The notes under the pieces: generated by a model | Told to the model about the DNA's origin: nothing | What the model saw: the letters and a program-made list of their open reading frames with translations, nothing else | The model's database searches: none | DNA from: Streptomyces lydicus | Lineage (GTDB): Bacteria; Actinomycetota; Actinomycetes; Streptomycetales; Streptomycetaceae | Direction of reading: 5' to 3' | DNA length: 64,000 bases | Assembly: GCF_001729485.1 (NCBI RefSeq) | Contig: NZ_CP017157.1 | Location: 186,001-250,000, forward strand | In this document: positions 1 through 64,000 of the stretch, one piece after another | Numbering within the stretch: the first letter of the stretch is position 1 | Layout: each line of letters opens with the position of its first letter | Position numbers and translations under genes: made by a program

Positions 1-430
1 TCCCGTCGTGCGTCAGGTCCTGGTACTGGGGCGCCCGTACGGGGCAGCCCGCCGACGGCTCGGCGGTGCAGCGGAGGATCTTCCGCTCGGTGGCCCGGTC
101 GAACGCCGGCGAGTGCGCCCGGGCGTCCGCGGCGATCTGCGCCCGTACGACGGAGAGCGGGTCCACCTTCCGGATGTCGCCGGACGCCTCCCGGTGCAGC
201 CCGGGCACCGGCGACGGCCCGTCCTGACCGCTCCGGTCCGGCGGGGGCTGCGGCGCCGGCGGCCGTTCGGGCCACAGCCGCGCCGGAGCGGAGGCGATCC
301 GGGTCGCTCCGGCTCCCTCGGGCTCCCCGGTGTCCGAGCACCCCGCCAGCGCCGCCGCACCCGCGACCACAAGGGCGAGCGAGACGGTTCGCGCCGGACC
401 GGGGGCGGACAGGGAACGGGGAAGGAGCAC
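1..430 (-). CDS. putative secreted lipoprotein (C-terminus beyond left edge)
   Basis: Read leftwards from a GTG at 430; about 143 codons are present and the 3' end lies outside the window. The first 31 residues form a lipoprotein signal: Arg-containing start, hydrophobic run (SLALVVAGAAALAGC) and a lipobox LAGC with the lipidated Cys at residue 31. A Pro-rich linker follows, then a region with RAQIAADARAHSPAF and LRCTAEP. The visible end (QDLTHDG) looks like the start of a domain often seen in CseA-like Streptomyces lipoproteins, but the rest is missing, so this is only a suggestion. No ATG exists upstream in frame, so GTG is the best start. Role unknown; surface-anchored. Confidence 0.65.
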   Translation of the reverse strand, partial: MLLPRSLSAPGPARTVSLALVVAGAAALAGCSDTGEPEGAGATRIASAPARLWPERPPAPQPPPDRSGQDGPSPVPGLHREASGDIRKVDPLSVVRAQIAADARAHSPAFDRATERKILRCTAEPSAGCPVRAPQYQDLTHDG

Positions 431-501
431 GGTACGTCCAGGAGCGCGGGCCGGCAGCGGATGCGGACGATGATGCTCCCCGTCGCGTATTACAGCAATC
501 C

Positions 502-522
502 GGCGGTTGCGTAACAACCGCC
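502..522. repeat. 8-bp inverted repeat (GGCGGTTG/CAACCGCC)
   Basis: Perfect 8-bp arms at 502-509 and 515-522 with a 5-nt loop, about 75 bp upstream of the lipoprotein start at 430. It may be an operator for that gene or a second terminator of the gene ending at 669; the sequence does not decide. Confidence 0.35.
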
Positions 523-555
523 CATAAATGGTCGAACACCGGCACGACCCACACG

Positions 556-580
556 CGCCCCGCCCGCCCCGGGCGGGGCG
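556..580 (-). terminator. hairpin terminator after the SCO2400-like gene
   Basis: 11-bp GC-only stem (CGCCCCGCCCG / CGGGCGGGGCG) with a 3-nt loop, 89 bp past the stop at 669 in the leftward direction. No U-tract is present, as is usual for Streptomyces. Confidence 0.5.
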
Positions 581-668
581 AGGACGGCATCGAACGCGCG
601 GCGCGGGAACACGCCCGGCCCCGGCCCCGCGCAGCAGGGACGACCGGACCGCACCCGCACCACCCCGG

Positions 669-1616
669 TCAGCCGAGGCAGACGACTCCCAGCAGGCACA
701 CGTGCGACGGCGAGGTCGGATCGGCCGACGGCGACGTGGGTGCCGGCTGCTGGGTCTGCGTCTGCGTCTGCGTGGACGGCGTGCGGCTCACCGACGAGGA
801 GCCCGCGTCGGACCCCCCGGCGGGCGCGGGCGCGCCGGTCCGGGGCGCCGCCGCCGGGCCGCTGCCGGCGCTGTCGGTGTGCGGCGCCGCGGCCGGGGCC
901 GACGCGCTGTGCGGCGCCGTGCTCGGGGCCGCGGCGGGGTGCGTCGCGGCGGGGGCCGGCTGCCGGCTCGTCGTGTCGGGGGCCGCGGCGGGGCCGGTGC
1001 CCTGCGGCGGCCGGCCGGCCGCCCTCGGCGGACGGCTGTCGAGGTGCCGCGAGGCCCGCGCGTCCGGCTGCTCCGACGCCGCGTCGGTGTGCTCCGTACC
1101 AGGCGTGCCCGCGAGCTCGGGGTCGGGTGACCCGGCCGCCTGCGTCTGGCCGGTGGACGGCTTGTTCGGCAGCAGCGCCACGGTCAGGGCACCACCGGCG
1201 AGCGCGAACGCCGTCGCGGCCGCGGCCCGGCGCCGGTGCTTCTTCCAACGCGCCATCTGCCGGCGCCGCGCGGCCCGGCCCTGCCCCGTGCCGGAGGCGC
1301 CGTCGAAGCCGTGCTCCGCACCGGCGTCCGCCCCCGTCGAGGCACCCTGCGCCGCGGCCGCCCCACCGGCGGGCGTCCCGCCGCTCCCGGCCGGCGCCGG
1401 GTCGAAGAGATCAGGAACCTGCGGGGCACTCGGAACGTGCGGGGCACTCGCGGCGGTCGCCTCCGACGGCCAGCTGTCCCACGACGACGACGCCGCGGCA
1501 GCGGCCGCGCCACCGCGATGGCGGCCGGGCGGGGCTATGTCAGGGGCGTAATCACCGCAACCCGGGCACACCAGCGCCCCGTTGAGGTTCCGGCGGCACG
1601 AGGAGCAGTAGTCCAT
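669..1616 (-). CDS. SCO2400-family zinc-ribbon membrane protein
   Basis: 315 residues from ATG 1616. An N-terminal zinc ribbon (C4-x2-C7 and C17-x2-C20, MDYCSSCRRNLNGALVCPGC) is followed by an Ala/Gly/Pro-rich linker, a basic segment (RRRQMARWKKHRRR, about 117-130) and one membrane helix (about 131-149). The outer part is a long Ala/Pro/Thr low-complexity stalk ending in a two-Cys tail (CLLGVVC). This matches a Streptomyces-restricted family named after SCO2400; its function is unknown. The topology suggests a cytoplasmic zinc ribbon and an extracellular stalk. Longer upstream reading in this frame lacks coding character, so ATG 1616 is preferred. A GC hairpin at 556-580 probably ends the transcript. 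Confidence 0.75.
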   Translation of the reverse strand: MDYCSSCRRNLNGALVCPGCGDYAPDIAPPGRHRGGAAAAAASSSWDSWPSEATAASAPHVPSAPQVPDLFDPAPAGSGGTPAGGAAAAQGASTGADAGAEHGFDGASGTGQGRAARRRQMARWKKHRRRAAAATAFALAGGALTVALLPNKPSTGQTQAAGSPDPELAGTPGTEHTDAASEQPDARASRHLDSRPPRAAGRPPQGTGPAAAPDTTSRQPAPAATHPAAAPSTAPHSASAPAAAPHTDSAGSGPAAAPRTGAPAPAGGSDAGSSSVSRTPSTQTQTQTQQPAPTSPSADPTSPSHVCLLGVVCLG

Positions 1617-1939
1617 CTGCGTTCTTTCTCTGCTGACTGCGCCGCCAGGGACGCCGGGATCTGGCCACGTTCGCACGCGGGATCGAGCGGCCAGCAACGC
1701 TAACGGCACACACCGAAGGCAACGCGTAGACCTTGTGACGCTCGTGTGCAGATTCCCCACCACCCCCACACGCCCCACCCGACATGTCCCCTGAATCCAG
1801 GGATACCCCCCACCACCCCGACAACCACCGACGGGCGGCAGCCGCCGGAACAGGCCCTGCCCCCGTCGCCCCACCCGCACAGGTGGCCGGTTCGGGTCCG
1901 TCGCTGTCGGTGTGGACCGTCTGCGGCGGACCCGTCCGT
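1617..1939. other. intergenic region, no gene seen
   Basis: 323 bp between the SCO2400-like start and the end of the GvpU-like gene, both on the minus strand. It is C-rich with locally lower GC and should hold the promoter of the SCO2400-like gene. I see no convincing ORF or RNA. Confidence 0.4.
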
Positions 1940-2323
1940 TCAGTGGTCGGAATAGCTCAGGTCGCCCACCGTCCAGGCGGCGACGTCGTCGATGGCGACG
2001 CGGTACATTCCGCCCGTCTCGGGGAGGCCGAGGGTTCCCTGGAGGATGCGCGCCACGTGGAAGTACAGGTGCGTGGGGGCTGCGTTCGCCTTTCGGTCCG
2101 GGGCGCGGGTGCCCGCGCCGGCCGGGGCGAAGAGGGCCGAGAACGGCCCCAGCCGTTCCGACTTCGCCAGGACCTCGGCCACACGCTGCCGCCACGCGGC
2201 CTCGGGGGCCAGCCGTCCGGTGATGACCGCACCCTGGACGACGACGGTCAGAGACATCTGATTACTCTGCTCCGACTCCACCCTGGCGGCGATGTCAACG
2301 AGCAATTCATCGGGCTTCGACAC
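1940..2323 (-). CDS. GvpU-like gas vesicle accessory protein
   Basis: 127 residues if started at GTG 2323; an ATG at 2257 would give 105. The middle (MSLTVVVQGAVITGRL) and the C-terminus (MYRVAIDDVAAWTVGDLSYS, after THLYFHVARI) resemble the GvpU family, where a short beta-strand 'xxVxGxxIxGxL' and a final 'RLxxVDGFxxGxLS' element are typical. GvpU helps tune gas vesicle clustering in Bacillus megaterium; in Streptomyces, isolated members have no established role. No other gvp gene is visible in the window. The start is uncertain because neither candidate has a strong ribosome binding site. Assignment rests on pattern resemblance only. Confidence 0.5.
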   Translation of the reverse strand: MSKPDELLVDIAARVESEQSNQMSLTVVVQGAVITGRLAPEAAWRQRVAEVLAKSERLGPFSALFAPAGAGTRAPDRKANAAPTHLYFHVARILQGTLGLPETGGMYRVAIDDVAAWTVGDLSYSDH

Positions 2324-2403
2324 GAGCGAAGACGTTACTACGCACCGGCGTTGCCCGGCCCCTACCGCGCCCTGACGAATCGGGGCCGGGCCGGTCCGCA
2401 CGG

Positions 2404-2874
2404 TCACGACCGCGGCTTGGGGAAGGCGGCGCGCAGGGTGGAGCCGTTGCTGAGGAAGGCGGCGGCGGCCAGGGGGAGGGCGCAGGTGGCCTGGGCGAGG
2501 GCGAACCACAGCGGGCAGACGCCGGGGATCAGGTCGACGCCGATGATCGCGATCGGCATGACGACCGAGAGGACGCGCACGCGGAGATGGGCCCAGCGTG
2601 CTCCCCGGGAGGCGAGGACGGTCATCCAGAGGACCACCGCGGCGCCGGCCAGGATGCCGCCCGACCGGCCCCACATGAACGAGGTCACCGTGTGTCCGGT
2701 GCTCGCGAGGACGGCGACCGTGAGGAGGACGGCGGCGCTGAACGCTCCGTAGGCCGCGGCGAGGATCGTCACCTTGCGGAAGGCGCGGCGGGTGGCCGGG
2801 TGGTGCAGGCGGGCCGCCCCGGCCGTGGTGGAGGCGGTGGTTCCGGTGGCGTGGTGGCTTCGTGTCGTCGTCAT
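2404..2874 (-). CDS. small four-helix membrane protein
   Basis: 156 residues from ATG 2874 (MTTTRSHH). After a 40-residue Thr/His/Ala-rich cytoplasmic start there are four predicted membrane helices at roughly 48-70, 77-98, 103-122 and 125-145, and a short basic tail. No known family is recognised. It is read divergently from the two-component pair that begins at 3078, with a shared 203-bp promoter region. That arrangement suggests, without proof, that it is a target or partner of that system. Confidence 0.7.
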   Translation of the reverse strand: MTTTRSHHATGTTASTTAGAARLHHPATRRAFRKVTILAAAYGAFSAAVLLTVAVLASTGHTVTSFMWGRSGGILAGAAVVLWMTVLASRGARWAHLRVRVLSVVMPIAIIGVDLIPGVCPLWFALAQATCALPLAAAAFLSNGSTLRAAFPKPRS

Positions 2875-3077
2875 GGTGTCGACGCTAGAAAGCGCCCGGG
2901 GGGCGCGGTATGGGCCTGGACGTACGGCTGGGTGGGGCCAGCCCCACTTCCGCGGCGATCCGGCCGGGACCGGGCCTCCCGCGGCGCAGAGTGGAGGCAC
3001 CGGGTCGACCGGGCCGGGGCGGGCAGCGCGGCAACGTGCGGGGCCGTGACGGGAGTTGTCACGTGAGGGGAATGAGC

Positions 3078-4343
3078 ATGCATCAGGTGAGGTCGTGGGT
3101 GGCGAGTGCCGCCGTGGGGTTCGTGCGGGCGTGCGTGGTGGTGGCCGTCACCATGCTGGTCCCCGCCGTGTGGGCCGCCGCGGTGGCGCTGGGCATCTGG
3201 TGGGGGGCGGCGAACCCGTGGTCGTGGCTGGCGCCGTTCGTGCTGGTGTGCGTGGGCACGCTCGCCCTGTCCCGCCCGGTCTGCCGGACGGTCCGCCACC
3301 TCGTGGCGAGATGGACCGCCACCGTCCTTCCCGACGGATACCGGCAGGCCGGGCCGGTGACGCAGATGTCCACCGGGTTCTGGTGGAACGGCTTCGGCTA
3401 CGAGCGCACCAGCCGTGACGCCCTCCTGGACCAGAGGTGGCGGATCCGGTGGCGCGACCCCGCCAACTGGCGCGACCTGCGGTTCACGGCGATCGCGCCG
3501 CTCACCGCGGGGGTGGTGGCGGCCGTTCCGGTGGCCGGGGTCGCGGCGGCGGTCCTCGGGTTCTCCCAGTCGGCGCTTCCCGCGCGCCTGCTCGGCGGGC
3601 TCGGCCTGGTCGTGGCCGTCGCCGGCGCCCCGTACGCCTGGCGGCCCGTGCGGCCGGTGGCCGTCCGCTTCCTGCGCGCCTCGGCCGCGATGGCGCTGGC
3701 GGACCGGGTGGACGAGCTGACGGCCCGGCGCGCGGACGCCACGGTCACCCAGGCCGCCGAGATCCGCCGGATCGAGCGGGACCTGCACGACGGCGCGCAG
3801 GCCCGGCTGGTCGCGCTGGGGCTCGCCCTGGCGACCGCGGAGAAGCTCATGGCGACCGACCCCGACCGGGCCAGGGCGCTGATGCGGGAAGCACGGGCCG
3901 GCGCCGCCACGTCGCTGACCGAGCTCCGCGAACTGGTCAGGGGCATCAACCCGCCGGTGCTGAACGAGCGGGGGCTCGTCGACGCCGTTCGCGCGCTCGC
4001 CCTGGACAGCCCGCTCGAAGCGGAGGTCGGCGCCGACGGACAGCTCCGCCTGGACCCGCCCGTCGAGTCCGCGGTGTACTTCGGGATCGCCGAACTGCTG
4101 ACCAACGCGGTCAAGCACGCCCGCGCCTCCCGGGCGCGGATCTCCCTCGCCCGGGACGCCGGTGACACCGCGGTCGTCGTGGAGGTCGAGGACGACGGCC
4201 GCGGCGGGGCCGAGGTGCGCGCCGGGGGCGGACTCGCGGGGCTGCGCCGCCGCCTCGCGGTCTTCGACGGCACCCTGGAGGTCACCAGCCCGGCCGGCGG
4301 CCCGACCCGCGTGAGAATGGTGGTGCCATGCGCATCGTTGTAG
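3078..4343 (+). CDS. NarL-type sensor histidine kinase
   Basis: 421 residues from ATG 3078. This start is chosen over ATG 3072 because GAGGGG at 3065-3070 then has 7-nt spacing. The N-terminal half (about 1-210) has four membrane helices of the 'putative sensor' type found in Streptomyces. A HisKA_3 dimerisation domain follows, with the phospho-acceptor His237 in RDLHDGAQARLVALGLAL. The C-terminal HATPase domain has an N-box (ELLTNAVKHA, about 340) and a G-box (DDGRGGAEVRAGGGLAGLRR). The stop overlaps the response regulator start by 16 bp, so the pair is translationally coupled. The ligand is unknown. Confidence 0.92.
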   Translation: MHQVRSWVASAAVGFVRACVVVAVTMLVPAVWAAAVALGIWWGAANPWSWLAPFVLVCVGTLALSRPVCRTVRHLVARWTATVLPDGYRQAGPVTQMSTGFWWNGFGYERTSRDALLDQRWRIRWRDPANWRDLRFTAIAPLTAGVVAAVPVAGVAAAVLGFSQSALPARLLGGLGLVVAVAGAPYAWRPVRPVAVRFLRASAAMALADRVDELTARRADATVTQAAEIRRIERDLHDGAQARLVALGLALATAEKLMATDPDRARALMREARAGAATSLTELRELVRGINPPVLNERGLVDAVRALALDSPLEAEVGADGQLRLDPPVESAVYFGIAELLTNAVKHARASRARISLARDAGDTAVVVEVEDDGRGGAEVRAGGGLAGLRRRLAVFDGTLEVTSPAGGPTRVRMVVPCASL

Positions 4344-4975
4344 CCGAAGACCTCTACCTCCTGCGCGACGGAATGGTCCGCCTGATGGAGGCGTACGGAC
4401 ACCAGGTGGTGGCGACGGCGGCCACCGGGCCCGAGACGCTCGACGCGCTGCTGACGTGGCGGCCGGACGTCGCCGTCGTCGACGTCCGCATGCCGCCGGC
4501 CCAGTCGGACGAGGGCCTGCGGGCGGCCCTGGACGCCCGGCGGGAGGTGCCCGGCCTGCCGGTCCTGATCCTCTCCCAGCACGTCGAACAGCTCTACGCC
4601 CGCGAACTCCTGGCCGACGGCGCCGGCGGCATCGGCTACTTCCTCAAGGAGAGCGTCTTCGACGCGGACCAGTTCATCGACGCCCTGGAACGCGTCGCCG
4701 GTGGCGGGACCGCCATGGACCCGGCCGTCATCGGCAAGCTGCTGTCCGCCGGGCCCTCGAACCGACGGCTCGCCGCGCTCACCGCACGCGAACACTCGGT
4801 GCTCGGCCTCATGGCCGAAGGACTGTCCAACCAGGCCATCGGCCGGCGGCTCTTCCTCAGCGAGAGCGCCATCAGCAAATACACCACCTCCCTGTTCGGC
4901 AAGCTCGGCATCACCGACGACGACAACAGCAACCGCCGCGTCCTCGCCGTGCTGGCCTACCTCAACAGCCCGTGA
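4328..4975 (+). CDS. LuxR/NarL-family response regulator
   Basis: 215 residues. The receiver domain (about 1-120) has the acidic pair E7/D8, the phospho-acceptor Asp52 (VAVVDVRMPP) and the conserved Lys in YFLKES. The C-terminal LuxR helix-turn-helix spans about 145-205 (LTAREHSVLGLMAEGLSNQA then SESAISKYTTSLFGKLG). It begins inside the histidine kinase gene (16-bp overlap) and is certainly its cognate regulator. It binds DNA as a phosphorylated dimer; targets may include the divergent membrane protein gene at 2404-2874. A hairpin lies just downstream, before a convergent LysR gene. Confidence 0.93.
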   Translation: MRIVVAEDLYLLRDGMVRLMEAYGHQVVATAATGPETLDALLTWRPDVAVVDVRMPPAQSDEGLRAALDARREVPGLPVLILSQHVEQLYARELLADGAGGIGYFLKESVFDADQFIDALERVAGGGTAMDPAVIGKLLSAGPSNRRLAALTAREHSVLGLMAEGLSNQAIGRRLFLSESAISKYTTSLFGKLGITDDDNSNRRVLAVLAYLNSP

Positions 4976-4989
4976 GGCGGCGGCGCTTC

Positions 4990-5022
4990 GGGCGCCCCGC
5001 CCGCCGGTCCGGCCGGGCGCCC
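4990..5022. terminator. possible bidirectional terminator
   Basis: GGGCGCCC occurs at 4990-4997 and again at 5015-5022, with GCCCG/CGGGC pairing inside, in the 46-bp gap between two convergent genes. It is GC-only, with no U-tract. Confidence 0.35.
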
Positions 5023-5918
5023 TACGTCCCCGACGGGTCCAGGACCGCGGCCGCCAGGTGGTCACGGAACCAGCGGTGCCCCGGGTCGGACGCGTTGCGG
5101 GGGTGCCAGGCCATGCCGAGCTCGACGGGTGCCAGGTCGAGGGGGAGGGAGAAGGCGCGCAGCCCCAGCGCGGCGAGGGTGTCGGGGAGCCAGTCGGCCA
5201 GGGTGAGCGCCACGAGGTCGCTGTTCCGGGCGAGCATCATCGCGCTCGTGTGGCTGGGTACGACGACCGCGAGCCGGCGCCGCAGTCCGCGTTCGGCGAG
5301 GGCGTCGTCGATGGGGCCGAGGCGCTTGCCGTGCCGAGAGATGCCGATGTGGTCGGCCGCGGCGAAACGGCGGGCGTCGATCCGCCCGTCGAAGAGCGGA
5401 TGACCGCTGCGGGCGACGCCGACCGGCGTCATCCTCGTGAGCGGCCGGGTGCGGATCTCCGGATCGAGGTGGCCGAGGACGCCCAGTTCGACGTCCACCA
5501 AGCCCTGCCGGAGCGCGGGGCCGCCCTCCAGCGCCTCCGGCAGGAAGACCACGTCCACGTGCGGGGCCTCCGCCCGGATCCGGTCGGTCAACGTCCCGGC
5601 CAGCCCCACCAGGATCAGGTCGGTGGCCTGCACGGTGAAGGTGCGCCGGAGGTGCACCGCGTCGAAACCGGCCCCGGGCCGCAGGACGTTGTCGCAGCCG
5701 CGCAGCAACGCGGCGACCTCCTCCCGGAGTTCCAGGGCGCGCGGCGTGGGGACCATCTCCTGGCCCGCGCGGACGAGCAGCGGGTCACCGACGGCACGGC
5801 GGAGCCGGGCCAGCATGCGGCTGGCCGCGGCGGGTGACGTGCCGAGTCGCTCCGCGGCGCGGGTCACGCTGTTCTCCTGGAGCAGCGCGTCCAGGGCGCG
5901 CAGCAGATTGAGGTCCAT
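5022..5918 (-). CDS. LysR-family transcriptional regulator
   Basis: 298 residues, the usual LysR length, from ATG 5918 with CAGGAG upstream. The winged helix-turn-helix is at 1-60 (MDLNLLRALDALLQENSVTR, then AAERLGTSPAAASRMLARLR). A type-2 periplasmic-binding-fold effector domain covers about 90-298. The gene is divergent from the beta-propeller gene at 6110, the classic LysR arrangement, so that gene is the likely target. The intergenic region holds a short dyad (GCAA-N3-TTGC at 5951-5961) that could be part of the binding site. The effector cannot be told from the sequence. Confidence 0.9.
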   Translation of the reverse strand: MDLNLLRALDALLQENSVTRAAERLGTSPAAASRMLARLRRAVGDPLLVRAGQEMVPTPRALELREEVAALLRGCDNVLRPGAGFDAVHLRRTFTVQATDLILVGLAGTLTDRIRAEAPHVDVVFLPEALEGGPALRQGLVDVELGVLGHLDPEIRTRPLTRMTPVGVARSGHPLFDGRIDARRFAAADHIGISRHGKRLGPIDDALAERGLRRRLAVVVPSHTSAMMLARNSDLVALTLADWLPDTLAALGLRAFSLPLDLAPVELGMAWHPRNASDPGHRWFRDHLAAAVLDPSGT

Positions 5919-5950
5919 CGTCGCTCCTGAGCTGCATTTTTACGGCTGAG

Positions 5951-5961
5951 GCAAGGATTGC
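5951..5961. promoter_or_regulatory. possible LysR operator dyad
   Basis: GCAA-GGA-TTGC between the divergent lysR-type gene (starts 5918) and the propeller gene (starts 6110). It lies in the expected place for a LysR recognition site, but short dyads are common and this is weak. Confidence 0.25.
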
Positions 5962-6109
5962 GTGCCGATCTTTGCATTGCTGCGGAATCCCCTCCGGCCG
6001 AGAGTGGAGGTGCGCGACGACGCGTCACACCTCGCGGACGACCCCTCACGCGTGACCGGCGACGACCGCTCATGCGTGTGTTTCATCCGCCCTGTTGAAG
6101 GAGCCCTTC

Positions 6110-7159
6110 ATGCAGCAGTCCCCCCGCGCCGGCCGAGAAGGCGAGGTGCTGGCCGTGGTCAGCCAGAGCGGGCCGACGGTCTCGTTCTTCGACGCCGCCT
6201 CCGACCGGCGCCTCGGTGCGGTCGAAATCGCCGCCGAGCCGCACGAGTTGTGCTTCGACCCGACACAGCGACTGCTGTGGTGCACGACGACGTACCACTC
6301 GGGCTACTACCACGCGAACACCGGCCGGCGCACCGAGCTGACCGTCATCGACCCCGACACGCGCCGCATCGTCGAGGTCGTCGACCTGGCCCCGGAACAC
6401 GGTCCGCACGGGCTGGCGCTGGACACCGCGCGGCGTCGCCTCTACGTCAGCGTGGAGGGGTCGGCGGACCGGCCCGGCGGTGTCGTGGTGATCGACACGG
6501 AGACCCGCCGGCCGCTCGGCAGGATCGACACGGACGCGCCCGGCCCGCACTGGTTCGCCCTCGACCCGACGGGCAGGACGGGTTACGCCACCAACAAGGA
6601 GGCGCCGTTCGTCTCGGTCGTCGACCTCGAACGGGGCGTCCTCACCGCGAAGGTCGAGGTGCCGGGCAGCGAGGGACTGGCCGTCTCCGCCGCACACGCC
6701 TACGTCGCCGCGCCCTACCTCGGCTCCCTCTCTCCCGACGCCGAGGACTCGCCGGCCACGGGCATCCGGGTCATCGACGCCCGGACGGCGTCCGTCACCG
6801 ACATCCTGCCCACGGACAACGTCGTTTTGCCGGTGCACCTGACGTCGACGGGAATGCTGCTCGCGGGCGAGATCGGCAGCCAACCCGACCCGGTGTCCCC
6901 GTTCGGACGCCCCGCGCCGGGCCACCTCACGGTGTTCTCCACCGACACCCGCAAGCAGGTGGGCCGGCTGGAGGTGGGGATCTTCCCGCTCACCGTCACC
7001 TCGTCGCCCGACGGCCGGCTCGCCTACGTGGCCTGCGCCGTCTCGTCCACCGTCCACGTCATCGACCTGGAGACGCTGCAGGGCCTGGCCCGGCTGGACA
7101 TCCCCAAGCTCGGCGAACCCGGCGCCCACGGCCTGGCCTACGTCCCCCGCCCGGCCTGA
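6110..7159 (+). CDS. YncE-like beta-propeller protein
   Basis: 349 residues from ATG 6110, preceded by GAAGGAG at 6097-6103; a TTG 15 bp upstream overlaps that ribosome binding site and is rejected. Repeated units of the form 'VxVIDxxTRRxxGRID...PxGLALD' recur through the protein (TELTVIDPDTRRI, GGVVVIDTETRRPLGRI, HVIDLETLQGLARLDI), as in YVTN/YncE seven-bladed propellers. There is no signal peptide, so it is probably cytoplasmic. Members bind DNA, metals or small ligands, and some are lactonases; no catalytic set is evident here. The divergent LysR gene probably controls it. Confidence 0.72.
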   Translation: MQQSPRAGREGEVLAVVSQSGPTVSFFDAASDRRLGAVEIAAEPHELCFDPTQRLLWCTTTYHSGYYHANTGRRTELTVIDPDTRRIVEVVDLAPEHGPHGLALDTARRRLYVSVEGSADRPGGVVVIDTETRRPLGRIDTDAPGPHWFALDPTGRTGYATNKEAPFVSVVDLERGVLTAKVEVPGSEGLAVSAAHAYVAAPYLGSLSPDAEDSPATGIRVIDARTASVTDILPTDNVVLPVHLTSTGMLLAGEIGSQPDPVSPFGRPAPGHLTVFSTDTRKQVGRLEVGIFPLTVTSSPDGRLAYVACAVSSTVHVIDLETLQGLARLDIPKLGEPGAHGLAYVPRPA

Positions 7160-7180
7160 CGGGCGGCCCCCGCCACCCTG

Positions 7181-7594
7181 TCAATGCAGGATCTTTTCCT
7201 TGGCGCGCTGGAATTCTTCCTCCGTGAGATCGCCTCTGGCCTTGATCTCGGACAGCCTCGCCAGTTCCTCGACCTCGCTGGATTTCCCGGCTCCGGCGGT
7301 CTCACGGATGTAACTGTCGAGTTCCCGCTTCTGCGCCAGGGCGTGCTGTGCCTCGCGCTTCCCCATGCCCTTGCCGCGCGCCAGGAGGTAGACGAAGACG
7401 CCCAGGAAGGGGAGGACGAGCACGAAGATCAGCCACCCTCCCTTGCCCCATCCGTTCATCGTGTCGTCCCGGAAGATGTCCACGATGATCCGGACGAGCA
7501 GAAATATCCAGATGACCCAGAGAAAGACCCACAGCATGCTCCAGAAGACGCCCAGCAGTGGGTAGTCGTAGGCCAGGGTGGTGTCAGCGGTCAT
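7181..7594 (-). CDS. PLDc_N / SHOCT membrane protein
   Basis: 137 residues from ATG 7594, with GAGGAGAAGAC just upstream. The N-terminal half has two membrane helices (about 12-36 and 52-70) around RIIVDIFRDDTMNGWGKGGW, the PLDc_N (phospholipase D-nuclease N-terminal-like) pattern. The C-terminus carries a SHOCT motif (EVEELARLSEIKARGDLTEEEFQRAK region, about 108-135), a short oligomerisation element. The linker is charged and probably helical. The pair of domains is common in actinobacterial envelope proteins of unknown function. It probably shares a transcript with nothing else: the nearest minus-strand gene starts 436 bp upstream. Confidence 0.8.
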   Translation of the reverse strand: MTADTTLAYDYPLLGVFWSMLWVFLWVIWIFLLVRIIVDIFRDDTMNGWGKGGWLIFVLVLPFLGVFVYLLARGKGMGKREAQHALAQKRELDSYIRETAGAGKSSEVEELARLSEIKARGDLTEEEFQRAKEKILH

Positions 7595-7673
7595 GTCTTC
7601 TCCTCATGAGCACGTCCCGCCTTGCTCGCGCGGGAGCCGCCCGAGCACCCTTGCGCGGCCCGGGCGGGGACGC

Positions 7674-8030
7674 TCAGGACTTGTTCCGGCTCTGTGCTTC
7701 CGCCTGCGCGATGGAGGCGGCCTCGGAATCGGCCAGCGCGATGGCGAAGCCGAATGCCTCGGCGATGTGGCCGGCCGCCGACATGACACGTGCGGTACCC
7801 ACGACGGGAGCGATCGCCACAAGGACGTCCTGCACTTGCTCGATCGTCATGCTGGCCTTCATCGCGGGATCGACATGTGCCAGGTAGGAGACCGCCGGGG
7901 CGTCCATGGCCACGAGTGCGGCGATGCGCGTGAGGATGAGTGTGTGGTCGTCCATGCCGCAGCGCTCGATGGAATCGATGGTCATCGCGGCGATGGTGTC
8001 GAGAACGGGAGCGTCAGACGCAGTGGCCAT
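7674..8030 (-). CDS. carboxymuconolactone decarboxylase-like small protein
   Basis: 118 residues from ATG 8030. It is all-helical, and the segment AMKASMTIEQVQDVLVAIAP and GTARVMSAAGHIAEAFGFAI follow the AhpD/carboxymuconolactone decarboxylase helical pattern. The CxxC redox pair of AhpD is absent (one Cys only, in ERCGMDDH), so peroxidase activity is unlikely and the true activity is unknown. It lies upstream of the SHOCT protein gene on the same strand with a 79-bp gap, and the two could be co-transcribed. No signal peptide is present. Confidence 0.65.
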   Translation of the reverse strand: MATASDAPVLDTIAAMTIDSIERCGMDDHTLILTRIAALVAMDAPAVSYLAHVDPAMKASMTIEQVQDVLVAIAPVVGTARVMSAAGHIAEAFGFAIALADSEAASIAQAEAQSRNKS

Positions 8031-8285
8031 GTCCGGACCGCCTTCCGGTGCGCTGCCGAGCCGGCACCCGAATCACCCGGAGCGGCGTTCTCCCTTGCGC
8101 CGGCTTCTGCCTTCTCACGGTAGGAGCCTCCCGGCCCCTCCGCATTTCGGCTACCGGGACGGAAGGGGGCGGTGCTGCCCGGAGCCGGGAGACATTGCCG
8201 AATGCGGGGGATGATGAGCAACCCTTGACGGAAGGTTGACCACGCGAGTGGCGAGCTCCTGGGAGCGGCGAATTACGTTCCCTTC

Positions 8286-8963
8286 ATGCCCCCACGCCCC
8301 GCTGCCCCCACCCTTCCGGTCCTCCCGTACCGCAAACCGACCCGTGGCCGGGACTACTGGGTCCTGGACGACGTGCTGCCGGACCCGGGTGCCGTACGGG
8401 AACGCTGCCTGGACCGGAACGACTGGACCGAGGGATACCCCCACAAGCCCGAGAGCTGGCCGGGCCTGCGCACCATGCCGGCCCTGGAACCCGGCGAGTT
8501 GGCCCGTGTCGAGAAGCTGGTGAGAAAGGCGACCGGTGCCCCGAGGATCTGGGCCGAACGTCCCGCCGGCGGCGGTACCGTCAACCACAACTGCGTCCAG
8601 GTCGTCGGTGCGGGCGAGTGCGAGCCCCGCCCGCACACCGACTCCCGCAGCCTCTGCCGCTACGCGGCCGTGCTGTACCTCAACCCCCTGGTCACCCGGG
8701 ACTTCGGTACCAGCTTCTGCCGCCAGCGCCTCCCGGGCGGCGCACTCGGCGGCAACCAGGTGGCCGCTCCGCACAACAACCTGGTCGACGCGCTCGGGAC
8801 CCGCTATGTCGCACCGGACTCCTTCGTCGAGGACCTCCGCGTCCCGCACCGCCTCAACCGGTTGCTGCTCTACTCCGCGAACCTGATACACACGGCCACC
8901 GGTTACTGCGGCACGACCCTGGAGGAGAAACGGATGACGGCGGTCTTCTTCTGGATGGCCTGA
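8286..8963 (+). CDS. DUF6445-like 2OG-Fe(II) oxygenase-fold protein
   Basis: 225 residues from ATG 8286. The jelly-roll iron site is recognisable: H117-x-D119 in PRPHTDSRSLCRY, and a distal His202 in NLIHTATGYCG, with strands YAAVLYLNP between. This matches the DUF6445 group of putative prolyl-hydroxylase-like oxygenases. If active it would use Fe(II), O2 and 2-oxoglutarate; the substrate is unknown. It is a single-gene unit, convergent with the DUF4142 gene (44-bp gap). An alternative is a non-catalytic member of the fold, but both metal motifs look intact. Confidence 0.65.
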   Translation: MPPRPAAPTLPVLPYRKPTRGRDYWVLDDVLPDPGAVRERCLDRNDWTEGYPHKPESWPGLRTMPALEPGELARVEKLVRKATGAPRIWAERPAGGGTVNHNCVQVVGAGECEPRPHTDSRSLCRYAAVLYLNPLVTRDFGTSFCRQRLPGGALGGNQVAAPHNNLVDALGTRYVAPDSFVEDLRVPHRLNRLLLYSANLIHTATGYCGTTLEEKRMTAVFFWMA

Positions 8964-9006
8964 CCGCTTCACGATGCGGTGACCCTGTTCCGTCGGTCGG
9001 TGCACG

Positions 9007-9678
9007 TCACTTGGGAATGGTCGAGGCGACGTCGTCGAGGGTGGTGTCCCGGACGAGACCGGTGTCCTCCAGGACGTCCATATGGTCCTGGACGGTGTTG
9101 TTCGCCTGCGTCGCCAAGCGCCGTATCAAATCGTTCTTGGTGCTTGCGCGGACTTCACCGATGGTGATGAATATCTTGCCGTGGGATGCCCGGAGCAGGT
9201 CCACGAAGAGCTGGTCGAAGGCGTGGCCCTGGGCATTCTTCAACTGCTCGACCCAGCCCTGTTGTTCCGCGCTGGCCTGGTCCGGGATCGGCACGTTCAA
9301 TGCCTCGGAGTCCTCGCGGTCCAGTTGGTCGAGCTTGCTGTGCCCGTCGAGCAGGTGCATCCCCGCGCGTTTGATGGCTTCGCTCGACGCGTGCGTCTGG
9401 GCGAGCCGGCCCGCCGGCATCTCCCACAGGCCGGCCTGCCGGACCTTGGTGAGGAAGAGCTTGTCCAGCGCGGTGAGTGCGCCGGTGTTGCTCGACTGAG
9501 GGGCGGCCTGGACGGCCCCCGCCGCCGGGAGGTTCGCGGAGACCGACTCGTTGGCGGAACTGTTTCTCTGCGTGAGCCACACGGATACGGCGGCGACCAC
9601 TGCCACGAGTGCGACGGCAGCGGCCATCAGGCGGCCACGACGGGATGTGGTCCGCGGATTCCGCGCGTGCGATTTCAT
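9007..9678 (-). CDS. secreted DUF4142 protein
   Basis: 223 residues from ATG 9678, the second of two tandem ATGs, chosen because AGGAGG is 4 nt away, against 1 nt for the first. Residues 1-40 form an Arg-rich signal anchor (RRGRLMAAAVALVAVVAAVS). The remainder matches the DUF4142 ferritin-like helical pattern: TALDKLFLTKVRQAGLWEMP, HLLDGHSKLDQL, HAFDQLFVDLLRASHGK and the C-terminal DHMDVLEDTGLV typical of Streptomyces members. These proteins are exported and of unknown function, possibly metal- or stress-related. A 372-bp upstream region separates it from the T7SS locus. Confidence 0.82.
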   Translation of the reverse strand: MKSHARNPRTTSRRGRLMAAAVALVAVVAAVSVWLTQRNSSANESVSANLPAAGAVQAAPQSSNTGALTALDKLFLTKVRQAGLWEMPAGRLAQTHASSEAIKRAGMHLLDGHSKLDQLDREDSEALNVPIPDQASAEQQGWVEQLKNAQGHAFDQLFVDLLRASHGKIFITIGEVRASTKNDLIRRLATQANNTVQDHMDVLEDTGLVRDTTLDDVASTIPK

Positions 9679-10050
9679 CATGCCTCCTGAAGTGCCCGAC
9701 GGTTCGTCGTGCGGGCGCTGTGGCGCCTGGCATTGCTGGGGCACGGACCACGCTAACTTTTGCACTGGGCAAGCGAGTTGATTCAGCGATGATGCGCAAA
9801 AGCGCGCAGCGCACAACTGCCGTCGCCTATGCTCCCGCCTTTTCCCGCCCTCTCCCGCCGTCCCCGTCGGCCTCCCGGCTGACCGCTGTGCACCCGTGGG
9901 GGACGTGGCCGCGGCCCGGACCGGCGTGTCCGCCCTGCCGTGTTTGTCACCGTTCCGCAACAGCCGTGAACCGCCCCGACGGGTGCCCCGTACAGCCCGG
10001 TGTGCGCGGCTCAGCGGCCGCGGCGATACCCAACGAGAGAAGGAATCGAC
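9679..10050. other. divergent intergenic region with a dyad
   Basis: 372 bp between the DUF4142 gene and the first WXG100-like gene; both promoters should lie here. An inverted repeat CTTTTGC (9757-9763) / GCAAAAG (9796-9802) stands out against the GC-rich background and may be an operator. I see no gene. Confidence 0.4.
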
Positions 10051-10350
10051 ATGGCCGGCGGCAACATCAAGATCAGCCCGGACGAGATGCGGGAGGCGTC
10101 GACCTGGCTGCAGAACCAGAAGGAACTGATGCAGCAGAGCCTCCACGAGGCCAACACCAAGATGGACGAGATGGTCGAGGCCGCCTACGCCACCCCCGGC
10201 TCCGAGAGCAAGTTCCGTCCGTACTGGGAGGAGTACAAGAACGGCACGGAGAAGGCGATCGAGGGTCTGCAGGGCGTCAGTGAGTTCATCAAGCAGGTCG
10301 CCGACGCGTTCGTCGACACCGACGACCAGACGGCCGGCTCCATCGGCTGA
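10051..10350 (+). CDS. WXG100-like type VII secretion protein
   Basis: 99 residues, the standard size of an ESAT-6/WXG100 helical hairpin, from ATG 10051 with GAGAGAAGGAA upstream. Two amphipathic helices (about 10-42 and 50-85) flank a turn around YATPGSESKFRPYWEEYKNG; the position of the WxG motif reads W-E-E, so the Gly is replaced. It is first in a four-gene run with a second WXG100-like protein, a 241-residue protein and an Rhs toxin. It may be a secreted structural substrate, or a targeting partner for the toxin's helical N-terminus, like Lap proteins for LXG toxins. Confidence 0.8.
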   Translation: MAGGNIKISPDEMREASTWLQNQKELMQQSLHEANTKMDEMVEAAYATPGSESKFRPYWEEYKNGTEKAIEGLQGVSEFIKQVADAFVDTDDQTAGSIG

Positions 10351-10363
10351 CGCGCCCCGCACC

Positions 10364-10400
10364 GTCCGGCCCCGCTCTCCTTGTGAGGGCGGGGCCGGAC
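10364..10400 (+). terminator. hairpin between the two WXG100-like genes
   Basis: 12-bp stem GTCCGGCCCCGC (10364-10375) / GCGGGGCCGGAC (10389-10400), 14 bp after the first gene's stop. It could attenuate transcription and make the first protein more abundant than the downstream ones. Confidence 0.55.
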
Positions 10401-10425
10401 CGCCGGAGCAGGAGGGGAGACATCG

Positions 10426-10734
10426 ATGGGCCGCATCAGCGTGCCTGTGCAGGACCTGAAGGACACGGTCAAGGAGCTCCAGAACATCGGGGATCTGCTC
10501 GGGGACTCCGCGACGCTCTTCCACGCCGCGGGCGACCGGAAGGACTTCAAGAGCTTCGCCGGCGACAGCAAACTCGCGCACGCCCTCGACGAGTTCGACA
10601 GGGCGTGGGGCGAGGGTCACGAGCGGGTCCGCGACAACGTGAAGACGTTCTCCGACAACGTGGACACGATCGCTGAGAACTTCACGCAGACGGACGACGA
10701 CAGCGCCAAGGCGCTGGAGAAGAAGGACGCGTGA
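10426..10734 (+). CDS. second WXG100-like protein
   Basis: 102 residues from ATG 10426, with GGAGGGGAGAC upstream. It is charged and helical, with a central turn at RAWGEGHERV where WXG100 proteins have W-x-G; the exact W-x-G spacing is not kept. N- and C-terminal helices (VQDLKDTVKELQNIGDLLGD; VRDNVKTFSDNVDTIAENF) fit the ESAT-6-like hairpin. The tail has no clear YxxxD/E export signal. It lies 75 bp after the first WXG100-like gene and 31 bp before the next, which suggests one operon. It probably pairs with the first protein or with the toxin. Confidence 0.75.
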   Translation: MGRISVPVQDLKDTVKELQNIGDLLGDSATLFHAAGDRKDFKSFAGDSKLAHALDEFDRAWGEGHERVRDNVKTFSDNVDTIAENFTQTDDDSAKALEKKDA

Positions 10735-10765
10735 CGGGAGACGTCGCGCGGAAGGGAAAGGCGTC

Positions 10766-11491
10766 ATGACGCAACCGGTCACGGAGCGGCCCGAGGCCGC
10801 GCCCGCGGGCTACACCCTGCGGTTCCCCGACTCCTGGTGGCAGCTCGACCTCGACCCGAGCACCCGGGACGCGTCGATCCGGCGCCGTATCGAGGACCAG
10901 GTGAAGCAGGCTCCGCAGCTCTCCCGCGAGCAGGTGGACGCGCTGATCCGCACCACCCGGCGCACCGCCCGCGAGGCGCATGCGCAGGGCGCGCTGCGGG
11001 CGTCGGGGATGCTCCGGATTCTGCGCGCGGGCAGTGGCCCCCTGGTGCTCAGCGCCACGATGGTCGTGCTCCGGATCTCCGTCCCCGAGGAGCAGTCGGA
11101 GGATCTGGCGGACCTCGTCGTCGCGACCGCCATGCAGCTCGGCACCGAGGCGGAAGGCAGCGGACTGCCGCCCGGCGAGGTGGAGGTGGTGGAACTGCCC
11201 GAGGTCGGAGCGGCCGGGCGGATCACCAGGATCGAGGAAGTGGACTACCAGGGGACACGGGTGCCCACCGCGGTGCGGCACACCCTGATCCCGGTGCCGA
11301 ACAGCCGGGACTACCTGGTGCTCGCCAGCTCCACCCCCAACGTGGATCTGGCGGAGCAGTTCTACGAGGTCTTCGACGCGATCGCGGAGTCGTTCCGCTT
11401 CGAGGACCCGGCCGGCACGTCCGGCGCAGTGGACCCGGCGGCGGAAGCGGCCGGTGGAGGCCCCATGGGCGAAGCAGACAAGGGAAAGTGA
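10766..11491 (+). CDS. T7SS-locus protein, family not recognised
   Basis: 241 residues from ATG 10766 with GGAAGGGAAAG upstream. There is no signal peptide or membrane helix. An early motif GYTLRFPDSWWQLDLDPSTR precedes a helical segment (about 35-75) and then alternating strands and helices to about 215; the tail is Ala/Gly-rich and disordered. I do not recognise a family. Its fixed place between WXG100-like genes and the toxin, and a 10-bp gap to the toxin, suggest a cytosolic chaperone or adaptor for toxin export, comparable in position to EspG. This is inferred from context only. Confidence 0.6.
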   Translation: MTQPVTERPEAAPAGYTLRFPDSWWQLDLDPSTRDASIRRRIEDQVKQAPQLSREQVDALIRTTRRTAREAHAQGALRASGMLRILRAGSGPLVLSATMVVLRISVPEEQSEDLADLVVATAMQLGTEAEGSGLPPGEVEVVELPEVGAAGRITRIEEVDYQGTRVPTAVRHTLIPVPNSRDYLVLASSTPNVDLAEQFYEVFDAIAESFRFEDPAGTSGAVDPAAEAAGGGPMGEADKGK

Positions 11492-11501
11492 GGTCGCGGC
11501 C

Positions 11502-14500
11502 ATGGCGCGTCCAGCAGTGTCCGATTGGGAATCGGTCTTCGGGTTCGACGACGACCCGACCCCGGGTGATCCGGAAGTACTCGGACAGCTCGCCCGCAGC
11601 TACCGTTCCGTAGCCGATAACGCGGGCGACGCCCTGCCCCTCGTCTCCGGCCTGGAGAACAAACAGGTCGGCGAGGGAAAGACCATGGAGAAGCTCCGGG
11701 ACAAGCTGGGCGACCTGGCCAACCAGGTGCGCAAGCTGCACAGTTCCTACGACCTGGCGGCCGGCGCCCTGGACACGTATGTGCATTCACTGCGTGATCA
11801 GCAGCGGAACGCCGACAACGCGCTGGAGAAGGGGCGCGAGGCCAAGGAGCGGCTGGCGTCGGCCACCGAGGTGGTGCGTGCGGCCGGTGCCGACATCAGC
11901 CGGCTGGACGGGGTCACCCACCCGCCGGACGACACCGAGGCGCGGGCGAGCACCCGGCGCGCGCTGGACGAGGCCCACAACAAGCAGTCCACGGCGCAGT
12001 CGCACGCCGATGACGCGCAGGCGGACCTCGACGCGGCCCGTCTGCTGGCGGAGGACGCGCGGCAGGTGCGTGAGGAGGACGCCTCCACGGCGGCGCAGAA
12101 GCTGGACGACGCGCGGAGCGAGTCGGTCGACGGCTACAGCCTGTGGGACAAGATCAAGAAGGCGTTGAGTACGGCCTTCGGCATCATCAGCGCGGTGCTG
12201 GGCGTGCTGGCGATGCTGATACCCGGCCTGCAGGGCATCGGCATCGCCCTGACGATCGGCAGCATCGTGGCCGGCGCGGTGTCGCTGGGCATCAACCTGT
12301 CCGTGATGGCGGAAACCGGCGAGTGGAACGTACTGGAGATCGTGCTCGGCGTCGTGGGCCTGGTCGGGGGCGGGGCCGCGGCCCTCAAGGGCCTCGGGGG
12401 GATCGGTTCGGCCCTCAAGGGGGTCAAGCCCACCTCGGTCAAGCCGAACAACATCCGCGTCGTCAGCCGGGAACCGAAGAACCGCAAATGCGAGGGCGAC
12501 CCGGTCGACGTGGCCAGCGGCGAAATGCTGCTGGCGCAGACCGATGTGTCGCTGCCCGGCGTGCTGCCGCTGGTGGTCTCCCGTACGCATCTCTCCACGT
12601 ACCGCTACGGCCAGTTCTTCGGCCCGTCCTGGGCCTCCCCCCTGGACGCGCGCCTCGAAGTGGACGACCGGGGACGCGTGTCGTGGGCCCGCGAGGACGG
12701 CTCGATCCTGACCTACCCGGGCCTTCCCGCCGCCGGCTCCGACGATGCGGTGTGGCCCGAGGAGGGCCCCCGCCTGCCGCTGACCTGCGCGGGAACCGGT
12801 GCCGAGGGGGAGGTCAGCTACCTCGTCTCCGATCCGCACACCGGCCTCGTCCGCACCTTCGCGGACCACCCCGACGACGACAGCGGCCTGTACTGGCTGA
12901 CCCGGTGGCACGACCGCAACGACAACGAAGTCGTGGTGTCCCGGCTGGCGGACGGCACCCCGACCGCGCTGGTCCACTCCGGCGGCTACCACGTCGACGT
13001 CCACTGCACCGCCGGCCTGCTGACCGGGCTGTCGCTCGCCACGCCCGAGGGCCCGGTCGAGCTCACGTCCTACCAGCACGACGCGGACGGCAACCTCACG
13101 CACGTGGTGAACTCCACCGGCAAACCGCTGGTGTTCGGCTACGACGACCGGTCCCGGATCACCTCCTGGACGGACCGGAACAACTCCACCTACCGCTACG
13201 TCTACGACGACGACAACCGCGTCACGGAGACCATCGGCCCCGAGGGCTACCTCTCCTCCCGCTGGACCTACGACCCTGCCGAGCGCCGGACGCACTACAC
13301 CGACGCCTGCGGCGCCACGACCGTCTTCCAGCTCAACGACCTGTACCAGGTCATCGGCGAGACCGACCCCCTGGGCCACACCACCACCTCCGAGTGGGAC
13401 CGCTACGACAACCTCCTGTCCCGCACCGACGCCCTCGGCCACACCGTCCGGTACGAGTACGACTTGGCGCACAACCCCACTGCCGTCCAGCTCCCGGACG
13501 GCAGCCGGTCCACGGCGACGTACAACGGACTGAACCTCCCGCTCTCCTCGACCGGTTACGACGGGACGACGTGGCGCTGCGAGTACGACGAGCGGGGCAA
13601 TCTCACCGCCATGACCGCCCCGGACGGGGGCGCCATCAGGTTCACCCGCGACCGCGCGGGTGCCATCGCGACCGCAACCGACGCGTCGGGCGCGGCAGCC
13701 ACGTATGACAACGACGACGCCGGTCTGCCCCTCTCCGTCACCGATGCCTCCGGCGGAACCGCCCTGCTCGAACGCGACGCGTTCGGCCGCCCCACCGCCG
13801 TCACCGACCCACTGGGTGCGATCACCCGCACGGTATATACCGTCGAAGGCCGCGTAGCGGAGCGCACATACCCCGACGGCCGTACCGAGCACCTCACCTG
13901 GGACGGCGAGGGCAACTGCCTCACGTCCACCAACCCCGCAGGGGCCACCACCCGCTTCGAGTACACGCATTTCGACCGGCTCGCGGCGCGTACCGAGCCC
14001 GACGGCGCCCGGTCCACCTTCGTCTACGACGCCGAGCTCCGCCTCATCCGGGTCACCAACCCGCAGGGCCTGCACTGGGATTACACCTACGACCGCGTCG
14101 GCCGTCTCCTCAAGGAGGCCGACTTCGACAACCGCGAAATCCGTTATGCCCACGACGCGGCGGGGCGGGTCACCTCGCGCACGACGCCGCTCGGCCAGGA
14201 GATCAGCTACACGTACAACGAACTCGGCAAGCTGACGTCCAAGGACGCGGCCGGGGTGCGGACCGACTACACCTATGACGCCGCCGGCGCTCTCCTCCGC
14301 GCGGTGTCCCCCAGCTCCACGCTCGCTTTCGAGCGGGACATCATGGGGAGCCTGCTGTCGGAAACCGTCGACGGACGCACCACCCGCTACACCTACGACG
14401 TCATGGGGCGCCGCACCTCCCGCACCACGCCCACCGGCGCGTACACCGAACTCGCCTACGACGGGGCGGGTCACCGCAGCGCCCTGACGACCGACGGTCA

Positions 14501-16010
14501 CCGCATGGAGTTCACCCACGATCTCCGCGGCCATGAGCTGTCCCGCACCCTGGGCACGGCCGCCTCGCCGGTCGCCGTGACCACAGCCTGGGACATGGCC
14601 GGTCGCCCCGTCGCACAGCGGCTGACCACCCCGGGCGGGGACCTCCGGGACCGCCACTACGCGTACCGGGCGGACAACTACGTCACCGCCATCACCGACG
14701 AGGTGACGGGGACGAGCAGGCAGATGGAACTCGACGGGGCGGGGCGCCCGTTGACGGTCACCGCCGAGGGCTGGACCGAGTCCTACGCCTACGACAAGGC
14801 AGGCAACCAGATCGAGGCCACCTGGCCCGACAAGGCGCCGCGCACCGAGGCCCGCGGCTCCCGGACCTACACCGACACCCGTCTGCTCTCCGCCGGCGCG
14901 GTCCGGTACGAATACGACGAGGGGGGCCGCACGGTGCTGCGGCAGAAGCGCCGTCTGTCGAAGAAGCCCGACACCTGGCGCTACGAGTGGGACGCCGAGG
15001 ACCACCTCGTCGCCTGCGTCACGCCCGACGGCACCCGGTGGCACTACACCTACGACCCGATGGGCCGCCGCACCGCCAAGTACCGCATGGCGGAGGACGG
15101 CGTCACGGCGGCCGAAGCGGTGTACTTCACCTGGGACGAAACGCGGCTCGCCGAGCAGACAGACGGCACCACCGGCGTCATACTCACCTGGGACCACGAC
15201 GGCCACCGCCCCCTCACGCAGCTGGAGCGCAAGCCGAGGAGCCAGGACGAGTTCGACTCCCGCTTCTTCGCCATGGTCACCGACCTCGTCGGCACCCCCA
15301 CCGAACTCGTCGACGAGCAGGGCGCCATCGCCTGGCGCTCCCGCACCACCCTGTGGGGCCTCACCACACGCAACCGGGACGCGATCGCCCACACGCCGCT
15401 GCGTTTCCCCGGGCAGTACGCGGACCCCGAAACGGGCCTGCACTACAACTACTTCCGGCACTACGACCCCGAGACCGCCCGTTACACGACGCCGGACCCG
15501 CTCGGCCTCGACCCCGCCCCCAACCCCCGTACCTATCCACACAATCCCCACACGTGGTTCGACGCCCTCGGGCTCGCGCCGTCGTGCCAAGAGTTGGAGG
15601 ACCTTTCCAAGGATGTGGCCAACGTGCTGCCCGAGGGGGGCCGGGGGTACCAGACGGTCGCCGCGGTCGTTGACAGAAATGGACAGATCTGGGTGTCCGG
15701 CACGAGTAATAGCAAATTGACGCAGGCGCAGAAGGACCTCGTCACGGCTCGGGGAGCCAAGTACCTGGACAACGACCAGTACATTTCTCCGACGCAGATG
15801 AAGGGCCATGCGGAGGAGAACCTTCTGGAATGGCTCGACAGGGTGGGCCTGAAACCCTCGCACGGCGCAGCCAGCCGCAATATTTGCGACGAGTATTGCG
15901 AACCTCTTATCAGGGCCTTCGGCGGTAAGGTGGACGGACCCATACACTCCCGAGGCCGTGGCACGAAGATGCGACATTTCCAATTCCCGGCGCCGCCGGA
16001 CACGCCATAG
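11502..16010 (+). CDS. Rhs/YD-repeat polymorphic toxin with T7SS-type N-terminus and deaminase-like tip
   Basis: 1502 residues from ATG 11502. Residues 1-215 are helical coiled-coil and begin like the 'putative T7SS-secreted' signal domain (DDPTPGDPEVLGQLARSYRS). A hydrophobic segment covers about 218-310 (two to three helices). The DUF6531 entry domain starts at about 331 (GDPVDVASGEMLLAQTDV). YD repeats fill about 540-1240 (YTYDxxGR units), and the Rhs core ends at about 1300-1345 (FPGQYADPETGLHYNYFRHY, then DPLGL). The tip, about 1360-1502, is variable, with lower GC. It carries KGHAEENLLEWL (about 1434) and NICDEYC (about 1460), the HAE and Cys-pair zinc motifs of the nucleic-acid deaminase fold. 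It is probably an intercellular toxin; the following gene is the expected immunity gene. Confidence 0.85.
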   Translation: MARPAVSDWESVFGFDDDPTPGDPEVLGQLARSYRSVADNAGDALPLVSGLENKQVGEGKTMEKLRDKLGDLANQVRKLHSSYDLAAGALDTYVHSLRDQQRNADNALEKGREAKERLASATEVVRAAGADISRLDGVTHPPDDTEARASTRRALDEAHNKQSTAQSHADDAQADLDAARLLAEDARQVREEDASTAAQKLDDARSESVDGYSLWDKIKKALSTAFGIISAVLGVLAMLIPGLQGIGIALTIGSIVAGAVSLGINLSVMAETGEWNVLEIVLGVVGLVGGGAAALKGLGGIGSALKGVKPTSVKPNNIRVVSREPKNRKCEGDPVDVASGEMLLAQTDVSLPGVLPLVVSRTHLSTYRYGQFFGPSWASPLDARLEVDDRGRVSWAREDGSILTYPGLPAAGSDDAVWPEEGPRLPLTCAGTGAEGEVSYLVSDPHTGLVRTFADHPDDDSGLYWLTRWHDRNDNEVVVSRLADGTPTALVHSGGYHVDVHCTAGLLTGLSLATPEGPVELTSYQHDADGNLTHVVNSTGKPLVFGYDDRSRITSWTDRNNSTYRYVYDDDNRVTETIGPEGYLSSRWTYDPAERRTHYTDACGATTVFQLNDLYQVIGETDPLGHTTTSEWDRYDNLLSRTDALGHTVRYEYDLAHNPTAVQLPDGSRSTATYNGLNLPLSSTGYDGTTWRCEYDERGNLTAMTAPDGGAIRFTRDRAGAIATATDASGAAATYDNDDAGLPLSVTDASGGTALLERDAFGRPTAVTDPLGAITRTVYTVEGRVAERTYPDGRTEHLTWDGEGNCLTSTNPAGATTRFEYTHFDRLAARTEPDGARSTFVYDAELRLIRVTNPQGLHWDYTYDRVGRLLKEADFDNREIRYAHDAAGRVTSRTTPLGQEISYTYNELGKLTSKDAAGVRTDYTYDAAGALLRAVSPSSTLAFERDIMGSLLSETVDGRTTRYTYDVMGRRTSRTTPTGAYTELAYDGAGHRSALTTDGHRMEFTHDLRGHELSRTLGTAASPVAVTTAWDMAGRPVAQRLTTPGGDLRDRHYAYRADNYVTAITDEVTGTSRQMELDGAGRPLTVTAEGWTESYAYDKAGNQIEATWPDKAPRTEARGSRTYTDTRLLSAGAVRYEYDEGGRTVLRQKRRLSKKPDTWRYEWDAEDHLVACVTPDGTRWHYTYDPMGRRTAKYRMAEDGVTAAEAVYFTWDETRLAEQTDGTTGVILTWDHDGHRPLTQLERKPRSQDEFDSRFFAMVTDLVGTPTELVDEQGAIAWRSRTTLWGLTTRNRDAIAHTPLRFPGQYADPETGLHYNYFRHYDPETARYTTPDPLGLDPAPNPRTYPHNPHTWFDALGLAPSCQELEDLSKDVANVLPEGGRGYQTVAAVVDRNGQIWVSGTSNSKLTQAQKDLVTARGAKYLDNDQYISPTQMKGHAEENLLEWLDRVGLKPSHGAASRNICDEYCEPLIRAFGGKVDGPIHSRGRGTKMRHFQFPAPPDTP

Positions 16011-16045
16011 CGCTCGTAGCACCCCACGAGAAACGGGAAGCACAC

Positions 16046-17068
16046 ATGCCCGAAGAAATGGTCCTGCAACTCATCAGCGAGGAGTCCGTCGAAGGAGTCG
16101 CGGAAGCCTGGGGACGTCATGAGGGACGGCAGTTCCGGGACGGGGCGTTGCGGCTGGTGACACGCGTCGCGGACCTGGTGGTTGTCAGGACGGTGCGTTC
16201 GTCCGCCCAGCCGCCGCTCTTTTCCGCCGACAGCCTCTCCGTACCGCTGGCGGACCTCGCCGAGTGCCATTACGTGACACCGACCAGGGGTGGCTTCGCA
16301 GTGTGCCGGCACGACTCGGTGTCGTACCACTCCCGTAGCGGTGCGGTCGAATGGAGCTTCCGGCACTTTCCCTGGGACGACGACCCCATCGGCAGCGGAG
16401 CCTGTGCGGAAACCCCGGACGGTCGCCACCTGCTCGTCGTCGTTCCCGGAACTCCCGACGATGCCGGGGAATATCCAGGCGACCGCTGCGTTCTCCTCGA
16501 ATCGGGAACCGGGCAGGTGATCGACGAGACGCTTCTCCCGTCGTTCTCCGCCTCCTACACCCTGGATGTTCCCTTTCGGCAGGTCTCGACATTTTTCCTG
16601 TCCGCAGGGCAGGGCCAGGACGGTGCGTATTCCTGGAAGGTGGATATTGCGGAGGGTCGTCTCCACCTCACGGAGCTCGCATCGGGCATGGAGCGTGTGA
16701 CGGGCGTCCGGCGCAACAGAGTTCTGGTGCAGGCTGTTGGAGGCAGCTGGTTGCAGGTCCGGAGTGCTGTCCCTGACGGAACTCCGCACATCGAAGCCGA
16801 GACGAAGCCGGAGGATGTGCGGGCCGAGCAGGAGTCGTACCTCACCGGTGACTCCGGATTTGTCGATGACTCCCACGTCATTGCCGCTGTGGGCGACGAA
16901 TGGTGGTCCGAGGAAACCGAGCACTTCCTGCTCGACGCGGCGGACCTGACCGTTCGCCAGCGGGTGCGGTACCCGTTCCCCGTCGGCCTGGCTCCGAAAG
17001 CCCTCGGTGACGGTACGTGGATCACCTCGAACGGAACTGACGTGCAGCGCTGGCGTATCGCGCAGTAA
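16046..17068 (+). CDS. candidate immunity protein for the Rhs tip
   Basis: 340 residues from ATG 16046, 35 bp after the toxin stop, with GGGAAG upstream. No signal peptide or membrane helix, so it is cytosolic as an immunity protein should be. It is rich in beta strands with recurring 'DxxTGxVxxxxxL' turns (RCVLLESGTGQVIDETLLP; AADLTVRQRVRYPFP), suggesting a beta-propeller or beta-sandwich. I recognise no family. Base composition is less GC-biased than its neighbours, matching the toxin tip, so the two may have been acquired together. A perfect 13-bp hairpin follows. The immunity role is inferred from position only. Confidence 0.6.
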   Translation: MPEEMVLQLISEESVEGVAEAWGRHEGRQFRDGALRLVTRVADLVVVRTVRSSAQPPLFSADSLSVPLADLAECHYVTPTRGGFAVCRHDSVSYHSRSGAVEWSFRHFPWDDDPIGSGACAETPDGRHLLVVVPGTPDDAGEYPGDRCVLLESGTGQVIDETLLPSFSASYTLDVPFRQVSTFFLSAGQGQDGAYSWKVDIAEGRLHLTELASGMERVTGVRRNRVLVQAVGGSWLQVRSAVPDGTPHIEAETKPEDVRAEQESYLTGDSGFVDDSHVIAAVGDEWWSEETEHFLLDAADLTVRQRVRYPFPVGLAPKALGDGTWITSNGTDVQRWRIAQ

Positions 17069-17083
17069 TGAACGTGCCTGCAC

Positions 17084-17118
17084 GAGGGCTCCCGCCGATC
17101 CCACCGGCGGGAGCCCTC
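17084..17118. terminator. strong bidirectional terminator
   Basis: Perfect 13-bp stem GAGGGCTCCCGCC (17084-17096) / GGCGGGAGCCCTC (17106-17118) with a 9-nt loop, between the convergent immunity and ATPase genes. Confidence 0.85.
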
Positions 17119-17130
17119 TGTGCCGGGACC

Positions 17131-20100
17131 TCAGCTCCCGGCTGCCGGGAGCACCGTCTCCGGGACCTGGACGGTGCGCAGCACGCCGTCGCCCAGGTGC
17201 AGGATCGCCCGGCCCGGGCGGGTCGCGCCGAGCCGGCTGCGGGGCACCTTGACGCCGATCAGTTCGCCGTCGCTCATGTTCTGCGGCTTCAGCAGCAGCC
17301 CGCACCGGTTGCGGCGGGCCTCGGTGTGCCAGCCGGAGAACCCGGAGGAGAGCCGGTCGGTCTGCCCGGCGATCACCAGGCCCCGGCCGGTCTCGGCACC
17401 GGACTTCGCGATCGGCGTGAGGACGGACTCGGCCTTCGACTTCAGCAGCAGGTCGGCGTCGTCCAGGATCACCACGGCCCCCTGCGGCGCGGACGCCAGC
17501 GCCTGCTCCAGCGCCGTCGGGTCGATGTCGGCCTCGTCGAAGACCGCGAGGACCCCGGGCCGTCCGGCGAGCCGGCGCAACGGCGACCTGGCGGGCGCGC
17601 CGACGACGACCGGCGTCCCGACCGACAGCAGCGACAGTGCCAGCGTCGCCAGCACCGTGCTGCGTCCCGAGCGGGCCGGGCCCGCGACGAGGAAGGTCGG
17701 TGTGACGGAGAAGTCCGGCCCGAACGCGGTGAGTTCGTCACCGCCGACACCGGTCAGCGCCCAGTGTGCGGACGGCAGCGGCCGCGGCACGAGCCGGGCC
17801 GCCTCCTCCCAGGTGAGCCGGTCCGGCAGGATGTCGACGCGGAACGGGCGGGTGGCGGCCGGCAGATGGGCCGCCCGGTCACGGCAGTACTCGGCGATCT
17901 GCTGGAGCGCCACGGCCTGCGCCTGGCCCTCCGGGTTGTCCGTGAGGAGCGCGATCTGCACCTCGGCCTTGTCGGCGGCACGGAACGCGCGGCCCGGGGG
18001 GATCTCGTCGGGCACGTTGCGCTGGGTGATGCCGATCATGCCGTACTCGGACTTCTCGTTCAGCTTCAGCACGAGCTTGTCCTCGGTGGAGCCGTTGACC
18101 CGGCTGGAGAACAGCGCCCGGTCACCGGTCATCACCAGGTGGATGCCGACGCTCGCGCCGTCCCGGAGCAGGGTCAGCACCGAGTTCAGCAGGTTGCCGG
18201 CGTCGTACTCGCCGAGCTGCTTGTCGAAGACCTCCCACCGGTCGATGAACAGCACGATGTGCGGCGGCCGTTCGTCCTCCGGCAGCGCGCGGCGGAGTTC
18301 CGGCAGGTCGGCGCTGCCGCGGGCGGCGAGCATCTCCTGGCGCCGGGTCAGCTCCTCCGTCAGCCGGGCGAGCAGCCGGGCCACCCGGTCGGGCTGGGTG
18401 CGCTGGGTGATGGCCCCGCAGTGCGGCAGCCCCTCGATGGGCAGCAGCGCGCCGTTGCCGCAGTCGATGCCGTACATGTGCAGCCGGTCCGGCCCATGGG
18501 CGAAGGCCAGGGTGCCGGCGATGGTGCGCAGCGTCTGCGACCTGCCCTGCCGGGGCGAGCCGATGATGTGCAGGTGCCCGAGCGTCGCCGGGTCGATCAC
18601 CAGGGGCAGCCTGGCCTGTTGTGCGGGCAGGTCCACCACGCCGTACGCGACCGGCGGGAGGTCGTAGTCCGAGGGCGGGGGCGGCGGCAGTTCGCCGGTG
18701 ACCAGGACCTCGGGCAGCGGCGGGAGCCAGGGGCTGTGCTGGGCGGGGATGCCCATCTCCCGGTCCGCCTCGCGGATCGCCGTGACGAGCCCGGTGAGGT
18801 CGGTCTCCACCTCGGCGGGCGCGGCCGCGGCGCGGGGCCGCGCCGGAAGCGGCTCGCCGAGCCGCTCCCAGCCGAGCGCCACCGCCCAGGGCGCCGGCAG
18901 CGAGGTCGCCGCGGCACCGGGCCGGCGGCCGCCGACCCGTCCGGACTGGAACGGCACCAGGGAGTTCTGCCCCAGGCGCACATAGGCGCGGCCGGGGGTG
19001 CCCTGCGAGATCCCGGCGGCCTCCGGGGAGTTGAGGACGTCCGTGCTCTCGCCGGCGTCCGTCACCCGCAGCGCGATGCGCAGGTTGGTGTTGGCGCGGA
19101 TCTCCGAGGACACGACGCCGCTGGGGCGCTGCGTCGCCAGGATCAGGTGGATACCGAGGCTGCGGCCCCGCTGGGCGATGTTGACCAGGCCCTTCACGAA
19201 GTCCGGCAGGTCGCGCACCATCGAGGCGAACTCGTCGATGACGATGAGCAGCCGGGGCATCGGCTCGCGGCCCGCCGGGTTGCGTTCCAGCAGGTCGACG
19301 TAGTCCTCGATGTCCTTGGCGCCGGCCGCGGCGAGGATGTGCTCCCGCCGGGTGAGTTCCGCGGTCAGCGACACCAGGGCCCGCTCGACGAGGTGGGCGT
19401 CGAGGTCGGTGACCATGCCGACGGTGTGCGGCAGGTCCACGCAGTCCTTGAACGCGGAGCCGCCCTTGTAGTCGACGAGGACGAACGTCATCGCGTCCGG
19501 ACGGTTGGCCACCGCGAGCGAGGCGACCAGCGTCTGGAGGAGTTCGGACTTGCCGGAGCCGGTGGTGCCGGCGACCAGCCCGTGCGGGCCGTCGCGGCGC
19601 AGGTCCAGGTAGAACGGGCCGTCCAGGGAGACGCCGACGGCCGCCCGGGTCGAGCGCCCCCCGGCCTGCCAGCGCGCCCGGATACCGGCGGCCTGCGGCG
19701 GGTCGAGGGCGAGCACGTCCAGCAGCCGCGCGGAGCCGGGAAGCACCGCGGCCTCCTCGTCGCCGCCGCCCGAATCGCGCATCGGGCCCATCGCCCGGGC
19801 CAGCGAACGGCACCAGTCCAGGGACACCGCGTCGGGCCGGATGCCCCCGACGGTGCCCCTCCCGGAGCGTCCCACCCGCACCGTTCCGCCGGGCTCCTCG
19901 ACGACGACGGCGTGGCACTCCTCGGGCAGCAGCCGCTCCTCGGAGTCCAGGCACACCGCGCGGATGCCGACGGCCGGCCCGTCGCGCAGGATCTGCGCCA
20001 CGCCGGGCAGCGAACGCAGCCTGCGGGCCCCGTCGAGGACGACCAGCACATCGGGGCCGGGGGCCCGGTCGCGCCGGTCCGCCCGTCCGGCGCGCTCGAC

Positions 20101-21522
20101 GATCAGCGCGGTCAGTTCGGCCACCCGCCGGGCGCAGGTCTCCGTGCCGTAGCCGATGCTGGCCGGCGTGTCGCCGGACCTCTTGCGCACATGCGGCAGC
20201 CAGCGCAGCCAGGACCAGCCGTCCCGGCCCGGGCCGCCGGTCGTCAGCAGGTGGATCTGCAGGTCGCGGGGGCTGTGCAGGACGGCGGCCTGGGCGACCG
20301 CCCAGCGCGCCACGGCGCGCGCGGCCGGGCCCTCGCCGGCGATGCCCAGCACGTCGTGCTCGCGCAGCGGCACGGTCACCGGGACGTCGTAAGCGGTCCA
20401 CGGGTCCTGGCGGCGGTGCTCGTCCTTCGTCGGGTCGTGGAGGACCACGTCGGAGGGCAGGTCGGCGGTGCCGATGCGCAGTTCCAGGAAGTCGGCGTCC
20501 GAGGTGCGGCGCTCCCACAGGCGGCGCCGGGGGCCGACGGCGGTCAGGACGACCTCGGCCGGGTCCGGAAAGCCGCGGCGCCGGGCGGTGCGTTCGGCCG
20601 CCAGGGCCTGCTCCGCGTCGCCCTCGATGCGCGCCTTCTTCTCCTCGTACTCGGCGACACTGCTGGAGTGGGACTGGCGTCCGCTGCGCCGGCTCATCAG
20701 GAAGTTGCCGACGACCACGACCGGGGAGAGCAGCCCGAACAGCAGCATCGACATGCGGCCGAACACCAGCGCACCGGCCACCGCCATCACCACCGGCGCG
20801 GCCGCGGTGATCCACGGGAGCGGCCGGGCGGCCGGCGCCGCGGGCGGGGTGGGCAGGGTGAACCGGGTCGCGGTCCCGGCCGGCCGCAGCCGCGGCGGCC
20901 GGTTGTAGTCCCAGCCGGTGCCGTCCTCCGACGGCTGCACGGCCGCGTCCGGCTTCTGCGGGAGGGCGAGTTCGAGCAGGCAGTCGCCGACGAGGAGCTG
21001 CGCGCCGGCCGGCCAGGCGGTCGCCTCGGCGAGGTCCACGCGGTCCAGCTGGAGGGTGCCGTCGGCCGGCGCGGACGCGTCGGGCGCGATGCGGCAGCGG
21101 CCTCCGGGGCCCACCGCCAGCACGGCGAACGGGCGGTCCGGTACGGCGCGCAGCACCTGGGCGGTCCCGCCGTGGGCCAGCCCGATCCGGTACTCGCCCA
21201 TGTCGAGCCGGTGCACGGCGCCCGCGCCGGCCCCGCCGACGGCACGGACCTCCACCAGCCCGTCCGGTTCGGCCGACGCGGTGCCGGCCGGGCGGCCCAA
21301 GCCCACGATGGCGGCGTGGTGGAGCGGCGCGTCCCGCAGCCGCATGTCGGCCGGCAGCAGCCGGTCGCCGGCGTAAAGGCCGAGGCCCTCCGGGGGCCGG
21401 TGAACGCCTCCCGCCCCGGCCAGCGCCTCCGCGACGGCGCTCACGGGCGTGTCGGGGTCGGCGTCGAGGTGGACGTCGAACGCGTCACCGCCCCCCTCGA
21501 CCACGGTCAACATCAACGACAC
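17131..21522 (-). CDS. EssC-like FtsK/SpoIIIE ATPase of type VII secretion
   Basis: 1463 residues from GTG 21522 (GGAGG 8 nt upstream); ATG 21513 is the alternative. Order: a ubiquitin-like N-terminal domain (about 1-80), an FHA-like region (about 90-190), two membrane helices (about 228-270), then RRRLWERRTSDADFLELRIG typical of EccC/EssC, and three FtsK-type ATPase modules. Module 1 has a canonical Walker A (GTTGSGKS, about 650) and Walker B (LLIVIDEFASM). Modules 2 (GSPRQGRS, about 987) and 3 (GPARSGRS, about 1277) have Arg in place of the Walker Lys, so they are degenerate. It should power export of the WXG100-like proteins and the Rhs toxin. No eccB/D/E or mycP is nearby. Confidence 0.88.
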   Translation of the reverse strand: MSLMLTVVEGGGDAFDVHLDADPDTPVSAVAEALAGAGGVHRPPEGLGLYAGDRLLPADMRLRDAPLHHAAIVGLGRPAGTASAEPDGLVEVRAVGGAGAGAVHRLDMGEYRIGLAHGGTAQVLRAVPDRPFAVLAVGPGGRCRIAPDASAPADGTLQLDRVDLAEATAWPAGAQLLVGDCLLELALPQKPDAAVQPSEDGTGWDYNRPPRLRPAGTATRFTLPTPPAAPAARPLPWITAAAPVVMAVAGALVFGRMSMLLFGLLSPVVVVGNFLMSRRSGRQSHSSSVAEYEEKKARIEGDAEQALAAERTARRRGFPDPAEVVLTAVGPRRRLWERRTSDADFLELRIGTADLPSDVVLHDPTKDEHRRQDPWTAYDVPVTVPLREHDVLGIAGEGPAARAVARWAVAQAAVLHSPRDLQIHLLTTGGPGRDGWSWLRWLPHVRKRSGDTPASIGYGTETCARRVAELTALIVERAGRADRRDRAPGPDVLVVLDGARRLRSLPGVAQILRDGPAVGIRAVCLDSEERLLPEECHAVVVEEPGGTVRVGRSGRGTVGGIRPDAVSLDWCRSLARAMGPMRDSGGGDEEAAVLPGSARLLDVLALDPPQAAGIRARWQAGGRSTRAAVGVSLDGPFYLDLRRDGPHGLVAGTTGSGKSELLQTLVASLAVANRPDAMTFVLVDYKGGSAFKDCVDLPHTVGMVTDLDAHLVERALVSLTAELTRREHILAAAGAKDIEDYVDLLERNPAGREPMPRLLIVIDEFASMVRDLPDFVKGLVNIAQRGRSLGIHLILATQRPSGVVSSEIRANTNLRIALRVTDAGESTDVLNSPEAAGISQGTPGRAYVRLGQNSLVPFQSGRVGGRRPGAAATSLPAPWAVALGWERLGEPLPARPRAAAAPAEVETDLTGLVTAIREADREMGIPAQHSPWLPPLPEVLVTGELPPPPPSDYDLPPVAYGVVDLPAQQARLPLVIDPATLGHLHIIGSPRQGRSQTLRTIAGTLAFAHGPDRLHMYGIDCGNGALLPIEGLPHCGAITQRTQPDRVARLLARLTEELTRRQEMLAARGSADLPELRRALPEDERPPHIVLFIDRWEVFDKQLGEYDAGNLLNSVLTLLRDGASVGIHLVMTGDRALFSSRVNGSTEDKLVLKLNEKSEYGMIGITQRNVPDEIPPGRAFRAADKAEVQIALLTDNPEGQAQAVALQQIAEYCRDRAAHLPAATRPFRVDILPDRLTWEEAARLVPRPLPSAHWALTGVGGDELTAFGPDFSVTPTFLVAGPARSGRSTVLATLALSLLSVGTPVVVGAPARSPLRRLAGRPGVLAVFDEADIDPTALEQALASAPQGAVVILDDADLLLKSKAESVLTPIAKSGAETGRGLVIAGQTDRLSSGFSGWHTEARRNRCGLLLKPQNMSDGELIGVKVPRSRLGATRPGRAILHLGDGVLRTVQVPETVLPAAGS

Positions 21523-21755
21523 GAAAACGTCCTCCAGCCGGCGTGAATGGGGGGCCTCGGCAGCCGCGTTCGGCGGCTCCCGTGCCACTGACGGGACCTA
21601 CGGACCGCGTCCGCGGATGGTTCACCGGTGCGGCGGTGAACCATTCCCGGACGGGCCCCGTAGTGGCCATCGGGTGCACGGCGTCACGACGGTGCCGCCC
21701 CCGCTTCCGCCCGTCCCGGCCCCGCCGCCGGGGCGTCCCGACAAGGAGTCAGAAG

Positions 21756-22697
21756 ATGATCTGGTACGTCCTGGCCGTGGTGCTGGGGCTGGCGCTGATC
21801 GGGGCGGTGACCGCGCTGATCGTCACCGAGTGGCGGTCCCGCCCGCCGAAGCCCGTCGCCGCCTCGGCCGCCGTCATGGGGCGGGAGGCGCTGGACGTGG
21901 TCAACGCGGGTCTGCGCCGGCTGACGGGCGAGTGCCTGCGCTCCGGCCGGTCGCTGCCCGACCTGTACGCCGTCGTCTACTCCGAGGAGCGGCTCGGACT
22001 GCTGCTGGCCGGCGCGGAGCAGAAGGCCCCCGCGCCCTGGACCGTCGAGGCCGACGGCGAGCGCTGGACGATCTCGCCCGACGACCTGCACCGCCCCGGC
22101 CCGGAGGGCGAACCGGCCCTGCCGTACGCGCTGACGGTGACGGTAGGCCTGGACGGCCCCGACCGGGTGCTGGTCGACCTCTCCCGGGCGGCGGGGCCCG
22201 TCTCGGTGGCGGGTCCGGACGAGGAGGTGCGCAGCCTGGTGCGGGCCGTCGTCGCCGAGGCGCTCTCCAGCCCGGTGGGAGCGCTCGCCGAGGTCACCCT
22301 GGTGGGATCGCTGGCCGCTGGCGGGCTCCTCTCCGGCGACGAGGCGCGGACCTCGCGGCTGCACACCGCGGCCAGCCTGGAGGAGGCGTTCGCCAAGGTG
22401 GCTGCGGCGAGCACGGGGGCGCCGGCGCCCGGATCGCCCGACGTCACCCAGATCTTCCGGCTGATCGAGGGCAGCAGCCGGATCGCCGTCCAGGGCGAGG
22501 CGCCGCACCTGTTCGTCGTGGACGCCTCACAGCTCCCCGGGCGGGAGGGGGCGCTGGACGGCCTGCGGCGCGGGGACGCGCTGCTGGTGGTCGGCGAGGC
22601 GCCCACGGGGTGGCGCTGGCGTACCGGTGCGGGGGGATCGCTGGACACCGGGCCGCTCGGTCTGGAGATCACCCGGCACGCGGGGCGTTTCGGGTGA
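21756..22697 (+). CDS. membrane-anchored T7SS-locus protein
   Basis: 313 residues from ATG 21756, with AAGGAG at 21743-21748. One N-terminal membrane helix (about 2-23, MIWYVLAVVLGLALIGAVTA) is followed by a basic stop-transfer, then a soluble alpha/beta region. I do not recognise a family. It is read divergently from the EssC-like gene over a shared 233-bp region, so the two are probably co-regulated. By place and topology it could be an inner-membrane accessory of the secretion machine. The upstream shared frame up to 21543 lacks coding character and is not included. Confidence 0.65.
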   Translation: MIWYVLAVVLGLALIGAVTALIVTEWRSRPPKPVAASAAVMGREALDVVNAGLRRLTGECLRSGRSLPDLYAVVYSEERLGLLLAGAEQKAPAPWTVEADGERWTISPDDLHRPGPEGEPALPYALTVTVGLDGPDRVLVDLSRAAGPVSVAGPDEEVRSLVRAVVAEALSSPVGALAEVTLVGSLAAGGLLSGDEARTSRLHTAASLEEAFAKVAAASTGAPAPGSPDVTQIFRLIEGSSRIAVQGEAPHLFVVDASQLPGREGALDGLRRGDALLVVGEAPTGWRWRTGAGGSLDTGPLGLEITRHAGRFG

Positions 22698-22700
22698 GCG

Positions 22701-23285
22701 TCATCCGGCCTCGCGGTCCAGGCCGCCCCCGTACAGCCCGCGGCTGTGCAGCGCCTCGCGCAGGGCGCGGGCGGCGTAGTACGTCCGCGACTTGACCGTG
22801 CCCGGCGGGACGCCGAGGACCTTGGCCGTCTGGTTGACGCTGCGGCCCAGGTAGTGCACGTGCAGCAGGACCTCGCGCTGCGCCGGCCGCAGGTCCCGCA
22901 ACGCGTCGGTGAGCACCTGGGAGGTGAGGATGTGGTCCACCCCGTCGGACACCGGCAGGTGGGCGAGTTCGGGGTCACCGGTCTCCGGTGGTCTGGCCTG
23001 GCGGGCCCGGTGGCCGTCGATGACGAGATTGCGCAGCACGGTGAACAGCCAGGGCCGCACCGAATCCGCGGTCGGGTCGAGTTCCCCGGCGTGCCGCCAG
23101 GCGCGTATCGCGACTTCCTGGAGGACGTCCTCGGCGCGGTGCCAGTCGCCCTCCAGCCGCCGTGCGGCGAACTGCAGTAACGCGCTGCCGTGGAAGTGGT
23201 AGAGCGCTCTCAGGAACTCGTCGGGGCGGGGTTCCGTGGCGCGCGGGCCGGATATCCGGTCTTGGGTCGAAGCGCTGGCCGACAA
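22701..23285 (-). CDS. ECF-type RNA polymerase sigma factor
   Basis: 194 residues starting at TTG 23285, preceded by GAGGAAAGG; no ATG or GTG gives a full-length region 2. Region 2 spans about 25-95 (ARRLEGDWHRAEDVLQEVAI, RPWLFTVLRNLVIDGHRAR). Region 4 spans about 120-175 (LRDLRPAQREVLLHVHYLG then VNQTAKVLGVPPGTVKSRTY). The spacing and region 2/4 wording are those of Streptomyces SigL-like ECF factors. No anti-sigma gene with a zinc motif is visible. It ends 4 bp from the convergent T7SS-locus gene and lies 140 bp downstream of the LamG gene, which might be in the same unit. Confidence 0.88.
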   Translation of the reverse strand: MSASASTQDRISGPRATEPRPDEFLRALYHFHGSALLQFAARRLEGDWHRAEDVLQEVAIRAWRHAGELDPTADSVRPWLFTVLRNLVIDGHRARQARPPETGDPELAHLPVSDGVDHILTSQVLTDALRDLRPAQREVLLHVHYLGRSVNQTAKVLGVPPGTVKSRTYYAARALREALHSRGLYGGGLDREAG

Positions 23286-23425
23286 GGGCCTTTCCTCTCC
23301 GGTCGTCGGTGGGGAAGACGGGTTCGGCCGGCCGCGGGAGAACCGGCGGGCGCCGCCGCGAGCCGTCGTGCGCCCGTGCGGCGCCCGCCGGCCGGCGGCA
23401 GCGGTGAACTCGCCCCGGTAACCCG

Positions 23426-24196
23426 TCAGCCCGGTTCGCGAGAGGAAAGTGAACCCACTTCACGGGACGTCAGTTCCCGGTCGTAGACGTGCACATCGGC
23501 GATGTCACCGTTCCAGTGGTCGGCGGCCCTCCCGTCGAACTTGGCGCGTCCGATCACCACGCTGCCAGTGGGTTTCACGTCGCTTGCGGCCACCCTGGTC
23601 CCCGCGAGCCGACCGTCCACGTAGATCCGCATCGTGTGGTCCTTCTGGCTGTACGTGCCGGTCAGGTGGTACCAGCGCCCGGGCTGCGGCTGCTCGGGCG
23701 TCTGCGCGACGGTACGGGCGCCGGTGAAACTGAAGGCGAAGTTCCCGTCCGGGCCGGCGTACTGGAGGAAGAACGAGCTGCTCGGGTCGCCGTCCTCGGA
23801 CAGGGCGGTGTGGAAGCCGTTCCGGTCCTCGGAGGCGAGGCGCACCCGCGCGGCGACCGAGTAGTCCTTGCCCGTGGTGTCCAGCACGGTGCCGGTGTCC
23901 ACGAATCCGCTGGTGCCGTCCAGCCGCAGGGCGCCGCCCTGGGGGCCGTCGGTCCACTCCGTGCCGCCGCTGATCACGCCGTCGTGCGCGCCGGCCTTCG
24001 CGGTGCCGGAGCGGTGCAGGGGCCACCAGCCGAGGCCCTGCAGCGACTCGGTGCCGCCACCCGGGCGCGAAGCGGCCGGGTCCGCCCCGGCCTGCTCCTT
24101 CCCGGAGTTCTGGCCGCGCACCAGTTGGACGGTGACGAAGGCCAGCGCGACGGTCAATACGGCGATCGTGGTGATGAGCCACCATCTGCGCGTCAT
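23426..24196 (-). CDS. membrane-anchored LamG-domain protein
   Basis: 256 residues from ATG 24196. A basic start (MTRRWW) and a membrane helix (about 5-26) form an uncleaved anchor or signal. After a Gly/Ser linker, a concanavalin-like LamG/LamGL jelly roll covers about 60-250, with the family hallmarks DGTSGFVDTG, PGRWYHLTGTYSQKDHTMRI and IADVHVYDRELTSREV. LamG domains bind glycans or proteins on the cell surface. It sits immediately upstream of the ECF sigma gene on the same strand, so it might act in sensing, or simply be controlled by that sigma factor. Confidence 0.82.
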   Translation of the reverse strand: MTRRWWLITTIAVLTVALAFVTVQLVRGQNSGKEQAGADPAASRPGGGTESLQGLGWWPLHRSGTAKAGAHDGVISGGTEWTDGPQGGALRLDGTSGFVDTGTVLDTTGKDYSVAARVRLASEDRNGFHTALSEDGDPSSSFFLQYAGPDGNFAFSFTGARTVAQTPEQPQPGRWYHLTGTYSQKDHTMRIYVDGRLAGTRVAASDVKPTGSVVIGRAKFDGRAADHWNGDIADVHVYDRELTSREVGSLSSREPG

Positions 24197-24421
24197 GAAT
24201 CTCCCCGGGACGTGCGGCGTAAATGTGTCACTGGTGGTCACGGGCCCGATCCGGAAGTGGTTCAGTGTGCATTCAAATTGTGGCAAGCACCCGGGCCGGC
24301 GGGACCGGGCGCCCCCGGGATGTGCTCCCGTGCGCCCGGAGATGCCGCGACGCCGCGTACGGGGCAGTGGAACAAGGGCAGTTGTGGGCTCGTGTCCGTG
24401 CCCGTGTCCGCCCCGAGACGG

Positions 24422-25192
24422 TCAGCCGATGGGGTTGACGAAGGTGCCCGGGTGGGTGGCGCTGCGCTGGTCGACGAGCGTGCCCCAGGGCCACTTGATG
24501 GTGAGCGCCTTGGTCTCGTTGGGCGGGGTGATGTCGGCCCAGGCGGGCTGGTAGAAGCCGGTGTCTTCCTTGGTCATGAGGACATTGATGGTGAAGTCGG
24601 TGCTGTCGCCGGGCCCCAGGGTGATCGAGCCGTGCTTGGCCGAGGAGCGGACCAGCGACCAGCGCTCGCCGCCGTTCTCGGACTTGAGGTCCACGCCCGC
24701 GAAACCGCCGATCTTGCAGGTGCGGCTGCCCTTGTTGGTCAGCACGACGCTGGTGGTCGTCCCCCCGCTCGCGTCCGGGTCCGGGGCCGCGTCGCCGCCC
24801 GTGGCGAACGCCGCCGTCAGGCCGGAGGTGTGGCAGCGCTCGACACCCCCACTCGCCCCGCCACTGCCGCCGGTGGCGTGCGCGCCGCCGGACTGCTTGC
24901 CCGCGCTGCCCGCGTTGGTGCCGGGCTTGGCACCGGGCTTGGCACCGGAGTCCGCCTTGTTGTCGGAACCCTGCGCCCCGCCGGAGGACCCCGCGCCGTT
25001 GGACCCGGAGGAGCCCGCGCCGCCGGCCTCGGCGGCCGCGGCGGTGTCCTTCTGGCCGCCTGCCGGCTTGGCGGCCGCGGCGTCCGAGCCGGAGCAGGCG
25101 GTCAGCGAAAGCGCCGCGGCCGCGGTCAGGGCCGCGGCGGCCACGCGCAGCGTGCGGCGACGGGCGGTGCGGACAGTGGTGTTGGCGCTCAT
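24422..25192 (-). CDS. DUF4232 lipoprotein (copy 1)
   Basis: 256 residues from ATG 25192. The signal peptide ends with lipobox LTAC at about residue 33, followed by a long Ala/Gly/Ser/Lys low-complexity linker (about 35-115). The C-terminal DUF4232 domain begins at ERCHTSGLTAAF, includes TSVVLTNKGSRTCKIGGFAG with the paired cysteines of the family, and ends near TFVNPIG. The domain is a secreted immunoglobulin-like sandwich common in Streptomyces, function unknown. A second DUF4232 lipoprotein lies at 27834-28532. No ribosome binding site decides against this start. Confidence 0.85.
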   Translation of the reverse strand: MSANTTVRTARRRTLRVAAAALTAAAALSLTACSGSDAAAAKPAGGQKDTAAAAEAGGAGSSGSNGAGSSGGAQGSDNKADSGAKPGAKPGTNAGSAGKQSGGAHATGGSGGASGGVERCHTSGLTAAFATGGDAAPDPDASGGTTTSVVLTNKGSRTCKIGGFAGVDLKSENGGERWSLVRSSAKHGSITLGPGDSTDFTINVLMTKEDTGFYQPAWADITPPNETKALTIKWPWGTLVDQRSATHPGTFVNPIG

Positions 25193-25370
25193 TTCGGGTC
25201 CCCCCAGGGTGATCGGTGTCGCTGTCTCCTCGGTACGTCACCCACTCTGGCCGGGGCCGCTATCGCCAGGCTGCCGTGCCGCTAACGTCCGGCAAACGCA
25301 GGCGGGTCAGCGCCGGACGGGGCCGCCGGCACCCCGCGATCCGGGCGGCCCGGGTCCGGAAAACGAAGCA

Positions 25371-25393
25371 GGCCCAGGTCGCTGACCTGGGCC
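25371..25393 (-). terminator. terminator with U-tract for the HAAS/PadR unit
   Basis: Perfect 10-bp stem GGCCCAGGTC / GACCTGGGCC with a 3-nt loop. On the minus strand it is followed by a T-rich run (CTTCGTTTTCC). It lies in the 303-bp gap 25193-25495, which holds no gene. Confidence 0.75.
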
Positions 25394-25495
25394 TCAACTC
25401 CGAACGGGCCGCCGCGGATGCGGTACCGGCCGCTCGCTGCGACCGCGCCCGCGGACTGCTGCCGGGAGCGGGCGGGTGGCCCGCAGCCCCGGGGT

Positions 25496-26212
25496 TCAGA
25501 CGGTGCCCGTCACGGGCGGGCAGGTGCGGTGACGGACCCAGGCGGCACCGGCCGCGACGGCGCCGGTCATTACGGCCGGCGCGAGGGGGGCGGTGAAGAG
25601 GAGTTGGTAGTAACCCACCACGTAGGCACCGAAGATGCCGATCGCGACACCGAGCCCGGCCGCCGCCACGAGAAGGACCGGGAGGGCCTTGGTCAGGGCC
25701 CGCACGGTCGCTTCGCGCGCGGGGGCACCGTGGTGCCGGAGCGTTCCGTGCACGGCCCGCCGGATCAAGAAGAACGCGGCGAGCGCGCACACCGGGAGCC
25801 CCACCCACATCAGGGGGACACCGGGGTTGGGGAACGTGCGCACCTCCGACAGCACATGCCCGCCGGGCGTGGTGGTCAGCGATGAGCCGCTGGGGTCGAG
25901 GAGGTGCGACCAGCACACGTACCAAAAGGCGAGCGCGGCGAGGGCGGGCAGGACGGCACCCTGGGCCGCCGCGACGGCGGTCTCCTTCAGATACCGGTGC
26001 GCCGGCAGCAGACCGCGTTCGTCCGCCCAGGAGGTGGCCAGCGCCTCGACGTCCCCGCCGATGTAGTCGGCGACCGACCTGCCGTCCGAGGCGGCGGCAG
26101 TCAGGTCGGCGGCCAGTTCCTCGGCCATCTCATCGGCCGTGTCCTGTTCGACGCTGAGGCGGCGCCACGTCTCGGTGGCCCGGTGTATCGCGTCGTCGAC
26201 CGTCAGGGTCAT
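25496..26212 (-). CDS. HAAS-type multi-pass membrane protein
   Basis: 238 residues from ATG 26212. The first 70 residues (DDAIHRATETWRRLSVEQDT, MAEELAADLTAAA, YIGGDVEALATSWADERG) follow the HAAS/DUF1700-like helical domain, which in many genomes is encoded next to a PadR regulator. Four to five membrane helices follow (about 85-108, 130-150, 175-200, 205-225). Its ATG overlaps the PadR stop (ATGA), so translation is coupled. The likely role is a PadR-controlled membrane sensor or permease accessory; the substrate is unknown. It ends at a hairpin terminator. Confidence 0.75.
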   Translation of the reverse strand: MTLTVDDAIHRATETWRRLSVEQDTADEMAEELAADLTAAASDGRSVADYIGGDVEALATSWADERGLLPAHRYLKETAVAAAQGAVLPALAALAFWYVCWSHLLDPSGSSLTTTPGGHVLSEVRTFPNPGVPLMWVGLPVCALAAFFLIRRAVHGTLRHHGAPAREATVRALTKALPVLLVAAAGLGVAIGIFGAYVVGYYQLLFTAPLAPAVMTGAVAAGAAWVRHRTCPPVTGTV

Positions 26213-26556
26213 GATTCCTCCCGCGCGGGTTGGCCAATGACGGAGCCGATGCTCGTGGCGAACTCGCCCCAGTCGCGGCTCCACGCCCGGAGCATCCGCA
26301 AACCCGCTGCGCTGGGCGTGTAGTAGGTGCGGGCGGGCCCCCCGTCCCCGCTGCGGCGTTCGATCTCGACCAGCTCGCGCTTGCGCAGGCGCGCCAGCGC
26401 CGGGTAGATCGAGCCGTCCGCGACATCGAGCCCGGCCTTCGCGAGCCGGACGGTCATCTCGTAGCCGTAGACCGGGCCCTCCGCCATCAAGGCCAGCAGG
26501 CACATGTCCAGCACCCCTCGCAGCCACTGGGCACGGGGAGCGGACGTCTCTTCCAT
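26209..26556 (-). CDS. PadR-family transcriptional regulator
   Basis: 115 residues from ATG 26556 (METSAP-like start, MEETSAPRAQWLRG). The winged helix is typical: LDMCLLALMAEGPVYGYEMT, DVADGSIYPALARLRKRELV and GGPARTYYTPSAAG. It is a short PadR (subfamily 2 size). It overlaps the HAAS gene by 4 bp and is transcribed with it. The dyad GCACTA-N5-TAGTGC at 26585-26601, about 30 bp upstream of the start, is a good candidate for its own operator, so autoregulation is expected. An in-frame start slightly upstream would add 7 residues. Confidence 0.88.
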   Translation of the reverse strand: MEETSAPRAQWLRGVLDMCLLALMAEGPVYGYEMTVRLAKAGLDVADGSIYPALARLRKRELVEIERRSGDGGPARTYYTPSAAGLRMLRAWSRDWGEFATSIGSVIGQPAREES

Positions 26557-26584
26557 GACCAGTACCTTACACAGCATGAGTCAT

Positions 26585-26601
26585 GCACTACAAGATAGTG
26601 C
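26585..26601. promoter_or_regulatory. putative PadR operator
   Basis: Perfect 6-bp dyad GCACTA-CAAGA-TAGTGC, A/T-rich for this genome, located directly upstream of the padR-type gene. PadR proteins usually bind such dyads in their own promoters. Confidence 0.5.
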
Positions 26602-26704
26602 GGCGCAAGGTGGCGCTCCCTCCGGCAGCAGTTCCCGTACCGGGCGCGACGTCCGGGTCGGACGAGGCCCTCCACGGGCGACTGCCCCAGGGGATCGCGA
26701 ACGG

Positions 26705-27217
26705 CTACTTCTCGGGACGCAGCCGGTCCAGCGTTCCGGTGGCCAGTGGATGCGTGGGGTCCACGGCGCCGACGATGCGGCGGCCGATCGTGGTCAGCTG
26801 GCGGACCTGCGCCTTGGTGAGTGCGTCGAAGACACAGCTGCGCACGGCCTCCACGTGTCCGGGGGCCGTGCCGACGACCTTCTCGTAGCCGTCGTCGGTG
26901 AGGGTGGCCACGGTGTAGCGGCCGTCGGTGGGGTCGGGGTCACGGCGCATCCAGCCGCGCTTCTCCAGCCGTCCGACGACTTGGGACAGCCGGGGGAGGG
27001 AGCCCTCAGCGAACGCGGCCAGCTCGCTCATCCGCAGGGTGCGCTCGGGGACCATGGAAAGCCCGGCCATCACCTGGTACTCGAAGTGACTCAGGCCGGC
27101 GTCACGTTGCAGCTGTGCGTCCAGCGCCGCGGGGAGTCGCATCAGCACGCTGCTGAGCGCGATCCATGCCTGATCTTCTTCATCGTCCAGCCAGCGGGGT
27201 TCCTGCGGGGTCTCCAT
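26705..27217 (-). CDS. MarR-family regulator
   Basis: 170 residues from ATG 27217. The MarR fold is clear: DAGLSHFEYQVMAGLSMVPE, RMSELAAFAEGSLPRLSQVV (recognition helix), GRLEKRGWMRRDPDPTDGRY (wing with DxR) and a C-terminal dimerisation helix (KAQVRQLTTIGRRIVG). It is divergent from the DoxX-type gene at 27335. The intergenic region carries a perfect 14-bp palindrome (27232-27245), which should be its operator and allow control of both genes. The ligand is unknown. Confidence 0.9.
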   Translation of the reverse strand: METPQEPRWLDDEEDQAWIALSSVLMRLPAALDAQLQRDAGLSHFEYQVMAGLSMVPERTLRMSELAAFAEGSLPRLSQVVGRLEKRGWMRRDPDPTDGRYTVATLTDDGYEKVVGTAPGHVEAVRSCVFDALTKAQVRQLTTIGRRIVGAVDPTHPLATGTLDRLRPEK

Positions 27218-27231
27218 GCTCGCGAGTATAA

Positions 27232-27245
27232 CTTCACGCGTGAAG
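27232..27245. promoter_or_regulatory. MarR operator palindrome
   Basis: Perfect palindrome CTTCACGCGTGAAG, 15 bp upstream of the marR-type start. A related half-site pair (CTTGAAG near 27272, and TTCAA/TTGAA near 27300-27319) extends towards the DoxX gene. Confidence 0.6.
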
Positions 27246-27334
27246 CGACCAGCACAACGAATGACTTGCACCTTGAAGCGAATAGACCCTACTCTTCACT
27301 TCAACATTTAAGTCATTGAAAGGTGTTGATCACG

Positions 27335-27709
27335 ATGAACGTTCTGCTGTGGAGTCTCGCCGGCGTGCTCGCCGTGGCGTTCCTGGCGGCCGGGGCGATG
27401 AAGCTGTCCCAGTCGAAACAGAAGCTGGCGGCCTCGGGTATGGGCTGGACCGAGGGGGTGAGCGCGGGGACGGTGAAGCTGATCGGAGCCCTGGAGGTGC
27501 TGGCCGCGCTCGGCCTGGTTCTGCCGCCCGCGCTCGGCATCGCACCGGTGCTGGCGCCCTTGGCGGCCCTCGGCCTGGTGCTGGTCATGCTCGGCGCCGT
27601 GGTCGTGCACGCCCGTCGCGGCGAGGCGCAGATGATCGCCGTGAACCTGGTGCTGCTCGCGCTCGCGGCCGTCGTCGCGTGGGGCCGCTTCGGCCCGTAC
27701 TCCCTCTAG
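27335..27709 (+). CDS. DoxX-family membrane protein
   Basis: 124 residues from ATG 27335; GAAAGG lies 11 nt upstream, and upstream GTG/TTG codons overlap it. Four membrane helices fill the protein (about 3-20, 45-62, 66-88, 98-116), with the DoxX patterns FLAAGAMKLSQSKQKLA and LIGALEVLAALGLVLPP. DoxX proteins are small quinone- or thiol-linked membrane redox partners; in actinobacteria they often sit next to a MarR regulator and respond to electrophile or oxidative stress. The divergent MarR gene and the palindrome between them support such control. Confidence 0.85.
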   Translation: MNVLLWSLAGVLAVAFLAAGAMKLSQSKQKLAASGMGWTEGVSAGTVKLIGALEVLAALGLVLPPALGIAPVLAPLAALGLVLVMLGAVVVHARRGEAQMIAVNLVLLALAAVVAWGRFGPYSL

Positions 27710-27833
27710 GGCGCCATGGGCGATCCCCTTCCACGCCATGGGTACGGGTCACACGCAACGCCCCAGGGCCGTAGCCCTGGAGCACGACGCCGAGGTGCGA
27801 CCCGCCGCGCCCCGTCCCCCGACCGACGGTCCG

Positions 27834-28532
27834 TCAGAAGTTGTACGGCTTCACGGTGTTCCAGTTCAGCACGTCGGCCTCGTTCCAGCTGAACTGCGGC
27901 TTCGCGCCCTGGAGGGCGACGGAGTAGGAGGGGCCGCTCTGACCGTTCGTGCCGCGCAGCGCGAGGGCGAACGACTGCGCCGTGTGGTGCTTCGAGCCGT
28001 AGTCGAAGAGGTTCACCGCGCTGTACACCTTGCCGCCGGGCTGGAGCGTGAGGCGCTTGCTGCCACCGGGGTTGTCCTTCTTCGAGTGCGGCAGTACGGC
28101 GCCGGCGTCGCCGAGCTTCACGGCCGGGTACGAGGTGACCCAGCACGGCGTGCTGCCCTTGTTCGACGCGGTGACCAGCAGGTGGTCGCCCTGCTGCCCG
28201 GCGAACCGGTGCACCGCGGTGAGCAGCATCTCATCGCCGCGGCACTGCCCCGCGCCGGCCGTGGTGCCCTTACCCGCGGCCTCCCCCGTCCCGCCCGAGG
28301 CCGCCGTCGAACGCGCACCCTCCTTGGCGTCACCGCCACCGTTCGCCTGCTCCGCCCCGCCCTTGCCACCCTCATCCGACGCGGACCGGCTCTGCGCGCT
28401 GCCGGCGGCGTTGCCCCCACCCGCCGCCTTCGCGTTCGAACCACCGTCCGCGCCACCGCAAGCGGTCAGACCCAACGCCAGCGCAGCGGTGACAGCGGCC
28501 AGAGTGACGGTACGAATCCGGGAAGTACGCAT
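27834..28532 (-). CDS. DUF4232 lipoprotein (copy 2)
   Basis: 232 residues from ATG 28532. The signal (MRTSRIRTVTLAAVTAALAL) ends in lipobox LTAC. A Gly/Ala/Ser-rich linker (about 30-100) leads to the DUF4232 sandwich, from GAGQCRGDEMLLTAVHRF through GDHLLVTASNKGSTPCWVTS to the end. The two Cys of the domain are present and probably disulfide-bonded outside the cell. It resembles the protein at 24422-25192 in layout but not closely in the domain itself, so they are old paralogues. Function unknown. Confidence 0.85.
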   Translation of the reverse strand: MRTSRIRTVTLAAVTAALALGLTACGGADGGSNAKAAGGGNAAGSAQSRSASDEGGKGGAEQANGGGDAKEGARSTAASGGTGEAAGKGTTAGAGQCRGDEMLLTAVHRFAGQQGDHLLVTASNKGSTPCWVTSYPAVKLGDAGAVLPHSKKDNPGGSKRLTLQPGGKVYSAVNLFDYGSKHHTAQSFALALRGTNGQSGPSYSVALQGAKPQFSWNEADVLNWNTVKPYNF

Positions 28533-28813
28533 GATCAGGTTCCCCCTGCATTCCGTGCGGGACCCTTCTTCGGTCGTTCCCGCGCTGTGAACACCACTCT
28601 CCCCGGAGCCGCTGACGTTCCGTGAACGCCTCACTCACGTTCCGCTAACAAGCCGCGCGCACGGCTGATCGCGGCGGCTTCCTACTCAAGCGACGGGCAC
28701 GCAGCCGGTGCTGCCCATGGTGCCCGGCGTTCCCGGACGCCGCAGCCACGACGAGGTGCCGAGTCACATGGATCTCACAAGATCCACTTCTAGCGTCAGG
28801 AGGCGCCCGAGCG

Positions 28814-30061
28814 ATGGATGTGGAGGAACGCCCAGTGGATGACAGGAACGGCGCGGTCAAAGGGGAGCGAGCTGCCCGGCCCAAGCGGGGGTGGCGTCGC
28901 CGGGGCGTCCTCGCGGTGGCGGGGGTCCTGGCCATGACGATGTCGGTGGCAGGGTGCGGAAGTCGAGCCTCCGACCCGTCCGGTGCGAAGCCCACCCCTT
29001 CTTCGAGCGCTGCTTCCGGCGGGGGAACGGGGCGGGGCGCGGTCAGCGTGCACGGCGCCCAATTGCGACGGGACGGGTGGCCGTTCGTGCCACGCGGGGT
29101 GCAGATCGTAGGTCTGGTGGCGCCACAGGCTCAATTGAAGGGCGACTACGCCAAGGCCGGCCGGCACTTCGGTGCGGCCGAACTGCGCGCCGCGCAGGCC
29201 AGGCACGTCGACACCATACGGTTCCAGGTCAGCGAGTTCGCCCTCGACCCGAAAGATTCGAAATACACGCCCGACTACCTCGAAGAGGTGCAGAAGGCAG
29301 TACATCTGGCACGCGGCCTCGGATTCACCGTCATCGTGTCATTGCAGTCCGAGCGGCACGCAGGAAAGAACCACCGCTGTCCCCTGCCGGATGCGGGAGC
29401 CGAGCGTGCCTGGTCACGGCTTGCCCCACGGTTCGCCGACGATCACGGGGTCATGCTTCAGCTGTACAACGAACCCATCGCAAAGCCGGTCGACAGCGCC
29501 GCCTGGCGGACGTGGCTCTCCGGCGGACCTACGACCGGCAAGCACGGCCGGTGCACAGCAGTGGGGATGCAGCGGCTCGTCGACAACATCCGTTCCCAGC
29601 ATGCCGGAAACGTCATCATCGTCTCCGGGCTGAATGTCAAGACAACCTTGGCCAACGCCCCGAACGTGAATGACCCTGCCGACCCTCACGATCCGCAGCT
29701 CGTCTACGCCGTGCACTATCCCCTGCTCACGGGTTCACTCAAGGCCGAGTGGGACAGAGATTTCGGAGACCTCAGCGCGTCGAAACCGGTCATGGTCACC
29801 GAATGGAACGCCAGCTCGGGCTGGCAGTGCAATCCGGACGTCCCGAAAAATGCCCAACTGCTGCTGGACTACTTGTCCGCCCACCACATCGGCCTGATCG
29901 GGTTCGCATTCGACCACCCGCACACGATCGTGAAGAACTGGAAATACGTGCCGACCACCTACGACGACTTCCATTGCGGCCGTCACTATGACGGTGGTCC
30001 GGGCGAGTTGCTCTTCCGCTACTACGCACACACACCGGCAGCCCCCCGCTCCGAAGGCTGA
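28814..30061 (+). CDS. secreted GH5-like glycoside hydrolase (lipoprotein)
   Basis: 415 residues from ATG 28814 (AGGAGG at 28798-28803); GTG 28835 with GGAGGA upstream is an alternative. A basic twin-Arg-like start (KRGWRRRGVLAVAGVLAMTM) leads to lipobox VAGC. The catalytic domain, about 75-405, has a TIM-barrel GH5/cellulase layout: FVPRGVQIVGL, TIRFQVSEF, acid/base Glu220 in QLYNEP, VYAVHYPLL, and nucleophile Glu330 in VTEWN. It should hydrolyse a beta-glycan outside the cell; specificity cannot be read from the sequence. Codon use is less GC-biased than in its neighbours, and the gene sits just outside the tRNA-scar island. Confidence 0.8.
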   Translation: MDVEERPVDDRNGAVKGERAARPKRGWRRRGVLAVAGVLAMTMSVAGCGSRASDPSGAKPTPSSSAASGGGTGRGAVSVHGAQLRRDGWPFVPRGVQIVGLVAPQAQLKGDYAKAGRHFGAAELRAAQARHVDTIRFQVSEFALDPKDSKYTPDYLEEVQKAVHLARGLGFTVIVSLQSERHAGKNHRCPLPDAGAERAWSRLAPRFADDHGVMLQLYNEPIAKPVDSAAWRTWLSGGPTTGKHGRCTAVGMQRLVDNIRSQHAGNVIIVSGLNVKTTLANAPNVNDPADPHDPQLVYAVHYPLLTGSLKAEWDRDFGDLSASKPVMVTEWNASSGWQCNPDVPKNAQLLLDYLSAHHIGLIGFAFDHPHTIVKNWKYVPTTYDDFHCGRHYDGGPGELLFRYYAHTPAAPRSEG

Positions 30062-30126
30062 CTCCGACCAGAAGCGATCGGGCACGTAGCGGGCACGAGG
30101 AGCTCAGCCCGGTCTGGACAACACAG

Positions 30127-30163
30127 AGGCCCAGTCAGAGAGTCAACTACCTGAACTGGGCCT
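30127..30163. terminator. hairpin next to the tRNA fragment
   Basis: Arms AGGCCCAGT (30127-30135) and ACTGGGCCT (30155-30163). It stands 8 bp from the duplicated tRNA 3' end, in the same relation as the terminator at 33655-33681 has to the intact tRNA gene. Confidence 0.6.
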
Positions 30164-30170
30164 TCGTCTT

Positions 30171-30214
30171 TGGAGCGGGTGACGGGAATCGAACCCGCGC
30201 TCTGAGCTTGGGAA
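30171..30214 (-). repeat. duplicated 3' part of tRNA-Gly (att-like scar)
   Basis: 44 bp identical to 33687-33730, the 3' part of the intact tRNA-Gly(CCC) gene from the anticodon loop to the encoded CCA. The match stops abruptly after the anticodon loop. Such partial tRNA copies are left by integrases that target tRNA 3' ends, so this is probably the distal att site of an inserted element spanning about 30.2-33.7 kb. No integrase gene remains. Confidence 0.8.
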
Positions 30215-30440
30215 TCAACGGGGCAGGGCCTCGGAATGCCGCCTGAACCGGGAAAACGTTGTGGTGGGCGGCTATCCGAGCTTCTCGTGCCTACCGTGAA
30301 TGACCGTCACTGACCACCCTGAAGGGCACGGATGGGGCACGCGCGGGGACGGTGGTGTCGAGGACGCCGTGAAAGTTCCGAGCGTCGGCGCCTTGGGCTG
30401 CGGACCCCGTGGTCCGGGGTGCGCCGGGCCGCTGGTGTCG

Positions 30441-30618
30441 TCAGCCGAGCAGGGTGCGGGCGATCTCCAGGGGGAGGCGCAGCTCCCGTGTGCTGCCCGT
30501 AATGGTGGTGGCCGGGGCAGGAGTTCCTCGGCGCGTTTGACCCGGTGGATGACGGTGTTACGGACCACTCGCAAGGCACCGGCCGCGGCCCGCAGCCTGC
30601 GCTCCTCTGCGAGATGCC
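30441..30618 (-). pseudogene. PucR-family regulator, C-terminal fragment with frameshift
   Basis: Read leftwards, one frame gives LAEERRLRAAAGALRVVRN and NTVIHRVKRAEELL (about 30518-30618). After a frame change near 30500 the next frame gives TRELRLPLEIARTLLG and a stop at 30441. Together these are the last ~60 residues of a PucR-type C-terminal helix-turn-helix, including its standard ending. The N-terminus is missing: the fragment abuts the stop of the marR-type gene at 30621. It is a relic, probably truncated by insertion or deletion when the island formed. The rest of 30215-30440 shows no gene. Confidence 0.65.
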
Positions 30619-30620
30619 GT

Positions 30621-30938
30621 TCAGTCCGAACGGTGTCCGGCGCCGCTGATCCACCGCAATGACTCCAGCAGTACGGCGCGATGCGTCTCCGGCAGGCCGC
30701 CGACGACGGAGGCGTCGACCGCTTCGCCGAGGGGACGGATCCGGTCGAGCGTGGCGTTGCCGTCGCCGGTGAGCGTCAGGAGTTTCCGGCGGCGGTTCGC
30801 GGGGTCGACCTCGCGGGCGAGCAGGCCCCTCAGCTCCAGGCGGTGCACGAGGGGGGCCAGGGTGGCCAGGTCGATGCCGGTCATGTCACCGAGTCGGGAC
30901 TGATCGATGCCCGGGCACTCGTGGACGGTCAGCAGCAC
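30621..30938 (-). CDS. MarR-family regulator, 5' end damaged or misread
   Basis: From GTG 30938, 105 residues contain the winged helix (LGDMTGIDLATLAPLVHRLE, EVDPANRRRKLLTLTGDG) and the last helix. Coding similarity clearly continues upstream in the same frame (QTPQYLAGSPLHLLRRALQS, AKWQEVVGDVTPPQYAVLL), as far as about 31085, giving the expected ~150 residues. No ATG, GTG or TTG starts that frame before a stop near 31110, whereas ATG 31095 lies in the neighbouring frame, one base out. A single-base insertion, or a sequencing error, is therefore likely. It is divergent from the UbiX gene with two palindromes between, so it should repress the decarboxylase genes. Confidence 0.7.
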   Translation of the reverse strand: MLLTVHECPGIDQSRLGDMTGIDLATLAPLVHRLELRGLLAREVDPANRRRKLLTLTGDGNATLDRIRPLGEAVDASVVGGLPETHRAVLLESLRWISGAGHRSD

Positions 30939-31121
30939 GGCGTACTGGGGCGGGGTGACGTCGCCGACGACCTCCTGCCACTTCGCGGAGTAGCTCTGCA
31001 GGGCGCGCCGCAGCAGGTGCAGGGGGGAGCCCGCGAGGTACTGGGGTGTCTGCGGCGTGGCGATGACGGCCTCCGGGTTCGTGTGGCGTGCGCATTTGAT
31101 TCTGCCAGCTTACTGTGTATC

Positions 31122-31148
31122 TTCGTGTACGAATGATTCGTGCACGAA
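31122..31148. promoter_or_regulatory. tandem MarR operator palindromes
   Basis: TTCGTGTACGAA (31122-31133, near-perfect) and TTCGTGCACGAA (31137-31148, perfect), 3 bp apart, between the marR-type gene and the UbiX gene. The first is A/T-rich on one side (CTTACTGTGTAT) where a -10 element may sit. This is a typical MarR-class double operator. Confidence 0.75.
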
Positions 31149-31161
31149 GAAAGGCGGAGTC

Positions 31162-31797
31162 GTGCGGCGACTGGTCGTAGGAATGACGGGCGCCACCGGC
31201 GCGATCCTGGGCATCCGACTGCTCCAGGAGCTCCAGCAGCAGCCCGACGTGGAGACCCATCTGGTGATGAGTCGCTGGGCCCGCGCCACCATCGAGCTGG
31301 AGACCGACTGGACGGCGCGCGACGTGACCCGCCTCGCCGACGTCGTGCACGGGCCGGAGGACCAGGCGGCGTCGATCTCCAGTGGTTCGTTCCGTACCGA
31401 CGGCATGGTCATCACGCCCTGCAGCGCGAAGACCCTCGCCGCGATCCGGGCCGGCTACGGCAGCGACCTGATCAGCCGCGCGGCGGACGTCCACCTCAAG
31501 GAACAGCGGAGGCTGGTCCTGGCGGTGCGGGAGACCCCGCTGTCGACCATCCACCTGGAGAACATGCTCGCCCTGTCCCGGATGGGCGTCAGCCTGCTCC
31601 CGCCCATGCCGGCCTTCTACAACCGGCCCGCGAGCGTCGACGACATCGTCGACCACCTCGTCGCGCGCGTCATGGACCAGTTCGGCCTGGACAGTCAGCG
31701 GGCGGTCCGCTGGGAGGGCCCCGCCACCGCCCGCACCCGCCGCGACCGTCCCCTCGCCCCTCTCGACAGCGCCGCCCCCGACCGGGCGGCCGGCTGA
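31162..31797 (+). CDS. UbiX-type flavin prenyltransferase
   Basis: 211 residues from GTG 31162, with AAGGCGGAG upstream. UbiX makes prenylated FMN, the cofactor of UbiD decarboxylases. The FMN-binding start VVGMTGATGAILGIRLLQEL and the family signature SSGSFRTDGMVITPCSAKTL are intact, as is EQRRLVLAVRETPLSTIHLE near the C-terminus. Length is normal (about 200) with a 20-residue charged tail. It precedes the UbiD gene by 67 bp and they form an operon under the MarR gene. The arrangement resembles the vanillate decarboxylase genes vdcB-vdcC of Streptomyces sp. D7. Confidence 0.93.
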   Translation: MRRLVVGMTGATGAILGIRLLQELQQQPDVETHLVMSRWARATIELETDWTARDVTRLADVVHGPEDQAASISSGSFRTDGMVITPCSAKTLAAIRAGYGSDLISRAADVHLKEQRRLVLAVRETPLSTIHLENMLALSRMGVSLLPPMPAFYNRPASVDDIVDHLVARVMDQFGLDSQRAVRWEGPATARTRRDRPLAPLDSAAPDRAAG

Positions 31798-31864
31798 GCC
31801 ACGAAACCCCCGCCGGGGCACCCCCCCCCAGCGCCTCGACGGGCCCTGAAGGAAAGGAATCCCC

Positions 31865-33328
31865 ATGGCCCGTATCAAGGACCTGCGCACCTACCTCGAC
31901 GCCCTCGACGCCCTCGGCGACCTGCGCACCGTCGACCGGCTCGTCGATCCCGACCTGGAGGTCGGCGCGATCATCCGCCGCTCCTACGAGACCGTCGCCC
32001 CCGCGCCCCTGTTCACGAACATCAAGGACTCAGCGCCCGGTTTCCGGCTGCTGGGCGCTCCCGGCGCCCTGAGCTCCGCTCCCGGCCGTCCGCTGGCCCG
32101 TATCGCGCTCTCCCTCGGGCTCGACTCCACCGCGAGCGCCCGCGAGATCGTCGACGCCCTCGCCGAGGCCCGCACCCGTGAGCCGCTCCAGCCCGTGCTG
32201 GTCGACAGCGCACCGTGCAAGCAGAACATCCTGCTCGGTGAGGACGCCTCGCTGGCCCGGTTCCCGACCCCGCTGCTGCACGAAGGCGACGGCGGCCCCT
32301 ACGTCAACACCTGGGGCACCATCGTCGCCCGCACCCCGGACGGATCGTTCACCAACTGGTCCATCGCCCGGATCATGATGGTCGACGACACCCACATGAC
32401 CGGCCTGGTGATGCACCCCCAGCACATCGCCCAGGTGTGGCAGCAGTGGGCCGACCGCGGCGAGCCGATGCCGTTCGCCCTGGTCCAGGGCGGCGAACCG
32501 GCCCTGCCGTTCATCTCCGGCATGCCCCTGCCGGACGGCGTGGAGGAAGCCGGCTACCTCGGCGCCCTGCTCGGCGAGCCCCTGGAACTGGTCCAGTGCG
32601 AGACCGTCGACCTCCAGGTGCCGGCGAGCGCCGAGATCGTCATCGAGGGGCACCTGTCCGTCGAACGCACCGGCGTCGAGGGCCCGATGGGCGAGTTCGC
32701 CGGCTACTGCCCGAGCGAGACCTCGATGCAGCCCGTCTACACCATCGAGGCCATCACCCACCGCGACGACCCCATCTGGCCGACCGTGGTCGAAGGCGAA
32801 CCCGTCGACGAGTACCACACGGCCACCGGCCTCACCCTGGCCGCCGAAGCCCTGACCGCCCTGCGTGCGGCGAACCTGCCCGTCACCTCCGCCTGGGAAC
32901 CCTTCGACGGCGCCTCGCACGTTCTGGTGGTCAGCGTCGCCGCCGACTGGCGCGACAAGCTCCCCGGCCTCTCCACGGGCGACTTCGCCCAGCGGATCAC
33001 CGATGTCATCGCCGCCCAGCGCTTCGAATACGTGGTGCCCCGCATCTTCGTCCTCGACGACGACGTGGACGCCTCCGACACCGGTGAACTGATGTGGGCG
33101 CTCGCCACCCGGGTGCACCCCACCGGCCGGCGGATCGTGCGCGAGGGCAAGATGCTGCCCCTGCTCTCCGGGTACACGCCGGAAGAGCGGCACGCCGGGA
33201 GGGGGCCGAAGGTCACCTACGACGCCCTGCTCCCCTCCGACGAAGAGGGCCGTGACCCCCGGAGCTCCTTCCGCTTCACCTTCCCGCAGGAAGTCCAGCA
33301 GCGGGTGCTGGAGCACTGGAACGACTGA
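31865..33328 (+). CDS. UbiD-family prFMN-dependent decarboxylase
   Basis: 487 residues from ATG 31865 with GAAGGAAAGG upstream. Non-oxidative decarboxylation (reversible) of an aromatic or alpha,beta-unsaturated acid with prenyl-FMN supplied by the upstream UbiX. The catalytic triad is present: Arg169 (SIARIMMVDD), Glu272 and Glu277 (VEGPMGEFAGY). The prFMN/metal region TNWSIARIMMVDDTHMTGLV is canonical. The length and the UbiX-UbiD order fit VdcC-like vanillate/4-hydroxybenzoate decarboxylases more than ubiquinone-type UbiD, because Streptomyces makes menaquinone. The small vdcD gene is not seen downstream. A terminator follows. Confidence 0.92.
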   Translation: MARIKDLRTYLDALDALGDLRTVDRLVDPDLEVGAIIRRSYETVAPAPLFTNIKDSAPGFRLLGAPGALSSAPGRPLARIALSLGLDSTASAREIVDALAEARTREPLQPVLVDSAPCKQNILLGEDASLARFPTPLLHEGDGGPYVNTWGTIVARTPDGSFTNWSIARIMMVDDTHMTGLVMHPQHIAQVWQQWADRGEPMPFALVQGGEPALPFISGMPLPDGVEEAGYLGALLGEPLELVQCETVDLQVPASAEIVIEGHLSVERTGVEGPMGEFAGYCPSETSMQPVYTIEAITHRDDPIWPTVVEGEPVDEYHTATGLTLAAEALTALRAANLPVTSAWEPFDGASHVLVVSVAADWRDKLPGLSTGDFAQRITDVIAAQRFEYVVPRIFVLDDDVDASDTGELMWALATRVHPTGRRIVREGKMLPLLSGYTPEERHAGRGPKVTYDALLPSDEEGRDPRSSFRFTFPQEVQQRVLEHWND

Positions 33329-33405
33329 CCCCGACCGGCAAGGCACGACGCGTGACCCGGCGCATCACCACAGCCGAACCGCTGACTGCCTGCCTGCATC
33401 CGTCT

Positions 33406-33437
33406 GTCCCTGTCGAGGGCCGTCCCTCGACAGGGAC
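33406..33437 (+). terminator. terminator of the UbiX-UbiD operon
   Basis: Perfect 14-bp stem GTCCCTGTCGAGGG (33406-33419) / CCCTCGACAGGGAC (33424-33437) with a 4-nt loop, 78 bp after the UbiD stop. The rest of 33438-33654 shows no gene. Confidence 0.85.
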
Positions 33438-33654
33438 TCGCGGTCGTCGGGGCAGATCGCATGTACCGCCGGCAGGAACTGCTGGTTTCGGTAAGCGAAT
33501 TCGCGCGTCCGAGCAATGTGGTGACGTAGGCCATGGAAGATGCGTCCCGGGGTTCGGGACCTCCACGGGTGGTGTGGTGCGAACACCTCGTCAACAGCCC
33601 GCCTGGCACGGGCTTTTCGAGGGGCACGTGCCCCGGAGAGGTCTGGACAGCAAC

Positions 33655-33681
33655 AAGCCCCAGGTCACTGACCTGGGGCTT
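33655..33681 (-). terminator. tRNA-Gly terminator
   Basis: Perfect 11-bp stem AAGCCCCAGGT / ACCTGGGGCTT with a 5-nt loop, 5 bp beyond the tRNA 3' end in its direction of transcription. Confidence 0.8.
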
Positions 33682-33686
33682 CCATG

Positions 33687-33760
33687 TGGAGCGGGTGACG
33701 GGAATCGAACCCGCGCTCTGAGCTTGGGAAGCTCATGTTCTACCATTAAACTACACCCGC
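33687..33760 (-). tRNA. tRNA-Gly (CCC)
   Basis: 74 nt on the minus strand. Acceptor stem GCGGGTG/CACCCGC, D-arm with GTTTAATGGTAGAAC, anticodon arm TGAGC-TTCCCAA-GCTCA (anticodon CCC), T-arm GCGGGTTCGATTCCCGT, and an encoded TCCA end. Its last 44 nt are repeated at 30171-30214, marking it as the integration target of a former element. Confidence 0.95.
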
Positions 33761-34028
33761 GTAATCCCGCCTCGGATCGAGAGCGGAACATCGTCGCACA
33801 CTCTACCCCATCACCGCCTCGCGGTGCATTTGGCATGTCCGGGGGTGGTCGGGGGCGGTCCGGGCCGGTGTGCGGCCGGGGGTGCGGGGTGGTCTCCGGG
33901 GGGTGGGATGCGGGTGCCGGGGGCGGGAGTTGGGGCGTACGGTGGGGCGTCGGAGTGCCGCTTTCAGATGCGCCCAGTTCATCCCCTAATGTGGCTTTTG
34001 TTGTCCACGCAGTTGGGAGAGGGACTTG

Positions 34029-34187
34029 ATGGAGCGCACCGTCGTACGTTGTGCTGAGGGCCACGTGTTCAGCACCGCTTCGTTCCCGATGCAGACCACC
34101 GATCGGCTCGGTCCTGGACGGCTGTTGCGCTGCCCGCGCTGCGCTCGGCTGCGGCATGCGGTGCCCGTGGAGCACGCGAAGCGGTAG
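34029..34187 (+). CDS. 52-residue zinc-ribbon-like protein
   Basis: Small gene from ATG 34029 with GGGAGAGGGACTTG upstream, ending at TAG 34185-34187. The four possible zinc ligands are C8, H12, C35 and C38 (VVRCAEGHVF ... LLRCPRCARL), a treble-clef or rubredoxin-like spacing. It ends with HAVPVEHAKR. Small proteins of this kind lie next to dcd in several Streptomyces. The role is unknown: a nucleic-acid or protein-binding zinc adaptor is plausible. A strong hairpin at 34269-34297 separates it from dcd. The 268 bp upstream are strikingly G-rich on this strand. Confidence 0.7.
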   Translation: MERTVVRCAEGHVFSTASFPMQTTDRLGPGRLLRCPRCARLRHAVPVEHAKR

Positions 34188-34268
34188 TGCAGCGACAGTG
34201 ACGAGGTAGAGCAGCGACAGCGGTCACCGGTGCGGTGACCGAGGGAGCGGCGAGCGAGGAAGTGGTGA

Positions 34269-34297
34269 AGGGCCCGGCCCCCTGGGGGCCGGGCCCT
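34269..34297 (+). terminator. GC hairpin before dcd
   Basis: Perfect 13-bp stem AGGGCCCGGCCCC (34269-34281) / GGGGCCGGGCCCT (34285-34297) with a 3-nt loop, followed by CGTCGT. Confidence 0.75.
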
Positions 34298-34339
34298 CGT
34301 CGTGCGGTGGGGGTGGTGCGGGCGCGTATCCTCGTGTGC

Positions 34340-34915
34340 GTGCTTCTCTCAGACAAGGACATCCGGGCCGAGATCGATGCTGGTCGGGTGCGTATCGACC
34401 CCTATGAAGAGTCGATGGTGCAGCCGTCCAGTATCGACGTGCGCCTCGACCGGTACTTCCGGGTGTTCGAGAATCACCGGTACCCGCACATCGACCCCGC
34501 CGTCGAGCAGCCCGATCTGACCCGTGAGGTCGTTCCGGAGGGGGACGAGGCGTTCATCCTGCACCCGGGCGAGTTCGTGCTGGCCTCGACGTACGAGGTG
34601 ATCAGCCTGCCGGACGACATCGCGTCCCGGCTGGAGGGCAAGAGCTCGCTGGGGCGGCTGGGGCTGCTGACGCATTCGACCGCCGGCTTCATCGACCCGG
34701 GGTTCAGCGGGCACGTGACGCTGGAGCTGAGCAATGTCGCCACGCTGCCGATCAAGCTGTGGCCGGGCATGAAGATCGGGCAGCTGTGCATGTTCCGGCT
34801 GACGTCGCCGACCGAGCACCCCTACGGCAGTGAGCGGTACGGCTCCCGCTACCAGGGGCAGCGCGGCCCGACGCCGTCCCGGTCGTTCATGAACTTCCAC
34901 CGGACGCGGGTCTGA
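34340..34915 (+). CDS. dcd: dCTP deaminase
   Basis: 191 residues from GTG 34340 ([17 protein letters not shown]), the canonical length and start of actinobacterial Dcd. It converts dCTP to dUTP (or, in bifunctional actinobacterial types, to dUMP) in pyrimidine deoxynucleotide synthesis. The trimeric dUTPase-like fold shows [18 protein letters not shown], the active-site block [20 protein letters not shown] and [14 protein letters not shown], and the C-terminal lid [16 protein letters not shown]. There is a hairpin upstream and a 106-bp gap to the phosphoribosyltransferase gene downstream. No better ribosome binding site exists for an alternative start. Confidence 0.96.
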
Positions 34916-35021
34916 CGCGGGTGTGAGGCAGGCGACGGAGAGCGCCTGGGCAGGGGGGCGCGTTCAGCAGGGTGGACGCGCGGGGCAGAGCCGTTGGACA
35001 GCGAAGGTCTGAGAGAGATAC

Positions 35022-35519
35022 GTGAGTGACGTGCGGGAAAACCTGACGTACGAGCGGTTCGGCGGGGCGATCCGTGAGCTGGCGCAGACGATCGCCGATG
35101 ACGGGTACGAGCCCGACGTCGTGCTGTCGATCGCGCGCGGCGGTGTCTTCGTCGCGGGTGGGCTGGCGTACGCGCTGGACTGCAAGAACATCCACCTGGT
35201 GAACGTGGAGTTCTACACCGGCGTGGGGACCACCCTGGAGATGCCGGTCATGCTGGCCCCGGTGCCGAACGCGATCGACTTCTCCGAGAAGAAGGTGCTG
35301 ATCGCCGACGACGTCGCCGACACCGGCAAGACGCTGAAGCTGGTGCGCGACTTCTGCCTGGAGACCGTGGCCGAGGTGCGCAGCGCGGTGATCTACGAGA
35401 AGTCGCAGTCGCTGGTGAAGTGCGAGTACGTCTGGAAGCGCACGGACGACTGGATCAACTTCCCGTGGAGCGTCGAGCCGCCGGTGGTGCGGCGGGAGGG
35501 TCAGGTCCTCGACGCCTGA
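35022..35519 (+). CDS. PRPP-dependent phosphoribosyltransferase
   Basis: 165 residues from GTG 35022, with GAGAGAG upstream. A type I phosphoribosyltransferase fold: the PRPP loop KKVLIADDVADTGKTLKLV is intact, preceded by the flexible region with VVLSIARGGVFVAGGLAYAL and NVEFYTG. The pattern is that of the xanthine-guanine/hypoxanthine-like branch. It most likely salvages a purine base to its nucleotide, though the base cannot be fixed from the sequence. It follows dcd closely and on the same strand, another nucleotide-metabolism gene. Confidence 0.88.
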   Translation: MSDVRENLTYERFGGAIRELAQTIADDGYEPDVVLSIARGGVFVAGGLAYALDCKNIHLVNVEFYTGVGTTLEMPVMLAPVPNAIDFSEKKVLIADDVADTGKTLKLVRDFCLETVAEVRSAVIYEKSQSLVKCEYVWKRTDDWINFPWSVEPPVVRREGQVLDA

Positions 35520-35764
35520 GGGGCCGGGCGGCCCCCTCCGGTCCGGCGGGCCGGGGTGAACGAGCATTATCCGTAAGGGAGTTGGCTGCGGCCGGCTCCC
35601 TTACGTTTTGTGTGTGCGCCGTCTCACACGTCTTTCGGCCAATCGCGTTCCGAGTGTTCCGCAGGTGCTTACCACCGAGTAAAAACCGGCGGTAACAGCG
35701 GTCACAGTGGCGACGGCGGTGGCGGTGGGGCCAGTGGTTCCGCCGGACCGGAGGGGAGACACCG

Positions 35765-37324
35765 ATGGCGCGTGCGAGACGTGGGTGGCGGGCGAGGGCG
35801 GGGAGCGCGGCCACGGCCGTCGCCCTGGCGGCGATGATCGGTACCGCGGCGGGCGGGACGGGCGTCGCCACCGCGGCCACCCCCGCCGCTCCGGCAGGCA
35901 CCGGTGCCGCGCCCCGGGCCGCCACGCCCCTGTCCCCGGAACTGGAGAAGATCCGGGCGCGGGAGGCGGTGGCTCTCTACGGGGACGCGGTCGAGCGGCC
36001 CCTCGCGGAGCGGAAGACCTCGTTGATCTCGCTGGGTGACAGCGAGATCTCGGGCGAGGGCGTCGGGACGTACGAGGCGGGCACCGACGGGCCGACCAAC
36101 TGGTGCCACCGGTCGCCGGACTCGGCGATCCACCGGACCGGGATCGCGGCGGACGTGACGTACAACGTCGCCTGCTCGGGGGCGTACAGCGGCAACATCG
36201 TCCTCGGGGGCAGCAAGCAGTACGCCGATGAGCTGGTGCAGAGCGACAACCTGGCGATCAAGGCCCGCAACACCCGGCTGAAGATGGTCCTGCTGGTCGC
36301 GGGCGCCAATGACGATCTCCAGTTCGGGCCGGTGATGACGGACTGCGTGGAGCGCTGGTTCCTGCTCCAGGGCACCTGCGAGACGAAGTACCGGCCGGGC
36401 TGGCAGGCGCGGGTCGACGGGCTGGTGCCCAAGATCGAGCGGACCGTCGGCGATCTGCGGACCGTGATGCGGGACGCGGGCTACGCGGACGGCGACTACC
36501 GGCTCGTGGTGATGTCGTACCCGAGCCCGATCGGGCCGGACGTGGAGGACAACCCGCACTACCCGGGGAAGCTGCCGGGCGGCTGCACCGGCTACACCTC
36601 CGATGCGGCGTGGGGGCGCAACGCCGCGGTGCCGGCGTTCGAGACGGGCGTGCGCGCGGCCGCGCGGGAGGCGGGAGCGACGTACCTCGACGCCTCGCGG
36701 CTGTTCCACGGGCACGAGGTGTGCATGGAGGACACCTGGGCCCGCGGGCTGTGGGTGAACCTCACCAACCCCTTCCCGCCGGACGCCAATTCGGTGCGGC
36801 AGTCGTTCCACCCCAACGCGCGCGGGCACGGCGCGTTCGCCGCGTGCCTGACCCAGCTGTACGCGGCGCCGGGGCTGCGGGAGGCGTCCTGCGCGGACCC
36901 CGCGAGCACCGGGCGGCCGACGCTGTACGCGGGGGCCTGGGACGACGCGTACCGGCCGTGGCGGAACGCCGGCACGGGCAGCTGCCTCGACGCGATCGGC
37001 GGCGCGAGCCGGAACGGCACGGCGGTCGGCGGCTGGGACTGCAACGGGCAGCGCAATCAGGACTGGTGGTACGACGACGGTCAGCGGTCGGTGCACGTGG
37101 GGCTGAGCCAGGACCGGTGCCTGGACGTGCCGGGCGGACGGTACGAGGCCGGCGCGGCGCTGGTGCTGTGGAACTGCTCGGGCGCGGGCAACCAGCAGTT
37201 CGTGCGGGCCGGCGGGGTGATCCGGCCGGCGGCCGCGCCGTCGCTGTGCCTGGCGCTCGGCGGGGCGAAGGAGCCGCTCAGGCTGCGGGCCTGCGACGGG
37301 TCGGCGGGCCAGCGGTTCGCGTAG
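35765..37324 (+). CDS. secreted SGNH/GDSL hydrolase with ricin-type lectin domain
   Basis: 519 residues from ATG 35765 (GGAGGGGAGAC upstream). A Sec signal peptide (RAGSAATAVALAAMIGTAAG) with a cleavage site near residues 37-38. The SGNH domain, about 75-375, has block I GDSEISGEG with nucleophile Ser93, block III-type GANDDL, and catalytic His349 in SFHPNARGHG; Cys residues probably pair. A C-terminal ricin-B beta-trefoil, about 395-519, shows repeated GxCLDxxGG and QxW units (SCLDAIGGASRNGT, RCLDVPGGR). It should be an extracellular esterase or lipase targeted to carbohydrate. A hairpin terminator follows. Confidence 0.88.
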   Translation: MARARRGWRARAGSAATAVALAAMIGTAAGGTGVATAATPAAPAGTGAAPRAATPLSPELEKIRAREAVALYGDAVERPLAERKTSLISLGDSEISGEGVGTYEAGTDGPTNWCHRSPDSAIHRTGIAADVTYNVACSGAYSGNIVLGGSKQYADELVQSDNLAIKARNTRLKMVLLVAGANDDLQFGPVMTDCVERWFLLQGTCETKYRPGWQARVDGLVPKIERTVGDLRTVMRDAGYADGDYRLVVMSYPSPIGPDVEDNPHYPGKLPGGCTGYTSDAAWGRNAAVPAFETGVRAAAREAGATYLDASRLFHGHEVCMEDTWARGLWVNLTNPFPPDANSVRQSFHPNARGHGAFAACLTQLYAAPGLREASCADPASTGRPTLYAGAWDDAYRPWRNAGTGSCLDAIGGASRNGTAVGGWDCNGQRNQDWWYDDGQRSVHVGLSQDRCLDVPGGRYEAGAALVLWNCSGAGNQQFVRAGGVIRPAAAPSLCLALGGAKEPLRLRACDGSAGQRFA

Positions 37325-37359
37325 CCGCCGCGCGGCGGGCCGGCGGAGCGGCCGTACGG

Positions 37360-37404
37360 CAAGGGGCCCGTCCGGGAGCCGAGTGCTCCGGGACGGGCCC
37401 CTTG
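37360..37404. terminator. bidirectional terminator
   Basis: Outer stem CAAGGGGCCCGTCC (37360-37373) / GGACGGGCCCCTTG (37391-37404), with an inner GGAGC/GCTCC stem, between the convergent SGNH and Yip1 genes. Confidence 0.9.
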
Positions 37405-37421
37405 GCGTGGCCGGGCAGGGC

Positions 37422-38375
37422 CTACAGCGTGCCGAGCTTGAGCAGGCCGAGCAGCGCGACCAGCTGGATCGCGGAGGCGCCCAGGGCCTTGGGCCACGGC
37501 AGGTCGTGCGACTTGCTGACCATGGACGTCAGCAGATAGCCGCAGGCCAGCCAGGTCAGCCAGCCCAGCACCTGGACGAGGGTGGAGTCGCCGCCGAGGA
37601 ACATCGCGAACAGCAGCCGGGGCGCGTCCGAGATGTTCATGATCAGCATGGACAGGCCGATGGTCGGCTGCCAGGCGCCGTCACCACCGAGCTGGCGGGC
37701 CAGGGTGTGGGTGACCGTGCCCAGGATCAGGCTGCCGATGATGAACATCACGGCGGTGATCAGCACCCAGGGGATGCTGTTGGAGAGCGTGGCGTTCAGC
37801 ACATCCTCGCGGGCCTTGTCGAACCCGAAGACCGCGAGCAGGCCGTAGACGAAGGTGACGACGAGCGCCGGGCCCCAGACCGTGTGGTCCCGCATCTGCC
37901 AGAACGTGGCGTCGGGGCGCAGCACGATGCCGGACAGCAGCTGCTTCCAGTGCAGCCGGGGACCGGCCGGTGGGGCCGCGGACTGGCCGGCGCGGTAGGT
38001 GCCGCCGTCCGCGTACGCACCGTCACCGGGGCCGCCGCCGTACTGGTCGGGCTGCTGCCCGTAGGCGTCCGGACCCTCGCCGATGCTGAACTGCCTTGTG
38101 CTGCCGGGGTTGTTGTCGCCGCCGTACGGCGCGTACGACGCCTGAGCGGGCTCGTAGCCGCCGTCGCCGAAGTACTCGGGCTCGCCGTACCGGCCGTGCG
38201 GTGGCGCCTGAGGCGCGCCGCCGTGGTTCGGCGGGGCCTGCCACTGCCCGTGCTGCGGCGGGGGCTGCTGCCCGTACGGCCCTTGCTGTCCGTACGGTGC
38301 CTGCTGCCCCTGGCCCTGCTGTCCGTTCTGCGCGGGGCGGGCATCCCGTCCGCGACCCATCCTGAATCCAGCCAC
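37422..38375 (-). CDS. Yip1-family membrane protein
   Basis: 317 residues from GTG 38375 (VAGFRMGRGRD); ATG 38360 is an alternative. The first 140 residues are a disordered Gln/Gly/Pro/Tyr-rich tail (repeats of PYGQQ). A Yip1 domain follows at about 145-315, starting LHWKQLLSGIVLRPDATFWQ, with five membrane helices. Bacterial Yip1 proteins have no settled function; in Streptomyces the Gln/Gly tail is common and may bind other proteins. It is a single-gene unit converging on the SGNH gene, with a strong shared terminator. Confidence 0.82.
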   Translation of the reverse strand: MAGFRMGRGRDARPAQNGQQGQGQQAPYGQQGPYGQQPPPQHGQWQAPPNHGGAPQAPPHGRYGEPEYFGDGGYEPAQASYAPYGGDNNPGSTRQFSIGEGPDAYGQQPDQYGGGPGDGAYADGGTYRAGQSAAPPAGPRLHWKQLLSGIVLRPDATFWQMRDHTVWGPALVVTFVYGLLAVFGFDKAREDVLNATLSNSIPWVLITAVMFIIGSLILGTVTHTLARQLGGDGAWQPTIGLSMLIMNISDAPRLLFAMFLGGDSTLVQVLGWLTWLACGYLLTSMVSKSHDLPWPKALGASAIQLVALLGLLKLGTL

Positions 38376-38458
38376 GCCTTCGAAAGTACCTGGTCCGCGG
38401 CGAAGGGGTGGCCGAGCCGGCGACCGGGGCGGGGTTTGCTGCCGACCTGTGACATCCC

Positions 38459-38956
38459 CTAGGGGGATCCCGGAGGGACCGCGGCCCCGGGGGACGGCGT
38501 CCAGCGCAGGGTGAGTTCCGGGAGGTTCTCCATGTTGCCGCTGCCGTCGTCGGTGGCCACGACGCGGAAACCGTGGTGGGCGTAGAACGCCCGGGCCTCG
38601 GTGTTGAGTTGGAAGACGTGCAGGGTGAGCCCGGCCGGGCGGTGCCGCCGGACCTCGGTGAGGAGGCGGGTGCCGATGCCGGTGCGCCGGACGTCCGGGC
38701 GGAGGTAAAGCTGGTCGAGCAGATCGCCCTGGACGGTGGCGTAGCCGAGGACCTCGGGGCCACGGACCGCGACGAGGGTGTGGCTCTCGGGCAGCACGAT
38801 CTCGCGGATCCAGCGGGTGACCTCGTCGTGGGTGCGGCGCTGGGGCGGCAGATAGGGCATGGTGGCCCGCCGTGAGTCCTGGTGGACGGCGGCGATCGCG
38901 GGGGCGTCGGTGGGGCGGGCCGGGCGGATCGTGACGGTGTCCTGAGCCGTGGTCAT
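38459..38956 (-). CDS. GNAT-family N-acetyltransferase
   Basis: 165 residues from ATG 38956 (MTTAQDTVTIRPARPTDAPA). Typical GNAT fold: N-terminal strand/helix, central strands HTLVAVRGPEVLGYATVQGD, acetyl-CoA loop YLRPDVRRTGIGTRLLTEVR (the R/Q-x-x-G-x-G/A site), and the C-terminal LHVFQLNTEARAFYAHHGFR. It transfers an acetyl group from acetyl-CoA to an amine of unknown identity. It stands alone between the Yip1 gene and the Fe-S oxidoreductase gene. Confidence 0.9.
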   Translation of the reverse strand: MTTAQDTVTIRPARPTDAPAIAAVHQDSRRATMPYLPPQRRTHDEVTRWIREIVLPESHTLVAVRGPEVLGYATVQGDLLDQLYLRPDVRRTGIGTRLLTEVRRHRPAGLTLHVFQLNTEARAFYAHHGFRVVATDDGSGNMENLPELTLRWTPSPGAAVPPGSP

Positions 38957-39039
38957 GCCGTCATGGTCGGGCGGACGCGGGACGCCGGGCAACCGGATTT
39001 CCCGGTGCCGGCGGGGCCTTGCCGGCCGGGGCGGGAACG

Positions 39040-39078
39040 GCGACGGCCGGCCCCCTGCGGCAGGGGACCGGCCGTCGC
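39040..39078 (-). terminator. terminator of the EtfD-like gene
   Basis: Stem GCGACGGCCGG (39040-39050) / CCGGCCGTCGC (39068-39078), extended inside by CCCC/GGGG. Confidence 0.8.
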
Positions 39079-39124
39079 GCAACGCCCTTGCGGAGGCGGC
39101 TGTTTCAGCGGCTCACTGCACCGC

Positions 39125-41392
39125 TCACTTCACCGGCTCGGGTTCCGGGGCGTCCTCGGACTCCTCGTCGTCGGCCGGGTCGGCGGGGGTCTTGACGGAG
39201 TCCAGCAGCAGCTGGGCCACGTCGACGACCTGGACGGACTCCTTCGCCTTGCCGTCGTTCTTCTTGCCGTTGACCGAGTCGGTCAGCATGACGAGGCAGA
39301 AGGGACAGGCCGTGGAGACGATGTCGGGGTTGAGGGAGAGGGCCTCGTCGACGCGCTCGTTGTTGATGCGCTTGCCGATGCGCTCTTCCATCCACATCCG
39401 GGCACCGCCGGCGCCACAGCAGAAGCCGCGCTCCTTGTGGCGGTGCATCTCCTCGTTCCGCAGGCCCGGCACCTTGGCGATGATCTCGCGCGGCGGCGTG
39501 TAGACCTTGTTGTGGCGGCCCAGGTAGCAGGGGTCGTGGTACGTGATCAGACCCTCGACCGGGGTGACGGGGATCAGCTTGCCCTCGTCGATCAGGTGCT
39601 GCAGCAGCTGGGTGTGGTGGATGACCTCGTACTCGCCGCCCAGCTGCGGGTACTCGTTCGCGATGGTGTTGAAGCAGTGCGGGCAGGTCGCGACGATCTT
39701 CTTCTTGGCCTTGGGCTTCTTGGTGGACTCGTCCTCGCCGTCCTCGCCGAAGGCCATGTTCAGCATCTCGACGTTCTGCTGGCCGAGCTGCTGGAAGAGG
39801 AACTCGTTGCCCAGCCGGCGGGCCGAGTCACCGGTGCACGCCTCGTCGCCACCCATGATCGCGAACTTGACGCCGGCGATGTGCAGCAGCTCGGCGAACG
39901 CCTTGGTGGTCTTCTTGGCGCGGTCCTCCAGGGCGCCGGCGCAGCCGACCCAGTAGAGGTAGTCGACCTCGGTGAGGTCCTCGACGTCCTTGCCGACGAC
40001 CGGGATCTCGAAGTCGACCTCCTTGGTCCAGGCGAGCCGCTGCTTCTTGGCCAGGCCCCAGGGGTTGCCCTTCTTCTCCAGGTTCTTGAGCATCGTGCCC
40101 GCCTCGGACGGGAACGAGGACTCGATCATGACCTGGTAGCGGCGCATGTCGACGATGTGGTCGATGTGCTCGATGTCGACCGGGCACTGCTCGACGCAGG
40201 CGCCGCAGGTGGTGCAGGACCACAGGACGTCGGGGTCGATGACGCCGTTCTCCTCCAGCGTGCCGATCAGCGGGCGCTCGGCCTCGGCGAGCGCGGACGC
40301 CGGGACGCCCGCCAGCTGCTCCTCGGTCGCCTGCTCCTCGCCCTCCATCGACTTGCCGCCGCCGGCGAGCAGGTACGGGGCCTTGGCGTGCGCGTGGTCG
40401 CGCAGCGCCATGATCATCAGCTTCGGGGAGAGCGGCTTGCCGGTGTTCCAGGCGGGGCACTGCGACTGACAGCGGCCGCACTCGGTGCAGGTGGAGAAGT
40501 CGAGCAGGCCCTTCCAGGAGAAGTGCTCGATCTGCGAGACGCCGAACTGGTCGTCCTCGCCCGGGTCCTCGAAGTCGATCGGCTTGCCCGCGGAGGTCAT
40601 CGGCTGCAGCGCGCCGAGCGCCACGTCGCCGTCCGACTCGCGCTTGAACCAGATGTTGGGGAAGGCCAGGAAGCGGTGCCAGGCGACGCCCATGTCCGTC
40701 TTCAGCGCGACCGTGATCATCCAGATGAAGGACGTCGCGATCTTGATCAGCGCGAAGAGGTAGGTCAGGAACTGGAGGGTGCCGAGGCTCAGCCCCTTGA
40801 AGGCCGCGACCAGCGGGTACGAGGCGAAGAACGACGCCTCGTAGCCCTCGACGTGGTGCTGGGCGCCCTCCAGGGCGTGCAGCGTCACGATGCAGATGCC
40901 GACGATGAGGATGACGGCCTCGACGAAGTACGCCTGGCCGAAGTTGGAGCCGGTGAAGCGGGACTTGCGGCCGGCCTTGCCGGGCTTGCTCAGCTGGCGG
41001 ATGACGATCAGGGTCACGATGCCCAGCGTCGTCATCAGACCGATGAACTCGACGAAGACGTTGTACGGCGTCCAGTCGCCGATGATCGGGATCAGCCAGT
41101 CGGCCTGGAAGAGCTGGCCGATGGCGTTGACGATCGTCAGCAGCAGCGAGAAGAAGCCCACCGCCACGAACCAGTGCGCGACGCCGACGACGCCCCAGCG
41201 GTTCATCCTGGTGTGGCCGAGGAACTCCTTGACCACCGTGACCGTGCGTCGGCCGGGATTGTCGGTCCGGGTGCCGGCGGGTACCGGCTGGCCGAGCCGC
41301 ACGGAACGGTAGATCTGCAGGATGGCACGGCCGAACAGCGCGACGCCGACCGCGATTAGGACCAGCGACACGATGATCGCGGCGAGTTGCAT
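39125..41392 (-). CDS. membrane Fe-S oxidoreductase, EtfD-like
   Basis: 755 residues from ATG 41392 with AGGAGC upstream. The N-terminal third (about 1-235) has five to six membrane helices of the cytochrome-b-like type seen in heterodisulfide-reductase-linked proteins. Two [4Fe-4S] ferredoxin motifs follow (CTECGRCQSQCP about 320; CTTCGACVEQCP about 410). The C-terminal half has CCG-type cluster domains (WVGCAG, TCPHCFNT, HDPCYLGRHN, CCGAGGARMW). It resembles mycobacterial EtfD (Rv0338c), which passes electrons from electron-transfer flavoprotein to menaquinone in fatty-acid oxidation. It is divergent from dnaK. Confidence 0.88.
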   Translation of the reverse strand: MQLAAIIVSLVLIAVGVALFGRAILQIYRSVRLGQPVPAGTRTDNPGRRTVTVVKEFLGHTRMNRWGVVGVAHWFVAVGFFSLLLTIVNAIGQLFQADWLIPIIGDWTPYNVFVEFIGLMTTLGIVTLIVIRQLSKPGKAGRKSRFTGSNFGQAYFVEAVILIVGICIVTLHALEGAQHHVEGYEASFFASYPLVAAFKGLSLGTLQFLTYLFALIKIATSFIWMITVALKTDMGVAWHRFLAFPNIWFKRESDGDVALGALQPMTSAGKPIDFEDPGEDDQFGVSQIEHFSWKGLLDFSTCTECGRCQSQCPAWNTGKPLSPKLMIMALRDHAHAKAPYLLAGGGKSMEGEEQATEEQLAGVPASALAEAERPLIGTLEENGVIDPDVLWSCTTCGACVEQCPVDIEHIDHIVDMRRYQVMIESSFPSEAGTMLKNLEKKGNPWGLAKKQRLAWTKEVDFEIPVVGKDVEDLTEVDYLYWVGCAGALEDRAKKTTKAFAELLHIAGVKFAIMGGDEACTGDSARRLGNEFLFQQLGQQNVEMLNMAFGEDGEDESTKKPKAKKKIVATCPHCFNTIANEYPQLGGEYEVIHHTQLLQHLIDEGKLIPVTPVEGLITYHDPCYLGRHNKVYTPPREIIAKVPGLRNEEMHRHKERGFCCGAGGARMWMEERIGKRINNERVDEALSLNPDIVSTACPFCLVMLTDSVNGKKNDGKAKESVQVVDVAQLLLDSVKTPADPADDEESEDAPEPEPVK

Positions 41393-41608
41393 TGGGGGCT
41401 CCTCGAACCTGCGCGAGCGGAAGAACGGAGAAAGCTGAGCGGACTCAGCGGAACTACTAAGCAGTAACTTTTTTGGTCTGCGGCTGAGGTTACCCATTCT
41501 CCCCGGCCCCATGAAGCCGCCCGGCCGGTGATCTGTGTCGCGCAGGCAACCCTGCGCGGGGCGGGCACGTCTTCGTTGCGGCTGGGTGACGATAAGGGCG
41601 ACATAAAA

Positions 41609-41629
41609 GTTGAGTGGACACGACTCAGG
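41609..41629. promoter_or_regulatory. HAIR element 1 (HspR operator) upstream of dnaK
   Basis: GTTGAGT-N7-ACTCAGG, close to the consensus CTTGAGT-N7-ACTCAAG. It lies just upstream of the -35 region of the dnaK promoter. Confidence 0.8.
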
Positions 41630-41633
41630 TCTG

Positions 41634-41662
41634 TTGACAGGATTTCCCGGGTGCTGCACTCT
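41634..41662 (+). promoter_or_regulatory. dnaK promoter (-35/-10)
   Basis: TTGACA at 41634-41639, 17-bp spacer, then CACTCT at 41657-41662. The -10 end overlaps the second HAIR element, which would let HspR block initiation. Confidence 0.6.
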
Positions 41663-41681
41663 TGAGCCTGTTCCACTCAAG
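41661..41681. promoter_or_regulatory. HAIR element 2 (HspR operator)
   Basis: CTTGAGC-N7-ACTCAAG, one mismatch from the consensus, overlapping the -10 end of the dnaK promoter and 19 bp from the start codon. Confidence 0.88.
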
Positions 41682-41699
41682 TCAGCTGGAGGAATTGAA

Positions 41700-43553
41700 A
41701 TGGCACGTGCGGTCGGCATCGACCTGGGCACGACGAACTCCGTCGTCAGTGTTCTCGAAGGCGGTGAGCCCACCGTCATCACCAACGCCGAGGGCGCCAG
41801 GACCACGCCGTCCGTTGTCGCCTTCGCCAAGAACGGCGAGGTGCTGGTCGGCGAGGTCGCGAAGCGCCAGGCGGTCACCAACGTCGACAGGACCATCCGG
41901 TCGGTCAAGCGCCACATGGGCACCGACTGGAAGATCGACATCGACGGCAAGGGCTTCAACCCGCAGCAGATGAGCGCCTTCATCCTGCAGAAGCTCAAGC
42001 GGGACGCCGAGGCGTACCTGGGCGAGAAGGTCGTCGACGCGGTCATCACCGTTCCGGCCTACTTCAACGACTCCGAGCGCCAGGCCACCAAGGAGGCCGG
42101 TGAGATCGCGGGCCTCAACGTCCTGCGCATCGTCAACGAGCCCACCGCGGCCGCCCTGGCCTACGGCCTGGAGAAGGACGACCAGACCATTCTGGTCTTC
42201 GACCTCGGTGGCGGCACCTTCGACGTCTCGCTGCTGGAGATCGGCGACGGCGTCGTCGAGGTGAAGGCCACCAACGGTGACAACCACCTCGGTGGTGACG
42301 ACTGGGACCAGCGCGTCGTCGACTACCTGGTCAAGCAGTTCCAGAACGGCCACGGCGTCGACCTGGCCAAGGACAAGATGGCGCTGCAGCGTCTGCGCGA
42401 GGCCGCCGAGAAGGCGAAGATCGAGCTGTCGTCCTCCACCGAGACGACGATCAACCTTCCCTACATCACCGCCTCCGCCGAGGGCCCGCTGCACCTGGAC
42501 GAGAAGCTCACGCGCTCGCAGTTCCAGCAGCTCACCGCGGATCTCCTGGAGCGCTGCAAGACCCCGTTCCACAACGTCATCAAGGACGCCGGCATCCAGC
42601 TGTCCGAGATCGACCACGTGGTCCTGGTCGGCGGCTCGACCCGTATGCCGGCCGTCGCCGAGCTCGTCAAGGAGCTGACCGGCGGCAAGGACGCCAACAA
42701 GGGCGTCAACCCGGACGAGGTCGTCGCCATCGGCGCCACCCTGCAGGCCGGTGTCCTCAAGGGTGAGGTCAAGGACGTCCTCCTGCTGGACGTCACCCCG
42801 CTGTCCCTCGGCATCGAGACCAAGGGCGGCATCATGACCAAGCTCATCGAGCGCAACACCACGATCCCGACCAAGCGCTCCGAGATCTTCACGACGGCCG
42901 AGGACAACCAGCCGTCCGTGCAGATCCAGGTCTACCAGGGCGAGCGCGAGATCGCGGCGTACAACAAGAAGCTCGGGATGTTCGAGCTGACCGGTCTGCC
43001 GCCGGCGCCCCGCGGCGTCCCGCAGATCGAGGTCTCCTTCGACATCGACGCCAACGGCATCATGCACGTGACCGCGAAGGACCTGGGCACGGGCAAGGAG
43101 CAGAAGATGACCGTCACCGGCGGCTCCTCGCTGCCGAAGGACGAGGTCGACCGCATGCGTGAGGAGGCCGAGCGCTACGCGGACGAGGACCACAAGCGCC
43201 GCGAGGCCGCCGAGACCCGCAACCAGGGCGAGCAGCTGGTCTACCAGACCGAGAAGTTCCTCAAGGACAACGAGGAAAAGGTCCCCGGTGAGGTCAAGAC
43301 CGAGGTCGAGACCGCCGTCGCCGAGCTGAAGGAGAAGCTCAAGGGCGAGGACACCGCGGAGATCCGCACCGCCACCGAGAAGGTCGCGGCCGTCTCGCAG
43401 AAGCTGGGCCAGGCCATGTACGCCGACGCCCAGGCCGCGGGCGGCGCCGAGGGCGCTGCCCCCGGTGACCAGGCCCAGTCGGAGGCCGCCGACGACGTCG
43501 TCGACGCCGAGATCGTCGACGACGAGAAGCCCAAGAAGGACGGTGCCGCGTGA
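41700..43553 (+). CDS. dnaK: chaperone DnaK (Hsp70)
   Basis: 617 residues from ATG 41700 with CTGGAGGAA upstream. The nucleotide-binding domain (about 1-360) has the phosphate loops [12 protein letters not shown] and [16 protein letters not shown] and the adenosine motif [14 protein letters not shown]. The interdomain linker is [20 protein letters not shown] beta substrate-binding domain and a helical lid follow, and the tail is acidic, Ala-rich and ends EKPKKDGAA. It is the first gene of dnaK-grpE-dnaJ-hspR, controlled by HspR through two HAIR sites at 41609-41629 and 41661-41681. Its stop overlaps the grpE start. Confidence 0.99.
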
Positions 43554-44209
43554 CGGAGGAGACCCCGGGCTTCGACGAGAAGCCTGACGTCCCCTCCGAC
43601 GCCGCCCCTGAAGACGCGGCGCAGGCCGAGTCCGCCGACAAGGCGGGCTCGGCCCCGGCCGGGGACGTACAGGACGTAGCACTCCAGGCGCAGCTGGACC
43701 AGGCACGCTCGGCGCTCAACGAGCGCACCGGTGACCTCCAGCGGCTCCAGGCGGAGTACCAGAACTACCGCCGTCGGGTGGAGCGGGACCGGATCACGGT
43801 CAAGGAGATCGCCGCGGCGAACCTCCTGTCCGAGCTCCTTCCCGTGCTCGACGACGTGGGCCGGGCGCGGGAGCACGGCGAGTTGGTCGGCGGCTTCAAG
43901 TCGGTGGCCGAATCGCTGGAGACCGTGGTCGCCAAGCTCGGTCTGCAGCAGTTCGGCAAGGAGGGCGAGCCCTTCGACCCGACGATCCACGAAGCGCTGA
44001 TGCACTCGTACGCGCCGGATGTCACCGAGACGACGTGCGTTGCGATCCTTCAGCCCGGGTATCGCATCGGTGAGCGAACGATCCGCCCCGCGCGGGTCGC
44101 CGTCGCCGAGCCGCAGCCGGGCGCGCAGGGCGCCAAGTCGGGATCCGAGGACGACGCCAAGGGCGCCACGGCTGCGGACGAGGAGAGCGGTGGCCCGGAC
44201 GAGGGCTGA
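43550..44209 (+). CDS. grpE: nucleotide exchange factor GrpE
   Basis: 219 residues from GTG 43550, overlapping the dnaK stop (GTGA). It releases ADP from DnaK. An acidic disordered N-terminus (about 1-45) leads to a long coiled-coil ([20 protein letters not shown]) and the C-terminal beta-wing domain with the family signature [12 protein letters not shown] and [11 protein letters not shown] disordered Ala/Glu tail completes it. Dosage with DnaK is set by translational coupling in the operon. Confidence 0.97.
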
Positions 44210-44254
44210 CGTGCGGAAGAACAGGAAAACGGTGCGGAAGGAGGGACGTCGGGG

Positions 44255-45439
44255 ATGAGCACCAAGGACTTCGTGGAGAAGGACTACTACAAGGTCCTCG
44301 GCGTCCCCAAGGACGCCACCGAAGCGGAGATCAAGAAGGCGTACCGCAAGCTGGCCCGGGAGAACCACCCGGACGCCAACAAGGGCGACACCAAGGCCGA
44401 GGAGCGCTTCAAGGAGATCTCCGAGGCCAACGACGTCCTGGGTGATGCCAAGCGCCGCAAGGAGTACGACGAGGCGCGGGCCCTGTTCGGCAACGGCGGC
44501 TTCCGTCCCGGCCCCGGCGGGGGCGGCGGCTCGTTCAACTTCGACCTGGGCGACCTCTTCGGGGGTGGCGCGGGCGGTTCGGGCGGCGCGGGCGGAGCCG
44601 GCGGCTTCGGCGGCGGTCTCGGGGACGTCTTCGGGGGCCTGTTCAACCGCGGTGGCGCCGGCACGCGTACCCAGCCGCGCCGCGGCCAGGACATCGAGTC
44701 CGAGGTGACGCTGAGCTTCACCGAGGCGGTCGACGGGGCCACGGTCCCGCTGCGGATGTCCAGCCAGGCGCCGTGCAAGTCGTGTTCCGGCACCGGCGAC
44801 AAGAACGGTACGCCGCGGGTCTGCCCGACCTGCGTCGGCACCGGTCAGGTCAGCCGGGGCGCGGGCGGCGGGTTCTCGCTGACCGATCCCTGCGCGGACT
44901 GCAAGGGCCGGGGTCTGATCGCCCAGGACCCCTGCGACGTCTGCAAGGGCAGCGGGCGCGCGACCAGTGCGCGCACGATGCAGGTCCGCATCCCCGCGGG
45001 CGTCTCCGACGGGCAGCGCATCCGGCTGCGCGGCAAGGGCGCTCCGGGCGAGCAGGGCGGCCCGGCCGGTGATCTGTACGTCGTCGTGCACGTCGGCGCC
45101 CACCCGGTGTTCGGCCGGAAGGGCGACAACCTCACCGTCACCGTGCCGGTCACCTTCCCGGAGGCCGCGCTCGGCGGCGAGGTGAAGGTGCCCACGCTGG
45201 GCGGTCCGCCGGTGACCCTGAAGCTGCCGGCCGGTACCCCCAACGGGCGCACCATGCGGGCCCGGGGCAAGGGCGCGGCCCGCAAGGACGGCACCCGTGG
45301 TGATCTGCTGGTCACCATAGAGGTGGTCGTTCCCGACGAGCTCGGCGACGAGGCGAAGGAAGCGTTGGAGTCCTATCGCGACGCGACCGCGGGAGCGGAC
45401 CCGCGGGCGGAGCTGTTCCAGGCCGCGAAGGGAGCATGA
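44255..45439 (+). CDS. dnaJ: chaperone DnaJ (type I)
   Basis: 394 residues from ATG 44255. It stimulates DnaK ATPase and delivers substrates. The J domain (about 8-75) has the HPD motif in ARENHPDANKG. A long Gly/Phe-rich region (about 88-145) precedes a zinc domain with four CxxCxGxG repeats (CKSCSGTG, CPTCVGTG, CADCKGRG, CDVCKGSG; about 170-240), and the C-terminal beta domains end at about 380. All four repeats are intact, so it is a complete type I DnaJ. Its stop lies 1 bp before hspR. Confidence 0.98.
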   Translation: MSTKDFVEKDYYKVLGVPKDATEAEIKKAYRKLARENHPDANKGDTKAEERFKEISEANDVLGDAKRRKEYDEARALFGNGGFRPGPGGGGGSFNFDLGDLFGGGAGGSGGAGGAGGFGGGLGDVFGGLFNRGGAGTRTQPRRGQDIESEVTLSFTEAVDGATVPLRMSSQAPCKSCSGTGDKNGTPRVCPTCVGTGQVSRGAGGGFSLTDPCADCKGRGLIAQDPCDVCKGSGRATSARTMQVRIPAGVSDGQRIRLRGKGAPGEQGGPAGDLYVVVHVGAHPVFGRKGDNLTVTVPVTFPEAALGGEVKVPTLGGPPVTLKLPAGTPNGRTMRARGKGAARKDGTRGDLLVTIEVVVPDELGDEAKEALESYRDATAGADPRAELFQAAKGA

Positions 45440-45440
45440 G

Positions 45441-45893
45441 ATGGACAGCCGGGGCGGGCAGCGTCGTAACCCGTATGAACTGACCGATGAGTCGCCGGTG
45501 TACGTCATCTCCGTCGCGGCCCAGCTCTCCGGCCTGCATCCGCAGACCCTGCGGCAGTACGACCGGCTGGGCCTGGTCTCGCCGGACCGTACGCCGGGGC
45601 GGGGCCGCCGCTACTCCGCCCGGGACATCGAACTGCTGCGTACCGTGCAGCAGTTGTCCCAGGACGAGGGCATCAACCTCGCCGGCATCAAGCGCATCAT
45701 CGAGCTGGAGAACCAGGTCGCGGCCCTGCAGCAGCGGGTCGCCGAACTCCAGGGCGCCCTGGAGGGCGCGGCCAGCGCGATGCGGCAGCGGGAGGCGGCG
45801 GTGCACGCTTCCTACCGGCGCGACCTGGTGCCGTATCAGGACGTCCAGCAGACCAGTGCGCTGGTGGTGTGGCGGCCCACGCGTTCCGAGTAG
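45441..45893 (+). CDS. hspR: heat-shock repressor HspR
   Basis: 150 residues from ATG 45441, GGGAGC upstream, immediately after dnaJ. A MerR-family helix-turn-helix (VYVISVAAQLSGLHPQTLRQ, then YDRLGLVSPDRTPGRGRRYS) and a helical coiled dimerisation region (IIELENQVAALQQRVAELQG). HspR binds HAIR sites and uses DnaK as co-repressor, so free DnaK level feeds back on its own operon. Three HAIR sites are visible in this window, two before dnaK and one before clpB. A strong terminator follows. Confidence 0.96.
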   Translation: MDSRGGQRRNPYELTDESPVYVISVAAQLSGLHPQTLRQYDRLGLVSPDRTPGRGRRYSARDIELLRTVQQLSQDEGINLAGIKRIIELENQVAALQQRVAELQGALEGAASAMRQREAAVHASYRRDLVPYQDVQQTSALVVWRPTRSE

Positions 45894-45918
45894 CGCGTGC
45901 CGCACGCCAGCTGCGCGA

Positions 45919-45959
45919 AGGACGAAGGGCCGGGGTGGCGCACCCCGGCCCTTCGTCCT
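45919..45959. terminator. terminator of the dnaK operon
   Basis: Perfect 19-bp stem starting AGGACGAAGGGCCGGGG, with a 3-nt loop, between hspR and the convergent gene ending at 45971. Confidence 0.92.
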
Positions 45960-45970
45960 GCGTACGGGCC

Positions 45971-46375
45971 TCAGCAGCCGTTGTAGCCGGCCGTGGGCAT
46001 CGACAGCCGCCGGTGCACCTGGGACTTCATCGCGAGCGTGTAGACCGGCTCGTCGAGGTCGGCGGTCTCCAGCCGGACGCCGGCCGCCGCGCACCGCTCG
46101 GTGAACTCGTCGGCCCCGTCGATGGCGTTCTCCAGCGCCCGGCGGTTGGGCGTCACGAACACATCCACCAGGCCCTCTTCCACATCGCGCCACAGCGCGC
46201 TGTGGTCGGCGCGCAGCTGATGCAGGCTGAGCCGGCAGGTCAGGTGGTAGTCACGGGCCGCCGCCCACTGATTGCACATGTCGTGCTGGCTGCGGTCGTC
46301 GACCAGGAACGGATCCTCGTCCAGCTCGGACAGCGGCATCAGGCAGGCGATCGCCGTGACTCGGACCGAGTTCAT
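45971..46375 (-). CDS. conserved small protein with resolvase-like layout
   Basis: 134 residues from ATG 46375. The order SVRVTAIACLMPLSELD, DDRSQHDMCNQWAAARDYHL, LWRDVEEGLVDVFVTPNRRA and GVRLETADLDEPV recalls the N-terminal catalytic domain of serine recombinases (strand, Q-x-C-x-x-W helix, 'DVxxGxVDVVxV', 'GVxLxT'). The catalytic Ser and the Arg signature are not clear, so it is probably a degenerate or repurposed fold rather than an active recombinase. Its start overlaps the stop of the zinc-ribbon gene at 46372 (ATGA), so the two are coupled. Function unknown. Confidence 0.7.
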   Translation of the reverse strand: MNSVRVTAIACLMPLSELDEDPFLVDDRSQHDMCNQWAAARDYHLTCRLSLHQLRADHSALWRDVEEGLVDVFVTPNRRALENAIDGADEFTERCAAAGVRLETADLDEPVYTLAMKSQVHRRLSMPTAGYNGC

Positions 46376-46608
46376 CGTGCCCTCCGGGGCGTGGCGACTG
46401 TGGGGGCGACGATACCCCCGAGTGCGGCCCGCGGTGGAGGGGCTGTGCCGGGCGGCGAGGCGTATCCGCAGGCGTGGCAGATCTTCCAGCCGTCCTGGTT
46501 GACGGCGAGTTGGCCGCCGCAGCGCGGGCAGAGCTCGGCGTGCGGGCGCCGGCGGGTGCGGCGCGGACGGCGTGGCGCGGTCGTCGCGTTGCCCAATGCC
46601 GACCCCAT
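46372..46608 (-). CDS. 78-residue zinc-ribbon protein
   Basis: From ATG 46608. A basic N-terminal segment (PRRPRRTRRRP) precedes a zinc ribbon with C27-x2-C30 and C44-x2-C47 (LCPRCGGQL ... ICHACGYA), and a Pro/Ala-rich tail. It overlaps the resolvase-like gene by 4 bp and the two form one unit. The basic arm plus ribbon suggests nucleic-acid or protein binding; nothing more can be said. The small size and four well-spaced Cys support a real gene despite the GC-rich background. Confidence 0.65.
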   Translation of the reverse strand: MGSALGNATTAPRRPRRTRRRPHAELCPRCGGQLAVNQDGWKICHACGYASPPGTAPPPRAALGGIVAPTVATPRRAR

Positions 46609-46746
46609 GCGGCCTCCAGCTGCTGTCTTCTGCGCAGAACAGGCCGAAGTCGTCCGTCATCGCGCGGAGTTGTTCATGTCCTGTTCGTACCTGAGTACCA
46701 GGTGGAGGGGTTTTCCCGGAGGCGGACGATCCGATTTCGGACAGGT

Positions 46747-46766
46747 CTGGACCTCTTGGGGTCCAG
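46747..46766 (-). terminator. terminator of the PPOX gene
   Basis: CTGGACC (46747-46753) / GGTCCAG (46760-46766) with a 6-nt loop, 6 bp after the stop at 46772 in the leftward direction. Confidence 0.55.
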
Positions 46767-46771
46767 GGATC

Positions 46772-47176
46772 CTAGGCCCGCCCCATCGCCTTGGTCACGG
46801 CGATCTCGATCATGACCCGATCGGGGTTGGGGGACGGCATCCGCCCGTACCGCTCGGCGTAGCGGTTCACCGCGTCGGCCACCGTCTCGGCGTCCGTACG
46901 CACCCGCGCGATGCCCTCCAGCGTCGCCCAGCGGCCCTTGTCGACCTGGCACACGGCCACGGTGGCGCCGTCCGCGCCGGCGGCGAGGATGTTCTTGACC
47001 TTGGTGCTGTCCTTGCGGGTGATGATCCGCGCGATCCGCTGCCCGGCGTCGTAGGTGACACCCACCGGCACGACGTGCGGCGTCCCGTCCCTGCGCAGCG
47101 TGGTGAGCGTCGGCATCAGGTACTCGCCCCAGAAAGCGAGGTACTCCGGGCTGAGGGCGCTGAGGTCGTGGGCCAT
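46772..47176 (-). CDS. PPOX-class F420-dependent oxidoreductase
   Basis: 134 residues from ATG 47176. A split-beta-barrel flavin/F420-binding fold: YLAFWGEYLMPTLTTLRRDG, PHVVPVGVTYDAGQRIARII, VAVCQVDKGRWATLEGIARV and a C-terminal ARYGRMPSPN-like segment (YAERYGRMPSPNPDRVMIEI). The size and the wording match the actinobacterial 'PPOX class F420-dependent' group, which reduces substrates with F420H2 or binds biliverdin or haem. The substrate is unknown. It is a single gene on the minus strand. Confidence 0.85.
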   Translation of the reverse strand: MAHDLSALSPEYLAFWGEYLMPTLTTLRRDGTPHVVPVGVTYDAGQRIARIITRKDSTKVKNILAAGADGATVAVCQVDKGRWATLEGIARVRTDAETVADAVNRYAERYGRMPSPNPDRVMIEIAVTKAMGRA

Positions 47177-47218
47177 GGCCGCCAGCGTAATCGGGGCCCC
47201 GGGGGCGGGGCCCGGCGG

Positions 47219-47791
47219 TCAGCGGAAGTCGCCGGTGTCGAGGTCGAAGGAGAAGGGCGCGGGGAGGGGGACGGGCTTGCCGAACGGCTGGGTGTGGGAC
47301 CCGCTGTAGTCCCCGTTCTCCGGCTCGCTGAACAGGGTGAGGGCGGACTTGTCGCCGTCGACGAGGAGGTAGAGGGGGATGCCGGCACGGGCGTAGCCGT
47401 GCCGCTTGTCCTTGCGGTCCGTGCGGGGATTGGTCGACGTCACCTCGACGACCATGGCGACGCCGTCACCGGGCATCCAGGAGGGGGCGCCCCGGAAGAG
47501 GCGCAGGGCGCGGGGGGCGAGGGTGGCGTCGGGGATCACGTGGTTGGGGGGCTTGCCCTCCCCGGCGGGGAGGAGAAGTCCTTTGTGGCCCGAGATCTGC
47601 ATGGCGGTTGCAGACTGGCTGAGCACCTGCTCGAAGACAAGGCTCAGGTAGTCCTCGTGGTCGCCGTCCGGCGGCGGTGTCACAGCGATCTCCCCCTCGA
47701 TGAGCTCGGCCCGGAAGCCGTGCGGCGTTTCCAGGGCCAGGAAGCCCTCCAGGAGGGTGTCGTCCTGCGTGGACATGGGCTCGTGTGCCAT
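47219..47791 (-). CDS. Uma2-family endonuclease-fold protein
   Basis: 190 residues from ATG 47791. The Uma2 (DUF820) PD-(D/E)xK nuclease fold is visible: FRAELIEGEIAVTPPPDGDH, NHVIPDATLAPRAL (catalytic Asp), VAMVVEVTSTNPRTDRKDKR (E-x-S then K) and YARAGIPLYLLVDGDK. Motif residues look intact. Many Streptomyces carry multiple Uma2 genes of unknown substrate. It lies back to back with clpB across a HAIR element, and whether HspR also affects it is an open question. The ribosome binding site is weak. Confidence 0.85.
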   Translation of the reverse strand: MAHEPMSTQDDTLLEGFLALETPHGFRAELIEGEIAVTPPPDGDHEDYLSLVFEQVLSQSATAMQISGHKGLLLPAGEGKPPNHVIPDATLAPRALRLFRGAPSWMPGDGVAMVVEVTSTNPRTDRKDKRHGYARAGIPLYLLVDGDKSALTLFSEPENGDYSGSHTQPFGKPVPLPAPFSFDLDTGDFR

Positions 47792-47888
47792 AGCCGTCTT
47801 GCTGCACCTCCTCGTGGTCGGAGGCCAGTGTTGCCGGGTTTCGCCGCAGGCGAAGGCGAGTTCGGGGCCGTTCACCCGCAAGAGCCGC

Positions 47889-47909
47889 CTTGAGTGGACT
47901 AGACTCAAC
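47889..47909. promoter_or_regulatory. HAIR element 3 (HspR operator) upstream of clpB
   Basis: CTTGAGT-N7-ACTCAAC, one mismatch from the consensus, 88 bp upstream of the clpB start. In S. coelicolor, clpB is a known HspR target. Confidence 0.88.
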
Positions 47910-47997
47910 TTATCGCACGACGGCATGAGCAGGATTGGCTCGGGGCACCTGTGCGGTACGGGCTACGAGCACGAGTACGAGGAGGATCGCGAGGACC

Positions 47998-50628
47998 GTG
48001 GACGCCGAGCTGACGAACAAGAGCCGGGAGGCGCTGAGCGCCGCCAATGAGCGGGCGGTCACCGCCGGGCACGCGGACATGACGTCCGCCCACCTGCTGC
48101 TCGCGCTGCTGGCCGGGCAGGACAACGAGAACATCATGGACCTGCTGGCCGCGGTCGAGGCGGACGCCGCCGCGCTGCGCAGCGGCGCCGAGCGCCAGCT
48201 CGCCGCGCTGCCCAGCGTGCAGGGTTCGACCGTCGCCCCGCCGCAGCCCGACCGCGAGCTGCTGTCCGCCATCGCGGACGCCACGCAGCGTGCCAAGGAG
48301 CTGGACGACGCCTACGTCTCCACCGAGCACCTGCTGATCGGGATCGCCGCCAAGGGCGGCCGCACCGGTGAGCTGCTGGACCGGCAGGGCGCCTCCGCGA
48401 AGAAGCTGCTGGCGGCCTTCGAGGCGAGCCGCGGCGGACAGCGGGTGACCAACCCCGACCCGGAGGGCACGTACAAGGCGCTGGAGAAGTTCGGTACGGA
48501 CTTCACCGCGGCGGCCCGGGAGGGCAAGCTCGACCCGGTGATCGGCCGGGACCACGAGATCCGCCGTGTGGTGCAGGTGCTGTCGCGCCGTACGAAGAAC
48601 AACCCGGTGCTGATCGGCGAGCCGGGCGTGGGCAAGACCGCCGTCGTCGAGGGGCTGGCGCAGCGGATCGTCAAGGGCGACGTGCCCGAGTCGCTGCGCG
48701 ACAAGCGGCTGGTCGCGCTGGACCTGGGTGCGATGGTCGCGGGCGCCAAGTACCGCGGTGAGTTCGAGGAACGGCTGAAGACCGTCCTGGCGGAGATCAA
48801 GTCCAGCGAGGGCCGGATCATCACCTTCATCGACGAGCTGCACACGGTCGTCGGCGCGGGCGCCGGCGGCGACTCGTCCATGGACGCGGGCAACATGCTC
48901 AAGCCGATGCTGGCTCGCGGCGAGCTGCGGATGGTCGGCGCGACCACCCTCGACGAGTACCGCGAGCGGATCGAGAAGGACCCGGCACTGGAGCGGCGCT
49001 TCCAGCAGGTGCTGGTCGCCGAGCCGACCGTCGAGGACACGGTGGCGATCCTGCGCGGGCTCAAGGGCCGCTACGAGGCGCACCACAAGGTCCAGATCGC
49101 GGACTCCGCGCTGGTCGCCGCGGCCACCCTGTCCGACCGCTACATCACCTCCCGCTTCCTGCCAGACAAGGCCATCGACCTCGTCGACGAGGCCGCGTCC
49201 CGGCTCCGCATGGAGATCGACTCCTCCCCGCTGGAGATCGACGAGCTCCAGCGCGCCGTCGACCGCCTCAAGATGGAGGAGCTGGCGCTCAAGAACGAGA
49301 CCGACGCCGGTTCGCTCCAGCGCCTGGAGAAGCTGCGCAAGGACCTCGCCGACAAGGAGGAGGAGCTGCGCGGTCTGACCGCCCGCTGGGAGAAGGAGAA
49401 GCAGAGCCTCAACCGCGTCGGCGAGCTCAAGGAGCGGCTCGACGAACTGCGCGGCCAGGCCGAGCGGGCCCAGCGCGACGGCGACTTCGACACCGCCTCC
49501 AAGCTGCTCTACGGCGAGATCCCGGACGTCGAGCACGAGCTGGAGGCGGCGGCCGCCGCCGAGGCCGAGCAGGAGGCGTCCAAGGAGTCCATGGTCAAGG
49601 AGGAGGTCGGCCCGGACGACATCGCGGACGTGGTCGGTGCCTGGACCGGCATCCCGGCCGGCCGCCTGTTGGAGGGCGAGACCCAGAAGCTGCTGCGGAT
49701 GGAGGAGGAACTCGGCAAGCGGCTGATCGGCCAGGCCGAGGCCGTGCGGTCGGTGTCGGACGCGGTGCGCCGTACCCGCGCCGGAATCGCCGACCCGGAC
49801 CGGCCCACCGGCTCGTTCCTCTTCCTGGGCCCGACCGGTGTCGGCAAGACGGAGCTGGCCAAGGCGCTCGCGGACTTCCTCTTCGACGACGAGCGGGCGA
49901 TGGTCCGCATCGACATGTCGGAGTACGGCGAGAAGCACTCGGTCGCCCGGCTCGTCGGCGCGCCGCCCGGCTACGTCGGCTACGAGGAGGGCGGCCAGCT
50001 CACCGAGGCGGTCCGCCGGCGGCCGTACAGCGTGATCCTGCTCGACGAGGTGGAGAAGGCGCACACCGAGGTCTTCGACATCCTGTTGCAGGTCCTCGAC
50101 GACGGCCGGCTCACGGACGGCCAGGGCCGCACCGTCGACTTCCGCAACACGCTGCTCATCCTGACCTCCAACCTCGGCTCCGCCTACCTCATGGACCCGC
50201 TCATGAAGGAGGAGCAGAAGAAGGAGAAGGTGCTGGAGACGGTCCGCGCGTCCTTCCGCCCCGAGTTCCTCAACCGCCTCGACGACGTGGTGGTCTTCCA
50301 CCCGCTGGGCGCCGAGGAGCTGCAGCGGATCGCCCGGATCCAGCTGGCCCACCTCCAGCGGCGGCTCGGCGACCGCCGGCTGACCCTGGACGTCACCGAC
50401 CGCGCCCTGGCCTGGCTCGCCTGGCTCGGCCACGAACCGGTGATCGACGCCCCGGCCCCCGACATGTCCTACGGCGCCCGCCCGCTGCGCCGCCTGGTCC
50501 AGACGGCCATCGGCGACCAGCTGGCCCGGGCCATCCTGGCCGGCGAGGTCCTGGACGGGGACACCGTCCGGGTGGACGTGGACGGGGACGGCCTGTCGGT
50601 GGAGGTGCCCGGTCGCGGCACGTCCTGA
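47998..50628 (+). CDS. clpB: disaggregase ClpB (Hsp100)
   Basis: 876 residues from GTG 47998 ([20 protein letters not shown]), GCGAGGACC upstream. An N-terminal repeat domain (about 1-145), the first AAA+ module with Walker A GEPGVGKT and Walker [12 protein letters not shown], a coiled middle domain (about 395-525) and a second AAA+ module with GPTGVGKT and [11 protein letters not shown]. With DnaK/DnaJ/GrpE it dissolves protein aggregates. It is regulated by HspR through the HAIR at 47889-47909. Length and motifs are complete. The gene at 50708 follows on the same strand. Confidence 0.98.
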
Positions 50629-50707
50629 CCCGCGCGTCCCGCCGGGGTTGCCACGACGGGGCCGATGTGGGGGAGGATGGCAGTGACCATACGAAGGGAA
50701 TTCCACG

Positions 50708-51244
50708 GTGAGCATCGACCCGTCCTCGATTCCGAATTTCGGGGGCCAGCCCGAACCCGAGCCGTCGGGGCCTGATGGTCCCGTCGTGCCAGACCAGGAC
50801 CTGGTCAAGCAGCTCCTCGACCAGATGGAGCTGAAGTACGTAGTCGACGAGGAGGGTGACCTCGCCGCCCCGTGGGAGCAGTTCCGCACGTACTTCATGT
50901 TCCGGGGCGAGGAGGAGCAGCAGATCTTCTCCGTCCGCACGTTCTACGACCGTGTCCACGGCATCGATGAGAAGTCGAAGCTGCTGGAGGCGATCGACGA
51001 CTGGAACCGCCGGACGCTGTGGCCCAAGGCCTACACCCACACCCATGACGACGGCACGGTCCGTCTGATCGGTGAGGCATCGATGCTGATCGGCACCGGC
51101 GTCTCGCTCGAACACTTCGTGTCGAGCACGGTCAGCTGGATTCGCGCGTCGATCGAATTCGACAAGTGGGTCGTCGAGCAGCTCGGCCTGGAGGCCGAGA
51201 TCGAAGGCGACTCCGACGAGAAGCCGGGCGACGGCGAGGCGTAA
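50708..51244 (+). CDS. YbjN-domain protein
   Basis: 178 residues from GTG 50708, GAAGGGAA upstream. The YbjN fold (related to type III secretion chaperone-like folds) covers about 35-160: DQDLVKQLLDQMELKYVVDE, FRTYFMFRGEEEQQIFSVRT, DDWNRRTLWPKAYTH and EASMLIGTGVSLEHF. The tail is acidic. In Streptomyces this gene is found after clpB, 79 bp away here, and may share its transcript. YbjN proteins have been linked to stress and motility control in E. coli; the role here is unproven. A terminator follows. Confidence 0.85.
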   Translation: MSIDPSSIPNFGGQPEPEPSGPDGPVVPDQDLVKQLLDQMELKYVVDEEGDLAAPWEQFRTYFMFRGEEEQQIFSVRTFYDRVHGIDEKSKLLEAIDDWNRRTLWPKAYTHTHDDGTVRLIGEASMLIGTGVSLEHFVSSTVSWIRASIEFDKWVVEQLGLEAEIEGDSDEKPGDGEA

Positions 51245-51273
51245 CCGCCCGTACGTCCCCACCCACCCGGCTG

Positions 51274-51309
51274 CGCGGGCCCGAGGAGCGAAGGCTCCCC
51301 GGGCCCGCG
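51274..51309. terminator. bidirectional terminator
   Basis: Stem CGCGGGCCCG (51274-51283) / CGGGCCCGCG (51300-51309) plus inner GGAGC/GCTCC, between the YbjN gene and the convergent aminotransferase gene. Confidence 0.85.
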
Positions 51310-51331
51310 TCCGTCGTGCCGGGCCCGGCGG

Positions 51332-52519
51332 CTAGCCGCTCGCGAGGGCCTTCAGCCGGCCCGCCGCCTCCTGGAGGACCTCGATGCTCTTGCAGAAGGC
51401 GAAGCGCACGAACGGGGCGCCCTCGTCCTTGTGGTCGTAGAAGACCGCGTTGGGGATGGCGACGACGCCGGCGCGCTCGGGCAGCGCCCGGCAGAAGGCG
51501 AAGCCGTCGGTCTCGCCGAGGGGCCGGATGTCGGTGGTGATGAAGTACGTGCCGGTGGGGCGGAAGACCTGGAAACCGGCGTCGGCGAGGCCGGCGGCCA
51601 GCACGTCGCGCTTGGTGCGCAGATCGTCCCGCAGGCCGGTGAAGTAGCTGTCGGGGAGGGCGAGGGCCTCGGCGACGGCGTACTGGAAGGGGCCGGCGGA
51701 GACGTACGTCAGGAACTGCTTGGCCGAGCGGACGGCGGCGACCAGTTCCGCCGGTGCGGTGATCCAGCCGACCTTCCAGCCGGTGAAGGAGAAGGTCTTG
51801 CCGGCCGAGCTGATGGTGACGGTGCGCTCGCGCATCCCGGGGAAGGACGCGAGCGGCAGGTGCCCGCCCTCGAAGACCAGGTGTTCGTACACCTCGTCGG
51901 TGACGACCAGGAGGTCGCGTTCCACGGCCAGCCGGGCGATGGCGGAGAGCTCCTCGTGGGTGAGGACGGTGCCGGTGGGGTTGTGCGGGGTGTTGAGCAG
52001 GATGAGGCGGGTGTTCTCGGTGATCGCGTCGCGCAGCTCGTCGAGGTCGAGGCGGTAGCTGCCGGACTCCGCGTGCGGACGCAGGGTCACCGGGACCCGC
52101 CGGCCGCCCGCCATCGCGATGCACGCGGCGTACGAGTCGTAGTACGGCTCCAGGGCGATGACCTCGTCGCCCGGTTCGAGCAGGGCGAGCAGCGAGGCCG
52201 CGATGGCCTCGGTGGCGCCGGCGGTGACCAGGACCTCGGTCTCGGGGTCGTAGGAGAGGCCGAGGTGGCCGTAGAAGCGCTCCTGGTGGGCGGCGACGGC
52301 GGCGCGCAGTTCGGGGATGCCGGGGCCGGGCGGGTACTGGTTCCCACGGCCGTCGCGCAGCGCGCGCACCGCCGCCTCCCGGACCTCCTCGGGCCCGTCG
52401 GCGTCGGGGAAGCCCTGACCGAGGTTGAGGGAGCCGGTCCGTACGGCGAGCGCCGACATCTCGGCGAAGATCGTGGTGCCGAATTCGGCGAGGCGACGAT
52501 TGAGCAGCGGTCGGTCCAT
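51332..52519 (-). CDS. class I/II PLP aminotransferase, DapC-like
   Basis: 395 residues from ATG 52519, chosen over ATG 52528 because GGAGG is 9 nt upstream of the former but touches the latter. Fold-type I transaminase: FAEMSALAVRTGSLNLGQGF, PPGPGIPELRAA, LLNTPHNPTGTVL, VVTDEVYEHLVF, and the PLP Lys in SSAGKTFSFTGWKVGW. The whole length runs parallel to mycobacterial DapC (Rv0858c), N-succinyldiaminopimelate aminotransferase in lysine/diaminopimelate synthesis. Close relatives act on methionine or kynurenine, so the substrate is not certain. Note kynA-kynU about 9 kb away. Confidence 0.88.
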   Translation of the reverse strand: MDRPLLNRRLAEFGTTIFAEMSALAVRTGSLNLGQGFPDADGPEEVREAAVRALRDGRGNQYPPGPGIPELRAAVAAHQERFYGHLGLSYDPETEVLVTAGATEAIAASLLALLEPGDEVIALEPYYDSYAACIAMAGGRRVPVTLRPHAESGSYRLDLDELRDAITENTRLILLNTPHNPTGTVLTHEELSAIARLAVERDLLVVTDEVYEHLVFEGGHLPLASFPGMRERTVTISSAGKTFSFTGWKVGWITAPAELVAAVRSAKQFLTYVSAGPFQYAVAEALALPDSYFTGLRDDLRTKRDVLAAGLADAGFQVFRPTGTYFITTDIRPLGETDGFAFCRALPERAGVVAIPNAVFYDHKDEGAPFVRFAFCKSIEVLQEAAGRLKALASG

Positions 52520-52792
52520 GCGCGCCATCCTCCGCCGAACCTCTGGAGTTCCTCAACTGTGCTTTGAGACTCCGGAGCCGGGGCATCAGCCCCGCACCAA
52601 GGACAGTGACGGCCGCCGACGGTGGCGGACCGGCGGCACGGGACGGTGCCGCAGGGCGCCCCGGGTGCCGGTCCGGAGCGGCGGTCCCGCTCCGGTGGCG
52701 CACCGGGTGCCGGACGGAGCGATGCTCCCCACTGCCTGAAGGGCGTGGGAGGGACCTCCACGCTGCGGGGGAGCGAAAGGAGTGTGAGGCAG

Positions 52793-53077
52793 ATGGGGAT
52801 CGTGGCATTCCTGGTGATCTGCGCGGCGGTGATCGGGCTGGTGGCCCTGGCTTCGCGGAGCGGCACCGGCGGGCGGAAGGGCCGCGGGTACCGCGGTGCC
52901 GCCGGCGGGGGCAGTTGGTGGGCCGGCGGCGGCGGTGGTTCCTCGTGCGGAGGCGGCGGCCACCACGGGGGCGGACACCACGGTGGCGGGCACTCGTGCG
53001 GCGGCGGCTCCTCCTGCGGGGGCGGCGGCTGCGGCGGGGGTGGCGGTGGCGGCGGTGGCTGCGGCGGAGGTTCCTGA
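52793..53077 (+). CDS. Gly/Cys/His-rich membrane-anchored protein
   Basis: 94 residues from ATG 52793. One N-terminal membrane helix (about 2-22, MGIVAFLVICAAVIGLVALA), a basic patch (GRKGRGYRG), then a nearly pure Gly/Ser/Cys/His tail (about 45-94) with at least 6 Cys and several HHGGG units. The tail ends in CGGGS. The composition suggests an extracellular metal-binding or cross-linking tail. Similar Gly-rich membrane-anchored proteins occur in Streptomyces without a function. Low complexity makes the gene call less sure, but the membrane helix argues for a real protein. Confidence 0.6.
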   Translation: MGIVAFLVICAAVIGLVALASRSGTGGRKGRGYRGAAGGGSWWAGGGGGSSCGGGGHHGGGHHGGGHSCGGGSSCGGGGCGGGGGGGGGCGGGS

Positions 53078-53444
53078 ACCGGACGCGCGGCAGCTCCGGG
53101 CGGCGGCTCGCGGAACCGGTCGGAGCGGCCGCTCAACGGCACACATGACGGGGGCTCTTGCCCTTGTGCATATGCGGCCCGGAGGGGGCCGGCAGGGAGG
53201 CCGAAACCCGTCGGGCCGCGTGTCGTTGAACAGATGAACTGCCTGGCCCTCTAGGGGATGGAAACCCGGAGAAGATGGGTAAAAACGCTGTGGCTGAGTG
53301 GGCTTTCATGATTCCCTCTCCCTAGAGAATTCCCCCACGTTCTCCGATTCCCACGTGGGCACGAGCCGGCAGGCAGACGTACATTCCTGATCCTTCACGG
53401 GCGGGCCGGCCCACCATTCCACTGCGTGCTTGCGGAGCCGACCC
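53078..53444. other. intergenic leader with long-range inverted repeat
   Basis: 367 bp before the DUF2617 gene, with no gene seen. CTCTAGGG (53249-53256) pairs with CCCTAGAG (53320-53327), enclosing a 63-bp segment that includes ACCC-N9-GGGT. GC content is locally lower. It could be a structured 5' leader or a small RNA; I do not recognise a known riboswitch. Confidence 0.35.
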
Positions 53445-53966
53445 ATGCTCACCACTCTGAAGACGGCGTACACCGATACCCGCGCATCCGACCTGGCCTG
53501 GGCGCTGGGCAGGGAACCCCTGCCGGCCCTGGCCGTACTCGACCTCCAACTCCACGGCGCACACGTGCAGTTGAGACTCCTCGGCGCCTCTCACCAAGTG
53601 CTTCTCGAAGAAGAGCACGGGACGTGCTCCGAGACGGTCGCCTGCATGCCGGGCAGCAGCACCCCGCTGCCGCTCGGTGTGGCCAAGCGCCTGGGCGACT
53701 GGGAATACGAATTCGCCGCGCATGTGGAGACCCTCTCGCGCGGCTCGTTCGCGGGCCGGGCGCAGGAGTTGCTCGCGCTGGTCGCCGAGCATCCGCACGG
53801 GCTGGCCGGAACGTTCCCCGGTTCGCCGCACGCCTTCACCGCGCTGCTGGCGCAGTGTCAGCAGGGTCAGGTGCGCTGGCGGACGTGGCATGCGTACCCG
53901 CAGGAGGGCCGCTTGGTGGCCACCCGTACGCGGGTGGGCGTACACGCGGCGGTCGCCGCGGTCTGA
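53445..53966 (+). CDS. DUF2617-family protein
   Basis: 173 residues from ATG 53445 (MLTTLKTAYTDTRASDLAWA). The DUF2617 pattern runs through the full length: PLPALAVLDLQLHGAHVQLR, LGASHQVLLEEEHGTCSETV, SSTPLPLGVAKRLGDWEYEF and VRWRTWHAYPQEGRLVATRT. No membrane helix or signal. The family is conserved in Streptomyces next to a polyamine-synthase gene, as here (254 bp upstream of it). Its role is unknown; the context hints at polyamine metabolism. Confidence 0.88.
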   Translation: MLTTLKTAYTDTRASDLAWALGREPLPALAVLDLQLHGAHVQLRLLGASHQVLLEEEHGTCSETVACMPGSSTPLPLGVAKRLGDWEYEFAAHVETLSRGSFAGRAQELLALVAEHPHGLAGTFPGSPHAFTALLAQCQQGQVRWRTWHAYPQEGRLVATRTRVGVHAAVAAV

Positions 53967-54219
53967 CCGGGGTGGGGCGGAAGGCGCAGACGGGCCGGCG
54001 GGCCGCGGGGGCGGTACGAGGGCGTGGGGCGGGGCGGTCGCGCGCTCGGGGCGTGGCGTGGCAGGTGGGCGCGAGCGGAGTGGTGTGCGCCGGTCGTGCC
54101 GCGCGGCGACATCCGCCGTCCCGTGCACGCGGACAGCGCTCCAACTGGGGCGTGTGGCCCGCAGAGTGCACACGTGTGGGTGACGAAGAGCGACGGAAGC
54201 GTCACGTAGCGTTCGCGGC

Positions 54220-55932
54220 ATGATCGACCCGTCAGAGCGCGTTCTCACCGGTGTCGTCGGGCCGCCGGAGGCCATGACGCCGGCGCGACTGCCCGTGCCG
54301 GCCGGGCTCGGCCGGCTGTTGGTCCTCGCCGTGGTCTTCGTCTGCGCCGCCTGCGGCCTGGTGTACGAGCTCGAACTGGTCGCCCTGGCAACGTACTTGG
54401 ACGGCGACTCGGTCACCCAGGCATCGGTCGTGCTGTCCGTCATGGTCTTCGCGATGGGCGTCGGCGCGCTGCTCGCCAAGCGGATGCGCTGCCGGGCGGC
54501 GGTCGGCTTCGGCCTGGTCGAGACCGGTCTGGCGCTGGTCGGCGGCTGCTCGGCGATGGCGCTCTACGCCTGCTTCGCCTGGCTGGGCCGGTCGCACTCC
54601 GCGCTCGTCGGCTTCTCGCTGATCCTCGGCGTGCTGATCGGCGCCGAGGTGCCGCTGCTGATGACGCTGATCCAGCGGGTCCGCCGGCAGGACGCGGGCG
54701 GTGCGGTCGCCGACCTGTTCGCGGCGGACTACGTCGGTGCGCTGGTGGGCGGGCTGGCCTTTCCCTTCCTGCTGCTGCCCAGCCTCGGCCAGCTGACCGG
54801 CGCGCTGGTCACCGGCGCGGTCAACGCGGTGGCCGGCGGCGCGTTGGTGCTGTGGCTGTTCCGCCGCGATCTGACCGTCCGCGCCCGCTGGACGCTGCTC
54901 GGCGTCAACGCCCTGGTGCTGGTGCTGCTCGCCGCGGGCATGGTGCTGGCCGCGCCGTTCGAACGGGCCGCCCGGCGGGCGGTGTACGGGGCGTCGGCGC
55001 GGGTCGCGGTGCAGACCGGCATCCAGGAGGTGGTGCTGACCGGCGGCACGGAGGCCGGAGCCGGTGCGGGACACGGGAGGAAAGGTTCCGGCCGGCCGCT
55101 GGAGCTCTTTCTCGACGGCCGGCTGCGGGTCAGCTCGGACACCGAATTCCGGTACCACGAAGCGCTGGTGCACCCGGCGATGGCGGGCGGTCCGCGCGGC
55201 CGGGTGCTGGTCCTGGGCGGCGGCGACGGCCTGGCGGTGCGCGAGATCCTCCGCTACCGCTCGGTCCGCTCGGTCACCGTCGTCGAACTCGACCCCGGCG
55301 TCACGGAGTTGGCGCACTCGGACCCGGGCCTCGCCCGCCTCAACCACCGTTCGCTCGCCGATCCCCGGGTGCAGGTGGTCACCGCCGACGCCTTCGACTG
55401 GCTGCGGCAGCAGGAAGGGTCCGGCCGCGCCGGGCGCCCGGCGCCGTACGACGTCATCGTCTCCGACCTGCCGGACCCGGGGATCACCGCCAGCACCAAG
55501 CTCTACTCGCAGGAGTTCTACGGCCTCGCGGCACGGATGCTGGCCGACGACGGGCGGCTGGTGGTGCACGCCGGGCCGCCGGTGACCCGGCCGCGGGCGT
55601 ACTGGACGGTGGAGGCGACGATCCGTTCGGTGGGCCTGGCGACCGTGCCGTACCGCCTGCCGGGCCGGCCGGTGGACTTCTTCGGCGGGCCGGACCGCCC
55701 GGTGGACTCCGCCCGCCCGGCACCCGCGGACGCCTCCGCCGCCTCCCCGCTCCAGTACTGGGGCTTCGTGCTCGCCGCGCGGCACCGGCCGCGCTTCGGC
55801 CTCGCGCCCGACGCCCCCGTCCTGACGGGCCTGACGCTCCAGGAGTTGCAGGAGGGGCAGCGGGGGGAGGCGCGGTGCCGGATGTCCGGCCTGCCGCCGT
55901 CGACGCTGATGCACCCGCGGTATCCGGACTGA
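54220..55932 (+). CDS. speE: polyamine aminopropyltransferase fused to a membrane domain
   Basis: 570 residues from ATG 54220. The N-terminal half (about 28-265) has seven or so membrane helices, beginning [20 protein letters not shown]. The C-terminal half is a spermidine-synthase-like methyltransferase fold: [67 protein letters not shown] Gly/Ala-rich insert ([15 protein letters not shown]) interrupts the usual region before FLDG. It should transfer aminopropyl from decarboxylated SAM to a polyamine-like substrate, perhaps at the membrane. Fusions of this kind are known in actinobacteria. Confidence 0.85.
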
Positions 55933-56055
55933 ACGCGCGCCGCGGCGGCGCCGGGCGGGCGCAGGCTACCGGCCGGTCCGCGGCACCGGGCCGGTGCGCA
56001 GAAAGTTGTGCGTGGGAGGGCACGGGTCCGGGGCTGCTGGGTAGGCTCCCATGTC

Positions 56056-56952
56056 ATGGAGCATGAGGTGTACGTTCCGTTTCCCGTCGGGACCGTGCGG
56101 CAGGCGCTCACCGAGCCCGAGCGGGTGGCGCGCTGTGTCCCGGGGGTCCAGCTCGACGCCGAGGCGGCCCCGCACCGCCCCGAGGGCCGGCTGCGGCTGC
56201 GCATCGGAAGCTCCACGATCACCTATCGCGGCTCGCTGACGGTCAGCGGGCCCGGCGACGGCGCGCCGGGGGACGACGGCGCGGACGCGGCGGTGACCGT
56301 CGAGGCGAAGGGCACCGAGGCGCGGGGCGACGGAGCGGTCGCGCTGACGCTGACCGTCCGGCTCGCGCCGGCCACCGAGCCCGGCCCCGGCACGACGCTC
56401 TCCTGCGCCGGCACGGTCCACGGCGACGGCCGGCTCGCCGAGGCCACCGACCGCTCGGCGGAGTCCGCCGGCCGCCGGCTGCTGGACCGTTTCGCGGAGA
56501 ACCTGACGGAGGACCTGCGGCAGCGGCCGGTGCCGGACGCCGGGGAGGCCGCCCGGCCCGGCGTCTTCGACACCGAGGTGCCGCCGCCCGCCCTGGACCC
56601 GCGCGGCGACCAGGACGCCGTCGAGGCGGCGGAGCCGGCGGGCCCGGACGACACCGGCGACGCGCTGGACGACCTCGTCGCCGAGGACCGGGTGCCCGAG
56701 CTGCGCGCCGAGCACGCCTACGGTCCGGAGGCGGACGCCGCGGCTCCCGCCGAGGCCGCGCACGCCCGGCGGACGATGATCGGGCGCAGCGCGGAGGAGG
56801 TCGACCACGCCCCGCCGCGCGGCCGGTACGCCCCGGTCCCCGCGCCCGAGACCGGCGGCACCTCGGCCACCCTGCGCTGGGCGGCGCCGGCCGCCGCGGT
56901 CGTGCTGGCCTCCGCGGTGGTCGTCGGCCGGGTACTGCGCCGCCGCCGCTGA
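56056..56952 (+). CDS. SRPBCC/CoxG-like membrane-tethered protein
   Basis: 298 residues from ATG 56056. The N-terminal domain (about 1-150) has the START/SRPBCC helix-grip pattern of CoxG: MEHEVYVPFPVGTVRQALTE, VARCVPGVQLDAE, LSCAGTVHGDGRLAE and RRLLDRFAENLTEDL. A long acidic Ala/Pro linker (about 155-270) leads to a C-terminal membrane helix and a final RRRR. So it is a tail-anchored lipid- or cofactor-binding protein. CoxG helps CO-dehydrogenase membrane attachment in other bacteria, but no cox genes are nearby. Confidence 0.8.
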   Translation: MEHEVYVPFPVGTVRQALTEPERVARCVPGVQLDAEAAPHRPEGRLRLRIGSSTITYRGSLTVSGPGDGAPGDDGADAAVTVEAKGTEARGDGAVALTLTVRLAPATEPGPGTTLSCAGTVHGDGRLAEATDRSAESAGRRLLDRFAENLTEDLRQRPVPDAGEAARPGVFDTEVPPPALDPRGDQDAVEAAEPAGPDDTGDALDDLVAEDRVPELRAEHAYGPEADAAAPAEAAHARRTMIGRSAEEVDHAPPRGRYAPVPAPETGGTSATLRWAAPAAAVVLASAVVVGRVLRRRR

Positions 56953-57016
56953 CCCGCGGCCCGGCTGCCGTCCCCGCTTTCCCCGGTACGCCGTGCCGCA
57001 CCGCTAGGGTCGGAAC

Positions 57017-57859
57017 GTGAGCACCGACGAAGACACACAGCCCGCGCCGCGGACGGCACCGGTGCGGCTGGCCGCCGGAGCGGCCGAAGTGACCGTCCAG
57101 CCCGACAACGGCTGCCGGGTCGGCAGTCTCCGCGTCGCCGGCACGGAGCTGCTGCGGCAGGGTGCCAAGTACGGCTGTTTCCCGATGGTTCCGTGGTGCG
57201 GCCGGATCGACCACGGGCAGTTCCGCAACGGCGGCCGACTGCACCAGATGCCGGTGAACGCCGCTCCGCACGCCATCCACGGCACCGGCCGCAACCTCGC
57301 CTGGCGCACCGCGCGGACGAGCGCCACGCAGGCGGCCTTCACCTACGACCTCAGCGACCCGGCCGCGCCGTGGCCCTACCCCGGGCGGGTCACCCACCTC
57401 GTCGAACTGGCCGAGGACGGCGGCTCGCTCACCCTGACGATGGGCGTCGAGGCGGCCGCCGACTCCTTCCCGGCGCAGGCCGGCTGGCACCCCTGGTTCC
57501 GCCGGAACGCGTTCGGGGACGGGGCGGACGTACGCCTCGACTTCGCGCCCGAGTGGCAGGAGGAGCGGGGCGACGACCACCTGCCGACCGGCCGGCGGAT
57601 CCTGCCGAGGCCGGGCCCCTGGGACGACTGCTTCGGCATGCCGCGCGGGGTGGACGCCACCCTCACCTGGCCGGGTCGTCTGGAGCTGAGGGTCACCAGC
57701 CGTACCGAGTGGGTCGTGGTCTATGACGAGCAGGAGGCGGCGGTCTGCGTCGAGCCGCAGTCCGGCCCGCCCAACGGCCTCAACACGGCGCCGCGCCTGG
57801 TCACGCCCATCGACCCGCTGGAGATCTCCATGACCTGGAGCTGGCGCGAGCTGTCCTGA
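57017..57859 (+). CDS. aldose 1-epimerase-like protein
   Basis: 280 residues from GTG 57017. The beta-sandwich epimerase fold is visible: NGCRVGSLRVAGTELLRQ, FPMVPWCGRIDHGQFRNGG, the HAIHGTGRNLAW and AGWHPWFRRN histidine motifs, and VCVEPQSGPPNGLNTAP with the conserved Glu/Asn near the end. It converts the anomers of an aldose, sugar phosphate or related sugar. The histidine pair and the final Glu appear intact. It lies 64 bp after the SRPBCC gene and 37 bp before pyrE, on the same strand. Confidence 0.9.
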   Translation: MSTDEDTQPAPRTAPVRLAAGAAEVTVQPDNGCRVGSLRVAGTELLRQGAKYGCFPMVPWCGRIDHGQFRNGGRLHQMPVNAAPHAIHGTGRNLAWRTARTSATQAAFTYDLSDPAAPWPYPGRVTHLVELAEDGGSLTLTMGVEAAADSFPAQAGWHPWFRRNAFGDGADVRLDFAPEWQEERGDDHLPTGRRILPRPGPWDDCFGMPRGVDATLTWPGRLELRVTSRTEWVVVYDEQEAAVCVEPQSGPPNGLNTAPRLVTPIDPLEISMTWSWRELS

Positions 57860-57896
57860 GCGGCCCGGCGGGGGCGCGCGGGCAGGCTCTAAGCTC

Positions 57897-58445
57897 ATGG
57901 CCATGAGTGACGACGTGCGCGGCGCGCTGCTGCAGCAGATCAAGGACAAGGCCGTGGTGCACGGCAAGGTGACGCTTTCCTCCGGCAAGGAGGCCGACTA
58001 CTACATCGACCTGCGTCGGATCACCCTGGACGGCGAGGCCGCGCCGCTGGTCGGGCAGCTGATGCTGGACATCACCGCCGACCTGGACTACGACGCGGTC
58101 GGCGGGCTGACGCTGGGTGCCGACCCGGTCGCGACCTCGATGCTGCACGCCTCCGCGGCGCGCGGGCGCCGGCTGGACTCGTTCGTCGTCCGCAAGGCGC
58201 AGAAGGCGCACGGCATGCAGCGCCGCATCGAGGGCCCGGACATCACCGGCCGCCGGGTGCTGGTGGTCGAGGACACCTCGACCACCGGCGGCTCGCCGCT
58301 GACCGCCGTCGAGGCGGCCCGCGAGGCGGGTGCCGAGGTCGTCGCGGTCGCGACGATCGTCGACCGCGGGGCCGCCTCGGCGATCGCCGAGGCCGGGCTG
58401 CCTTATATCACGGGCTACCAGCTCGGTGACCTCGGCCTGGACTGA
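57897..58445 (+). CDS. pyrE: orotate phosphoribosyltransferase
   Basis: 182 residues from ATG 57897; ATG 57903 (MSDDVRGALL) may equally be used, as no clear ribosome binding site precedes either. It condenses orotate with PRPP to give OMP in pyrimidine synthesis. The PRPP loop VLVVEDTSTTGGSPLTAVEA and the orotate-site region KVTLSSGKEADYYIDLRRIT, FVVRKAQKAHGMQRRIEGPD are intact, and the length is normal for actinobacteria. A hairpin containing a parS site follows at 58504-58537. Confidence 0.96.
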   Translation: MAMSDDVRGALLQQIKDKAVVHGKVTLSSGKEADYYIDLRRITLDGEAAPLVGQLMLDITADLDYDAVGGLTLGADPVATSMLHASAARGRRLDSFVVRKAQKAHGMQRRIEGPDITGRRVLVVEDTSTTGGSPLTAVEAAREAGAEVVAVATIVDRGAASAIAEAGLPYITGYQLGDLGLD

Positions 58446-58503
58446 GGGCGGCCGGGGAGGCCGGCGGGCGCGCACGCACCGGCCTGACCTGCGAGGTTGC
58501 TGA

Positions 58504-58537
58504 GGGGTGCACTGTTTCACGTGAAACGGTGCACCCC
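58504..58537. terminator. terminator hairpin of pyrE enclosing a parS site
   Basis: Outer arms GGGGTGCAC (58504-58512) and GTGCACCCC (58529-58537) flank the parS palindrome at 58514-58527, so the whole unit can fold as one hairpin. It is followed by TTTC. Confidence 0.7.
58514..58527. other. parS site (ParB binding site)
   Basis: GTTTCACGTGAAAC, an exact match to the 14-bp Streptomyces parS consensus. parS sites cluster around oriC and load ParB for chromosome segregation. This is the only perfect copy I see in the window. Confidence 0.88.
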
Positions 58538-58661
58538 TTTCGCATGACGGCTGGACAGGCGATGTGGAGCTCCCGGCCGAGTCTGGGAAGATGTGCCCGG
58601 CGCAGTGTCGCGCCCTGGTCAGGGCCAAGAACGCACACCCGCACACCCAAGGAGCGGACAG

Positions 58662-59684
58662 ATGCCCATCGCAACTCCCGAGGTCTACAACGAGATGCTG
58701 GACCGGGCGAAGGCAGGCAAGTTTGCCTACCCGGCCATCAACGTCACGTCGACGCAGACACTGCACGCCGCGCTGCGGGGGTTCGCCGAGGCCGAGAGCG
58801 ACGGCATCATCCAGATCTCCACCGGTGGTGCGGAGTTCCTGGGTGGTCAGTACAACAAGGACATGGTGACCGGCGCGGTCGCGCTCGCCGAGTTCGCGCA
58901 CGTCGTGGCCGCGAAGTACGACATCACCGTGGCGCTGCACACCGACCACTGCCCCAAGGACAAGCTCGACGGGTACGTCCGCCCGCTCCTGGACATCTCC
59001 GCCGAGCGCGTGGCCAAGGGCCTGAACCCGCTCTTCCAGTCCCACATGTGGGACGGTTCGGCCGAGAACCTCGCCGACAACCTGGCCATCGGCCAGGAGC
59101 TGCTCGCCAAGGCCGCCGCCGCCAAGATCATTCTTGAGGTCGAGATCACCCCGACCGGCGGCGAGGAGGACGGCGTCACGCACGAGATCAACGACGAGCT
59201 CTACACCACCGTTGACGACGCGCTGCGCACCGCCGAGGCGCTGGGCCTGGGCGAGAAGGGCCGCTACCTGCTCGCCGCCTCCTTCGGCAACGTCCACGGT
59301 GTCTACAAGCCGGGCAACGTCGTGCTCCGCCCCGAGCTGCTGAAGGACCTCCAGGAGGGCGTCGGCGCCAAGTACGGCAAGTCCGCCCCGTTCGACTTCG
59401 TCTTCCACGGCGGCTCCGGTTCCACCGAGCAGGAGATCGCCACCGCGCTGGAGAACGGCGTGGTCAAGATGAACCTGGACACCGACACCCAGTACGCCTT
59501 CACCCGCCCCGTCGCGGACCACATGTTCCGCAACTACGACGGCGTGCTGAAGGTCGACGGCGAGGTCGGCAACAAGAAGACCTACGACCCGCGCAGCTGG
59601 GGCAAGCTGGCCGAGGCCGGCATGGCCAAGCGGGTCACCGAGGCGTGCGCCAACCTGCGCTCCACCGGCACCAAGATCAAGTAG
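58662..59684 (+). CDS. fba: class II fructose-bisphosphate aldolase
   Basis: 340 residues from ATG 58662, AAGGAGCGGACAG upstream. It cleaves fructose 1,6-bisphosphate to DHAP and glyceraldehyde 3-phosphate in glycolysis/gluconeogenesis. Zinc and catalytic residues of class II enzymes are visible: VALHTDHCPKDKLDGYVRPL, the substrate loop FDFVFHGGSGSTEQEIATAL, and KMNLDTDTQYAF. Codon use is strongly biased, as for a highly expressed gene. It sits between pyrE and an MFS gene with a terminator on each side. Confidence 0.97.
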   Translation: MPIATPEVYNEMLDRAKAGKFAYPAINVTSTQTLHAALRGFAEAESDGIIQISTGGAEFLGGQYNKDMVTGAVALAEFAHVVAAKYDITVALHTDHCPKDKLDGYVRPLLDISAERVAKGLNPLFQSHMWDGSAENLADNLAIGQELLAKAAAAKIILEVEITPTGGEEDGVTHEINDELYTTVDDALRTAEALGLGEKGRYLLAASFGNVHGVYKPGNVVLRPELLKDLQEGVGAKYGKSAPFDFVFHGGSGSTEQEIATALENGVVKMNLDTDTQYAFTRPVADHMFRNYDGVLKVDGEVGNKKTYDPRSWGKLAEAGMAKRVTEACANLRSTGTKIK

Positions 59685-59706
59685 TCCGTCCGGTACGGGC
59701 TCCGCG

Positions 59707-59734
59707 GCCCCGCATCTCCTCCGAGGTGCGGGGC
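59707..59734 (+). terminator. terminator of fba
   Basis: GCCCCGCA (59707-59714) / TGCGGGGC (59727-59734) with inner CT/AG pairing, 23 bp after the stop. Confidence 0.75.
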
Positions 59735-59775
59735 TCTGCCGTGCACGGACCCCCGTCACCGGGCAAGCTCACCCT

Positions 59776-61308
59776 ATGGGTGCACCGCACGAGACCCCCG
59801 TTCCCGGAGGCGTACGGCTGGCCTCGGCGCAGGGCCGCTGGGTGCTGGCGACGAGCGTGCTGGGCTCCGGCATGGCACTGCTCGACAGCACCGTCGTCAA
59901 TGTCGCGCTGCCGAAGATCGGTGCGGACCTCGACGCGGACCTGGCGGTGCTCCAGTGGACGGTGACCGCCTACCTGCTGACGCTCTCCTCACTGATCCTG
60001 CTGGGCGGCGCGCTCGGCGACCGGTACGGCCGGCGGCGGATCTTCGTCATCGGCGTGGTCTGGTTCGCCGCCGCCTCGCTGGCGTGCGGGCTCGCACCGA
60101 ACGCCGGGGTGCTGATCGCGGCCCGGGCGCTGCAGGGGGTCGGCGGGGCGCTGCTGACGCCCGGCTCGCTGGCGCTGATCCAGGCGGTCTTCCACCCCGA
60201 CGACCGGGCGCGGGCGGTCGGCGCCTGGTCGGGGCTGGGCGGGGTGGGCGCGGCGATCGGCCCGTTCGTCGGCGGCTGGCTGGTGGACGGCGCGGGCTGG
60301 CGCTGGGTGTTCTTCCTGAACGTGCCGCTGGCGGCGGTGTGCGTACCGGTGGCGCTGCGGCACGTACCGGAGACCCGGCGGCACGACGCCGAGGCCCGCG
60401 GAGGCTTCGACGTGCCGGGTGCGGTGCTGGGGGCGCTGGCGCTGGCGGGGGTGACCTATGCGCTGATCGCCGCGTCGGGCGGGGGCCTCTCCCCGGGAGT
60501 GGTGGTGCCGGCGGTGCTCGGCGTGCTGCTGGGGGTGGCGTTCGTACGCGTCGAGGGGCGCCGGGCGGATCCGATGCTGCCGCCCACGATCCTCCGCATC
60601 CGGCTGTTCTCCGCGATCAACGGCGTGACGGTGTGCGTCTACGCCGCGTTCAGCGGCTTCTTCTTCCTGGCCGTGCTCCAGTTGCAGGTCGTGGCGGGCT
60701 ATTCGGCGCTGCGCGCCGGCACCGCGCTGCTGCCCACGACGGTGCTGATGCTGCTGCTGTCCGCCCGTTCCGGCGAGCTGGGACAGCGCCTCGGGCCGCG
60801 CATCCCGCTCACCGTCGGCCCGCTGCTGTGCGCCGCCGGAATGCTGCTCATGCTGCGGGTCGGCCCCGCCGCGTCGTACCTCACCGATGTGCTGCCCGCG
60901 CTGGTGGTGCTGGGCGCCGGGATGGTGACCCTGGTGGCGCCGCTCACCGCCACGGTGCTGGCGTCGGTGGACGTGGACCGGGCCGGCCTGGCCAGCGGTA
61001 TCAACAACGCGGCGGCGCGGGCCGCGGGGCTGGTGGCGGTGGCCGCGCTGCCGCTGCTGGCGGGGATGGGGCCGGAGGCGTACCGCTCGGCGGACGAGTT
61101 CGCGGCGGCCTTCCGGCGGGCCATGCCGCTGCTGGCCGGCGTGCTGCTGGCCGGTGCGCTGCTCGCCTGGCTGACGGTTCGCACGGGGGCGCTGCGCGCC
61201 GCGGAGCCGGAGCCCGCGCGGCGCTGCCACCCGGAGTGCACGTACCACTGCGGGGTGGGTGCGCCGCCGCTGGACCCGGGCGAGCAGGACCCGAGGGCGG
61301 AGCGGTAG
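59776..61308 (+). CDS. DHA2-family MFS drug exporter
   Basis: 510 residues from ATG 59776. Fourteen membrane helices are expected for this size. The family signatures are present: motif A GGALGDRYGRRRIFVIG, motif D1 LDSTVVNVALPKIGADL in helix 1, and motif C in helix 5 (GLGGVGAAIGPFVGGWLVDG). Proton-driven efflux of drugs or metabolites is expected. The C-terminus has an unusual CHPECTYHCG cluster (about 485-495) with Cys and His that might bind a metal. It is a single gene with no obvious regulator beside it. Confidence 0.92.
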   Translation: MGAPHETPVPGGVRLASAQGRWVLATSVLGSGMALLDSTVVNVALPKIGADLDADLAVLQWTVTAYLLTLSSLILLGGALGDRYGRRRIFVIGVVWFAAASLACGLAPNAGVLIAARALQGVGGALLTPGSLALIQAVFHPDDRARAVGAWSGLGGVGAAIGPFVGGWLVDGAGWRWVFFLNVPLAAVCVPVALRHVPETRRHDAEARGGFDVPGAVLGALALAGVTYALIAASGGGLSPGVVVPAVLGVLLGVAFVRVEGRRADPMLPPTILRIRLFSAINGVTVCVYAAFSGFFFLAVLQLQVVAGYSALRAGTALLPTTVLMLLLSARSGELGQRLGPRIPLTVGPLLCAAGMLLMLRVGPAASYLTDVLPALVVLGAGMVTLVAPLTATVLASVDVDRAGLASGINNAAARAAGLVAVAALPLLAGMGPEAYRSADEFAAAFRRAMPLLAGVLLAGALLAWLTVRTGALRAAEPEPARRCHPECTYHCGVGAPPLDPGEQDPRAER

Positions 61309-61348
61309 CCGCTCCCGTTCCGCGGGCGCGACCAGGCAGACTGGGACC

Positions 61349-61762
61349 ATGGCCATTCACGAAAACCTGCTCGGGGGACCGCCCCCGACCCATCTGCCCG
61401 ACGATCCGGAGCCGCGCGAGCTGCTCGCCGCGGGCACCGCGCCGGCCGATGTCGCCGCGAAGTACCCGACGTCCTCGCTGGCGTGGGCGCAGCTCGCGGA
61501 CGACGCGTACGCGCAGGGGCGGGTCGTCGAGTCGTACGCCTACGCCCGCACCGGCTACCACCGCGGCCTGGACTCGCTGCGCCGGGCCGGCTGGAAGGGC
61601 CACGGCCCGGTGCCGTTCGAGCACGAGCCCAACCGCGGCTTCCTGCGGGCGCTGCACGCCCTCGCCCGCGCCGCCCAGGCGATCGGCGAGCAGGCCGAGT
61701 ACGAGCGCTGCACGACCTTCCTGCGCGACTCCTCGCCCACCGCGGCCGACACCCTCTCCTGA
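61349..61762 (+). CDS. DUF3151-family protein
   Basis: 137 residues from ATG 61349 (MAIHENLLGGPPPTHLPDDP). The DUF3151 pattern covers the full length, including TSSLAWAQLADDAYAQGRVV, AYARTGYHRGLDSLRRAGWK and GFLRALHALARAAQAIGEQA. It is helical with TPR-like spacing, cytoplasmic, and conserved in actinobacteria with unknown function. It lies 40 bp after the MFS gene; a terminator follows. It is often near fba in Streptomyces, as here. Confidence 0.88.
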   Translation: MAIHENLLGGPPPTHLPDDPEPRELLAAGTAPADVAAKYPTSSLAWAQLADDAYAQGRVVESYAYARTGYHRGLDSLRRAGWKGHGPVPFEHEPNRGFLRALHALARAAQAIGEQAEYERCTTFLRDSSPTAADTLS

Positions 61763-61770
61763 GCGGCACG

Positions 61771-61800
61771 GGCCCGCCTGGTCGGCTGACCGGGCGGGCC
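61771..61800 (+). terminator. terminator of the MFS-DUF3151 unit
   Basis: GGCCCGCC (61771-61778) / GGCGGGCC (61793-61800) with inner GGTC/GACC, followed by a T-rich run (TTGCCTTCTC). Confidence 0.8.
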
Positions 61801-61908
61801 TTGCCTTCTCCGGGGACCATTGCGGAAGATGCCCGGTGGGGACCGGGGCCCCCGTGCCGGCACGGCAGGGGCGGACCGCTACCCGGAGTACGTTTCGAGG
61901 AGACAGCG

Positions 61909-62751
61909 ATGTCCCACGAGGTAACCGGCGGGGCTCAGGAGCCTGAGACCCCGAACCTCGACTTCGCAGGTACCACCCCGTACGAGGACTACGTCCAGGC
62001 CGAGGTCCTCACCCATCTCCAGCACCCGCTCTCCGACGACCCCGGCGAGATGGTCTTCCTGGTCACCACCCAGGTCATGGAGCTGTGGTTCACGGTCATC
62101 GTGCACGAGTGGCGGACCGCGGCCGAGGCACTGCGCCGCGACGACCTGCCGGTGGCGATGGAGGCGCTGCGCCGCTCGACCTACGAGCTGGAGGCGCTGA
62201 ACGCCGCCTGGAAGCCGCTCGCCAAGCTGACGCCGGCGCAGTTCAACGCCTACCGCAGCGCGCTCGGCGAGGGCTCCGGATTCCAGTCCGCGATGTACCG
62301 CCGGCTGGAGTTCCTGCTGGGTGAGAAGTCCGCGTCCATGCTGGTGCCGCACCGTGGCGCGCCCCGTGAGCACGCGGAGCTGGAGAAGGCCCTGCAGGAG
62401 CCGAGCCTGTGGGACGAGGTGCTGCGGCTGCTCGCCCGTCGCGGCTACGCCGTCCCCGAGGCCGTGCTGCGACGGGACCCGTCGCTGCGTTACGAGCCGG
62501 ACCCGGCCGTCGAGGCCGCCTGGGCCGAGGTCTACACCGGCCCGCAGGACTCCGAGCTGGTCCGGCTCGGCGAGGCGCTGACCGATGTCGCCGAACTCGT
62601 CTGGCGCTGGCGCAACGACCATCTGGTCGCGACCAGGCGGGCCATGGGGGCGAAGATGGGAACCGGCGGCTCCGCGGGCGTGGCCTGGCTGGAGAAGCGG
62701 GCCCGCAAAAACGTCTTCCCCGAGCTCTGGACGGCGCGCAGCCATGTCTGA
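61909..62751 (+). CDS. kynA: tryptophan 2,3-dioxygenase
   Basis: 280 residues from ATG 61909, CGAGGAGACAG upstream. It opens the indole ring of L-tryptophan to N-formylkynurenine using haem and O2. Family features: TPYEDYVQAEVLTHLQ, FLVTTQVMELWFTVIVHEWR, FNAYRSALGEGSGFQSAMYR (substrate site), and WRWRNDHLVATRRAMGAKMG with the haem-proximal His. Length matches bacterial TDO. The next gene, kynU, overlaps its end by 8 bp, so this is a kynurenine operon; no formamidase is visible before the edge. Confidence 0.96.
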   Translation: MSHEVTGGAQEPETPNLDFAGTTPYEDYVQAEVLTHLQHPLSDDPGEMVFLVTTQVMELWFTVIVHEWRTAAEALRRDDLPVAMEALRRSTYELEALNAAWKPLAKLTPAQFNAYRSALGEGSGFQSAMYRRLEFLLGEKSASMLVPHRGAPREHAELEKALQEPSLWDEVLRLLARRGYAVPEAVLRRDPSLRYEPDPAVEAAWAEVYTGPQDSELVRLGEALTDVAELVWRWRNDHLVATRRAMGAKMGTGGSAGVAWLEKRARKNVFPELWTARSHV

Positions 62752-64000
62752 GACCCCCTACACCCCGGGTGTCCCCGGGACCGCCGATGCCGCCGGGTCC
62801 CTCGGGGAGCGTCCGTTCGCGGGCCGCGCCCGGGAGCTGGACGCCGCCGATCCGCTCGCCGCGCTCCGTGACCGCTTCGTCCTCGACACGGTGACCGACC
62901 CGGCGACCGGCCTGCCGGACGTCTACCTCGACGGCAACTCCCTGGGCGTGCTGCCCCGCACGGTGCCCGACCGGATCGCCGACGTCCTCCACCGCGAGTG
63001 GGGCGAGCTGCGCATCCGCTCCTGGACCGAATCCGGCTGGTGGACCGCGCCCGAGCGGGTCGGCGACAAGATCGCGCCGCTGATCGGCGCGGGCCCGGGC
63101 CGGGTGGTGGTCGGCGACTCGACCAGCGTGAACATCTTCAAGGCCGTGGTCGGCGGCGTCCGCATGGCCGGGAAGGGCTGCACGGAGATCCTGGTCGACG
63201 CCACGACCTTCCCGACCGACGGCTACATCGCCCGGTCCGCGGCCCGGATGACCGGTCTCGCGGTGCGGCCGGTGGAGCCCGCGCGGATAGCCGACGAGGT
63301 CACCGAGCGCACCGCGCTGGCGCTGGTCAACCACGTCGACTACCGCACCGGCGCGCTCAACGACCTGCCCGGCATCACCCACGCCCTGCACTCCGCGGGG
63401 GCGCTCGCGGTCTGGGACCTGTGCCACAGCGCGGGCGCGCTGCCGGTCGGCCTGGACGCCCACCACGTCGACCTGGCCGTCGGCTGCACGTACAAGTACC
63501 TCAACGGCGGGCCGGGCTCGCCGGCCTTCCTGTACGTCCGCGAGAGCCTCCAGGAGCGGTTCGAGTCGCCGCTGCCCGGCTGGAACTCGCACGCCGAGCC
63601 GTTCGCCATGGACCCCTCGTACGCCCCCGCGGACGGCGTCCTGCGCGGCCGCGTCGGCACCCCCGACATCCTGTCGCTGCTCGCGCTGGAGGCCGCGCTG
63701 GAGGTCTGGGACGGGGTCGCCATCGAGGACGTACGGACCAAGAGCCTGGCCCTGACGGACTTCTTCCTGGAGTGCGTGGCCGGGTACGTACCGGCCGGCC
63801 GGGCCCGTGCGGTCACGCCGCAGGACCACCGGCGGCGCGGCAGCCAGGTGTCGCTGCGCTGCTCCGGGGCGGGCGAGGTGATGGACGAGCTGATCCGGCG
63901 CGGGGTGGTCGGCGACTTCCGCCACCCCGACGTGCTGCGGTTCGGCTTCACCCCGCTCTACACCTCCTTCGCGGACGCGGAGCGGGCGGCGTGGGTGCTC
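62744..64000 (+). CDS. kynU: kynureninase (3' end beyond right edge)
   Basis: 419 codons are visible from ATG 62744, which overlaps the kynA stop by 8 bp; the 3' end is cut by the window. A PLP enzyme that cleaves kynurenine to anthranilate and alanine. Seen: YLDGNSLGVLPRTVPDRIAD, VVVGDSTSVNIFKAVVGG, NHVDYRTGALNDLPGITHAL, VWDLCHSAGALPVGLDAHHV, and the PLP Lys in VGCTYKYLNGGPGSPAFLYV. A long, Pro/Ala-rich N-terminal extension (about 1-30) precedes the fold. With kynA it makes anthranilate from tryptophan, for catabolism or precursor supply. Confidence 0.95.
   Translation, partial: MSETPYTPGVPGTADAAGSLGERPFAGRARELDAADPLAALRDRFVLDTVTDPATGLPDVYLDGNSLGVLPRTVPDRIADVLHREWGELRIRSWTESGWWTAPERVGDKIAPLIGAGPGRVVVGDSTSVNIFKAVVGGVRMAGKGCTEILVDATTFPTDGYIARSAARMTGLAVRPVEPARIADEVTERTALALVNHVDYRTGALNDLPGITHALHSAGALAVWDLCHSAGALPVGLDAHHVDLAVGCTYKYLNGGPGSPAFLYVRESLQERFESPLPGWNSHAEPFAMDPSYAPADGVLRGRVGTPDILSLLALEAALEVWDGVAIEDVRTKSLALTDFFLECVAGYVPAGRARAVTPQDHRRRGSQVSLRCSGAGEVMDELIRRGVVGDFRHPDVLRFGFTPLYTSFADAERAAWVL

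Follow-up and report, generated by a model that had tools for sequence, protein, structure and literature searches.

How a T7SS could export membrane-spanning proteins without losing them into the membrane of the producing cell is a question raised by a locus of Streptomyces lydicus. Streptomyces are known for the ESX (T7SSa) system. In a stretch of 64,000 nucleotides (the window), an earlier note had described two WXG100-like hairpins, a 241-residue protein (p241), an Rhs toxin, a candidate immunity gene and an EssC-like ATPase as one self-contained locus, in which two small helical proteins help to load a giant Rhs toxin. All of these genes are present and adjacent; however, the ATPase gene is encoded on the minus strand and converges with the other five genes, so that it does not belong to their operon. 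The synteny survey suggested in that note found the arrangement again in 18 related loci, which rules out chance.

Organization of the locus

Computational comparison shows that the locus consists of two modules, a machine and a cargo. The machine module comprises wxg1, the EssC-like ATPase and probably the membrane protein tm361 together with a sigma factor, and the cargo module comprises wxg2, p241 and the substrate. wxg2 adjoins p241 and the substrate in 18 of 18 loci, and the ATPase gene adjoins the cargo in 15 of 18; two of the remaining three stretches stop short of its expected place. L024 is an orphan cargo of wxg2, p241 and an Rhs gene with no motor within the stretch covered, and the same genome contains a complete short-form locus, L029.

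The first hairpin, the EsxA-like wxg1 (10051..10350, plus strand; 99 amino acids), exceeds the cut-off of PF06013 with 41 bits and thus represents the WXG100-family protein generally expected of a T7SS. The second, the Lap-like wxg2 (10426..10734, plus strand; 102 amino acids), stays below the cut-offs of both PF06013 (19.8 bits) and DUF6317 (22.9 bits). Neither hairpin contains a literal W-x-G, which is also absent from all 20 wxg1 relatives and all 21 wxg2 relatives; a [YF]-x-x-x-[DE] motif, in turn, is located close to the C-terminus in 20 of 20 wxg1 relatives and likewise in the 21 wxg2 relatives. Judged by sequence distances, the two hairpins are not equivalent. Across 14 distinct loci, the distances of wxg1 track those of the ATPase (r 0.94) and are unrelated to those of the substrate N-domain (partial r -0.02), despite wxg1 directly adjoining wxg2, while the distances of wxg2 rise in step with those of the substrate N-domain (partial r 0.86). 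A run of 15 loci gave 0.93, 0.02 and 0.87, respectively; it included both L020 and L092 (genome G059), which have the same sequence, and was hence repeated on 14 loci. The likeness to the Lap partners of LXG toxins, which had been drawn for both hairpins, therefore applies to wxg2, a small partner adjoining the toxin and apparently specific to it, whose helicity is presumed from its WXG100-like similarity; wxg1 goes with the ATPase.

The substrate and its toxin domain

The substrate in the window is an Rhs polymorphic toxin of 1502 amino acids (11502..16010, plus strand), which contains RHS repeats, DUF6531 and Rhs_assc_core and, as is typical of this class, has C-terminal domains that vary among loci and a linked immunity gene. 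About residues 1-215 (11502..12146, plus strand) form a T7SS-type helical domain, as had been proposed: PF21725 (T7SS_signal) matches residues 57-206 with 21.8 bits, where 27 would be needed, and exceeds the cut-off in three of five related substrates scanned (28.1, 30.2 and 42.8; the other two reach 20.0 and 25.4). Past this domain, three hydrophobic membrane-like segments are located at about residues 235-315 (12204..12446, plus strand; limits set by eye), a segment being defined by a mean Kyte-Doolittle value of 1.6 or more across 19 residues downstream of the helical domain. The description of the cargo as a giant Rhs toxin holds for 8 of the 18 related loci, in which the substrate is an Rhs fusion whose toxin ends are swapped; in the other 10, it is a short protein without an Rhs core.

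The C-terminal toxin domain (15591..16010, plus strand) has no Pfam match up to an E-value of 10. HAE and C-x3-C, which we take to be a deaminase motif, are conserved without exception in the seven copies aligned. A YwqJ-type deaminase was considered for this domain and dropped, a comparison with L014 having been unsuccessful, and its likeness to deaminases is one of motif only. The candidate immunity gene (16046..17068, plus strand; 340 amino acids) follows this toxin domain in four of four cases, namely the window, L016, L017 and the second toxin of L019, and is matched in none of the remaining 15 loci.

p241, a candidate Eag-like chaperone

p241 (10766..11491, plus strand) is predicted by structural modelling to adopt the Mog1/PsbP fold of the T6SS Eag chaperones, and is thus a candidate Eag-like chaperone. 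At E <= 1, it matches no family of Pfam or NCBIfam, including the Eag family DUF1795 (PF08786), and a search for sequence homology to Eag proteins or solved chains gave nothing convincing, the best hits against solved chains having E-values of 0.86 and 0.92. An EspG/EsaE-like fold does not appear among the VIA matches listed, which excludes nothing. p241 diverges in parallel with the substrate N-domain (partial r 0.96, 14 distinct loci) and is retained next to the short substrates in the 10 loci without an Rhs core. Of the 43 genomes in which p241 is matched, 41 contain the motor N-domain, compared with 66 of 150 sampled Streptomyces genomes overall (E <= 1e-3). As for the proposed loading by two small helical proteins, a T7SS-type ATPase is indeed conserved beside the Rhs toxin together with a Lap-like hairpin; p241, which the note had left unrecognised, adds a third partner whose predicted fold is Eag-like.

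The genes of Eag chaperones accompany those of effectors with membrane segments, and the p241 family shows the same linkage. A p241-family gene accompanies 24 of 34 substrates bearing membrane-like segments vs. 0 of 26 lacking them; after collapsing at 90% identity, the counts are 23 of 28 vs. 0 of 23, and at 50% identity 12 of 13 vs. 0 of 4, this collapsing being a partial remedy for genome counts that are uncorrected for kinship. One later round alone gave 14 of 20 vs. 0 of 20. Three of the 34 segment-bearing cases lie barely above the threshold of 1.6 (L142, 1.62; L150, 1.63; L188, 1.64). The other 10 of the 34 have no p241-family gene within the stretch covered, and seven of these are long Rhs proteins that also have no wxg2-type gene.

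The first set of 20 loci was hand-picked from PF21725 matches under the top group; in this set, a p241-family gene was found with 7 of 14 segment-bearing substrates before profile iteration and with 10 of 14 afterwards, and these 10 are not independent because this set had served to retrain the p241 profile. The second, mid-score set (20 loci) was taken down the ranking almost without gaps, and its sole overlap with the training loci is that of L192 with L094. A further 30 loci had a flank of 1.5 kb per side; 20 of these were re-examined with larger flanks, and only those 20 entered the tally. Membrane-like segments are also present in 31 of 31 p241-linked proteins (L092 repeating L020), a figure kept outside the tally and biased because the profile that selected these proteins spans the hydrophobic region.

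The ATPase and other T7SS components

The ATPase gene (17131..21588, minus strand) encodes an EssC-like motor with three ATPase domains (PF01580, 208.6 bits in three stretches), i.e., an FtsK/SpoIIIE-type motor with several ATPase domains as generally required for a T7SS. It stays under the curated cut-offs for EssC (TIGR03928, 569.1 bits, needs 778.4) and EccC (TIGR03924, 419.2, needs 509.15; TIGR03925, 324.5, needs 346.55); the typical EccC of the same chromosome reaches 933 on TIGR03924 and 871 on TIGR03925. A search for N-terminal FHA domains on the motor, a T7SSb trait, found none in the window and none in L030, and PF16697 (FHA-like) is under its cut-off of 33.2 in the four other relatives (best 31.5, L103).

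A profile search found neither eccB nor eccD in the locus, as had been stated; however, both are encoded elsewhere on the same chromosome, with the typical eccC near 6.34-6.36 Mb, with the sole EccB match of the genome at about 6.36 Mb, and EccD at about 6.34 Mb besides a weak match at about 0.45 Mb. EssB/YukC (PF10140) has no match in 17 Streptomyces genomes including that of the window, and the B. subtilis control matches. Full-length Bacillota EssC is absent from the 60 of 629 plasmid records listed. Sister ATPases, recognized by the motor N-domain, match in 14 of 14 sampled genomes without eccB (G050 being marginal), 13 of which also have a p241 match; 10 of the 14 have no EccD match at all and three have EccD over the cut-off. 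PF21725 substrates are present in all 11 eccB-less genomes of the substrate sample. The clade of the window's own ATPase, in contrast, has eccB in 19 of 19 distinct genomes checked (G000, G019 and 17 of 17 others), and self-containment, as claimed for the window locus, is therefore unproven.

A proposed export mechanism and its alternatives

On balance, we consider it reasonably probable that the locus encodes a distinct Streptomyces two-module T7SS, in which the cargo depends on both a hairpin partner and a chaperone of the Eag-like kind and the EssC-like ATPase is responsible for export. The best reading is a T7SS unit of a kind that was found, in the present survey, only in Streptomyces. 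Its substrate would combine membrane-like segments with a helical domain for T7SS targeting; in this strain, it would further have an Rhs cage and a C-terminal toxin that the 340-residue immunity protein would neutralize. In this reading, wxg2 would pair with the helical domain of the substrate in the manner of Lap proteins, and p241 would shield the membrane-like segments inside the producing cell, in the way that Eag chaperones act in the T6SS, thereby keeping the substrate soluble and away from the producer's membrane. The ATPase would take up this complex and export it, and outside the cell the segments might help the toxin domain to cross the target membrane.

Alternatively, the cargo of wxg2, p241 and the Rhs toxin could be exported by the ordinary T7SSa of the chromosome, while the EssC-like ATPase has another function or only helps. 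This route has a minor but real chance, since the window's own clade has eccB in all 19 distinct genomes checked; the same chromosome has EccB, EccC and EccD, and L024 has cargo and no ATPase in the stretch covered. It fits poorly, however, with the eccB-less genomes, which have the motor N-domain (14/14) and nearly always p241 and mostly lack an EccD match, and with the position of the ATPase gene next to the cargo.

The role of p241 could also be a different one. The Mog1/PsbP fold is common and is found in LpqN, PsbP and T6SS immunity proteins, and p241 could be an immunity or accessory protein like Tsi3 and TplEi of the T6SS and no chaperone at all. We regard this as quite improbable and did not adopt it as the leading interpretation, since p241 also occurs next to short substrates that have neither an Rhs core nor a toxin domain and tracks the substrate N-domain; furthermore, another gene is linked to the C-terminal toxin. 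A different proposal assigns the toxicity to the short-form substrate itself, which would be a pore-forming toxin held by p241 for the protection of the producer, with the Rhs fusion as a derived double weapon. Glycine-zipper LXG toxins are reported (PMC10434224, PMC12744356), and the segments of the p241-linked proteins, biased as their selection is, would suit such a toxin; yet the 10 short-form loci leave little space for an immunity gene between the substrate and the ATPase gene, and we give this proposal a small chance.

More broadly, T7SS may have a class of Eag-like (Mog1/PsbP-fold) chaperones of their own, which would shield membrane segments ahead of export in a Streptomyces lineage needing neither EccB/EccD nor EssB, and T6SS and T7SS would have independently reached the same loading of membrane-spanning Rhs toxins; this broader proposal is tentative, with doubt slightly outweighing confidence. 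Two unrelated secretion systems may thus solve one loading problem alike. If p241 is a chaperone, a fold known from the T6SS would be reused in a Gram-positive system, and p241 could serve as a marker for finding membrane-crossing T7SS effectors. Streptomyces would furthermore possess an extra T7SS motor lineage, whose N-domain is present in 66 of 150 sampled genomes.

Relation to known systems

Like the LXG/Lap systems of T7SSb (PMC9600955), as described in sections of PMC11217815, the locus combines a helical N-domain, an adjoining small helical partner, a variable toxin end, an immunity gene and an EssC-like motor. Unlike these, it has a predicted Mog1/PsbP-fold partner, an Rhs core and a Streptomyces host, its genome has no EssB match and its ATPase is under the EssC cut-off. 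With the Eag chaperones and Rhs/prePAAR effectors of the T6SS, in the portion of PMC7773334 devoted to them, it shares the predicted fold, the gene position beside the effector and near-N-terminal membrane segments, whereas it has no DUF1795 sequence match, no PAAR by Pfam, a T7SS-type targeting domain and a Gram-positive host. PsbP/MOG1-like genes beside T6SS toxins, proposed to encode adaptors, resemble p241 in fold and genetic position (PMC3482391); in the relevant excerpts of that paper, the adaptor genes are reported for the T6SS, and the T7SS passage names an ATPase and EsaC.

The systems T7SSc-T7SSj, according to sections of PMC11217815, resemble the locus in having hairpin proteins with a motor other than EccC, candidates of the Rhs and LXG kinds and Lap-like partners, and are set apart by their description there, which names no Mog1/PsbP component. 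T7SSd is reported in these sections only from other Actinomycetota, and Streptomyces occurs 0 times in the main text of the paper. The T7SSa/ESX system of Streptomyces, as outlined in part of PMC8401907, likewise has an FtsK-type motor and hairpin proteins; unlike it, the locus misses the EccC cut-offs and has no eccB or eccD in the cluster. Partner and immunity genes also accompany another T7SS effector of the actinobacteria, the LXG alarmone synthetase of Amycolatopsis azurea with its targeting-factor gene (PMC12691689, in part); it differs in its toxin, and no Eag-like partner is named in that portion. The same paper locates some toxin genes of Streptomyces next to those of T7SS components.

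Genes flanking the ATPase

tm361 (21732..22697, plus strand) encodes a conserved membrane protein, is divergent from the ATPase gene, has a start that is not fixed and is matched in 11 of 18 loci. Its low-confidence model (pLDDT 59) weakly resembles an EccC-like or RecA-like fold, with EccC 4nh0 as the best Foldseek match (E 4.9e-5). A truncated motor was considered and rejected: in this low-confidence fold hint, the EccC DUF domain scores no better than RecA-type folds, and comparing profiles of tm361 and of five ATPase parts yielded no match. The neighbouring gene (22701..23285, minus strand) encodes an ECF-type sigma factor with regions r2 and r4 of Sigma70 over the cut-off, and is conserved beside tm361, being matched in 8 of 18 loci.

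Gene layout and conservation of the locus

Five genes lie on the plus strand of the window (bases 186001-250000 of a single-contig genome of 8.20 Mb), separated by gaps of 10-75 bases. They encode the EsxA-like WXG100-family hairpin wxg1 (10051-10350), the Lap-like hairpin wxg2 (10426-10734), the candidate Eag-like chaperone p241 (10766-11491; 94-95% identity to S. sioyaensis and S. platensis proteins), a Rhs protein of 1502 residues (11502-16010) and a protein of 340 residues (16046-17068). The gene of the EssC-like motor ATPase (17131-21588) is convergent with these five, and past it lie the membrane protein gene tm361 (plus strand, about 21732-22697) and an ECF-type sigma factor gene (minus strand, 22701-23285). 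The gene set named in the earlier note is real.

A single scan of genome contigs, using a profile built from 37 aligned p241 rows, yielded 18 loci, all from Streptomyces. Using tblastn, wxg2 and the substrate N-domain were found at 18/18 loci, wxg1 at 17 and the motor at 15; the stretches of L017 and L019 stop short of the expected motor position, and no motor was detected in the stretch examined of L024. At L024 the cargo set stands alone, with neither wxg1 nor motor, and another contig of the same genome carries a complete short-form locus (L029). In the same type of search, tm361 was present at 11/18 and the sigma factor at 8/18 loci, many stretches stopping before both genes. The substrate is a Rhs fusion at eight loci (L014-L017, L019-L021, L024) and a short form of 414-557 residues without the Rhs core at ten, where its gene terminates near the end of the motor gene; L019 and L021 each contain a tandem pair of substrate N-domains. 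In three draft loci (L018, L026, L028), the motor gene is broken over two reading frames, reflecting either frameshifts or sequencing errors.

Six C-terminal toxin domains differ from that of the window. In Pfam, three of them match Endonuclea_NS_2, one Tox-HNH-EHHH and one AHH, all over cut-off, and one matches YwqJ-deaminase below cut-off. The window-type domain (window, L016, L017) had no Pfam match; a database search revealed three more proteins carrying it, and in an alignment of seven copies all contain HAE and C-x3-C, which we take to be a deaminase-like motif. The 340-residue gene follows this domain in 4/4 cases and had no tblastn match at the other 15 loci; being tied to the window-type domain only, it is distributed as an immunity gene would be.

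Two modules within one locus

Judged from sequence distances, the cargo cassette is swapped or diverged between two conserved machine genes. Pairwise distances were correlated for 14 distinct loci that contain wxg1, wxg2, p241, the substrate and 75% or more of the motor, and partial values were obtained by removing the motor distance (2000 permutations). The distances of p241 and the substrate N-domain correlate with r 0.96, those of wxg1 and the motor with r 0.94. After removal of the motor distance, r is 0.96 for p241-substrate, 0.86 for wxg2-substrate and 0.80 for wxg2-p241, values reached in 0/2000 permutations each, and -0.02 and -0.06 for wxg1-substrate and wxg1-p241. Leaving out the most divergent locus, L030, gave 0.96 for p241-substrate, 0.86 for wxg2-substrate and 0.19 for wxg1-substrate, and an earlier run including one duplicate locus gave nearly identical correlations. 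Since wxg1 directly adjoins wxg2 on the same strand, adjacency alone is not the reason for this split. It had been proposed that two small helical proteins assist the giant toxin; here wxg2 goes with the cargo and wxg1 with the motor, and the set of candidate helpers is widened by p241, the predicted Eag-like protein that accompanies membrane-like segments.

The p241 family and membrane-like segments

Proteins with the T7SS_signal domain PF21725 were found in 82/101 Streptomyces genomes. Among 20 loci of the top-scoring kind, taken with several kilobases of flank, none had a membrane-like segment, a p241-family gene or a wxg2-type gene. In a first lower-scoring set of 20 hits, a p241-family gene accompanied 0/6 substrates without segments and 7/14 with segments, the latter rising to 10/14 after profile iteration. 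A second set of 20 consists entirely of segment-bearing substrates; in 14 cases a p241-family gene lies on the same strand in the stretch examined, and 12 of these 14 were also caught by the pre-iteration profile; one locus of this set, L192, overlaps a training locus. Pooled, the p241 family occurs at 24/34 segment-bearing versus 0/26 segment-less loci. When substrates were collapsed at 90%, 70% or 50% identity, with a cluster scored positive if at least one member was, the ratios were 23/28 versus 0/23, 20/22 versus 0/14 and 12/13 versus 0/4.

A strict one-to-one rule is weakened by ten segment-bearing exceptions. In seven of them the substrate gene is a long Rhs gene and wxg2 is missing as well (L158, L160, L161, L182, L187, L189, L201). 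In L197 a shorter gene has neither partner, and the last two, L146 and L196, lie at contig ends, as does L187. The long PF21725 proteins of L158, L160, L161, L182, L189 and L201, which have neither a wxg2-type nor a p241-family gene in the stretch examined, may be orphan toxins that borrow partners from elsewhere.

The window's genome holds two further cargo cassettes far from the motor (L142, 7.05 Mb; L143, 7.25 Mb), each with a wxg2-type hairpin, a substrate with a membrane-like segment and a p241-family gene found after profile iteration. At 0.81 Mb (L180), it encodes a PF21725 protein of the top-scoring kind (1573 residues counted from the match start) that has no membrane-like segments and is accompanied by neither a wxg2-type hairpin nor a p241-family gene.

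Motor class and relation to T7SSa

The motor stays below all the curated cut-offs, those for EssC (569, cut-off 778), EccCa (419, cut-off 509) and EccCb (325, cut-off 347). Four relatives score likewise, except that L103 narrowly exceeds the EccCb cut-off (348.2 versus 346.55), and the EccC of the window's genome clears the EccCa (933) and EccCb (871) cut-offs by far. EssB had no match in 17 Streptomyces genomes; the B. subtilis control gave one.

In a survey of 150 Streptomyces genomes (E <= 1e-3), the window-type p241 model matched 43, the motor N-domain 66 and EccB 136 genomes. The motor query does not pick up the EccC of the window's genome (G000), where it gives a single match. It matched 41 of the 43 genomes with p241, the remaining two p241 matches being marginal. 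It also matched 14/14 genomes without EccB (G050 marginally), and p241 matched 13 of these; EccD has no match in ten, one over cut-off in three and a weak one in one. All 11 EccB-less genomes within the PF21725 sample have 1-9 PF21725 substrates. The EccB-less genomes hold sister motors and not the window's clade, for which EccB is present in 19/19 distinct genomes (G000, G019 and 17/17 of a second sample; G059 is the genome of L020). Because of this distribution, INDEPENDENCE from T7SSa is supported for this kind of system and is not extended to the window's copy.

Known systems and related loci

The T7SSc-j subtypes were defined in PMC11217815, which also reported Lap-like partners for its Rhs and LXG candidates and whose main text does not mention Streptomyces. 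PsbP/MOG1-like genes adjoin T6SS toxins and were proposed to act as adaptors (PMC3482391); for the T7SS, however, the relevant passage names the ATPase and EsaC. Eag chaperones serve transmembrane segments (PMC7773334; "type VII" does not occur in its main text). T7SS-linked toxins of actinobacteria, Streptomyces included, and the Streptomyces ESX system (T7SSa) have been described (PMC12691689 and PMC8401907, respectively). Among the best matches listed from the openly licensed literature, no title concerned a PsbP, MOG1 or Eag partner in a T7SS, nor did any title listed for Streptomyces with EssC, WXG100, EccC or Rhs concern a PsbP/Eag-like T7SS partner.

In a sister clade (L103:14882-19501, L105:15095-19501, L108:2-4001), an EssC-like gene and a hairpin adjoin long repetitive open frames of 1540 (L103) and 1469 codons (L105), both running past the stretch end, and in L108 a pair of frames of 621 and 828 codons. 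No usual substrate was matched at these three loci, and the frames possibly encode a giant T7SS-exported protein. A protein of more than 900 residues near an orphan cargo cassette (L098:1-2901, L100:16719-19499) contains a central tm361-like domain (53 bits); its C-terminus, scanned with Pfam in L098 only, is BTAD-like below cut-off.
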